Below, piece by piece: positions 1 through 34,978 of a DNA stretch of 34,978 bases. This stretch comes from Verrucomicrobiota bacterium (GTDB lineage Bacteria > Verrucomicrobiota > Verrucomicrobiia > Limisphaerales > JADLHS01). The notes beneath the pieces were generated by a model. It did no database searches and was not told the origin of the DNA. It was given only the letters and a program-made list of their open reading frames with translations. The stretch lies in the NCBI GenBank assembly GCA_025350905.1, contig JANXWY010000280.1, positions 1 to 34,978 on the forward strand, read 5' to 3'. Position 1 is the first letter of the stretch; every line of letters starts with the position of its first letter. Both the position numbers and the translations under genes were made by a program.

Positions 1-69
1 CTTCTCGCGGCGTGTGGTCTTCTTTTTGGCGGCAAACTCGGCGTGCGTGAAACTGGTCTGGTGGGTCAT
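1..69 (-). CDS. IS5-family-like transposase, N-terminal fragment cut by the window edge
   Basis: Reading leftward from an ATG at 67-69, the frame stays open to the window edge and encodes 23 residues that include [16 protein letters not shown] short aromatic/acidic start followed by a basic K-x-x-T-R-R-E-K block is typical of the N-terminus of IS5-family transposases, which would transpose by a DDE mechanism. Bases 70-184 hold no gene and should contain one end of the element; the stretch near 115-145 looks like terminal IS DNA, but I cannot define the inverted repeat without the other end. The element sits directly behind the SPFH gene stop. The family call rests on a short stretch only. Confidence 0.5.
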
Positions 70-184
70 GCAACACAGACGAGAAAATCAGCCTCCTCGT
101 TCAAAAGAAATCCATGCGGATTAAATCAGCGTTTCCCTAAAACAAAGCTCAGCCCGAAGCTCAGCCCGGCGGCGATCAAGAAGT

Positions 185-1183
185 TCACGGTTTAACCTCC
201 AGAAAAACCTGGCCCGCTTGTTCGAACAGCGCGAGCTTGACGTTGCGCGTGTACGCCGGCAGCACATCCGGCCCGCTCTGTTTCAATTCCGTCAGTTGAT
301 CGGCCAGCCGTGCCAGCGGTTCGACTTCGGCCTGGGCCTTGAGCGTTTCGATTTCCACCGCGCGCCGGGACTGTACAATCTTCTGATCGGCGGCGGCCTG
401 GGCGAGGCTGATTTCGGACGACACCTGATTGTGCGCCGTATTGATGGCCGCCAGCGCCGACTCGACCTCCGGGGGCGGATCAATGCTCGTGATCAGCGTG
501 GCGTCGAGCACGATGCCATAACGCGCCGCCGAGGTGCGGCACTCGTGATCCATGTGTTCGTTCAGATCGCGCAGATTCTTGCGGAGATCGTTGATCGAAA
601 TACCGTGGACAGCACCGCTCTCCACCCCGGCCTCGACGTCCCCGGGTGCGGCGGGGCGCTTCGGCGCTTCAAATTTGGCAATGCGTTCGCGCAGCACCGA
701 TACAAAATATCCCATAACGTGAGCGATCGGATGTTTGACCCCGAACAGATACCCGTAAAGGTTGCGCTCCGAGACGCGGTAACGAATCTGGCCGGTCAGG
801 CCGGTGTTGAGTTGATCCTTGGTGACCGCGTCGAGAATGGTGCCGCTCATGTTGGCGGAAGGATGCTCCGGGTCAAAGGCCATGCTCACCGTTTGCGTCG
901 CGATGGACACCTTGTAAACGCGCTCCCACGGCCACTTGAAATAGGGCCCGCCCGGCTGGATGACCCGCAACTGCGGCCACGCGTAGCGCGTGCGCTCGTC
1001 GTCGTTGAGGCCCTCGGAAATCGGATCGGTGAGCGTCGTGGCGTCATTCGCGAGTCGCTGTGCCCGCCCAAAACTTGTTTTCACCGCGCGCTCGTTCTGG
1101 TCCACCGTGTAGAGCCCCGCCAGAAAATAACGCACCCCGGCCCAAGCCAGGAATCCCACCACGCAGCCGAAGAGAATATTCAT
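185..1183 (-). CDS. SPFH/Band 7 domain membrane protein (HflK-like)
   Basis: The 332-residue product begins with one membrane segment (about residues 3-25, [21 protein letters not shown]) followed by the typical SPFH entry [15 protein letters not shown] Band 7 beta-rich domain covers about 25-240, and an Ala/Glu-rich coiled coil (about 240-300) ends the protein. In this family the body lies outside the membrane and oligomerises into rings or scaffolds; HflK/HflC types regulate the FtsH protease, but no hflC or ftsH partner is seen here, so that role is not established. The ATG at 1183 places the membrane anchor at the N-terminus. It lies downstream of murJ on the same strand with 271 bp between them, and an IS edge follows it. 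Confidence 0.8.
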
Positions 1184-1454
1184 GATCGTATGAAGTACTC
1201 GTTACCCTGCCTGCATAACGCGCTCATCGTGCCTCGACAAGGAAATAACCGGTTACGCAAAAGCCTGGCCAAGGGCCAGATGGCCGCCCGGTAACGAGTC
1301 GCTTGCATTTTCTTGGCGGCGCATTGGACCGCTACCGAGCGCGGTCGGGTGGTCTATCAAACCCAGCTCGCTCGCGGCGGGAACCAGCCAAAGCAGAACC
1401 GGACAGGCGGGGTGGGTCGCGCGCCCATGCTGACTTGGCCGGCCAAGCTGGGTT

Positions 1455-3023
1455 TCAACCCTGCCGTCCGCGGCGGAGCTTCAGCCCGATCAGTCCGCTC
1501 ATCTCGTTCGCGGCGGGAACTCTTGCCCAGATCGCCAGCAGCCAGTAGACGGCCCCCGCCAGCGCGCCGGGAACGAATACCGCCCCGAGTTTCACCGCCA
1601 AAGACGCGTGGCCGAGCTTCGTGTCCCAGACATGGTAAAGCCCAAACCCCACCGCGCCCGCGGCGGCGGCGGCGCCGAGAAGGGTGAATGCATTTTGCGG
1701 CAGCCGGGTCAGCTCGAGGTGCGTCAGTTTCTTCCGCAGCGCAAAGAACAGCAACGTGGTGTTGAATCCCGCGCTCAAAGTGTTCGCCGCCGCCAGTCCG
1801 GCTTCGCGATACGGTCGGACGAGCCACAAGGCAAACCCCAGATTCAATGCGAGACAAACGAGGCTGATCTTCATGGGAGTCTGGATGTCGTTCAAGGCAT
1901 AGAACGCCCGGGCGAGGATGTTGTTCATCGAGAATAACAGCAGTCCGGGCGCGAGACAGGCCAGCGCCAAGGCCACCCGGTGGGTCGCGTCCGGACCGAA
2001 AATTCCGCGCTCGAACAGCAGCCGCACGATCGGCTCGGCCAGTGTCAAGGCAATGGCGGCGGCAAACAGGTTGACGAACGTCAGATAATTTAGCCCTTGA
2101 TTAAGCGTCGCGCGGAATTCGGGGATTTTATTGTCGGCGGCCAGTCCGGCCAGCGTGGGCAACAGAAACGTCGCCAGCGAAATGCCAAACATACCCTGCG
2201 GCAATTCCATCAAGCGTACCGAGTAGTTGAAGGTGGAAACGATTGTGGCGTCAAACCAGAACGAAAAACTTTGCGTGACGAGCACGTTGATTTGGAACGC
2301 AGCGACGCCGATGGAGCCGGGGATCATCTTGACCACCACTTTGTGCACGGTCGGGTCGTGCCACGGCGCTACCCAGGCGTAGCGATAACCTTCGCGCCGC
2401 AAGCCCGGGATTTGAAAAATCGCCTGCGCGAACCCCGCCACGACCACGCCAATGGCCAGGCCGAATATCTGTTGCTCCAATTTCAGGCCCATCCGCGGCG
2501 CGAGCAACAATACGCTCGCGATCATCACCACGTTCAGTAACACCGAACCCAGCGCCGGGACAAAGAAACGTCCGCGCGCGTTCGCCATCCCGATCAGCAC
2601 CGCGGCCAGGCATGCGAGCAGCATGTACGGAAACATCCAGCGCAGGAGGCGCAGCATGAGCACGGTCTCCGGCTTGAATCCGCCGACCTCGAGCGCGACG
2701 GAGATGCCGACGATGGCAAGCACCGTGATGCCACCTGCCGCGACCAGCAGACCGGAGATCACGGCATTGGCCGTCCGCCACATTTCCTTTTCGTCGTTTT
2801 GGACTTCCTTTTGTTTGAAAATGGGAATGAACGCCGCGGTGAGTGCGCCTTCACCCAGCAGGCGGCGGAAAAGGTTCGGCACCTGGAACGCGAGCGTGAA
2901 CGCGCTGGCCACCCAGGTGTTGCCCATGAACGCGGCATAGACAACCTCCCGCACCAGCCCGAGCACGCGGCTGGTAAGGGTGGCGGCCGCCATGGCACCG
3001 GAGGACTTGAGCATTTGCGACAT
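1455..3023 (-). CDS. murJ: MurJ (MviN) lipid II flippase
   Basis: This 522-residue polytopic inner-membrane protein belongs to the MurJ branch of the MOP superfamily, which moves lipid II from the cytoplasmic to the periplasmic face for peptidoglycan synthesis. The sequence shows the family N-terminus with LTSRVLGLVREVVYAAFMG and NLFRRLLGEGALTAAFIPIF; these carry the arginines that line the central cavity in MurJ. A succession of hydrophobic segments runs to the C-terminus, in line with about 14 helices, and the length is normal (about 510-525). The start at 3023 gives the expected MSQMLKSSGAMAAATL opening. It is divergent from nadB across a 310-bp spacer. With murA at the other end of the window it is the second cell-wall gene here, though the two are unlinked. 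Confidence 0.95.
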   Translation of the reverse strand: MSQMLKSSGAMAAATLTSRVLGLVREVVYAAFMGNTWVASAFTLAFQVPNLFRRLLGEGALTAAFIPIFKQKEVQNDEKEMWRTANAVISGLLVAAGGITVLAIVGISVALEVGGFKPETVLMLRLLRWMFPYMLLACLAAVLIGMANARGRFFVPALGSVLLNVVMIASVLLLAPRMGLKLEQQIFGLAIGVVVAGFAQAIFQIPGLRREGYRYAWVAPWHDPTVHKVVVKMIPGSIGVAAFQINVLVTQSFSFWFDATIVSTFNYSVRLMELPQGMFGISLATFLLPTLAGLAADNKIPEFRATLNQGLNYLTFVNLFAAAIALTLAEPIVRLLFERGIFGPDATHRVALALACLAPGLLLFSMNNILARAFYALNDIQTPMKISLVCLALNLGFALWLVRPYREAGLAAANTLSAGFNTTLLFFALRKKLTHLELTRLPQNAFTLLGAAAAAGAVGFGLYHVWDTKLGHASLAVKLGAVFVPGALAGAVYWLLAIWARVPAANEMSGLIGLKLRRGRQG

Positions 3024-3333
3024 CGAGGGGCGGAGTCTAAAGCGCGCGGCTCAACGGTGAAACCATGAAATACAACCATTCAACGGTCCGGGCACCACGA
3101 CCGGCTCACGATCCGCGAAAATGACTCCGGCCTATTCCCGTAACAACTACAACCGGACCGGGGCAAGCGCGGCTTCGGTCCAACACGCAATTCCATTATC
3201 GTGGCACCGCTAACAGACCTGCTCCCGGGCATAATCGATAGCCCTGCCGCGTCAGCTCCCCGCCACACCCATGGGAACTGGCTCGCAAGCCCGCGATTGC
3301 TTCTGCCGCCGCTTCCGGTAATGGTGTCGGTCG
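3024..3333. promoter_or_regulatory. Divergent intergenic spacer between murJ and nadB
   Basis: The 310 bp between the two divergent starts must carry both promoters. I see no coding frame worth calling. One inverted repeat, GGACCG at 3155-3160 with CGGTCC at 3176-3181, could form a hairpin with a 15-base loop. No -35/-10 pair stands out enough to place a transcription start. Confidence 0.35.
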
Positions 3334-4935
3334 ATGCAGCAATTTGACTTCCTCATTCTTGGCAGCGGCATTGCGGGCCTGACCTTCGCCCTCAAGGTAG
3401 CGCCGCACGGGCGGGTGGCGATCGTCACCAAAAAAAATAGCGCGGAATCGAATACCAACTATGCCCAGGGTGGCATCGCGGCGGTAACGAGCCGGGAGGA
3501 TTCTTTCGCGCTCCACGTGGCGGACACCCTCACGGCCGGCGCGGGGCTGTGCCGGGAAACCGTAGTGCGCACAATTGTGGAGGAGGGCCCGGCCTGCATC
3601 GCGCAGTTGATGGAACTGGGCATGAAGTTTTCCGAGCGAGACGCACCGGAAGCGGCCAGCGGGAAACAACTAGATCTCGGCCGGGAAGGCGGGCACTCGA
3701 AGCGCCGAATCCTGCACGCGAAGGACGTGACCGGTCGCGAAATCGAGCGGGCGTTGCTCGACGCGGTTTCACGGGCGCCGAACATCCAGGTGTTTGAGAA
3801 TCATCTGGCCATCGATTTGATCATGAGCCAGAAACTTGGATATCCAGGGGATAATCGATGTCTCGGCGTCTACGTATTTGACAAGCAGCGGAGCATCGTG
3901 GAAACCTTCGCGGCCCCGGTCACCCTGCTGGCCACGGGCGGCTGCGGAAAGGTTTATCTCTACACCACGAACCCGGACATCGCGACCGGCGACGGCGTGG
4001 CGATGGCCTATCGGGCCGGCGTCCCGGTGGCGAACATGGAGTTTATCCAATTTCATCCAACTTGCCTGTACCATCCGACGGCGAAATCGTTTCTCATCAG
4101 CGAAGCCGTGCGAGGCGAAGGCGGCCGATTGATGACACTTGATGGGGTCGCGTTCATGGATGATTACCACCCCCTCAAGTCGTTGGCGCCGCGGGACATT
4201 GTGGCGCGGGCGATTGACAGCGAGATGAAGAAGAGTGGTGCCGATCACGTACTGCTTGATATTACGCACAAACCGGCATGGTTCATCATCGAGCGATTTC
4301 CGAACATCTACCAAACCTGTCTGCGCCTCGGATTGGACATCACGAAAGCACCCATTCCGGTCGTGCCGGCGGCGCATTACCAGTGCGGGGGCGTGGTGAC
4401 TAATGTGGACGGCGAAACGGAAACCCCCGGACTATACGGCGTGGGGGAAGTGGCGTGCACGGGCTTGCACGGCGCCAATCGGCTCGCAAGCAATTCCCTG
4501 CTTGAGGCGCTGGTTTGCGCCGAGCGCGCGGCACGGAGCGCGACCGCAAAAATATGGCCCGCCCCGGATCTGGAAATTCCGGCTTGGCAATCGGGTCTCG
4601 CGAACAACGCCGATGAACTGGTGGTAGTGGCCCACAATTGGGATGAAATTCGGCGTTGCATGTGGGATTACGTGGGGATCGTGCGCACGAACAAACGGTT
4701 GCACCGTGCGCAATCCCGCCTCGCCAACCTCCAGGCGGAAATCCACGAGTATTACTGGAATTTCATTGTTACCGCAGATTTGCTGGAGTTACGAAACATT
4801 GCGACGGTCGCCGAGGTGATCGTGCAGTGCGCGCTGGCACGGCGGGAAAGCCGCGGCCTGCATTTCAACTTGGATTATCCGAACCTGAACCCTGACTGGG
4901 CGCAACGGGATAGCGTGGTGCGCAAGCGCTCATAG
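3334..4935 (+). CDS. nadB: L-aspartate oxidase (NadB)
   Basis: NadB is the FAD enzyme that oxidises L-aspartate to iminoaspartate, the first step of de novo NAD synthesis; NadA then makes quinolinate. The 533-residue product has the N-terminal dinucleotide-binding motif LILGSGIAGL (glycines 10, 12 and 15), the flavin-contacting NYAQGGIAAV block, EFIQFHPTCLYHP and LISEAVRGEGGRL in the capping/active-site region, HYQCGGV, and the FAD-binding C-terminal block YGVGEVACTGLHGANRLASN. A helical succinate-dehydrogenase-like tail (about 430-533) follows. The TGLHGANRLASNS element and the total length fit NadB better than SdhA or FrdA. nadA and nadC are not in the window. The start ATG has no strong ribosome-binding site. 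Confidence 0.96.
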   Translation: MQQFDFLILGSGIAGLTFALKVAPHGRVAIVTKKNSAESNTNYAQGGIAAVTSREDSFALHVADTLTAGAGLCRETVVRTIVEEGPACIAQLMELGMKFSERDAPEAASGKQLDLGREGGHSKRRILHAKDVTGREIERALLDAVSRAPNIQVFENHLAIDLIMSQKLGYPGDNRCLGVYVFDKQRSIVETFAAPVTLLATGGCGKVYLYTTNPDIATGDGVAMAYRAGVPVANMEFIQFHPTCLYHPTAKSFLISEAVRGEGGRLMTLDGVAFMDDYHPLKSLAPRDIVARAIDSEMKKSGADHVLLDITHKPAWFIIERFPNIYQTCLRLGLDITKAPIPVVPAAHYQCGGVVTNVDGETETPGLYGVGEVACTGLHGANRLASNSLLEALVCAERAARSATAKIWPAPDLEIPAWQSGLANNADELVVVAHNWDEIRRCMWDYVGIVRTNKRLHRAQSRLANLQAEIHEYYWNFIVTADLLELRNIATVAEVIVQCALARRESRGLHFNLDYPNLNPDWAQRDSVVRKRS

Positions 4936-5052
4936 CGGGATATGCGCGCGTCCGGTGGTAAACCGCCAACCACGCGGCGATCGCCTTCCCACAAAGCGTA
5001 CCGGGACCATCTATATCTGAGGTGGCTGCCGGCGCGGGAAAGCAACCACAAA

Positions 5053-5086
5053 AAACCGCCAACCTGCGAAGGCAGATTGGCGGTTT
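5053..5086 (-). terminator. Rho-independent terminator, mainly for the GspF/PilC-like gene
   Basis: AAACCGCCAA (5053-5062) pairs with TTGGCGGTTT (5077-5086), and CTGC/GCAG inside extends the stem to a GAAG loop. On the minus strand the stem is followed by a T run, so it should end the transcript of the pilus gene, whose stop is at 5109. It could also stop nadB readthrough from the other side, with a weaker U tract. Confidence 0.8.
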
Positions 5087-5108
5087 GAAATCCGGTCGGG
5101 ACTAGCCG

Positions 5109-6320
5109 TTACTTCTTCGGGTTGACGATCTCGGACATTTTGAAGATCGGCAGAAACATGCAAATCACCATGCCGCCAATAACTACGCCGAGAACGACGA
5201 TGAGAATGGGTTCGATAAGTGAGGTCAAACCGGAGAGCGTGGTCTCGATTTCCTCATCAAGAAAGTCGGAGATGCGCTCGAGCATGTTGTCAATCTTGCC
5301 GGTTTGCTCACCAGCGCTGATCATGCGAATGATCATGTTTGGAAAGACGGGGTGTTTACCCAGGGCCACCGAAATGCTTTCGCCGCGCTCGATGTCGGCC
5401 GAGGAAACTTTTATGGCTTTTTCCATGACCACATTGCCGACCGTTTGCGAGACGATGTGCAGTACTTCCAAAATCGGCACGCCGCTGCGAATGAGTGAGG
5501 AGAGCGTACGAGTAAAGCGGGCGAGGCAAATCTTGTGGGCAATGCTGCCAAAGATGGGCAGTTTAATGCGACGCGCATCCCAAAACTCCCGGCCCATGGG
5601 CGTTTTGATAAAATAGATCCAGCCGTATATGCTGCCGCCGCCGGCAAGCAGGAACAAAAGGAAAAACCTTTTGAGTAAATCACTCACATTCATGAGAAAT
5701 TGGGTCGGCCCGGGTAGTTGCGCCCCGAAACCTGAGTAGATGTCGGCGAATACAGGGATGACTTTAACGAGCAGGAAGATGGTAATCCCAATGGCCACCG
5801 CAGTGACCATCGTCGGATACATCATGGCCGATTTGACCTTTTTCTGGAGACGGGCGGTATTTTCCAAATAAGTGGCGAGACGGGCCAGAATTTCCGAGAG
5901 CAAACCGCCCTTTTCACCCGCCCCGACCATAGCCACGTAAAGTCGATTGAATGCCTTGGGATGCTTTTGGAGCGCCTCGGAAAAGCTATCCCCACCTTCG
6001 ACGCGCGTGCATACGTCTTTGATGAGGTCACGCATTGCCTTGTTTTGCGTCTGCTCCGCCAGTGCTTGCAGCGACTGCACCATGGCCAGGCCCGCATCAA
6101 TCATCGTTGCGAGTTGCCGGGTGAACATCACCAAATCTCCTAAAGGCACTTTGCCGCCTGCCAGACGGCCCTTCTTCACGACCTTTTCCTGGATGGAAAC
6201 GACCAGTAGACTTCGGCTCAGCAATGCGGCGATGGCCGCCGGCTCGTTGGCGGCATCAACGGTACTGCGGATTTCCCGACCGTTTCCGGTCTCCCGGGCT
6301 ACGTAAACAAATGACGGCAT
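5109..6320 (-). CDS. Type II secretion/type IV pilus inner-membrane platform protein (GspF/PilC family)
   Basis: The 403-residue protein has two T2SSF domains (about residues 65-190 and 265-390), each starting with the family's MFTRQLATMIDAGL- and ARFTRTLSSLIRSGVPILE-type repeat, and membrane segments near 170-200, 215-240 and 370-395. GspF/PilC sits in the inner membrane, contacts the assembly ATPase and transmits its motion to the growing pilus or pseudopilus. I place the start at the ATG at 6318-6320 (MPSFVYVARETGNG), because it gives the usual ~400-residue length and has an AAAGG about 10 bases upstream; a frame open 45 bases further out adds an atypical leader. No assembly ATPase or prepilin peptidase adjoins, so it is a lone pilus gene here. 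The prepilin-like protein at 11329-12225 is a possible client. Confidence 0.93.
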   Translation of the reverse strand: MPSFVYVARETGNGREIRSTVDAANEPAAIAALLSRSLLVVSIQEKVVKKGRLAGGKVPLGDLVMFTRQLATMIDAGLAMVQSLQALAEQTQNKAMRDLIKDVCTRVEGGDSFSEALQKHPKAFNRLYVAMVGAGEKGGLLSEILARLATYLENTARLQKKVKSAMMYPTMVTAVAIGITIFLLVKVIPVFADIYSGFGAQLPGPTQFLMNVSDLLKRFFLLFLLAGGGSIYGWIYFIKTPMGREFWDARRIKLPIFGSIAHKICLARFTRTLSSLIRSGVPILEVLHIVSQTVGNVVMEKAIKVSSADIERGESISVALGKHPVFPNMIIRMISAGEQTGKIDNMLERISDFLDEEIETTLSGLTSLIEPILIVVLGVVIGGMVICMFLPIFKMSEIVNPKK

Positions 6321-6937
6321 AAGTTTTAGACCTTTACTTGTTAGCTGGCAATAAGTTGAAACCAACAGCGTACTGTTACCGACCTCAAGGGTTCGAGTCT
6401 CCTAAATCGGAAACCGAACGGCTGTCACCACGTAGGAATTAGCAAACCCCATTCCATGTAGGTTCGGAATCCGAGACCAGGCAGAAATGCCGTGCTAAGG
6501 CAATACCGTTGGACAAGACGGTAAATTCACCGAGGCTGAAATGGACTTCGCCAAGGCCACAACGAAGACCATCTGCCAGGGTAATTCGTACTTCGCAGCC
6601 ACCCTTGCACTTAATCCATTAATATATTCCACAAAATATATTACTAGATTATTAGCTGGAACTAAAGGTTCGGCAGCGCCAGACTGGGTTACTCAGGAAA
6701 CTTGTTTGAAATCGATGCTGGGTTTCATCCATTGTTGATGTTCCAATATTTTCAGTCCGCTAACTATGTTTCGGCAAGTTTTTGGGCCGCAGCTTATTGT
6801 GGCTTTTTGAGAAATTTTTGCAGGAATGATCACTTTCCCATCGGAAATCGCCACTCGGATTGAATTTTGGAATGGGCATAAACTGAGCCTCTAGTCTGAA
6901 ATGGAAGGAACGGCGATTCTTGTGATAAAGACTTAAC
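6321..6937. other. Structured low-GC spacer with a possible small ORF
   Basis: This spacer is clearly richer in A+T than its surroundings. It contains TACCGT/ACGGTA (6504-6509/6518-6523, 8-base loop) and the 8-bp palindrome AATATATT twice (6621-6628 and 6635-6642). A 65-codon frame at 6541-6738 on the plus strand has GAGG about 6 bases before its ATG and a terminator-like hairpin behind it, but its product (MDFAKATTKTICQGNSYF...) matches nothing I recognise. It could be a small gene, a structured RNA or a gene remnant. The frame stays open to a TAA at 6496-6498, so coding-like sequence also extends upstream of the ATG. Confidence 0.3.
6786..6808 (+). terminator. Possible rho-independent terminator in the spacer
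   Basis: GCCGCA (6786-6791) can pair with TGTGGC (6798-6803), including one G-T pair, across a six-base loop, and TTTTT follows directly. It lies 48 bases after the stop of the small frame at 6541-6738. A plus-strand transcript ending here would be short and separate from the porin mRNA. Confidence 0.4.
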
Positions 6938-7051
6938 GCTTTGGACTTTTTATAGTCCAAGGCAAAAATACTTGTTGTCAAACTGTCCCGATTTCTTTAT
7001 CACTGCCCGCAAATGCACCGATTTGGTGCCGAGGTAAACCGGTTTTACCTC
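6938..7051 (+). promoter_or_regulatory. Porin upstream region with three inverted repeats and a weak promoter match
   Basis: TTGGACT (6941-6947) faces AGTCCAA (6954-6960), and flanking bases extend the stem to about 10 pairs with one wobble. GCACC (7015-7019) faces GGTGC (7025-7029). GAGGTAAA (7031-7038) faces TTTACCTC (7044-7051). TTGTCA (6975-6980) and TATCAC (6998-7003) are 17 bases apart and could be a -35/-10 pair. If so, the last two hairpins would lie at the 5' end of the porin mRNA and the first would lie just upstream of the promoter, like an operator. The promoter call is tentative. Confidence 0.4.
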
Positions 7052-7111
7052 ATAAATGCAATGGAAACCACAGTCACGAAATAAACAAACATGAACATCG
7101 GAGGAACCAAA

Positions 7112-8371
7112 ATGAAGTTTAATAAATGGACATTGGGCTTGGCAGCCGTCGGAGCGGTCAGCCTGACGTCAGTTGCTCAGGCAGAGGAGAAGATGAACGT
7201 CCTGCAGACGGCCATGACCTCCACCACTATCAGTGGTTACGTCGACACCTCAATGCAGTGGAACTTCGGGACGGGTGACAATCACCTGCCCACTTACGCG
7301 TTCGGCGGGTCGAGCAAGGCCGATGGATTCAACTTGAACGTCGTGCAACTCTCCATCGCCAAGCCGTTGGACGAGAGCGAGTGGGCGGCGGGTTATCGCG
7401 CTGACTTATGGTTTGGTCCAGATGCCGCCACGCTGGCGACGACTTCGCCTTTCGGTACTACTAGTGACGTTGCCATTCGTCAGGCCTATGTCGCGCTACG
7501 TACCCCGGTCGGCAACGGCATTGATTGGAAAATCGGCGTGTTTGACGGCATCATTGGTTATGAAACTCTGACTGATGGCGACAATCCGAACATGACCCGT
7601 TCTTACGGATTTACCATCGAGCCAAAGACGCAAACTGGTTTGCTGGGTACTTACCGGTTCTGCGACGTGGTTACGGCTTCCTTTGGAGTAGCGGATACGG
7701 TCGGACCGACCATTAACGCGCGCTCATTCAATGGTAATCCGGCCACGGCCAACTATTCGGAATCTGAAAAAACCTACACCGGCTCACTGGCGTTTACCGC
7801 CCCGAGCAATATGGGTTGGCTCGCCGGCTCTACTTTGTATGCGGGCTTTATTGCCGGTTTCTCTCCGACATCTACGCCCAATACGACGCCCTTTGATCCA
7901 ACAACGAGCGGTGGTATTCAGAACAATTATTACATCGGCACAACATTGGCCACTCCGGTGGCCGGTTTGAAGGTCGGAGCCGCCATTGATTATGCTCACA
8001 TTCGAGGTGGCAGCGGCAATGTTCCTGGCGTTGTTCCTATTTTGCCCGCTGTAGGTGATCAAAATGTAAATAACGCCTATGCTTACGACCTCTATGTGTC
8101 GTACCAAGCTACGGAAAAAATGAGCCTGCATGGTCGCGCGGAGTACTACCGCGCGACAGTCGTTGGCGGCAGCGCCGCCGCGCAAAAGGGGAACAACGAA
8201 GTCACCGCTTTGACCGCCACCATTCAATACGACTTGTGGCAGAACGTGCTCAGCCGCTTGGAAATTCGCTGGGATCACTCCGAAGACCCTCAATACGGTA
8301 ACGCAACGCTCCCCGCCAACCGCCTGAAGAACGCCACCATGATTGCGGCGAACTTCATCTACAAGTTCTAA
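7112..8371 (+). CDS. Outer-membrane beta-barrel porin (BBP2/OmpL-like)
   Basis: The 419-residue protein has a classic signal peptide (MKFNKWTLGLAAVGAVSLTSVAQA, cleavage after AQA). The rest is alternating polar/hydrophobic strands, for example TISGYVDTSMQWNFG near the mature start, and it ends in IAANFIYKF with the terminal Phe that the Bam machinery recognises. This is the pattern of the putative beta-barrel porin-2 family, common in Verrucomicrobiota and Planctomycetota, and it implies diffusion of small solutes across the outer membrane. The start at 7112 is chosen over the ATG at 7091 because GGAGG at 7100-7104 is ideally spaced for it. The good ribosome site, leader hairpins and strong terminator suggest high, monocistronic expression. 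Substrate unknown. Confidence 0.88.
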   Translation: MKFNKWTLGLAAVGAVSLTSVAQAEEKMNVLQTAMTSTTISGYVDTSMQWNFGTGDNHLPTYAFGGSSKADGFNLNVVQLSIAKPLDESEWAAGYRADLWFGPDAATLATTSPFGTTSDVAIRQAYVALRTPVGNGIDWKIGVFDGIIGYETLTDGDNPNMTRSYGFTIEPKTQTGLLGTYRFCDVVTASFGVADTVGPTINARSFNGNPATANYSESEKTYTGSLAFTAPSNMGWLAGSTLYAGFIAGFSPTSTPNTTPFDPTTSGGIQNNYYIGTTLATPVAGLKVGAAIDYAHIRGGSGNVPGVVPILPAVGDQNVNNAYAYDLYVSYQATEKMSLHGRAEYYRATVVGGSAAAQKGNNEVTALTATIQYDLWQNVLSRLEIRWDHSEDPQYGNATLPANRLKNATMIAANFIYKF

Positions 8372-8388
8372 TCCGAATCGAAATTCAG

Positions 8389-8420
8389 AAACCCCTTCCA
8401 AGAAACTGGAAGGGGTTTTT
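8389..8420 (+). terminator. Rho-independent terminator of the porin gene
   Basis: AAACCCCTTCC (8389-8399) pairs perfectly with GGAAGGGGTTT (8408-8418) over an eight-base loop. The T run continues to 8420 and on into TTTATTT-like sequence. It starts 17 bases after the porin stop. Confidence 0.92.
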
Positions 8421-8660
8421 ATTTGCTGGATTGGTTCAGTCCGGTCTTGTTTCAATTTACTGTCCCACCCGGCTTATCGCTGGTCCCAGTGCCTTCTTTC
8501 GTTCACTGCGGAGCGATTGAAATTCGTTGGGTTAGAGGCTTATTCGCATCTTCGGCGCATTCCACCGCCGTTTTTTTGGTTCATCCATCGAAACACTACT
8601 ATCCGGTTAAGTTTTTGCTGACAGCGATTCCGATGCGGTAAGACCGGCGACTTCTCGCTA

Positions 8661-8936
8661 TCGCTTCTGATTGATCAGATACCAGAGGGTCTGGGAACCA
8701 CAAGCGGAGCGGCAAATGCGTGTCGGTGAAGCGCGAGCCCGCAGTCACGGTGAAATCCTGGCCACAGACCGCGCAATAATAGAAGGGGCTTTCATTACCC
8801 AGACTTGGGCTGGCGCACAGCGTGGACAACGCGGCCCGCTGGACCAGCTAATGGATTCCCAATAGGCACGGCAAGCGGCGTTATGGTTCAAGCGGTCATT
8901 GAATTCCAACACGGTTTGAGGGTAATCGGCCCTGCC
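8661..8936 (-). pseudogene. Decayed IS1595/ISXO2-family transposase, N-terminal part with two frameshifts
   Basis: Reading leftward from about 8936, frame one gives DYPQTVLEFNDRLN, NHNAACRAYWESISW, then GPRCPRC. This matches the ISXO2-like start (D-Y-P-x-T-L-L-E-F) and the first half of its zinc ribbon. After 8817 the match moves to a second frame, SPFYYCAVCGQDFTV and RFTDTHLPLRLWF, the second Cys pair and the following helix. At 8694 it returns to the first frame as QTLWYLINQK, then meets TAG at 8658-8660. The DDE catalytic domain is absent, so the gene is dead. The rest of the 8421-9132 spacer holds no other gene I can support; GGGGTCAGGGG just outside (8955-8965) may belong to the element's end. 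Confidence 0.8.
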
Positions 8937-9132
8937 TACTACGACAACCGATTGGGGTCAGGGGAATCAAATGCACAGACCTATATTTTTTCTACCAGCG
9001 CGGGAATATTTTAAAAATAATGTCCCCCGGTCGCCCTGAGCTACAGCCCGGTAGGCAGGCGGGCACTATCCGCTCTGTTCGTGACAAGTCCCCTAGAGTG
9101 AGCCATTTTCTCTGCACAGTTGGTATATTGAT

Positions 9133-11049
9133 ATGATAAACTTGCGTCTCAGACTTTGCCTGATTCTTGCGGTGATCCTGCCCTGCTGGTCGCCGGCCCA
9201 ACAATCGGATACCAATTCGCCGGCCCGGTTGCTGACCGGCGCCCTGAAGCGAATCACCCAGATTTTCGAGACCCGGAACAGTGAAGAGCCGCGCACGTTC
9301 ACGGCCACCCTGAAAATCCTCAAAGGGGATGGCTTGCCGGAGGAGTTGGTCGGTCTCGAATTGCGCCTGGCATTGCAGGCGCCAGATCACCTGCGCCTCG
9401 CCACCAAATGGGATGGTCAAGATATCGAAGTCGGGCGGGACCAGCAGGACCTTTGGGTCCGCGTGCCCGCCAAGAAATTCTGCCTCGTCGGCTCGCCCGA
9501 CGTGCCGCAGTTTTCCGCCGCGCCGGAACGGAAAGACTCCACCCGGTTAGGTCCGATCAAACTCCCGATCGCGTCGGACCAACTCGTGATGCTGCCGATC
9601 TTACTGCGGACGGAAGCTTCGCCCAATGAGGACGTCGGCGGCGTACCGTGCCGCGTTTTCAAGGCGACTCCGACGCGCGAAACTATCGATGCTTTCAACG
9701 TGCCGAATGCCACCGTTAAGCTCGCGGTGCGGGAAAGCGACCTTTTGCCTCTGCGCGTCAGCTACCGCGAAGGCAAAACTGATGTAGAAATTGAAGTCGT
9801 CAACCCCCTGTTCGAAGCGGCCTGGCCGGCCGCGCGTTGGAAACTCGAAGCAGGCGCAGGCGACAAAATTGAAACGGTGGCGCAATCGCATTTGACGCGC
9901 TTCCTCACTGTGGGGCTGGGCATGTTGATGAGCGACAAGCTCCCAACGCTCGGACCCTCCACCGGTGAGCGCCGCATTTTGGCCCGGGAAGGCGGCGGTC
10001 GCCTGGAATTGGTTGACGGCACGCGCGTCCTATTCCTCAAAGGTACGCCCGAGGAAATGGGTCGGCAGCACGGCACGCTGATGAAGAAGGAAGTCCGCCA
10101 CCTGGTGGACCAGATGCTCTACGGCGTCGGCGTGGGGAGTTCGTTCGACAAGGGCAGTTGGTTCTTTGGTGAGCTCGAGTCCGCCCAGCAACGGGTCGCG
10201 CCGTTCACGGACGAGCGTTATTTCCGCGAGATGGATGCGCTGGCCAGCGCCGCCGGACTCCCGCGCGAAGAAGTGCGCATCGCGAATTTCTTTCCCGAGC
10301 TGTTTCATTGCAGCGGCTTTGCGTTGTTTGGCAAAGCCACCGTGGGGGGCAAAATGTACCACGGACGCATTCTCGATTATTTGCGCGGCATGGGTTTGGA
10401 GCAGAATGCCACCGTCATTGTATTTCAACCCGAACAAGGCAATGCCTGGGTCAATATTGGCTACGCCGGCTTCGTTGGCTCCGTGACCGCCATGAATGAA
10501 AAGCACATTGCCATTGGCGAGATGGGCGGACGCGGGGAAGGCCATTGGGACGGAAAGCCAATGGCGCAACTCGTACGCGAAGTCATGGAAAAAGCCAACA
10601 CGCTTGAGGAAGCGATAGCGATCATGCGCAAAGGGCCGCGCACTTGCGAATATTACTACGTGATCTCGGATGCGAAATCGAAGCGCGCGGTCGGGATCGC
10701 CGCCACCCTGGACAAATTCGAGACGATCTGGCCGGGCGAGAGCAATCCGCTCCTGCCGCACGGCATGGTAGACACCGTTCTGCTGTCTGCCGGCGACCGT
10801 TATGAAGAGCTGGCGAAGCGGGTGAAGGCCGGTTACGGAAAATTCGATGCCCAGAGCGCGCGCGATCTCATGAAGCGGCCGGTTTGTATGACTTCCAACA
10901 TCCACTCGGTATTGTTCGAACCGGAAACCCTCGATTTCTGGGTTGCCAATGCCGACTCGGAGAATCCCGCCGCCCACACCCGCTATACGCACTACAACCT
11001 CGGCAAATTATTGCGGCCGGAAAAGTCAGCTGAGGCAGCGGCACGTTAG
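9133..11049 (+). CDS. Exported C45-family (Ntn) acyltransferase/hydrolase with an N-terminal LolA-like domain
   Basis: The 638-residue product has a signal peptide (MINLRLRLCLILAVILPCWSPAQQ). Residues about 45-250 resemble the beta-sheet fold of outer-membrane lipoprotein-sorting/DUF2092 proteins: repeated strands such as FTATLKILKGDGL and RLATKWDGQDIEVG. From about 285 begins a C45 domain (acyl-CoA:6-aminopenicillanate acyltransferase family): KGTPEEMGRQHG, then FHCSGFALFGKATVGGKMYHGRILDY. In that family the Cys (here Cys393) becomes the N-terminal nucleophile after self-cleavage. CMTSNIHSVLFEP near the end is the usual distal block. The family acts on amide or ester bonds; the substrate here cannot be told. 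It stands alone, and the fusion of the two domains is the odd point. Confidence 0.8.
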   Translation: MINLRLRLCLILAVILPCWSPAQQSDTNSPARLLTGALKRITQIFETRNSEEPRTFTATLKILKGDGLPEELVGLELRLALQAPDHLRLATKWDGQDIEVGRDQQDLWVRVPAKKFCLVGSPDVPQFSAAPERKDSTRLGPIKLPIASDQLVMLPILLRTEASPNEDVGGVPCRVFKATPTRETIDAFNVPNATVKLAVRESDLLPLRVSYREGKTDVEIEVVNPLFEAAWPAARWKLEAGAGDKIETVAQSHLTRFLTVGLGMLMSDKLPTLGPSTGERRILAREGGGRLELVDGTRVLFLKGTPEEMGRQHGTLMKKEVRHLVDQMLYGVGVGSSFDKGSWFFGELESAQQRVAPFTDERYFREMDALASAAGLPREEVRIANFFPELFHCSGFALFGKATVGGKMYHGRILDYLRGMGLEQNATVIVFQPEQGNAWVNIGYAGFVGSVTAMNEKHIAIGEMGGRGEGHWDGKPMAQLVREVMEKANTLEEAIAIMRKGPRTCEYYYVISDAKSKRAVGIAATLDKFETIWPGESNPLLPHGMVDTVLLSAGDRYEELAKRVKAGYGKFDAQSARDLMKRPVCMTSNIHSVLFEPETLDFWVANADSENPAAHTRYTHYNLGKLLRPEKSAEAAAR

Positions 11050-11157
11050 GACGAACGCCGAAGTTTTAAATTGTCTCAGTGGCGGTCGCCAGGCGCGCTG
11101 TTTAGTGTGGCGATATCAGTAACCGACCATTTCAGACGCATCTGGCGCGCTCAACAG

Positions 11158-11280
11158 AGGACTTTCCCGAGCGCATAAATATCCGCGCGGATCGTGCCAT
11201 TCGCCCTCGGGGGCCAGGAAGCCTACCTTGCCAACCATCGACCGCCCCTCTGGAGTGTCAGTCACCAACCCGATGTCCGC
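11158..11280 (-). pseudogene. Duplicated, frameshifted fragment of the Ser/Thr kinase gene
   Basis: These 123 bp match 15921-16042 inside the intact kinase gene at roughly 90% identity, with a handful of substitutions and one extra base around 11199-11203. On the minus strand the copy reads ADIGLVTDTPEGRSMVG, then GFLAPEG, the kinase activation segment with the same unusual DIG motif, after which the frame is lost. No kinase sequence is seen outside the block, so it is a gene remnant. The surrounding spacer (11050-11328) holds nothing else I recognise. Confidence 0.85.
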
Positions 11281-11328
11281 CCGTCCTGCGTGGCGGCGTC
11301 AGTATTTTAGCAGTTGGCAGTTTGAGGT

Positions 11329-12225
11329 TCATTTCAATGACGTCGTCCGCTCTTGAATCCAAGTCACATCCGGATTGGGCGGAAGGTAATTCGCGGCGAA
11401 GGTGGTCCACGACGTGCGAGCGTCGAGCCATTTCTTGATTTCACAGCGTCCGTCCGCAAAGGCCATGCTGCAGCCAAAATTATGGAAACTACCCGGACCG
11501 TCGATAAAACGGCTGCTTACCATCGTCACCTGAAAGCCGCCGTCACTGACACTAATCGGATTTTCGTCCAAGAGCACGAAGAGCATTGCTGGTGACGGCC
11601 TGACAATGGATGTTGTTTTGCCGAAAGTAAACCAAGGGCCATTTCTCGTGTTGCTATGAGTACCATCCAGCCAGGGACCATCAACCGGGAGTTGACCACC
11701 CTTCGAGTAAGGATCGGTGCCGACGGCCCCATTCATCGAAACGTTCCTCGCGGCTGACACTACTTGGCCCAGCGTGGAGGCGGCGGTTGACCGGCCGGTT
11801 CGAGTGTCGCTTGGGCACCTGAAGAAAGTGATATTGGTTGCAAGATAAGGTGCCAGCAGGGATCGAGACAGGTCTTTGAGCAAGTCACCGTCGAACTCGC
11901 TCGATTGCCCAATTCCAGCCGCGCCAGGGCACCAATTATAGCCCGGCCTAGTGTTGCCATCGTCCGGGTTGGGTGGAAACAGGTCATGGTAGTCATGGGT
12001 GTACATCTGCATGGCGCGCATGAGATTTCGGAGATTATTCAGGCATTGAAAGGATTGGTCGCTGACCCGGCTCCGGGCCATTGCGGGCATCAACAACGCT
12101 CCGAGAAACACGATCACGCCGCACACCACCAGCAAATCAACCTGGCTGAAGGCGCTGCCCGCTTCCTGACGCAAGCTTGCGAGTTTTGTTTTTGGTTCCC
12201 TTGTCAAATGAGGTGATTGGTTCAT
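11329..12225 (-). CDS. DUF1559-like prepilin-type secreted protein
   Basis: The 298-residue protein has a class III-like leader. A basic/polar stretch of about 24 residues is followed by AFSQVDLLVVCGVIVFLGALLMPA, where the usual G/F-T-L-I-E-L is replaced by A/F-S-Q-V-D-L. It then has a long globular part. The block FHNFGCSMAFADGRCEIKKW near residue 255 is the H-x9-DG signature of the DUF1559 group, abundant in Planctomycetota and Verrucomicrobiota. By family it should be processed like a pseudopilin and lie at the inner membrane or cell surface. It starts 21 bp after the propeller gene stop, so the two are probably one operon. Asp for the +5 Glu and Ala at -1 may alter processing. Confidence 0.82.
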   Translation of the reverse strand: MNQSPHLTREPKTKLASLRQEAGSAFSQVDLLVVCGVIVFLGALLMPAMARSRVSDQSFQCLNNLRNLMRAMQMYTHDYHDLFPPNPDDGNTRPGYNWCPGAAGIGQSSEFDGDLLKDLSRSLLAPYLATNITFFRCPSDTRTGRSTAASTLGQVVSAARNVSMNGAVGTDPYSKGGQLPVDGPWLDGTHSNTRNGPWFTFGKTTSIVRPSPAMLFVLLDENPISVSDGGFQVTMVSSRFIDGPGSFHNFGCSMAFADGRCEIKKWLDARTSWTTFAANYLPPNPDVTWIQERTTSLK

Positions 12226-12246
12226 AGAGCTTTGAAACGATGGGGG

Positions 12247-15200
12247 TCACTGCGCCACGACGCGATAAAACCGCTGACCGTTGGCTGGGGGTAAGTCATT
12301 CAGGTAGCCCTGAGTCCCGATGAGCGTCACGCTCCCGCTCGCGTCCTGCCAATCTGGGTCCGCCAGGGTGTTCTTGAATTGCGCGCGGTAAGCTTTGCCC
12401 GGGACCACCGGCCAGGAAATCCACACCCCCAGACTGGGGTCGGCGCAGGACACAATCGCGGTTCGGAACCCGGGTATTTGGCCGGTGGCGAGAAGGCTGA
12501 CGCTGAACAGGTCACTGCTGCGATTGAAATCCAGCGTGGCGATGTCGGGCGCCCAGCTCTCGAATACAACTGTGGTCCCGTCACCGCTGAAGACGGGGTC
12601 AAGGGCGCGGTTGCCTGCACTACCGTTCCGCGACCCGCTGACGCTCAAGAGCGTCGTCGAGCCAGTGATACGGTCCCAAAGGAAGACATCCGGCACGCCA
12701 TTCGTGTCGCCCGGGAAGAGGTTTGTGGCGGCGCTACGGTAGGCGACGAAACGGCCATCCACACTGATGTCAGGCGAATCGGAGGGGCCGTTCGCGGAAC
12801 TATTGAGTGCCCAACTCACCAGGCGGTTTGACGAGGTCTGGAAGTCATAAAGGTAAATGTCGGCGAGACTGTTCGTATCACCCGCCACCTTCGCGCTGAC
12901 GGTCTGGTAGGCGAGGAAGCGGCCGTCCGCGCTGAAGCGGGGGGAACGGGCGGCGCCAGTCGTGAGTTGTGAATTGGTAACCGCCGTCCGATCCATGATG
13001 TTAAGCTGCGAGTTGCCTGACAAATAGGCGAGCCGATTACCGTCCGGGCTGATGGTCAGGCCGGTCAGCGTGGCGGGCACACTTGCGGTGTAAATCCGCG
13101 TGTGCGATTGCGAGTCCCAGACAGACACACTGTTACCAGCCGAGTTGCCCAACGCGACGTAGCGGCCATTAGGCGTCATCGCGGCAGGAAATGTCGCCGA
13201 CCCGGTTGTGTTGGAAGAAACAGGGTAAGTGACGTTTCCTGACAAATCCCGCCAGAAGATATTGTCAACGCCGGAACCGAACGCACCGACGGCGAGGTCG
13301 CTGGCGGTGCTATGGAAAAGTACGGCGTGCCCGTCGGAACTGATGATGGGGGCCGACGACGCGCGATTGCCGCTGAACCCATTCTGGTTAACGCTCACCA
13401 GCAGCGTAGTGCCCGCCAGCAGGTCGCGGACGAATACATCCGAAACCCGGTTTGTGTCCCCGGCGACGAGATTGGTGGCAGCGCTCGTGAACGCGACGTA
13501 GCGGCCATCGGCGCTGATGGCGGGTTCGGTGGAAACCCCGTTGCCGGGTGCGGCCCCCGCCGAATCCACGCTGACGAGCACATTCGTGCCAAGCAGCAAA
13601 TCGCGAACGAATACGTCCCGGTAGCCGTTGGTGTCGTTCGCCACTAGATTATCCGCCTCGCTGGAAAACGCTACGAATCGGCCATCCGCGTTTACGGACA
13701 ACAGGGACAGCGAGCTCGGGCCACTGGGAGTGACTGAAGGCAGTGCCGGGTCATGCTTGGAGATCAATTCGGTCGCAAACGTCGTCAGGTTTCGTGCGAA
13801 TATGTCGAAGGACTTGTTTGAATCATCTGACACCAGGTTGCCGTCGTAAGCTTCGAATGCGACTAGCCGCCCATCGTCACTCAACCGGGGCAGCGTCACC
13901 GATGTGACCCCCGAGCCGACACCATTGGTACCGGCATCCACCAACGTCGTGACGCCCGCCTGCAAGTCGTGCACGTAGAGATGAAACTCACCCGCGAGCG
14001 AGTTGGTGACGAGGTTGATCGCCGTACTGTTGAACGCGACGAAGTGCCCGTCAGGCGTGAGGGCAGGCCAGGCACAGATTGAATTGGTCCCCACCGCGCC
14101 GTTCAGGTCCGCGCTGGCCATGGTGCTCGCGCCGGACAGTCCGTCCCAGACGTAAACGTGCGAGGCGCCGCCGGCGCCGCCGCTCGTGTCAGCCAGATAC
14201 GCAATGAACCGCCCGTCGGGCGTCATCGTCAGCGTCCGCAGATCCTCGACGGCTCCAGTCGGTACGACCGCATTTGTATCCACGATGTCGGTGAAGCCGC
14301 TGTCGAGGTTGTAACGCAGGATTATCCCGTTGGTCGGCGACGATGCGGCACTGACTTCATACGCCAAGAACTTACCGTCTGCGCTGATGGCGTGCCCAAA
14401 GGACACCGCGTTCGTTCTGTTCTGAGAGGACTGGAGTGCCGTGCGAGCGTAGCTACTCGCCCAGACCGTGGCGCCAACGCTCAGATCGCGGACATAAATG
14501 TCGCCGCCGGCTGGAACTCCCGGCACGAGATTCGTTGCAGTACTGAAAAATGCCACGTAGCGACCGTCCGGCGTGAGCTCCGGCGCTTCCGAGCTTCGCT
14601 TGGCAGTCGCGGCACCGACGCTGACGAGCGTCGTCGTACCAGCCTGTAAGTCGCGAAGGAAGACGTCTGGAATCCCGTTCGTGTCGTCAGGTACAAGGTT
14701 GTTGGCCGCGCTGACGAAGGTTACAAAGCGTCCGTCCGGGGTCATGACGGCACTGCGGGAGTCACCGTTTCCGGCGACGGCGTTTGTGGCGACGCTCACG
14801 AGAAGGTTGGTGCCGACGATGAGGTCGCGCACCAAGACATCGGGTGCGCCGTTCGTGTCATCTGCGACCAGGTCAGTCGCACTCGTTTCAATCAAGGCAT
14901 AACGTCCATTCGTTGAAATTCCCGCTGGGATCGTATCGCCATTCCCACCGGCTTGCCTGCCAAGATTGATACTCACCAGGGTGGTCATCGCGTTACTTCG
15001 GTCGCACAAAAAGGTGTTCAACCGCGGAGGAAAGCAAAATTGCAGCGCGATGTTGCTCGCAACTAGGTTTTCAGCCGAACTCGCAAAAAGAACGAAGCGC
15101 CCATCGGGGCTGATCAGCGGGATTGCGGAGTCACCATTTCCGCCGGTGGCCGGATTGCGGCTCGGGTCGGCAGCGGTGACCCGTTCCGCGGCCTGAAGGC

Positions 15201-15273
15201 AAGCCACCAGCGAGAGACAACACAGCGACACGAGTACGAGCGCCCGTTTCCAATTCGAGCGGGGAGCATCCAT
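12247..15273 (-). CDS. Exported giant PD40/TolB-like beta-propeller protein (about 16 blades)
   Basis: With a start at 15273 the product has 1008 residues and opens with a signal sequence (MDAPRSNWKRALVLVSLCCL..., cleavage near LQAAE). About 16 tandem units of 45-65 residues follow. Their consensus is S/T-x-D-G-R-[FY]-V-A-[FY]-x-S-x-A-x-N-L-V-x-x-D-T-N-G-x-x-D-V-F-V-R-D-L-x-x-G-T-T-x-L-V-S-V, the PD40/WD40-like type; DTNG-D loops may bind calcium. Blades 5, 6, 12 and 13 are the most divergent. A C-terminal beta domain (last ~80 residues, ending NGQRFYRVVAQ) is of a type common at the end of verrucomicrobial surface proteins. Sixteen blades suggest two propellers. An upstream start at 15414 would bury the signal peptide 47 residues in, so I reject it. 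No enzyme motif is seen; a binding or scaffold role is likely. Confidence 0.85.
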   Translation of the reverse strand: MDAPRSNWKRALVLVSLCCLSLVACLQAAERVTAADPSRNPATGGNGDSAIPLISPDGRFVLFASSAENLVASNIALQFCFPPRLNTFLCDRSNAMTTLVSINLGRQAGGNGDTIPAGISTNGRYALIETSATDLVADDTNGAPDVLVRDLIVGTNLLVSVATNAVAGNGDSRSAVMTPDGRFVTFVSAANNLVPDDTNGIPDVFLRDLQAGTTTLVSVGAATAKRSSEAPELTPDGRYVAFFSTATNLVPGVPAGGDIYVRDLSVGATVWASSYARTALQSSQNRTNAVSFGHAISADGKFLAYEVSAASSPTNGIILRYNLDSGFTDIVDTNAVVPTGAVEDLRTLTMTPDGRFIAYLADTSGGAGGASHVYVWDGLSGASTMASADLNGAVGTNSICAWPALTPDGHFVAFNSTAINLVTNSLAGEFHLYVHDLQAGVTTLVDAGTNGVGSGVTSVTLPRLSDDGRLVAFEAYDGNLVSDDSNKSFDIFARNLTTFATELISKHDPALPSVTPSGPSSLSLLSVNADGRFVAFSSEADNLVANDTNGYRDVFVRDLLLGTNVLVSVDSAGAAPGNGVSTEPAISADGRYVAFTSAATNLVAGDTNRVSDVFVRDLLAGTTLLVSVNQNGFSGNRASSAPIISSDGHAVLFHSTASDLAVGAFGSGVDNIFWRDLSGNVTYPVSSNTTGSATFPAAMTPNGRYVALGNSAGNSVSVWDSQSHTRIYTASVPATLTGLTISPDGNRLAYLSGNSQLNIMDRTAVTNSQLTTGAARSPRFSADGRFLAYQTVSAKVAGDTNSLADIYLYDFQTSSNRLVSWALNSSANGPSDSPDISVDGRFVAYRSAATNLFPGDTNGVPDVFLWDRITGSTTLLSVSGSRNGSAGNRALDPVFSGDGTTVVFESWAPDIATLDFNRSSDLFSVSLLATGQIPGFRTAIVSCADPSLGVWISWPVVPGKAYRAQFKNTLADPDWQDASGSVTLIGTQGYLNDLPPANGQRFYRVVAQ

Positions 15274-15595
15274 GCCTTGGTAACAGCTGTGGTGGACTGT
15301 ATCAGAACGACCAGTCCCGCGCTTGGAGGCACCGGCTGAACCCTGCACCGCGGCTTTATCGCCATCGGACCTCATAGGCTTCTGCTTTCTTAGTTTGCCC
15401 AGGTAAGAGACCATCAGACCTTGCCCCTGCCCAGTAATTTTCTCATCACACTGTTCTTCCTGCTGATTCAGCTAAAGCCGGCCACTCAGCAACATCCGTC
15501 CCCCATAGCTCGCAAACGGATTGGCGATTCTTTCAAAAATCTTGCGCAGGGTAGTCTGGCTGACCTTGATGGCTTGCAACTGCAGCTCAAGAAAA
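15274..15595 (-). other. Spacer between kinase gene and propeller gene
   Basis: The 322 bp carry no supported gene. The frame of the propeller gene is open back to 15414 but without a sensible start. A 60-codon frame at 15472-15654 overlaps the kinase 3' end and has no recognisable content. A promoter for the propeller-prepilin pair, possibly one read by the cassette's own ECF sigma factor, is expected here. No repeat or hairpin stands out. Confidence 0.3.
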
Positions 15596-16546
15596 TCAGT
15601 CACGATGCAGAATGAGCCAGAGGAGCCGCCAGATTGCGCCGCCGCTAACTCCAAGCGCGACCAGCGTGCCGATGACCGCTAACACCTTCGTCAGCATTCC
15701 TAGGTGCTCCTGGTTGCGCAGGACCGTCTTGTCGAACTCAAACGCCAGGAGTGTGCGCATCATTTCTTCGGCGGTTTGGTACCGTTGCCAGGCTTTCGCG
15801 CGGCAAGCCTTGAGAATGATTCGGTTCAATATCAGGAAGTCCCGGGTTTCTGCGGGGCGACCGAGCATTTCGGGCAGCGCTGGATACTCGTTCCGATCTT
15901 TGCCCGTGCTGATCTCGTAAAGGACTTTCCCGAGCGCATAAATGTCCGCGCGGATCGTGCCCGAGCCCTCGGGGGCCAGGAAGCCTTCTGTGCCGACCAT
16001 CGACCGCCCCTCCGGAGTGTCAGTCACCAGCCCGATGTCCGCGAGCTTGGGTATGCCGCTGACAAAAATGATGTTCGCCGGTTTGATGTCGCGGTGAAAC
16101 AAGCCGTGCTTGTGCAGGAAGCCCAGCGCCGAGGCGATGGCCGTACCGAGCCGGACACATTCGGCGACCGGGAGCCGCTCCAGCCGGGCTCGGTCCTGTT
16201 CCAAAGTCCGCGGCGAGTAGGTCAGTGGATGAATGGTTGGGCCGGTGACGACATCATCGGCCAGTTCCATCACGCAGTAGCAGTATCCAGCGGTTTCGTT
16301 GCGCCCGACCTGCAATATGTCCACTAGTCCATCATGCAGCCGGGAGACGGGTTCGAACTTTAGAATGCCGTTGAACTCGCGCTCAAAATGTCGCCGGTGC
16401 TGGAATCGCTGTTCTTGAACGATTTTGACGGCGCGGTAGGAACCGAGAGCATTACGGGCGAGCCAGACCTGCCCGCTGCTGCCGCGCCCGATGGGGCGAA
16501 TCAGTTCGTGATCTGGAACCAGTGGAACTGTCGCCATTTCCGTCAC
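15596..16546 (-). CDS. Serine/threonine protein kinase with C-terminal membrane anchor
   Basis: The 316-residue Hanks-type kinase has the glycine loop IGRGSSGQVW (20-28), the ATP lysine in YRAVKIV (Lys41), the catalytic loop FHRDIKPANIIF (Asp153, Lys155, Asn158), LADIGLVTDT (170-172 in place of DFG) and GFLAPEG (APE 191-193). A hydrophobic segment near 286-312 would hold it in the inner membrane with the kinase domain in the cytoplasm and almost nothing outside. It phosphorylates Ser/Thr; the co-transcribed sigma factor is the obvious candidate substrate. The sigma gene ends 3 bp before the GTG start at 16546; an ATG at 16537 is an alternative. DIG for DFG is conserved in the fragment at 11158-11280, so it is unlikely to be an error. 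Confidence 0.92.
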   Translation of the reverse strand: MTEMATVPLVPDHELIRPIGRGSSGQVWLARNALGSYRAVKIVQEQRFQHRRHFEREFNGILKFEPVSRLHDGLVDILQVGRNETAGYCYCVMELADDVVTGPTIHPLTYSPRTLEQDRARLERLPVAECVRLGTAIASALGFLHKHGLFHRDIKPANIIFVSGIPKLADIGLVTDTPEGRSMVGTEGFLAPEGSGTIRADIYALGKVLYEISTGKDRNEYPALPEMLGRPAETRDFLILNRIILKACRAKAWQRYQTAEEMMRTLLAFEFDKTVLRNQEHLGMLTKVLAVIGTLVALGVSGGAIWRLLWLILHRD

Positions 16547-16549
16547 ATC

Positions 16550-17200
16550 TTAATTCAACCCGTCCCATTGCTTTTCGAGCATCCGAACTTCCTTTTTAAG
16601 CAACGCGAGGATCCGGTGTTTGGCGAGATATACCTGGGCGATATTGACTTCCAGGGTTTGGGCAATCTTGTTCGCTGGCCATTCTCGGATCACACTCAAA
16701 TCGAAGATTTGATAATGCTCCTCCTTGACGCGGCGCTTGACGCGTTCCAGCCCGGCTTTCATCAGATTTGATTGCCACTCAGCTTCCCAGACGCCTTCAA
16801 GGCCGGCGTCCCCTGAGCTTTGCATTTCAGCAAGCTCCATCAGCTTGGCATCATCATCTGACGAGACACTTTCCCCCGACCGGTTGGGCGCACGTTTCCT
16901 TAACTGATCGGCAATCCGCCACCGGGTGAGATTTCGAAGCCAGCCTTTGAACGAGCCGAACTGGCGGTCGCGTTTGAACTTGTTGATGTCATTGGCTACG
17001 CAAATAACCGTTTCCTGAACCACCTCCTCGGCCTCCGTTTCCGTCAAACCAGACTTGCGGGCTATGGAATAAATCAACCGCCAGTAAGTATCAAAGAAAA
17101 CCCTCCAACTCTCCTGATCGTTCCAGTTTTCTAACCGACTCAACAGGCTGTAACGAGTCGGAACCAAGTCGTCCGTCTGTAATTTTGCTGCCTCGTTCAT
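16550..17200 (-). CDS. ECF-type sigma-70 family RNA polymerase sigma factor
   Basis: The 216-residue protein has region 2 (about 20-90: FFDTYWRLIYSIARKSGLTE, TEAEEVVQETVICVA, GSFKGWLRNLTRWRIADQLRKR), a spacer of about 55 residues, and region 4 (about 155-205: HYQIFDLSVIREWPANKIAQ with its helix-turn-helix, ending AKHRILALLKKEV). Such factors direct RNA polymerase to a small regulon. I take the ATG at 17200; a GTG at 17215 in the same frame is possible. No anti-sigma factor adjoins; instead the next gene, 3 bp on, encodes a kinase, the arrangement known for kinase-associated ECF groups in the Planctomycetes-Verrucomicrobia superphylum. TGAGT-GGGCT-ACTCA (17204-17218) just ahead of the start is a possible operator. 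Confidence 0.9.
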   Translation of the reverse strand: MNEAAKLQTDDLVPTRYSLLSRLENWNDQESWRVFFDTYWRLIYSIARKSGLTETEAEEVVQETVICVANDINKFKRDRQFGSFKGWLRNLTRWRIADQLRKRAPNRSGESVSSDDDAKLMELAEMQSSGDAGLEGVWEAEWQSNLMKAGLERVKRRVKEEHYQIFDLSVIREWPANKIAQTLEVNIAQVYLAKHRILALLKKEVRMLEKQWDGLN

Positions 17201-17315
17201 ATCTGAGTAGCCCACTCAATCCTAATCAATCCCGATGGGTTGAAACGCAATTGCGAATTTTAGGCTGAATGGCCTACATAATTCCCTTTTTTCGGCTTGG
17301 CGGTATCGTGATTAA

Positions 17316-17591
17316 CTAGTCAGGGAAACTACGCGAGCCCTCAGCCAAAGCCATCCAAAAGGGTGAAAGTTCCATGCAGTCCACGTGATATGCACGCCCG
17401 AGGAAATCCGCCACCCGACAGCCAGGCGGCCCTGAAATCTGCACCTTGAACCATTCGCCCTGATGCGGGTCGACACAAAGGCTGCGATGCGGAGGGGCGT
17501 GGTCATGTATTCTTCCGGGCTTTCCGGTTGACTCCAGCATACTTGGCTTTTGCAAGCAAGCGAATTGAGCCGCCGCAGGATCATTCATCAT
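17316..17591 (-). CDS. Possible small hypothetical gene in the sigma/hydrolase spacer
   Basis: A 91-codon minus-strand frame encodes a product with GEWFKVQISGPPGCRVADFL and a Cys/His-containing tail (GRAYHVDCMELSPFWMALAE). The composition looks more protein-like than the other frames here, but I recognise no family and see no ribosome site. It may be a gene remnant. The rest of the 17201-17729 interval must hold promoters for the sigma factor and for the plus-strand hydrolases; nothing specific is visible. Confidence 0.2.
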   Translation of the reverse strand: MMNDPAAAQFACLQKPSMLESTGKPGRIHDHAPPHRSLCVDPHQGEWFKVQISGPPGCRVADFLGRAYHVDCMELSPFWMALAEGSRSFPD

Positions 17592-17729
17592 CCCAAGATG
17601 GAGCAGACGGTTTTGCTTCCGAGCCTTGCGACCAGCACGAGCCTGCCATCCCTTGAATCATCCGCTTCGTCTCCCTCCCGGTCATTTTTGATTCTTGCGT
17701 TGGTCAGCAAGACTTGGATGATGCACGCG

Positions 17730-18647
17730 ATGAAATTGCCAAGGCTGCTTCGCGGCCTGCTCAAATTTGTGGCGGCCGTGCTGCTCGCCATCCTCGTTTG
17801 TGCTGCTTCAGTCTGGATTTACTTCCACCCCAGTTTCGAACGCACGGCCGGGGTGGTCTACGGGCAGCGACATGGCCAGAATTTGACCTTGGACATTGTC
17901 CGGCCCGCCAAGCCCAACGGTCTTGGGATCGCGCTCATGGTCAGCGGTGGATGGAAGTCAGGCACGAACTCGTTCCGTCCCTGGATGGTGGCGCCGCTGT
18001 TGCGCCGGGGCTACACGGTCTTCGCGGTGTGTCACATTTCGCAACCGGAAGCGACCATCATGGAAATCACCGAGGATGTTAACCGAGCGGTGCGCTACAT
18101 CCGGCATAACGCCGGCCAGTACGGCGTGGATCCTAGTCGGTTGGGCGTTACGGGAGGCAGCGCCGGCGGTCACCTCAGTCTCTTGCTCGCCACCCGCGGT
18201 GGCCCGGGCCCGACCGGCACCGCTGACCCCGTGGACGGCGAAAGCAGCGCGGTCCAGGCCGTCGCCATTTTTTATCCGGTCACTGACTTGATCGACCTCG
18301 GCAACTCCACCGAGAATCTGCACGATGGAGGGCCGCCGAAAAGTTTCGTGCAGGGCTTTGGGCCCAATGCCACGAACCTCGCGGTTTGGAAAGTCATCGG
18401 CCACGAGTTGTCGCCGATCTTTTATGTAAACTCCAATTTGCCGCCGACGTTGATCTATCACGGCGACGCCGACACGCTCGTGCCGCTGGATCAATCGCTG
18501 CGCTTTCAAGCCGAGGCCCGCAAGTTGGGTCGCACTGTGGAAGTGGTGGTCCACCCGGGCGGACAGCACGGTTGGTTGAGCATGCTGTGGGACATCCGGC
18601 AATTTGCAAACTGGTTTGATCTATATTTGCGGCCGCCAAACAAATAG
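17730..18647 (+). CDS. Membrane-anchored alpha/beta hydrolase (esterase-like), first of a tandem pair
   Basis: The 305-residue protein begins with a basic N-terminus and one long hydrophobic segment (about 8-32), with no clear cleavage site, so it is probably anchored and faces the periplasm. The hydrolase fold follows: MVSGGW as the oxyanion-strand region, nucleophile elbow GGSAGGH (Ser144), HGDADTLVP carrying the likely acid Asp, and HPGGQHGW with the catalytic His. This motif set is that of the BD-FAE/acetyl-esterase branch, often active on acetylated or feruloylated sugars. I chose the ATG at 17730; ATGs at 17718 and 17721 are equally possible, and the frame's first ATG at 17550 adds an unlikely 60-residue leader. 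It ends 24 bp before its paralogue. Confidence 0.82.
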   Translation: MKLPRLLRGLLKFVAAVLLAILVCAASVWIYFHPSFERTAGVVYGQRHGQNLTLDIVRPAKPNGLGIALMVSGGWKSGTNSFRPWMVAPLLRRGYTVFAVCHISQPEATIMEITEDVNRAVRYIRHNAGQYGVDPSRLGVTGGSAGGHLSLLLATRGGPGPTGTADPVDGESSAVQAVAIFYPVTDLIDLGNSTENLHDGGPPKSFVQGFGPNATNLAVWKVIGHELSPIFYVNSNLPPTLIYHGDADTLVPLDQSLRFQAEARKLGRTVEVVVHPGGQHGWLSMLWDIRQFANWFDLYLRPPNK

Positions 18648-18671
18648 ATTCGGTCAGGCTCTGACTTCATC

Positions 18672-19601
18672 ATGAAAATCATCAATTGTGCAGCGGTCTT
18701 CGGTTGGTTCACTTTCGCAGGATCCTTGGGCGGCGTGGCCCAGGATTCTGCTTCCCTGCCCTATGAGCAAAAGCAGGACGTGGTTTATGGCGAAGTGCAT
18801 GGCACGGGGTTGCTGATGGATGTCTTCACGCCCAAGGAAAAAGCCAACGGGCTGGCTATCGTGGACGTGGCCAGCGGCGCGTGGCATTCCGACCGCGGGA
18901 AAATTCGCGACCACACGCTGGCGCAGTTGTATCGGATTTTCTGCACGCACGGTTATACGGTTTTTGCGATTCGTCCCGGTTCGCGCACCCGCTACACCGG
19001 TTTGGAGATGGCAACACACGTGCGGATGGGAATCCGGTACGTGAAACTACATGCGGCAGATTATAAGATTGATCCCGAACGGCTCGGGCTCACCGGCGCT
19101 TCGGCCGGGGGACACCTGGCAACGCTGGTGGCCGTCACGCCGGAGGCAGGCCAACCCGAAGCGAATCAACCCTTGCAGCGCCTGGGCACCCAAGTCCGCG
19201 CCGCAGCCGTTTTCTTTCCGCCCACGGACTTCCTCGATTGGAACGGCAAGCCCGCCGATTCCCAGATGTTGGCCGATCTATTTTTTCTGGGTGGGATCAA
19301 AGGTCATTCGGAAGCCGAGATTCAGGAACGCGCCCGGCAACTTTCCCCAGCCCAACTGGTCACCGCGCCCCCAATTCCGTTTCTATTGATCCACGGCGAC
19401 GCGGATCCATTGGTGCCGCTGCAGCAGTCGCAGAAAATGGTCGCGGCCCTCAAAGCGGCCGGCGGCTCCGCTGAACTGATCGTAAAAAAGGGCGGCGGCC
19501 ATCCGTGGCTGACCCTCCCCGAGGAGGTTAAGATCATGGCCGACTGGTTTGATCAACAGCTTCCGGAAACCAAACCGAATCCGCCGGTGGTTCCGAAGTG
19601 A
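18672..19601 (+). CDS. Exported alpha/beta hydrolase (esterase-like), second of a tandem pair
   Basis: The 309-residue product has an N-terminal signal peptide (MKIINCAAVFGWFTFAGSLGGVAQ, cleavage near VAQ). Hydrolase features follow: TGASAGGH with the nucleophile Ser144, IHGDADPLVPLQQS with the acid Asp, and GGGHPW with the His. Overall plan and motif spacing match the gene just upstream (Ser144 in both as called), so the pair arose by tandem duplication, although identity outside the motifs is modest. One has an anchor and the other a cleavable signal, so they may act at different places in the envelope on similar substrates. The 24-bp gap implies one transcript. It converges on the PqaA-like gene with 42 bp between stops. 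Confidence 0.85.
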   Translation: MKIINCAAVFGWFTFAGSLGGVAQDSASLPYEQKQDVVYGEVHGTGLLMDVFTPKEKANGLAIVDVASGAWHSDRGKIRDHTLAQLYRIFCTHGYTVFAIRPGSRTRYTGLEMATHVRMGIRYVKLHAADYKIDPERLGLTGASAGGHLATLVAVTPEAGQPEANQPLQRLGTQVRAAAVFFPPTDFLDWNGKPADSQMLADLFFLGGIKGHSEAEIQERARQLSPAQLVTAPPIPFLLIHGDADPLVPLQQSQKMVAALKAAGGSAELIVKKGGGHPWLTLPEEVKIMADWFDQQLPETKPNPPVVPK

Positions 19602-19643
19602 GCCAAAATTGAAGCGGGTTCGGACGCATGCTTGGTCAGCCCG

Positions 19644-21113
19644 CTACTGCGGACGTCCTTTCGGCACAAATTTGTAGGGCAACGTGTCGGGCACGACTCG
19701 CACCTGGGTGGTGAATTTGAAAGGCTCGGGATTGCCCGTCGGGAAAGTCAGTTCGACAAAGAATGCGGTCCACCCTTTGGCCGGTTCGGGCACTTTCCCA
19801 AGGTAGACTCCGCCGCCTTGATCGGTCAGCAGCGTGCTCTCGTATTTTGGCCCCAGCGTTTCGATCCGGAAATCGCGAGCCTCCGGATTCGTCGCCTGCC
19901 AGAGCTTGACCTCGGCGGGCTTGTCGATCGTGGTCACTCGGATGGCGCCACCTTTTTCCAACGTCCACGAAAACTGCGGCAAGGGCAGATGGAAGAGGAC
20001 CGCGTTATAACAAGCCTGCAAGGTTTGGTAGGCGTCGGAGCCTTTGAGGGAGTGATCCGCGTTGGGTACATAACGCAGGTATTTCACCCCGGGCAGATCG
20101 TTGAAATAAAACTGGGATGAATCCGGCAGGAAAAATTGATCGCCCGAAGCGTTAATGATGAACTTGGGCATCGTGAACCGGCGGCGATATTGGTACGGCT
20201 CCTCGATTCGCATCAAGGCCTTGTTCTCCGGGGTGCCGTTCCAATCCATGATGTGAAAGGCCGTGTAGTCGCCCACCGATGGCGCCCAAAATCCGTAAGC
20301 GCCGTAGTGATGCAACATGGAGGGTTCCATGTTCAGCACGTCAATTACGAAGGGTACGATCGCGACCACCCGCTGGTCCACCGCCGCCGTCATCCAAGTG
20401 GTCCAGCCGCGCTTCGAGCCGCCCGCCACTACAAAGCCATCCACCTTGGTATTGCCGCCAGCGGTACTGGCGCAGACCGCGGTGACCGTGTCCATGGCGC
20501 GAACGGCGGACTTGGTCATCGGCAAGCGCGCGGGCCATTTCTTGTCGCCGGTGCGCAGAAACTTGTCCCACGTATAAGCGATCAAGGAGTCCTCTTTCCG
20601 TCCCTCGGTTTCCCCGGCGAAGATCAGGGGTTGATTGGGCACCATTTTCAACTCGCTGACGACGGACTTGGTGGCGAGGGCAATTTTAACCAGATTGCCA
20701 TCGGCGCCGGTGGGCGAGTTCCCGCCATTCCCGCCGCCGCCGATGAACAACAATGACTTCGCGCTCGCCACCTCGGTGGGTTTGATGATGACCATCCAGT
20801 GCTTCCACAGGGGGCGATCCACTTCGTTCGTCGTGAGCCAGGCCTGCGAAGTCATGTCCACAATAAACGTGGTGTGATCCTGGCCCGGCAAGGTGTTCAC
20901 GACCCTGAAGCTGTAGTTTGTGTCCGGCGCCGCGATGTATTCGTCCAATGCCGTGCGGTCGTCCGGAAGGCTTTGCGCTTCGGCGGTGGCCTGAGGCTTT
21001 GGCGCGTGGTCCTGGCCGCTGCGCGCACAGCCGACGAAGGTTAAGACGACCAACAGGATTAGCAGCGACCGCCGCCGCTGGATTTCAAAATTTTCCGTTA
21101 AACATGCGAACAT
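19644..21113 (-). CDS. PhoPQ-activated pathogenicity-related (PqaA-like) lipoprotein hydrolase
   Basis: The 489-residue protein starts with a basic stretch, a hydrophobic core and a lipobox-like TFVGC with Cys29, suggesting a lipoprotein. The body matches the PhoPQ_related family, an alpha/beta-hydrolase offshoot: LIFAGETEGRKEDSLIAYTW, nucleophile elbow VAGGSKRGWT (Ser233), ASGDQFFLPDSS with the acid Asp, and NADHSLKGSD with the His. A beta-rich C-terminal part (about 400-489) follows. The family is named from Salmonella PqaA; in environmental Verrucomicrobiota and Planctomycetota it is common beside sugar-degradation genes and its substrate is unknown. The context of two esterases and a GH95 enzyme fits envelope ester or peptide cleavage better than virulence. 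Confidence 0.9.
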   Translation of the reverse strand: MFACLTENFEIQRRRSLLILLVVLTFVGCARSGQDHAPKPQATAEAQSLPDDRTALDEYIAAPDTNYSFRVVNTLPGQDHTTFIVDMTSQAWLTTNEVDRPLWKHWMVIIKPTEVASAKSLLFIGGGGNGGNSPTGADGNLVKIALATKSVVSELKMVPNQPLIFAGETEGRKEDSLIAYTWDKFLRTGDKKWPARLPMTKSAVRAMDTVTAVCASTAGGNTKVDGFVVAGGSKRGWTTWMTAAVDQRVVAIVPFVIDVLNMEPSMLHHYGAYGFWAPSVGDYTAFHIMDWNGTPENKALMRIEEPYQYRRRFTMPKFIINASGDQFFLPDSSQFYFNDLPGVKYLRYVPNADHSLKGSDAYQTLQACYNAVLFHLPLPQFSWTLEKGGAIRVTTIDKPAEVKLWQATNPEARDFRIETLGPKYESTLLTDQGGGVYLGKVPEPAKGWTAFFVELTFPTGNPEPFKFTTQVRVVPDTLPYKFVPKGRPQ

Positions 21114-21333
21114 AATATTTCGGATTTCAATGGCGCTTAATTCCCGACCACTACGGGCGGGAGAGGGATAAAGGTTTTGTTTTCCAAGTCAACCGATTTA
21201 GCGCAACCGCTAATACGGTCGCCCGCCGAGATTCTGGGATTCTGTTACCCCCCATAAATTTTTATGGCATCGATCCTTGAATTGTCTTATCGTTGGCCTC
21301 GAAGCTGTACACACCAAACAAAAAACCATAATT

Positions 21334-21669
21334 ATGAAACGAACCTCATTCCTACTGGCCGGCGCGATCGGCCTGTTCATGCTCGCGTTGGTCATGCCGG
21401 CCCAGGCCGAAGACAAGGAAATTACCATCACCGGCGACGCCAAGTGCGGCAAATGCGCACTGAAAGAAACCGAAAAATGCCAGAACGTGATCCAAGTCGA
21501 GAAAGACGGCAAGAAGACCACGTATTACCTGGTACAAAATGACGTGAGCAAGAAGTTCCACGAAAACGTTTGTCAGGCGACCAAGAAAACCACTGCCACC
21601 GGCACCAGCAAGAAGGTGGACGGCAAGCTTCAATTCACCGCCACCAAGATTGACTTGGCCAAGGACTAG
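21334..21669 (+). CDS. Small exported Cys-rich protein (DUF6370-like)
   Basis: The 111-residue protein has a signal peptide (MKRTSFLLAGAIGLFMLALVMPAQA). Its mature part of about 86 residues opens with KEITITGDAKCGKCALKETE, then KCQNVI, YYLVQNDVSKKFHENVC, and a final strand ending KIDLAKD. The CxxC-x7-C plus a distal FHxxVC pattern recurs in small exported proteins of Planctomycetota and Verrucomicrobiota; I believe this is DUF6370, but the family number is from memory. The Cys and His residues could bind a metal or form disulfides. The ATG at 21334 is used because the signal peptide follows at once. It has its own terminator 20 bp downstream. Confidence 0.75.
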   Translation: MKRTSFLLAGAIGLFMLALVMPAQAEDKEITITGDAKCGKCALKETEKCQNVIQVEKDGKKTTYYLVQNDVSKKFHENVCQATKKTTATGTSKKVDGKLQFTATKIDLAKD

Positions 21670-21690
21670 GCAGCGCAAAATCTCACAACG

Positions 21691-21726
21691 CCCGCTGTTG
21701 GACACGAGTCCTCAGCGGGTCTTTTC
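21691..21726 (+). terminator. Rho-independent terminator of the small exported protein gene
   Basis: CCCGCTG (21691-21697) pairs with CAGCGGG (21713-21719) over a 15-base loop and is followed by TCTTTTCTT. It lies 21 bases after the stop codon at 21669. Confidence 0.8.
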
Positions 21727-21760
21727 TTGCCGCCGCGCAGGGTGTGGCCCCGGGGATGTA

Positions 21761-21925
21761 ACCCACCGCCGTTGAATTAAGCGTTTGGACGCAGCAACAC
21801 CAAGCCGTTCTTAATCTTAATCCTTCTCATAATCATAATCTTCCCGCGGCGCAGAGATGAAGAGCAAGATTACGATTAAGATTAAGAACCCGGCACCAGC
21901 GCCTAATTCAACGGCAGTGGGGATG
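21761..21925. repeat. Imperfect palindromic element, about 165 bp (MITE- or REP-like)
   Basis: The outer arms carry CCGTTGAATTA (21769-21779) and its complement TAATTCAACGG (21904-21914), with the match extending imperfectly a few bases outward. The inner arms are GTTCTTAATCTTAATC (21807-21822) and its complement GATTAAGATTAAGAAC (21874-21889). The centre holds further ATAATC/GATTA units. No coding frame spans it. The nested inverted repeats suggest a non-autonomous element or a cruciform-forming repeat between the small Cys-rich gene and the GH95 gene; whether it occurs elsewhere in the genome cannot be seen here. Confidence 0.6.
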
Positions 21926-21939
21926 CGCCCCCGCCAAGC

Positions 21940-24303
21940 TTACGGACTTACTATCGTGATCGGCCGGGCAGCGTTGCCCGGCGCACCCGGAATGGTTTCC
22001 GGCTTCGGCAACGTGGCTTCGATCACCGTGCCCCTTTTGGCAAACACCACGTAATTGTCGCCGTTCCGTCGGATTCCCTGGCAATTCCAAGTCGGCAAAC
22101 GCCCTCCGAAATTGTCGCGAATGGACACGTCGCCGTCGTGCCCGGCCACGATGCGAAACCAAGTCGTCGCATTATGCTCGCGGCGCGCGGAAACCCCGTG
22201 CCCGCCTTCGGCCCGCAAACTTTCAAATGCCACGTCGTGCCAGCGCCACGGGACCGCGGGGAAAATTCGGATTACATCGCGCCAGCTCTGGAGCAACATC
22301 TCGTGCGCAGCGGCGGCCGCCAGCAGGTTGCCTTCGAGGGTAAAGGGTCGATAGGTCATGCTGCTGAAGCCGGACTTCGTTTGATCACCGTTCGCATGAA
22401 AACCGTTCCGCAGTAAGAAGGCCTGGACGAAAATGTCCAGATTGCGCACCGCCGCCTCGCCGTCCCCGGTGCGGGCGCGAAGGGCGGACATCCAGGTAAA
22501 GCTGTAGCCGCACCATTGCTGCGTGCCGAACTGGTCCCACTGATCGAGGCTGGCTTGGATGATCTGCCGCGCGCGGGCGCCATCCTCGACGGTGAGCAGG
22601 TCGAACGGATAAAGCCCCATCAGGTTGGAGAGATGACGATGACTCTCGGCGAGGTCTTCGTGGGCATCGAGTTTGAGAGCGCCGGCGGCGTTCACATGCC
22701 AGTCACCCAACTTACGCGCTGTGGCCCGCCAGTTCTTCGCTTCCCCGTGCTTCCCGCACGCATCGGCCATCTCGCCGAGCGAGATGAAAAGCATTTTCAG
22801 ACAGGCCAGGTCGAAATTGCTGTTGGGCTGGAGCCAGGCACTCAACCGGTTGTCGTGAATTTCCGGCGAGGATGTCAACGGCAACACGAGGACGCCGCTT
22901 GCGTCCGGTTTCAATAACCCCTGCAGGCAGATTCCCAATTCCCGGCACCATGGATAGGCCCGCGTCTCGAGAAACTTCGCGTCGCCGGTGTAACGCCAGT
23001 GGAGGTAGAACAGATGCGCCACCCACGGTCCCATCGTTGGCGAAAGCGAGTATTGGCCCCAGCCCGTGAGCGGCTCGCCATCCAACGACATAACCCCGGG
23101 CACGTTGGCGCCGGCGGTACCATAAAAGTTCCGGGCGAAGCGGCGGTAAGCAGGCAGCAGGTCCCAATTGAAATCGAGAAAACTGCGGCCTTCGTCAAAG
23201 TGCCCCGCGCCCTGGTAACCCATGTAGCTCATCTGGGTGTTGAGGTCGTTGTGATAATCCCCCTTCCACGGCGGGAGCGAGCCGGCATCGGCCGTCCATA
23301 CGCCTTGCAGCGGCATGGGCGGCGACCCAAGCCGCGAAGCCGCACCGTAAAAATAACGGACGAGGTAATAGTGTCGCTGAAGGTTTAGCTCGGGAATCGT
23401 GACCGCCGATTGCCCCCAGAACTTCGCCCACCAAGCCGCATGCGGCTTTACACTGGTGTCGTAGCCTCGACGCAGGGCGGCGGAAACAATTCGTCGCGCT
23501 TCCCGCAAAACATCTTCGCCCGTACTTGAAGTGGTGACGGTGACCGCCACCAGCGTCGCATTGCTCTGCCGCTGACTTTCCACAAACACACAGTATTTGA
23601 GCGGCCCCACCGTCTCCTGAATAAACCAGTGCGCCCGGCCAGCGCCGCCCACTTGCGCGACGGGGTAGCCGAGCTTAGCCACGGCATGACTGGAAGGTCC
23701 GGTTTCGCCCCCGCCTGATCCCGGCAGGAGCAGGCGAATCTCTTTCGGTTCCGGACCGGTGATGCGCCACAACGCGACCGGCGCCGTCGCGCTGAAAAAG
23801 GCTTCGCACCGCTCGCCGTTGCGGAACCACGCGCGGCCTTCAGCGGTGGCGAGGTTCAATTCGAAGCGTTCCACCGCTTGCGCCGCATCGAGCAAGACCT
23901 CCAACCGGCCGGCCGGAATCTTCGTCGGCGTGGGCTGGTTATAGGGCGCATCGAAGAGCCGACCGAGCTCCACCTCGTTCCGCTCGCGCACCAGCCGCGC
24001 CATGTTTTCGTAAGTGAATCCCGGTTCGTGAATTTCCGGCGGCGTGCGCAGATCCCAAAGATCGCCGCGATCGAGCGAAAGCCGCAGGAGATTTGTCTCA
24101 CCCCAGAGGAGGCCGCCCAGTAATCCGTTGCCGAGCGGCACGGCTTCGTCCCAGGTGCGGATCGGAGCGGCGAGCTGAACGTTCAGCGCTGCCTCGGGCA
24201 AGCCGGCGAAGGCCGAAGTCACCGCTGCGAGGCAAACGCCAGCGAGGAAAAAACGGCCGTTGCGGGCAAGCTTTTTTCGCGGTTGGATTTTCAGTGGTCG
24301 CAT
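21940..24303 (-). CDS. Exported GH95-family glycosidase (alpha-L-fucosidase/galactosidase type)
   Basis: The 787-residue protein has a signal peptide (about residues 1-33, ending TSAFAG). An N-terminal beta domain contains AVPLGNGLLGGLLWG and LSLDRGDLWD, the standard GH95 opening. A linker leads to an (alpha/alpha)6 barrel with GDYHNDLNTQMSY (Asn residues as in the catalytic Asn pair of AfcA), LPLTSSPEIHDN, ESHRHLSNLMGLYP, TLEGNLLAAAAAHEMLLQSW, and a C-terminal beta domain. GH95 enzymes invert alpha-1,2-L-fucosidic or related alpha-L-galactosidic bonds in host glycans, algal or plant polysaccharides. The fold and family are clear; the sugar is not. It lies upstream of the palindromic element and downstream of a HlyD-type gene, with 186 bp between and no shared transcript evident. 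Confidence 0.88.
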   Translation of the reverse strand: MRPLKIQPRKKLARNGRFFLAGVCLAAVTSAFAGLPEAALNVQLAAPIRTWDEAVPLGNGLLGGLLWGETNLLRLSLDRGDLWDLRTPPEIHEPGFTYENMARLVRERNEVELGRLFDAPYNQPTPTKIPAGRLEVLLDAAQAVERFELNLATAEGRAWFRNGERCEAFFSATAPVALWRITGPEPKEIRLLLPGSGGGETGPSSHAVAKLGYPVAQVGGAGRAHWFIQETVGPLKYCVFVESQRQSNATLVAVTVTTSSTGEDVLREARRIVSAALRRGYDTSVKPHAAWWAKFWGQSAVTIPELNLQRHYYLVRYFYGAASRLGSPPMPLQGVWTADAGSLPPWKGDYHNDLNTQMSYMGYQGAGHFDEGRSFLDFNWDLLPAYRRFARNFYGTAGANVPGVMSLDGEPLTGWGQYSLSPTMGPWVAHLFYLHWRYTGDAKFLETRAYPWCRELGICLQGLLKPDASGVLVLPLTSSPEIHDNRLSAWLQPNSNFDLACLKMLFISLGEMADACGKHGEAKNWRATARKLGDWHVNAAGALKLDAHEDLAESHRHLSNLMGLYPFDLLTVEDGARARQIIQASLDQWDQFGTQQWCGYSFTWMSALRARTGDGEAAVRNLDIFVQAFLLRNGFHANGDQTKSGFSSMTYRPFTLEGNLLAAAAAHEMLLQSWRDVIRIFPAVPWRWHDVAFESLRAEGGHGVSARREHNATTWFRIVAGHDGDVSIRDNFGGRLPTWNCQGIRRNGDNYVVFAKRGTVIEATLPKPETIPGAPGNAARPITIVSP

Positions 24304-24489
24304 ACGGCCTGGTTTGGTCGATTCCTTTTGCCGACTTCATCGCCTGCCTCAGCGGGCGTTCGTCGGCAAGAACAGCTGAGCGACCGCTTTTCGTTTCCCG
24401 ATGGCACGGGAGCTCGCAGTTCCAAACGCCAATCGGCGCTCATCAATCTCTGGATTTCCATTTCCAAATGATGGGCGTGCCTAAGCGGT

Positions 24490-25422
24490 TTATGGCCGCA
24501 CGTTGGGGAAAACCACATCCGCCGCCATGCCGGCGCGGAGCTGGCCCTCGGCATTGTCCAACCGCACTTTCACGCCGAAGACCTGTTTCACGCGTTCACC
24601 GACGGTCTGCACATTCCGGGGCGTGAACTCGGCGCTCCGTTGGATTTGTTCGACCGCCCCACTGAAATCCTTTCCCGGAAACGAATCGACGCGCGCCGTC
24701 ACCGCATCGCCGAGTTTGATGCGGCCCAGCCACGGCTCCGGCACGAAGACCCGCACCCAGAGGTGATTGGTCAACAGGAGCGTGGCAACCGGTTGGTTCG
24801 GCGCGAGGACGTCGCCCACCTTCACGCTCAGGACTTCGAGCACGCAATTCGTGGGCGCGGAGATTTTCATTTCGCGGAGTTGCGCGTCCAACTCAGCCAG
24901 TTGCGCCCGGGCCTGGGTGATTCGTTCCGGTCGGGTGCCCGCCACCAGCAAGTCGTAGCGGCTCTTGGCGGCGACGACGCCTTTAGCCAGAGCCGCCGAA
25001 CGCATCACAGTCTGGTCGCGTTCGGTGGCGGACAGGGTTTTTTGCGCAAACAATTCCTCGGCGCGTCGGGCGTCGGCGTTGGCAAAATCGGCTTGTGCCC
25101 CCAGCGCCTCCCAGTCGGCTTTGGTCGCGGCGATCTCCTCCGGACGCGGGCCGGCTTCGGCTTCGGCCAGTTGGGCGGCGGCGCGATCGCGGCGCGCGGT
25201 CAGTTCGGCCGCCTCCAGCTCGACGATCTCCTGGCGGCCGATGAGAGCGTCGCCTTCCTGCGCCAAAGTTTTTTCCACGCGCCCACCGTAGCGCGAAGCC
25301 ACGCGCGCCTCATCTGTCTCAATCGTACCGGAGACGGAGTTGGGATTTTGTCCGGGCTGGCAGCCGCCGACTGCCAGGATCAATGTGATCCCAGCACCAA
25401 TCGAGAAGGCTTTGAATACCAT
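24490..25422 (-). CDS. HlyD/membrane-fusion adaptor lipoprotein
   Basis: The 310-residue protein has a lipoprotein signal (ITLILAVGGC, Cys21), then the split lipoyl/barrel-sandwich motif (SGTIETDEARVASRYGGRVEK ahead of the hairpin; MKISAPTNCVLEVLSVKVGD after it). A long Ala/Glu/Arg-rich coiled-coil hairpin lies at about 65-180, and a beta-barrel domain follows (LWVRVFVPEPWLGRIKLGDAV) with a C-terminal GQLRAGMAADVVFP. Such adaptors link an inner-membrane ABC or RND pump to an outer-membrane channel. Its arrangement (short, ABC-type, YbhG-like) predicts an ABC partner, but none lies on either side in the window, so it is an orphan as seen here. Spacing to the divergent acylphosphatase is about 250 bp. 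Confidence 0.88.
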   Translation of the reverse strand: MVFKAFSIGAGITLILAVGGCQPGQNPNSVSGTIETDEARVASRYGGRVEKTLAQEGDALIGRQEIVELEAAELTARRDRAAAQLAEAEAGPRPEEIAATKADWEALGAQADFANADARRAEELFAQKTLSATERDQTVMRSAALAKGVVAAKSRYDLLVAGTRPERITQARAQLAELDAQLREMKISAPTNCVLEVLSVKVGDVLAPNQPVATLLLTNHLWVRVFVPEPWLGRIKLGDAVTARVDSFPGKDFSGAVEQIQRSAEFTPRNVQTVGERVKQVFGVKVRLDNAEGQLRAGMAADVVFPNVRP

Positions 25423-25670
25423 GCGCGGCGAGCATATCAGTCGGGCGCCTGGGCTTCAACCAGTTCACCGTCGTTATTGTCGCGCAAGTCGAGTGGGTCA
25501 GTGACGAAAGCATTTTGGACCCGGCAGCGGTGGCGCAACACGGTCGCGCCCCCGGGGTTTACCTGTAGAAGCGAAGCGTTTGGGACGCTCGCACGCAAAG
25601 CTTGCTCAGGAAAAACATTGCTTGTACGTCCGGTCTTTGGCTTCATTTCCTGATGGCACAAGCGGCCAAT

Positions 25671-25973
25671 ATGAAAGGCGCACTACTCGCAGAACGACGC
25701 CGGATGCAAATCTTGTATTCCGGCCGCGTTCAGGGCGTGGGTTTTCGCTATGCCGTGCGGACGTTGGCCGCCGGTTTTGAAGTGACCGGCACCGTGCGCA
25801 ATTTGGCGGATGGCCGCGTGGAGCTTACCGCCGAGGGGATGTCTACCGAATTGGATGCCTTTCGCAAAGCGATTCACGACGCCGGCCTGGCCGCGAACAT
25901 CCGCAAGGAAGACGCGAGTTGGACCGACCCCAGTGGCGGGTTCACCGGTTTTGCCATCACGGACAGGATGTAA
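25671..25973 (+). CDS. acyP: Acylphosphatase
   Basis: This 100-residue cytosolic enzyme hydrolyses carboxyl-phosphate bonds such as acetyl or carbamoyl phosphate. The signature SGRVQGVGFRYAVRTLA gives the phosphate-binding loop and catalytic Arg, and GTVRNLADGRVELTAEG provides the second motif with the catalytic Asn. Length is normal (90-100). ATGs at 25653, 25671 and 25704 are in frame; 25671 is a compromise, since none has a good ribosome site and the fold only needs a few residues before the first strand. The stop TAA directly abuts the ATG of the metallophosphoesterase gene, so the two are surely co-transcribed and coupled. Confidence 0.9.
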   Translation: MKGALLAERRRMQILYSGRVQGVGFRYAVRTLAAGFEVTGTVRNLADGRVELTAEGMSTELDAFRKAIHDAGLAANIRKEDASWTDPSGGFTGFAITDRM

Positions 25974-26696
25974 ATGAAGTTTGCCATTATTGCCGATATT
26001 CACGCCAACTTGGAAGCGTTCCAAGTGGTCCTCGAGGACTGCAAGCAGCAGCAGGTCACTCATTACGCGTGCCTCGGCGACGTCGTCGGCTACAACGCCA
26101 ATCCCAAGGAATGTCTGGATATCGTGCGCACGATGAACATGCCGTGCGTGAAAGGCAACCACGACGAGTACTGCTCCAGCGAGGAACATCTGGAAGGCTT
26201 CAACCCGGCCGCCGCGGAGGCCGTCAACTGGACGCGCAAACAGCTAACCGAAGATGACCGGCAATGGTTGCGCGACTTGAAGTACACGCGCATGGTCACG
26301 AATTTTACGATTGTTCACGCGACCTTGGACGGCCCCCAGCGCTGGGGTTACGTGTTTGACAAACTGGCCGCCGCCGCCAGCTTGACCTACCAAAACACTT
26401 CGGTTTGTTTTTTTGGCCACACTCATGTGCCCGTGGCCTTCATGAAGGACAGCGTCGTCCGCGGTGGTACCTACTCGAAGTTCAAGACCGAGCCGGGCAA
26501 GAAATATTTCGTCAACGTCGGCGCCGTCGGCCAGCCGCGCGACAGTAATCCCAAATCCGCGTACGTGGTCTACGACACTGACGATGGCACGATTGAAATT
26601 CGCCGGTTGGAATATGACATCGCCACCGCGCAGAAAAAGATCCTGGCCGCCGGCCTGCCCGAGCGGCTGGCGGAACGCCTCGCCTACGGCCGGTAA
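25974..26696 (+). CDS. Calcineurin-like metallophosphoesterase (YfcE/MPE type)
   Basis: The 240-residue protein carries all metal-binding motifs in order: ADIHAN (residues 7-12), LGDVVGY (39-45), GNHDE near 61, and FGHTHVP near 150, and ends in a helix. It should be a cytosolic di-metal phosphoesterase; substrates in this group range from cyclic nucleotides to phosphodiesters and phosphoproteins and are not predictable from sequence. It begins immediately after the acylphosphatase stop. It is followed by a GC-rich palindromic repeat. Confidence 0.9.
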   Translation: MKFAIIADIHANLEAFQVVLEDCKQQQVTHYACLGDVVGYNANPKECLDIVRTMNMPCVKGNHDEYCSSEEHLEGFNPAAAEAVNWTRKQLTEDDRQWLRDLKYTRMVTNFTIVHATLDGPQRWGYVFDKLAAAASLTYQNTSVCFFGHTHVPVAFMKDSVVRGGTYSKFKTEPGKKYFVNVGAVGQPRDSNPKSAYVVYDTDDGTIEIRRLEYDIATAQKKILAAGLPERLAERLAYGR

Positions 26697-26698
26697 CC

Positions 26699-26775
26699 GG
26701 ACGAATAACGAATGACCACCGCCGGCCCGCCGCCGGCGGGTTGCCGGCTCCATTCGTGGTTCGACCTTCGTTATT
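26699..26775. repeat. GC-rich palindromic intergenic repeat
   Basis: CCCGCC (26726-26731) and GGCGGG (26735-26740) form an inner stem, GCCGG (26721-26725) and CCGGC (26744-26748) a second, and AATG/CATT plus partly matched AATAACGAA/TTCGTTATT arms an outer one. The element fills the whole space between the phosphoesterase stop and the TTG start of the glycosyltransferase. Its right arm runs into that start codon. Confidence 0.6.
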
Positions 26776-27798
26776 TTGAAGATTCTCATCCTCAAACCCA
26801 GTTCCCTGGGCGATGTGGTGCAGGCGCTACCGGTGCTGCGGCTTCTCAAGCGGCATCTCCCTGCGAGCGAGATTTATTGGTGGATTGATTCCGGCCTCGC
26901 GCCGTTGCTGGCTGGAGACTCAGACCTCGCCGGGGTGATTCGGTTCGAGCGCAAGCGTTGGGCGGCCCCGCGCCACTGGCCGGAAATGGCGCGGAGCATC
27001 GCCGGGTTGCGCGCCCAAAAATTTGACTGGGTGATTGATCTCCAAGGCCTCGCCCGAAGCGGCGCGTTTGCCTGGCTGGCCAATGGCCAACTCCTCATCG
27101 GCCTCGATGAGGCGCGCGAAGGGGCGCGCGGTTTTTACGACGTCGTGGTGCCGCGGGCCTCGTTTCATACGCATGCGGTGGACTGGTATCGCGCAGTGTT
27201 GCCCCGTCTCGGGGTACCGATGCACGACAATTTCGTCTGGCTCCCGGAACAACCCAGCGCCGCGGCGGCGGTGGCCGCCAAGTGGCCGGCCGGCCGCGCC
27301 CGCTGGATCGCGCTGCAACCCGGAGCCCGGTGGTTAAACAAACGCTGGCCGGCGGAACATTTCGCCGCCCTGTCCCGCCTCCTGGGAGCGGAGTTCCCGG
27401 AGACGCGCTTCGCCATCCTCGGCAGCGCGGCGGACCAGCCACTGGGGGAAATCATTTCCCGCGCGGCCCCGGAGCGCTGTCTGAATCTGGCCGGTCAAAC
27501 CTCGCTCCCCGAGATGATCGAGTGGCTGCGGCGGTGTGAATTGATGGTGACGAACGACACCGGGCCGATGCATGTGGCGGCAGCCTTGGGCAAACCAGTG
27601 ATTGCCGTTTGTGGTCCAACCGAGCCGAGCCGCACCGGACCTTATCGTCAGCGGGCGCGGGTGGTGCAAACCAAACTGCCCTGCGTACCGTGCCTCAAGG
27701 CGTACTGCACCTGGCCGCAACTCATGGAATGCATGACGGCGATATCACCCGCCGAAGTGTTCGCGCGGGCGCGGCGTGAGTTGGCGCGGCGCGATTGA
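26776..27798 (+). CDS. Glycosyltransferase family 9 (heptosyltransferase-like)
   Basis: The 340-residue GT-B enzyme opens with the GT9 motif KILILKPSSLGDVVQALPVLR and contains VIDLQGLARSG, QPGARWLNKRWP, and the nucleotide-sugar site VTNDTGPMHVAAALGKPVIAVCGPTEPSRT. A Cys cluster (LPCVPCLKAYCTWPQLMECM) near the end is usual for the family. GT9 members add heptose or related sugars from ADP- or other NDP-donors to the inner core of lipopolysaccharide at the cytoplasmic face. A TTG start at 26776 is used because it gives exactly the conserved N-terminus; no upstream ATG exists before the repeat. Whether it is WaaC-, WaaF- or WaaQ-like cannot be settled by eye. Confidence 0.9.
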   Translation: MKILILKPSSLGDVVQALPVLRLLKRHLPASEIYWWIDSGLAPLLAGDSDLAGVIRFERKRWAAPRHWPEMARSIAGLRAQKFDWVIDLQGLARSGAFAWLANGQLLIGLDEAREGARGFYDVVVPRASFHTHAVDWYRAVLPRLGVPMHDNFVWLPEQPSAAAAVAAKWPAGRARWIALQPGARWLNKRWPAEHFAALSRLLGAEFPETRFAILGSAADQPLGEIISRAAPERCLNLAGQTSLPEMIEWLRRCELMVTNDTGPMHVAAALGKPVIAVCGPTEPSRTGPYRQRARVVQTKLPCVPCLKAYCTWPQLMECMTAISPAEVFARARRELARRD

Positions 27799-27916
27799 AT
27801 TACGAACGGACGGTTAGGAGTCGTCAACCTATCGAATAGAGCGGACCCGGAACCGATGAGCCGATGCAAGTTTGCCAGTTTTGCAGATTCAATTGCTCTC
27901 TGATAGACTTCCCGTC

Positions 27917-28378
27917 ATGAATACAAATTTGAACTCGGCCCCCAACCTCACTCAACGTCCGCCCCGCAGTCCGCGCGTGCGCCTTGGCGGTTTCGTCATT
28001 CTCGCCCGCATCCTCGACAAAGGCCGCGCGGAACTCGCCGGTACCGCAGGTGAATACAAATACAACAATCCCATCGACCGGCACTGGTTCCGTTTCACGG
28101 GCCTCACCCCCGAGGCCTTAAAGGCCGAACTCGCCCAGGGCAAAGGCGACGGCGACATCCTGACATGGGTAGCGGAAAAGTCGCCGCACCAACGCGCCGC
28201 GTGGGAGATTCAACAATGGAGCGCCTTCCACAATGAACGCGGGCCGGACGGCGACGTGGAAACGCTGGAATTTTTCACCGGCCGCGTCGGGGGCTTGAGC
28301 CAGTCCCGGGAAGACATGAAAACCTGGTTCGACTACCTCGATCTCGACGATCATGTTTCATTTGGTGGCAAAGCGTAA
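27917..28378 (+). CDS. DUF5069 domain protein
   Basis: The 153-residue cytosolic protein shows PPRSPRVRLGGFVILARILDKGRAELAG, then YKYNNPIDRHWFRFTGL, and a long helical tail (EIQQWSAFHNERGPD...TWFDYLDLDDHVSF). This is the DUF5069 pattern, a family seen mostly in Verrucomicrobiota, Planctomycetota and relatives, with no assigned function. No catalytic motif is evident. The ATG at 27917 gives the family N-terminus, and the frame 45 bases longer lacks support. It lies between the glycosyltransferase and rpsB, separated from each by over 100 bp. Confidence 0.85.
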   Translation: MNTNLNSAPNLTQRPPRSPRVRLGGFVILARILDKGRAELAGTAGEYKYNNPIDRHWFRFTGLTPEALKAELAQGKGDGDILTWVAEKSPHQRAAWEIQQWSAFHNERGPDGDVETLEFFTGRVGGLSQSREDMKTWFDYLDLDDHVSFGGKA

Positions 28379-28555
28379 GCCGCGTCGACCCTGATGGAGG
28401 ATGCAACGCGATCGGCACGCTTCGCCCCATACTGACGATCCTTCCCCACCCATCCGCCCGCCGCGATTCCTCCAAACCCAATCAGCTGGCGCTAATCCAA
28501 ACAACCAAGTGCGCCCTCCTTTTAGAAAATCTGCCAAATTAAGCCAAATAAAGCA

Positions 28556-28583
28556 TTGCCAGTGGGGGCGAGTCTGCTATGGT
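28556..28583 (+). promoter_or_regulatory. Probable rpsB-tsf promoter
   Basis: TTGCCA (28556-28561) and TATGGT (28578-28583) are separated by 16 bases, with TGC just ahead of the -10 box. The predicted start near 28590 would give a leader of about 160 bases. The upstream sequence is A/T-rich (28520-28555), resembling an UP element. Confidence 0.5.
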
Positions 28584-28597
28584 CTGCGTCCCTTTTT

Positions 28598-28727
28598 CGC
28601 CGGAGGAATCATCCGGCGGGCGAGGTCAACGGCCTTCTAATTCCGCGTCCGGATGGGCGCGGGCGGCCAGAACAAAATCGAAATCAATCCCGTGTTCCGC
28701 GGGATGCCTTGCTCCCGCTTTGCGGGA
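28598..28727 (+). promoter_or_regulatory. Hairpin-rich 5' leader of rpsB, possible autoregulatory site
   Basis: Three hairpins lie in the presumed leader: CGCCGGA/TCCGGCG (28598-28604/28612-28618), ATCCCG/CGGGAT (28687-28692/28700-28705) and TCCCGC/GCGGGA (28713-28718/28722-28727). The ribosome site AAGGA at 28742-28746 is only 14 bases beyond the last stem. In E. coli and other bacteria S2 represses its own mRNA through the leader; a similar role here is inference. Confidence 0.45.
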
Positions 28728-28751
28728 CGGGGTCTCAACCAAAGGAAAATT

Positions 28752-29543
28752 GTGTTAAGCATCGGTATTAAAGAATTGTTGGAAGCGGGCGTCCATTTCG
28801 GACATCAAACACGGCGTTGGAATCCCAAGATGAAACCCTTCATCTTTGACGCCCGTAACGGCATTCACATCATTGACTTGAGCAAGTCCCTCGCGCAGTT
28901 GGAAACCGCGTGCGACTTCCTCGCCAAAACGGTCACCAAGGGGGGCAAGGTCATCTTCGTCGGCACCAAGAAACAGGCGCAACAGGCGGTCAAGGAAACC
29001 GCGAAGGAATGCGGCCAATTTTTCGTCACCGAGCGCTGGCTCGGCGGCACGCTCACTAATTACCAAACCGTCAAGCGCTCCATCGCCCGCCTCCGAGAAA
29101 TCGAGAAGATGGAAGCCGACGGCTCGATCAACAATTACGTCAAGCAGGAGCAGGCTGTCATCCGCCGCGAAGCTGGCCGGTTGGTCAAATACTTTGATGG
29201 CATCCGCACCATGGACAAGATGCCGGGCGCAATGTTCGTCGTGGACGTGAAGCGCGAACACAACGCCGTGGCCGAGGCGCGCAAGCTGAAAATCCCGATC
29301 GTTGCCATTGCGGACACCAACTGCGATCCCGATCTCGTGGATTATCCGATCGCTGCCAACGACGACGCAATCCGTTCCGTGCGCATGATCTTGGCCACCG
29401 TCAACCAGGTTATTACCCGCGCCCAGGCGGAATTCGAATCCCGTGCCTCCCGCCGCAAGCAGGAGGAAGCCGATGCGGCCGCCGCGGCGACGGTGGCCGT
29501 GGAGGCCACGCCGGCGGAAGCGACCGCGCCGCTGCCGGTTTGA
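28752..29543 (+). CDS. rpsB: 30S ribosomal protein S2
   Basis: S2 is a 30S subunit protein needed for S1 binding and translation initiation. The 263-residue product begins at a GTG (28752) five bases after AAGGA, giving the conserved start VLSIGIKELLEAGVHFGHQ and RRWNPKMKPFIF; upstream ATGs in the frame add a leader not found in S2. HIIDLSKSLAQLE, RWLGGTLTNYQTVKRSI, DVKREHNAVAEARKL and VAIADTNCDPDLVDYPI are all present. An Ala/Glu-rich tail of about 30 residues extends the usual C-terminus. tsf follows after 60 bp, the normal rpsB-tsf operon. Confidence 0.97.
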   Translation: MLSIGIKELLEAGVHFGHQTRRWNPKMKPFIFDARNGIHIIDLSKSLAQLETACDFLAKTVTKGGKVIFVGTKKQAQQAVKETAKECGQFFVTERWLGGTLTNYQTVKRSIARLREIEKMEADGSINNYVKQEQAVIRREAGRLVKYFDGIRTMDKMPGAMFVVDVKREHNAVAEARKLKIPIVAIADTNCDPDLVDYPIAANDDAIRSVRMILATVNQVITRAQAEFESRASRRKQEEADAAAAATVAVEATPAEATAPLPV

Positions 29544-29603
29544 GTGCCGGCTCGTCGAGCATTCGTTTCTCAATCATTAACTCCGAACGATCAATCTTTT
29601 TGT

Positions 29604-30449
29604 ATGGCTGAAATTACTGCTGCCAACGTCGGCAAACTCCGCGAGATGACGAGTGCCGGCATGATGGATTGCAAGAAGGCGCTCACCGAAGCCGGGGGCG
29701 ACATGGACAAGGCCGTGGACATTTTGCGCAAGTCCGGCGCGGCCAGCGCCGCGAAGAAATCGCTACGCGATGCCCGCGAAGGGCTGATTGCCCAATACAT
29801 CGCGCCGGACGGCAAGGCCGGCGTCCTGGTGGAAGTGAATTGCGAAACCGACTTCGTCGCGCGCAATGATACTTTCCGCGCCTTCAGCGATGAAATCGCC
29901 CGGAAAGTCGCCGCGAATGCGAATGTGAATCTGGACGCGGAGCGCGAAGCCGCCGTGGTCAAGATTGGCGAGAACATCAAGATCGCCCGCAACGCCCGCA
30001 TGGAAGTCTCCGGCAATGGGCTCATCGCCGCTTACATCCACACCGGCGCCAAGGTCGGCGTCCTCGTCGAAGTCGGCGCGGGCAAGGCCGAAACCACCGC
30101 CAAGGAGGAGTTCAAGCAACTCGTAAAGGACATCACGCTGCAAATCGCGGCGGGTCATCCGTACGCTGTTTCCCGCGAACAAGTCGCGCCGGAAGTCATC
30201 GCCAAAGAACGGGAGATCGCGGCGCAGTCCGACCGCCTCAAGGGCAAACCGGCGCAGGCGTTGGAGAAAATCCTCGCCGGCATGTTGGACAAGTTTTTCC
30301 AGACCTACTGCCTCGTCGATCAGGGCTTCGTGAAGAAGAACTCCGAGATCAGCGTGAAGGACCACGTCGCCGCGGTGGCGAAACAACTCGGCGACGAGAT
30401 CAGCATCCGCCGCTTTGTCCGCTTCCAGGTCGGCGAAGCCGCTGCATAA
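29604..30449 (+). CDS. tsf: Translation elongation factor Ts
   Basis: EF-Ts exchanges GDP for GTP on EF-Tu. The 281-residue product starts MAEITAANVGKLREMTSAGM with the UBA-like N-domain and MDCKKALTEAGGD, then contains VEVNCETDFVARND, whose TDFV motif contacts EF-Tu, and the subdomains up to a normal end. Frame and length fit the family; an ATG at 29544 would add 20 unrelated residues. It is the last gene of the rpsB-tsf unit, and a terminator follows 23 bp after the stop. Confidence 0.97.
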   Translation: MAEITAANVGKLREMTSAGMMDCKKALTEAGGDMDKAVDILRKSGAASAAKKSLRDAREGLIAQYIAPDGKAGVLVEVNCETDFVARNDTFRAFSDEIARKVAANANVNLDAEREAAVVKIGENIKIARNARMEVSGNGLIAAYIHTGAKVGVLVEVGAGKAETTAKEEFKQLVKDITLQIAAGHPYAVSREQVAPEVIAKEREIAAQSDRLKGKPAQALEKILAGMLDKFFQTYCLVDQGFVKKNSEISVKDHVAAVAKQLGDEISIRRFVRFQVGEAAA

Positions 30450-30471
30450 ACGAAGCGAAATTCAAATTACG

Positions 30472-30500
30472 AAGGGCGTCCGCCGGGACGCCCTTTTCTT
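30472..30500 (+). terminator. Rho-independent terminator of rpsB-tsf
   Basis: AAGGGCGTCC (30472-30481) pairs with GGACGCCCTT (30486-30495) over a GCCG loop and is followed by TTCTT. It lies between the convergent tsf and small membrane-protein genes. Confidence 0.9.
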
Positions 30501-30573
30501 ATTCAGCGCCGCTCCCCGAAAAGCGCGAACCTGGCAACGCCTGATCGGCCGGATCCGCGAACAGCGCGCCAAC

Positions 30574-30978
30574 TCACTCAAACGTCTTTTCCAGTTCCTT
30601 CATTTTGGGCCACACGGGCGAGGCTGGCGGCAGGCGCCCTTTCACGCCGGCGAAGATGCGTCTCGCCTCCGCCGGGTTTTCGCGGGCGAGCGCCACACAG
30701 AGATCGAGTTCGATCCACGCCCGTCGAGGATCAACGATCTGCCGCTCGTAGGTCTTGAACCACGCCCGGAAAGCTGTCGGCCCCTTTTCCCGGACGGCTC
30801 GGAGACTGGCATCCAGTTGATCCGGCATGCCGGGCAGGCTTTCCGGCGTAAACACAGTCGCGGCCGCCAGTTTTCGGGCATTGTCATGCTCCAACTGCGC
30901 CTTGTCCCATTGCTGAAACACCAGGTAGGCCACATAGGCCACCGCCAAAATGATCAACACGCCAATGGATTTGGTCAT
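30574..30978 (-). CDS. Small membrane-anchored protein of unknown function, coupled to murA
   Basis: The 134-residue product has an N-terminal membrane segment (MTKSIGVLIILAVAYVAYLVF) and then a soluble helical domain with paired helices (LEHDNARKLAAATV, ELDLCVALARENPAEARRIFAGV) that look like a short TPR-type or helical-repeat unit. I know no family for it. Its ATG overlaps the murA stop (ATGA, 30975-30978), so translation of the two is coupled and expression will follow murA. That link suggests an envelope role but does not prove it. Confidence 0.75.
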   Translation of the reverse strand: MTKSIGVLIILAVAYVAYLVFQQWDKAQLEHDNARKLAAATVFTPESLPGMPDQLDASLRAVREKGPTAFRAWFKTYERQIVDPRRAWIELDLCVALARENPAEARRIFAGVKGRLPPASPVWPKMKELEKTFE

Positions 30979-32237
30979 GATTCCTCGATGCGCTGCACGC
31001 GGGCACCCAGCTTGCGCAATTTGCCATCCATGTTTTCGTAACCGCGATCCAGGTGATAAACGCGATTCACCTGCGTCGTGCCTTTCGCCGCCAGCCCAGC
31101 AATCACCAGAGCCGCGGACGCGCGCAGATCGCTCGCCATCACGGGCGCGCCGCTCAAGGGCTTGCCCCCCTTCACGATCGCACTGGGCCCCTCAATCTCA
31201 ATGTCCGCGCCCAGGCGCGCCAACTCACTCACGTGCATGAAGCGCGATTCGAAGATCCGTTCCGTGATGATGCTGATGCCCGGCGTGAGCGTCATCAACG
31301 CCATCATCTGCGCCTGCACGTCGGTGGGGAAGCCGGAGTACGGCAGCGTCGTCACGTCGGTGGGCTTGAGTTTGCCGTTGCGGCGGGCCACCAGATTGGC
31401 CCCGCGCCGCTCCACCAGCACGCCCGCCTCGTGTAACTTATCGATCACGGCATGCAGGTGATCGGCCCGCGCGCCTTTCAGCGTGACCTCCCCGTTGGTC
31501 GCCGCCGCCGCAATGGCGAACGTGGCGGCCTCGATGCGGTCGGCGATGACCTCGTGTTCCGCGCCATGCAATTCCTTCACGCCCGTGATGGTGATCGTCG
31601 GGCTGCCCACCCCGGAAAGTTTCGCGCCCATCGCGGTCAGAAACTTCGCGAGGTCCACCACTTCGGGCTCGCACGCGGCGCTCTCGATAATCGTGACGCC
31701 ATCGGCCAGCACCGCGGCCATCATGGCGTTGGCGGTGCCCAGCACGGTGGAACCCGAACGGCCGCCCAGAAACATCGGGCCGCCCGCCAGCCGCGGCGCG
31801 GTGGCCGCCACATAACCGTTCTCAATCTTAATCTTGGCGCCGAGGGCGGCGAACGCCTTCAAATGCAGGTTAATGGGCCGCGCGCCGATCACGCAGCCGC
31901 CGGGCAGGGACACCGTCGCCTTGCGCAGCCGCCCGAGCAGCGGCCCCATGATGCAGATCGAGCCGCGCATTTTGCGCACGAGATCGTAGTCGGCGTGGCC
32001 TTTGATTTTTCGGGCGTGCACGTGGACCGCGTCGCCGTCGAGCTTCACCTTCGCGCCGAGCCATTCCAGGATTTGGCCCATGAAACGCACGTCGCTCAAG
32101 TTGGGCACGCGGCGGATGACACAGGGCTCAGCCGTGAGCAATGTCGCCGCCATGATCGGTAACACGGCGTTTTTGGCCCCGCTGATTTCCACTTCCCCGT
32201 GCAAGGGCACTCCGCCTTTGATCAGAAAACTATCCAT
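30975..32237 (-). CDS. murA: UDP-N-acetylglucosamine 1-carboxyvinyltransferase (MurA)
   Basis: MurA transfers enolpyruvate from PEP to UDP-GlcNAc, the first committed step of peptidoglycan synthesis, in the cytoplasm. The 420-residue product keeps the catalytic residues: Lys22-Asn23 in GAKNAVLPIMAA, Cys115 and Arg120 in LPGGCVIGARP (so the enzyme has the Cys that fosfomycin alkylates), and SGFPTDVQAQMMAL carrying the catalytic Asp. The two inside-out alpha/beta domains and length are normal. It follows recG on the same strand with 243 bp between, and its stop overlaps the start of the small membrane-protein gene. Confidence 0.97.
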   Translation of the reverse strand: MDSFLIKGGVPLHGEVEISGAKNAVLPIMAATLLTAEPCVIRRVPNLSDVRFMGQILEWLGAKVKLDGDAVHVHARKIKGHADYDLVRKMRGSICIMGPLLGRLRKATVSLPGGCVIGARPINLHLKAFAALGAKIKIENGYVAATAPRLAGGPMFLGGRSGSTVLGTANAMMAAVLADGVTIIESAACEPEVVDLAKFLTAMGAKLSGVGSPTITITGVKELHGAEHEVIADRIEAATFAIAAAATNGEVTLKGARADHLHAVIDKLHEAGVLVERRGANLVARRNGKLKPTDVTTLPYSGFPTDVQAQMMALMTLTPGISIITERIFESRFMHVSELARLGADIEIEGPSAIVKGGKPLSGAPVMASDLRASAALVIAGLAAKGTTQVNRVYHLDRGYENMDGKLRKLGARVQRIEES

Positions 32238-32480
32238 GAATAAAACTTGGTTTACGGTTGTTCGATTTCACCCGGGTCGGTTTTGCGTTCGCTCAAAGGC
32301 CCGTCCCACACACCATCAATGGTCTTGCCGCAAAGTCTAGCCGCCGGGTCGTGCCGCGACAATCCACATTTGTAATCCCAGATAACAGACCGGTAGATTC
32401 CGGCGTCGGCTCCGTTCGACCGGATTCATGGCGCGGAGAGGGCGACCTTGGAAAGCAACACGGTCTGGAACCACTGGCGC

Positions 32481-34574
32481 TCACATTTTCGCCACGATGT
32501 CGCGGGCCTGCCGGATGAGCGGGAGGTCCTCCGTCAGGTCGCCGAAGCGGAATCGCGGCAGGCCGCTTTGCTGCTGGCCCAGCAACTCTCCGGGCCCGCG
32601 CAACTTCAGGTCCGCCTCGGCAATGCGGAAGCCATCGGTCGTTTCCTCCAGCACCCGCAACCGCTGGCGCGAATCCGGTTTCTTGGCGTCGGAAATCAGG
32701 ATGCAAAAACTCTCATGCGCGCCGCGGCCGATGCGGCCGCGCAATTGATGCAATTGCGCCAAACCAAACGCCTCCGCATTCTCAATCACCATCACCGTTG
32801 CGTTGGGAACGTCCACGCCCACTTCGATGAGCGAGGTGGCGAGCAACACGCTGACGCCCTGCGCCCGAAAGTCGGCCATGGCGGCTTCCTTCGCCGCACT
32901 TTTCAGCCGCCCATGCAGCAAGCCCACGCCGAACGGAACGAGTTTCGCCTTCAAGCTTTCGAATTCCCGGGTCACCGCCTTCATTCCATCCGCCGCGTCC
33001 TCGACGCGCGGATAGACGACGTAGGCCTGCCGGCCGGCGGTGAGTTTTTCCCGAAGAAATTCCCAGACCTTGGGCAACGTTTCCGTCGTGCGCACGAAGG
33101 TTTTCACGCGGCCACGACCGGGCGGCAGTTCGTCAATCACGGACAAATCCAGATCGCCGTAAAGCGTGAGGCCCAGTGTGCGCGGGATGGGTGTGGCCGT
33201 CATGACGAGCAGATGTGGGTAACGCCCCTTGCGCACCAGTTGTTCGCGTTGCGCCACCCCGAACTTGTGCTGCTCATCAATGATCACGAGGCCGAGGTGC
33301 GGCAGGTCGAAACCGGCAGTGAGCAGGGCGTGGGTGCCGATAATTAAAGTCGAGGGTCGAGAGCCGAGGGTCGAGGGCCGAGGCTTTTGACTTTCGACGT
33401 TCGACGCTCGACGCTCGCCCGTTTTGCGGCTTCCGGTTTGAAGTTCAACCTGCACGCCGAGCGGATCAAACCAGCGCGTGAAGTTCTGAAAATGTTGCTC
33501 CGCCAATATCTCCGTTGGCGCCATCAACGCGACGTTGAAACCGCTCTCCAGCGCCATCAACGCCGTGCAGGCGGCCACCGCGGTTTTGCCCGAGCCGACG
33601 TCGCCCTGCAGCAAGCGGCGCATCGGATGTGCGCCGCCCAGATCCGCGCGGATCTCGCGCAGCACCCGCGTTTGCGCTGCGGTGAGTTTGAAGCCCAGCG
33701 CGACGAGAAAGGGTTTCATCCACCGATTGTCACCCGCGCACGGCAAGGCCTGAGCCCGGGTTTCAAAGTTTTTGCGCCGTTGTTGAATCTGGATTTGCAG
33801 CGCAATGAATTCATCCAGCGCCAGCCGTTGCCGCGCCAATCCCGCGTCGGTCAACGCCTCGGGGAAGTGCAGCCTATGAATGGCCTGGGCGCGAGTTGGC
33901 AGGAGCGCGGTTGCAGGTTGCTGGCTGACGGTTGAAGGTTTCGCCAGCGGCCCGGCAGATGATTTTTCAACCGGTAATTTGCCACTCGCGACCGGCAGCT
34001 TCTCCCACGGCGCTTCTGGAATGCCCGCTTCGTAGCGCGCGAGCGTCCGCCACATCAATCCGCGCAGCCAACGCTGCGGCAAGCCTTCGGTGAGCGGGTA
34101 GATCGGAACGATGCGGTTGAAGTGGATGAAGCTTTCCTCCCCAGGCTCGATCCACTCGGTTTCGGGATGATCCATGGTTCGCGGGCGCAGCGACTCCGGC
34201 TTGCCGAACGCCAGGAATTCCCGACCGACGGTGAAGTATTCCTCCATCCACGGTTGCGCCTGCCACCAGCGGCAATACAAATGCGCCGTGCCGTCGTCGA
34301 TAACGCATTCAAACATCGCGCGATCGCCTTTGCGCCAGCGTTTCACGCCGGCCGCAATGATTTTACCCCGCACGGTTGCGGGTTCGCCTATCTGGAGTTT
34401 GGCGATAGCTTGAAAATTCCGCCGATCTTCGTAACGGCGTGGGCGATGGAGCAACAAATCCTCCACCGTGGTGATGGCGAGGCGCGCGAGTTGTTTCGCC
34501 CGTTCCTCGCCGACGCCCCAAAGCCGCATTACCGGCGTGGCGAGCGGCGACGATGGGATTTCCGTTGGCGGCAC
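32481..34574 (-). CDS. recG: ATP-dependent DNA helicase RecG
   Basis: RecG reverses stalled replication forks and processes Holliday junctions. Order: N-terminal linker/KGVG-like element (PLATPVMRLWGVGEERAKQL), OB-fold wedge (GEPATVRGKIIAAGVKRW), helicase motif I LLQGDVGSGKTAVA, motif II VIIDEQHKFG, motif III MTATPIPRTL, and motifs V-VI GVDVPNATVMVIENAEAFGLAQLHQLRGRIGRG. I place the start at GTG 34574 (697 residues), because PLATPV aligns with the conserved region before the first ATG at 34529 (682 residues). A longer frame overlaps the cytochrome gene. Two in-frame stretches foreign to the family lie inside: a linker near 33905-34003 and a repeat-derived segment at 33348-33417. Confidence 0.95.
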   Translation of the reverse strand: MPPTEIPSSPLATPVMRLWGVGEERAKQLARLAITTVEDLLLHRPRRYEDRRNFQAIAKLQIGEPATVRGKIIAAGVKRWRKGDRAMFECVIDDGTAHLYCRWWQAQPWMEEYFTVGREFLAFGKPESLRPRTMDHPETEWIEPGEESFIHFNRIVPIYPLTEGLPQRWLRGLMWRTLARYEAGIPEAPWEKLPVASGKLPVEKSSAGPLAKPSTVSQQPATALLPTRAQAIHRLHFPEALTDAGLARQRLALDEFIALQIQIQQRRKNFETRAQALPCAGDNRWMKPFLVALGFKLTAAQTRVLREIRADLGGAHPMRRLLQGDVGSGKTAVAACTALMALESGFNVALMAPTEILAEQHFQNFTRWFDPLGVQVELQTGSRKTGERRASNVESQKPRPSTLGSRPSTLIIGTHALLTAGFDLPHLGLVIIDEQHKFGVAQREQLVRKGRYPHLLVMTATPIPRTLGLTLYGDLDLSVIDELPPGRGRVKTFVRTTETLPKVWEFLREKLTAGRQAYVVYPRVEDAADGMKAVTREFESLKAKLVPFGVGLLHGRLKSAAKEAAMADFRAQGVSVLLATSLIEVGVDVPNATVMVIENAEAFGLAQLHQLRGRIGRGAHESFCILISDAKKPDSRQRLRVLEETTDGFRIAEADLKLRGPGELLGQQQSGLPRFRFGDLTEDLPLIRQARDIVAKM
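33348..33417. repeat. Low-complexity palindromic repeat inside recG
   Basis: On the plus strand GTCGAGGGTCGAGAG and repeated GAGGGTCGAGGG units are followed, after TTTTGAC, by CGACGTTCGACGCTCGACG, so the two halves are roughly inverted copies of a GTCGA core. The segment keeps frame in recG and encodes about 23 residues with RPSTLGSRPSTL between TGSRKTGERR and IIGTHALL. It falls between helicase motifs Ia and II. Confidence 0.75.
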
Positions 34575-34669
34575 GGTCGCACGATACGGATGGGCATGGG
34601 GCGCAGCAACGCGAAAGGAACGGAGGGAAAACCAGCGCCGGAATTCCGTCCGGCGGCAACGGCAACCGC

Positions 34670-34978
34670 TTAGCTCTTCGGCTTGGGCAGGTAGGGCCGG
34701 GAATTGGTGCCTTGGGCTGGCAGGTTCGCCACCAAATAATCCACCAGCGTCACGATTTGCGCGTCCGAGAGCGGTCCGCCATGAGCCTGCCCAAAGGCCG
34801 GCATGAGCGTGCCCTCCTTGCCCACGGTGACCATCAGCTTCCAATACTCCGCGTTGGTGTCATTCGGCAGATTGTGCAGATCGGACACCATCGTGGCCCG
34901 GTGCTCGGCCTCATGACAGATGCCGCAGGCGGTGACATACAAATCTTTGCCGACCTTGCCAATCACGGGCTCGACATG
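34670..34978 (-). CDS. c-type cytochrome, 5' end outside the window
   Basis: The frame is open from the right edge, so the start is missing; a GTG at 34966 lies inside it. The 103 visible residues contain a heme site CGICH, a distal LMPAFG with the likely axial Met, and GGPLSDAQIVTLVDYLV, the C-terminal helix of class I cytochromes c. It ends 96 bp before the recG start on the same strand. Such domains carry electrons in the periplasm and are often the C-terminal part of larger dehydrogenase or oxidase subunits; the upstream context cannot be seen. Confidence 0.85.
   Translation of the reverse strand, partial: HVEPVIGKVGKDLYVTACGICHEAEHRATMVSDLHNLPNDTNAEYWKLMVTVGKEGTLMPAFGQAHGGPLSDAQIVTLVDYLVANLPAQGTNSRPYLPKPKS

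Follow-up and report, generated by a model that had tools for sequence, protein, structure and literature searches.

A 123-bp fragment of a Ser/Thr protein kinase gene lies next to a four-gene cassette in the window, the whole stretch of 34,978 nucleotides that was analyzed from a Limisphaerales (Verrucomicrobiota) genome. Judged from its sequence, the fragment is a dead copy of part of the coding sequence of the cassette's own kinase. It is significantly similar to a working gene elsewhere in the genome, its reading frame is disrupted, and essential residues are lost, as in a kinase-derived pseudogene fragment. Broken partial gene duplicates are ordinary in genomes, and the fragment is an ordinary case of one. 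We hold the reading of the fragment as the remnant of a second kinase copy, trimmed by deletion, to be evenly balanced between right and wrong. The features discussed are collected in Table 1.

Table 1. Coordinates of the features in the window and, in the last row, of sites on other contigs of the genome
Feature	Position	Strand	Evidence or remark
Inserted block: cassette with the kinase fragment near its left end	11050..17677		Absent from two congeners
Gene for a C45-type autoproteolytic acyltransferase/hydrolase, flanking the insertion on the left	9133..11049	+	NF040521 above cutoff
Unmatched 108 bp from the acyltransferase stop codon to the fragment	11050..11157		No significant fold; flanks at background
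Kinase fragment	11158..11280	-	91% identity to 15921-16042; frameshift and conserved GTEG lost
Prepilin-like protein (DUF1559/SBP_bac_10), encoded at the end of the cassette	11329..12225	-	PF07596, E value of 1.5e-6
TolB/PD40-type beta-propeller protein, 1055 aa	12247..15414	-	PF07676, E value of 4.4e-27
Intact Ser/Thr protein kinase, 316 aa, with C-terminal hydrophobic stretch	15596..16546	-	PF00069, E value of 2.4e-23
Source segment: activation segment of the intact kinase, DIG onwards	15921..16042	-	Alignment to the fragment
ECF-type sigma factor, 221 aa	16550..17215	-	PF04542; TIGR02937 above cutoff
Alpha/beta-hydrolase (BD-FAE) esterase gene, right flank of the insertion	17694..18647	+	Conserved part starts at 17694
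Sites of extra residues in other kinases	C365 4233-4311; C13 2626-2708; C436 5024-5106; C371 551-599; C469 11699-11771

The Fragment and Its Source

BLASTN of the region against the window aligns 11158-11280 with 15921-16042 on the same strand, with one gap and 112 of 123 positions identical (91%). This is the single significant nonself match (E value of 1.6e-42 to 2e-44). A chance match is excluded by the E value of about 1e-42 and by a shuffle control, in which a 29-base probe shows no chance match in 100 shuffles. The local alignment ends exactly at the bounds of the fragment, and an extension of 50 bp per side gains nothing. Relative to the kinase, the fragment carries 10 substitutions and 1 inserted base, the latter being the 1-nucleotide indel. 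The flanks at 11050-11157 and 11281-11328 align with the cassette, the kinase, and the upstream gene at the level of shuffled sequence. The family HMM confines the kinase similarity to the 123 bp, where the indel divides it between two frames, and neither the flank alignments nor the kinase-family HMM detects longer degraded kinase homology beside the fragment. The first-pass annotation had described a frameshifted, sharply bounded 123-bp copy with one indel, about ten substitutions, and surroundings that are not kinase-like; the counts, the abrupt ends, and the background-level flanks bear this out, with an identity far above background in the formal alignment. The position that it gave, the far end of the cassette, is right in that the fragment lies past the prepilin gene, but 108 bp of unmatched sequence separate the fragment from position 11049, where the stop codon of the neighboring gene ends. 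Going along the minus strand, one meets the sigma factor, kinase, propeller protein, prepilin-like protein, 48 bp, fragment, 108 bp, and the convergent acyltransferase stop codon.

Read on the minus strand, the fragment corresponds to kinase codons 169 to 209, from ADIG to GKVL. Its translation is ADIGLVTDTPEGRSMVG, followed by the changes T>K and E>V, the residues GFLAPEG, the frameshift, and GTIRADIYALGKV. Four isolated transitions (CTG>TTG, CCG>CCA, GTC>GTT, and GAC>GAT) are all silent in the kinase frame. Two clusters of changes are found besides: ACAGAA>AAGGTA, which results in T>K and E>V, and TCG>GAAT, which shifts the frame. The GT of the GTEG motif, which 44 homologues from the order retain almost without exception, is lost in the fragment. 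Because the frame is broken and this near-invariant pair is missing, the fragment cannot encode a kinase segment.

The local kinase is identified as the source of the fragment since the remaining kinases of the genome reach only 68 to 74% DNA identity to the kinase gene, compared to 91% for the fragment. The residues TDTPEGRSM of the window kinase are private to it (0 of the 44 homologues) and are kept in the fragment. A preserved DIG variant had been taken as a further sign of descent in the first pass. DIG is indeed kept in the copy, but it is the norm of the kinase family rather than a copy-specific mark: most of the 44 homologues read ADIG, so the motif is of no help in proving the source.

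The genome search for other kinase copies shows two copies of the fragment sequence in the genome, with the next-best kinases at no more than 74% DNA identity. Among 95 relatives, only weak matches and nothing comparable to the fragment are found, and plasmids and phages show no match. These results rule out a widespread or dispersed repeat unrelated to kinases, the alternative that the first-pass annotation had named. An isolated kinase scrap of high identity is absent from 42 other stretches around kinase loci, which show tandem whole kinase domains instead.

The Cassette as a Probable Insertion

The 6.6-kb block that contains the cassette and the fragment is absent from two congeners (G001:C55 and G004:C58). 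These two loci with an empty site are among the 44 loci obtained from an acyltransferase scan of the named genomes; a direct kinase scan of the same named genomes recovered no relatives. In both congeners, an acyltransferase gene with 83 to 85% identity is followed by the esterase gene within tens of bases, and the right-hand sequence of the window resumes just past the position of the congeners' acyltransferase stop codon. The window thus has a stretch from 11050 to about 17677 that the congeners lack, with the right border accurate to about 10 to 20 bp. At four more distant loci, esterase homologues with 54 to 61% identity also adjoin the acyltransferase. Together with the adjacency of the flanking genes in both congeners, this makes insertion more likely than loss. 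The esterase probably does not start at the TTG at 17550, as its conserved part begins at 17694. The adjacent BD-FAE-type esterase genes at 17550-18647 and 18672-19601 are about 36% identical and form an old tandem pair that is kept in the congeners.

No terminal inverted repeats or target-site duplication are detected for the 6.6-kb block, and its end regions have no common 8-mers, direct or inverted. As the right border is placed only to within about 10 to 20 bp, a short target duplication may be present. Transposon-carried insertion of the block is not supported, as no mobile-element ends were found.

The nearest orthologous cassette, and the only one found with all four genes, is G010:C45 from another genus of the same family, with identities of 57% for the sigma factor, 62% for the kinase, 53% for the propeller protein, and 31% for the prepilin-like protein. 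It contains one closely related kinase, with nothing kinase-like after the prepilin gene and no fragment. None of five congeners contains a close relative of the window kinase. Homologues of the prepilin-like protein are found in 10 of 12 genomes of the family. The propeller protein gene contains internal repeats at 12640-12735, 13568-13688, and 14617-14738, which are 69 to 74% identical.

Origin of the Fragment

We infer that a longer second kinase copy existed and was trimmed by deletion. In the remnant reading, a second kinase without a sigma gene of its own would once have followed the prepilin gene in the same orientation, as in the tandem arrays of relatives. It would have been kept similar to the first copy for some time and would then have been broken, with everything deleted except 123 bp.

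The 42 stretches around kinase loci were also searched for tandem kinase pairs. Contig C172 of the same genome (914-2108 versus 7596-8784) and the locus G010:C34 of a family relative (8151-9124 versus 12651-13621) each contain a pair with about 90% DNA identity on the same strand. This identity spans roughly 1 to 1.2 kb, which is essentially the kinase domain only; the genes are of the kinase-sensor type, and the whole proteins are 55% (C172) and 40% (G010:C34) identical. Within both pairs, the identity of codons for conserved residues declines mid-domain from about 0.9 to about 0.55, at an amino acid identity of at least 0.95, and this drop looks like the mark of gene conversion rather than of protein selection. 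A sigma gene precedes only the first kinase at both loci, which makes a second same-strand kinase downstream without a sigma gene a known arrangement, and the fragment has the position and orientation of such a second kinase. The first pass proposed the loss of a second cassette. This is plausible, but an intact second kinase at the site of the fragment is found in no relative: the two congeners are without the cassette, and G010:C45 is without the fragment. Loss of a sigma-less second kinase fits better than loss of a whole cassette since the existing tandem kinases have no second sigma gene.

The differences between the two copies also argue for a remnant. All four isolated differences are synonymous, with a chance probability of 0.006 to 0.03 depending on the mutation model used, in a post hoc test on four sites with the two change clusters set aside. 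Such a pattern would be expected had coding selection acted on both copies during part of their divergence. Which of the two copies changed can be told only in part: GTC to GTT seems to have arisen in the fragment, and some of the others may lie in the kinase. The same-residue codons of the fragment show an identity of 0.87, within the range of the converted tracts of the living tandem pairs (0.78 to 0.95). Against a remnant stands the absence of any trace of the remaining second kinase or of a second sigma, TolB, or prepilin gene beside the fragment, so that two flanking deletions must be assumed. The G010:C45 cassette with its single closely related kinase counts against it as well.

The main competing origin is a one-step templated insertion, against which we lean somewhat. 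Here, repair of a break near the left end of the cassette, possibly when the cassette was inserted or later, would have led the polymerase to copy 123 bp of the kinase 4.6 kb away, followed by neutral decay. A single event suffices, both borders are sharp with flanks unrelated to anything in the cassette, 108 bp separate the fragment from the end of a lineage-specific insertion of 6.6 kb, and the changes fall in two tight clusters. However, all-synonymous isolated differences are not predicted by such an event, and no short filler from other parts of the cassette is found in the neighboring 108 and 48 bp.

An assembly artifact of the metagenome bin is very unlikely. The genome is a draft metagenome-assembled genome of 489 contigs, but both flanks of the locus run on into genes syntenic to those of the congeners, and with 9% of positions differing between the copies, neither is a misplaced duplicate of the other.

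That a short tract was placed at the site of the fragment by classical gene conversion is highly unlikely. Conversion confined to the kinase domain is indicated by the drop in codon identity at two other tandem loci, C172 in the same genome and G010:C34 in a family relative. Short-fragment conversion, suggested in the first pass, cannot have made the piece at its present site, as conversion needs a homologous recipient and the present flanks have no kinase homology; it is conceivable only before the loss of a second copy.

A functional element (a small RNA, a decoy, or the template or variable repeat of a diversity-generating retroelement that diversifies the kinase) is barely credible: the fragment is a same-strand direct repeat just downstream of the operon, but the window has no Rfam match, the fragment folds no better than shuffles (z of 1.59), the differing positions are mixed bases in both copies rather than adenine only, and no conservation is seen in relatives. 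Promoter- and terminator-like sites are not above chance, and a structured RNA, a regulatory element, and a retroelement repeat were thus rejected. No function can be proposed for the fragment from these analyses.

Comparison with Known Systems

The fragment resembles bacterial truncated pseudogenes that arise by tandem duplication and deletion in being a partial, frameshifted, direct-orientation copy near an intact parent and in being unconserved. In contrast to these, it is very short (123 bp) and is not accompanied by a recognizable rest of a second copy. Templated (filler) insertions occur at repair junctions, and the fragment is like them in being a short segment copied from a nearby donor with sharp ends. 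It differs in that its divergence looks partly coding-like, with no microhomology established at the junctions. Literature searches on partial duplications and templated insertions yielded nothing that bears on this case in particular.

In Planctomycetota, Ser/Thr kinase families with WD40 and TPR sensors are expanded, and within-species duplication and/or recombination has been inferred (PMC11032199). These families share with the locus described here the kinase expansion, tandem copies, beta-propeller partners, and ECF sigma neighbors. Unlike them, the present locus belongs to the Limisphaerales of the Verrucomicrobiota, its kinase and propeller are separate genes, and a scrap of a copy remains.

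Taken alone, the fragment is a small genomic scar. It does show that the cassette, which two congeners lack, has already been subject to internal duplication or copying. Together with the two loci with homogenized kinase domains, the fragment hints at how large bacterial kinase families retain a common catalytic domain and change their sensors. A broader reading, tentative and in our judgment unlikely, is that sigma/kinase loci of the Limisphaerales undergo repeated conversion among tandem copies that is limited to the kinase domain, in which case the scrap may be a by-product of this turnover at a recently acquired cassette. If this holds, such conversion would preserve a single catalytic domain as the sensor parts drift apart. 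The main text of PMC11032199 does not mention gene conversion.

Palindromic Elements

Several kinases of the genome contain 16 to 28 extra residues at one place, near residue 100-108 of P0001. In several of them, the DNA at this place forms an imperfect palindrome about 80 bp long (CGGAGGGACGAGCTC...), which is present elsewhere too; a 15-mer of the palindrome has 19 sites, compared to 2 for a control. These palindromes resemble the Rickettsia palindromic elements inserted in frame into genes. The window itself contains an 83-bp imperfect palindrome at 21807-21889, which is 72% self-complementary and has TTCTTAATCTTAATC arms.
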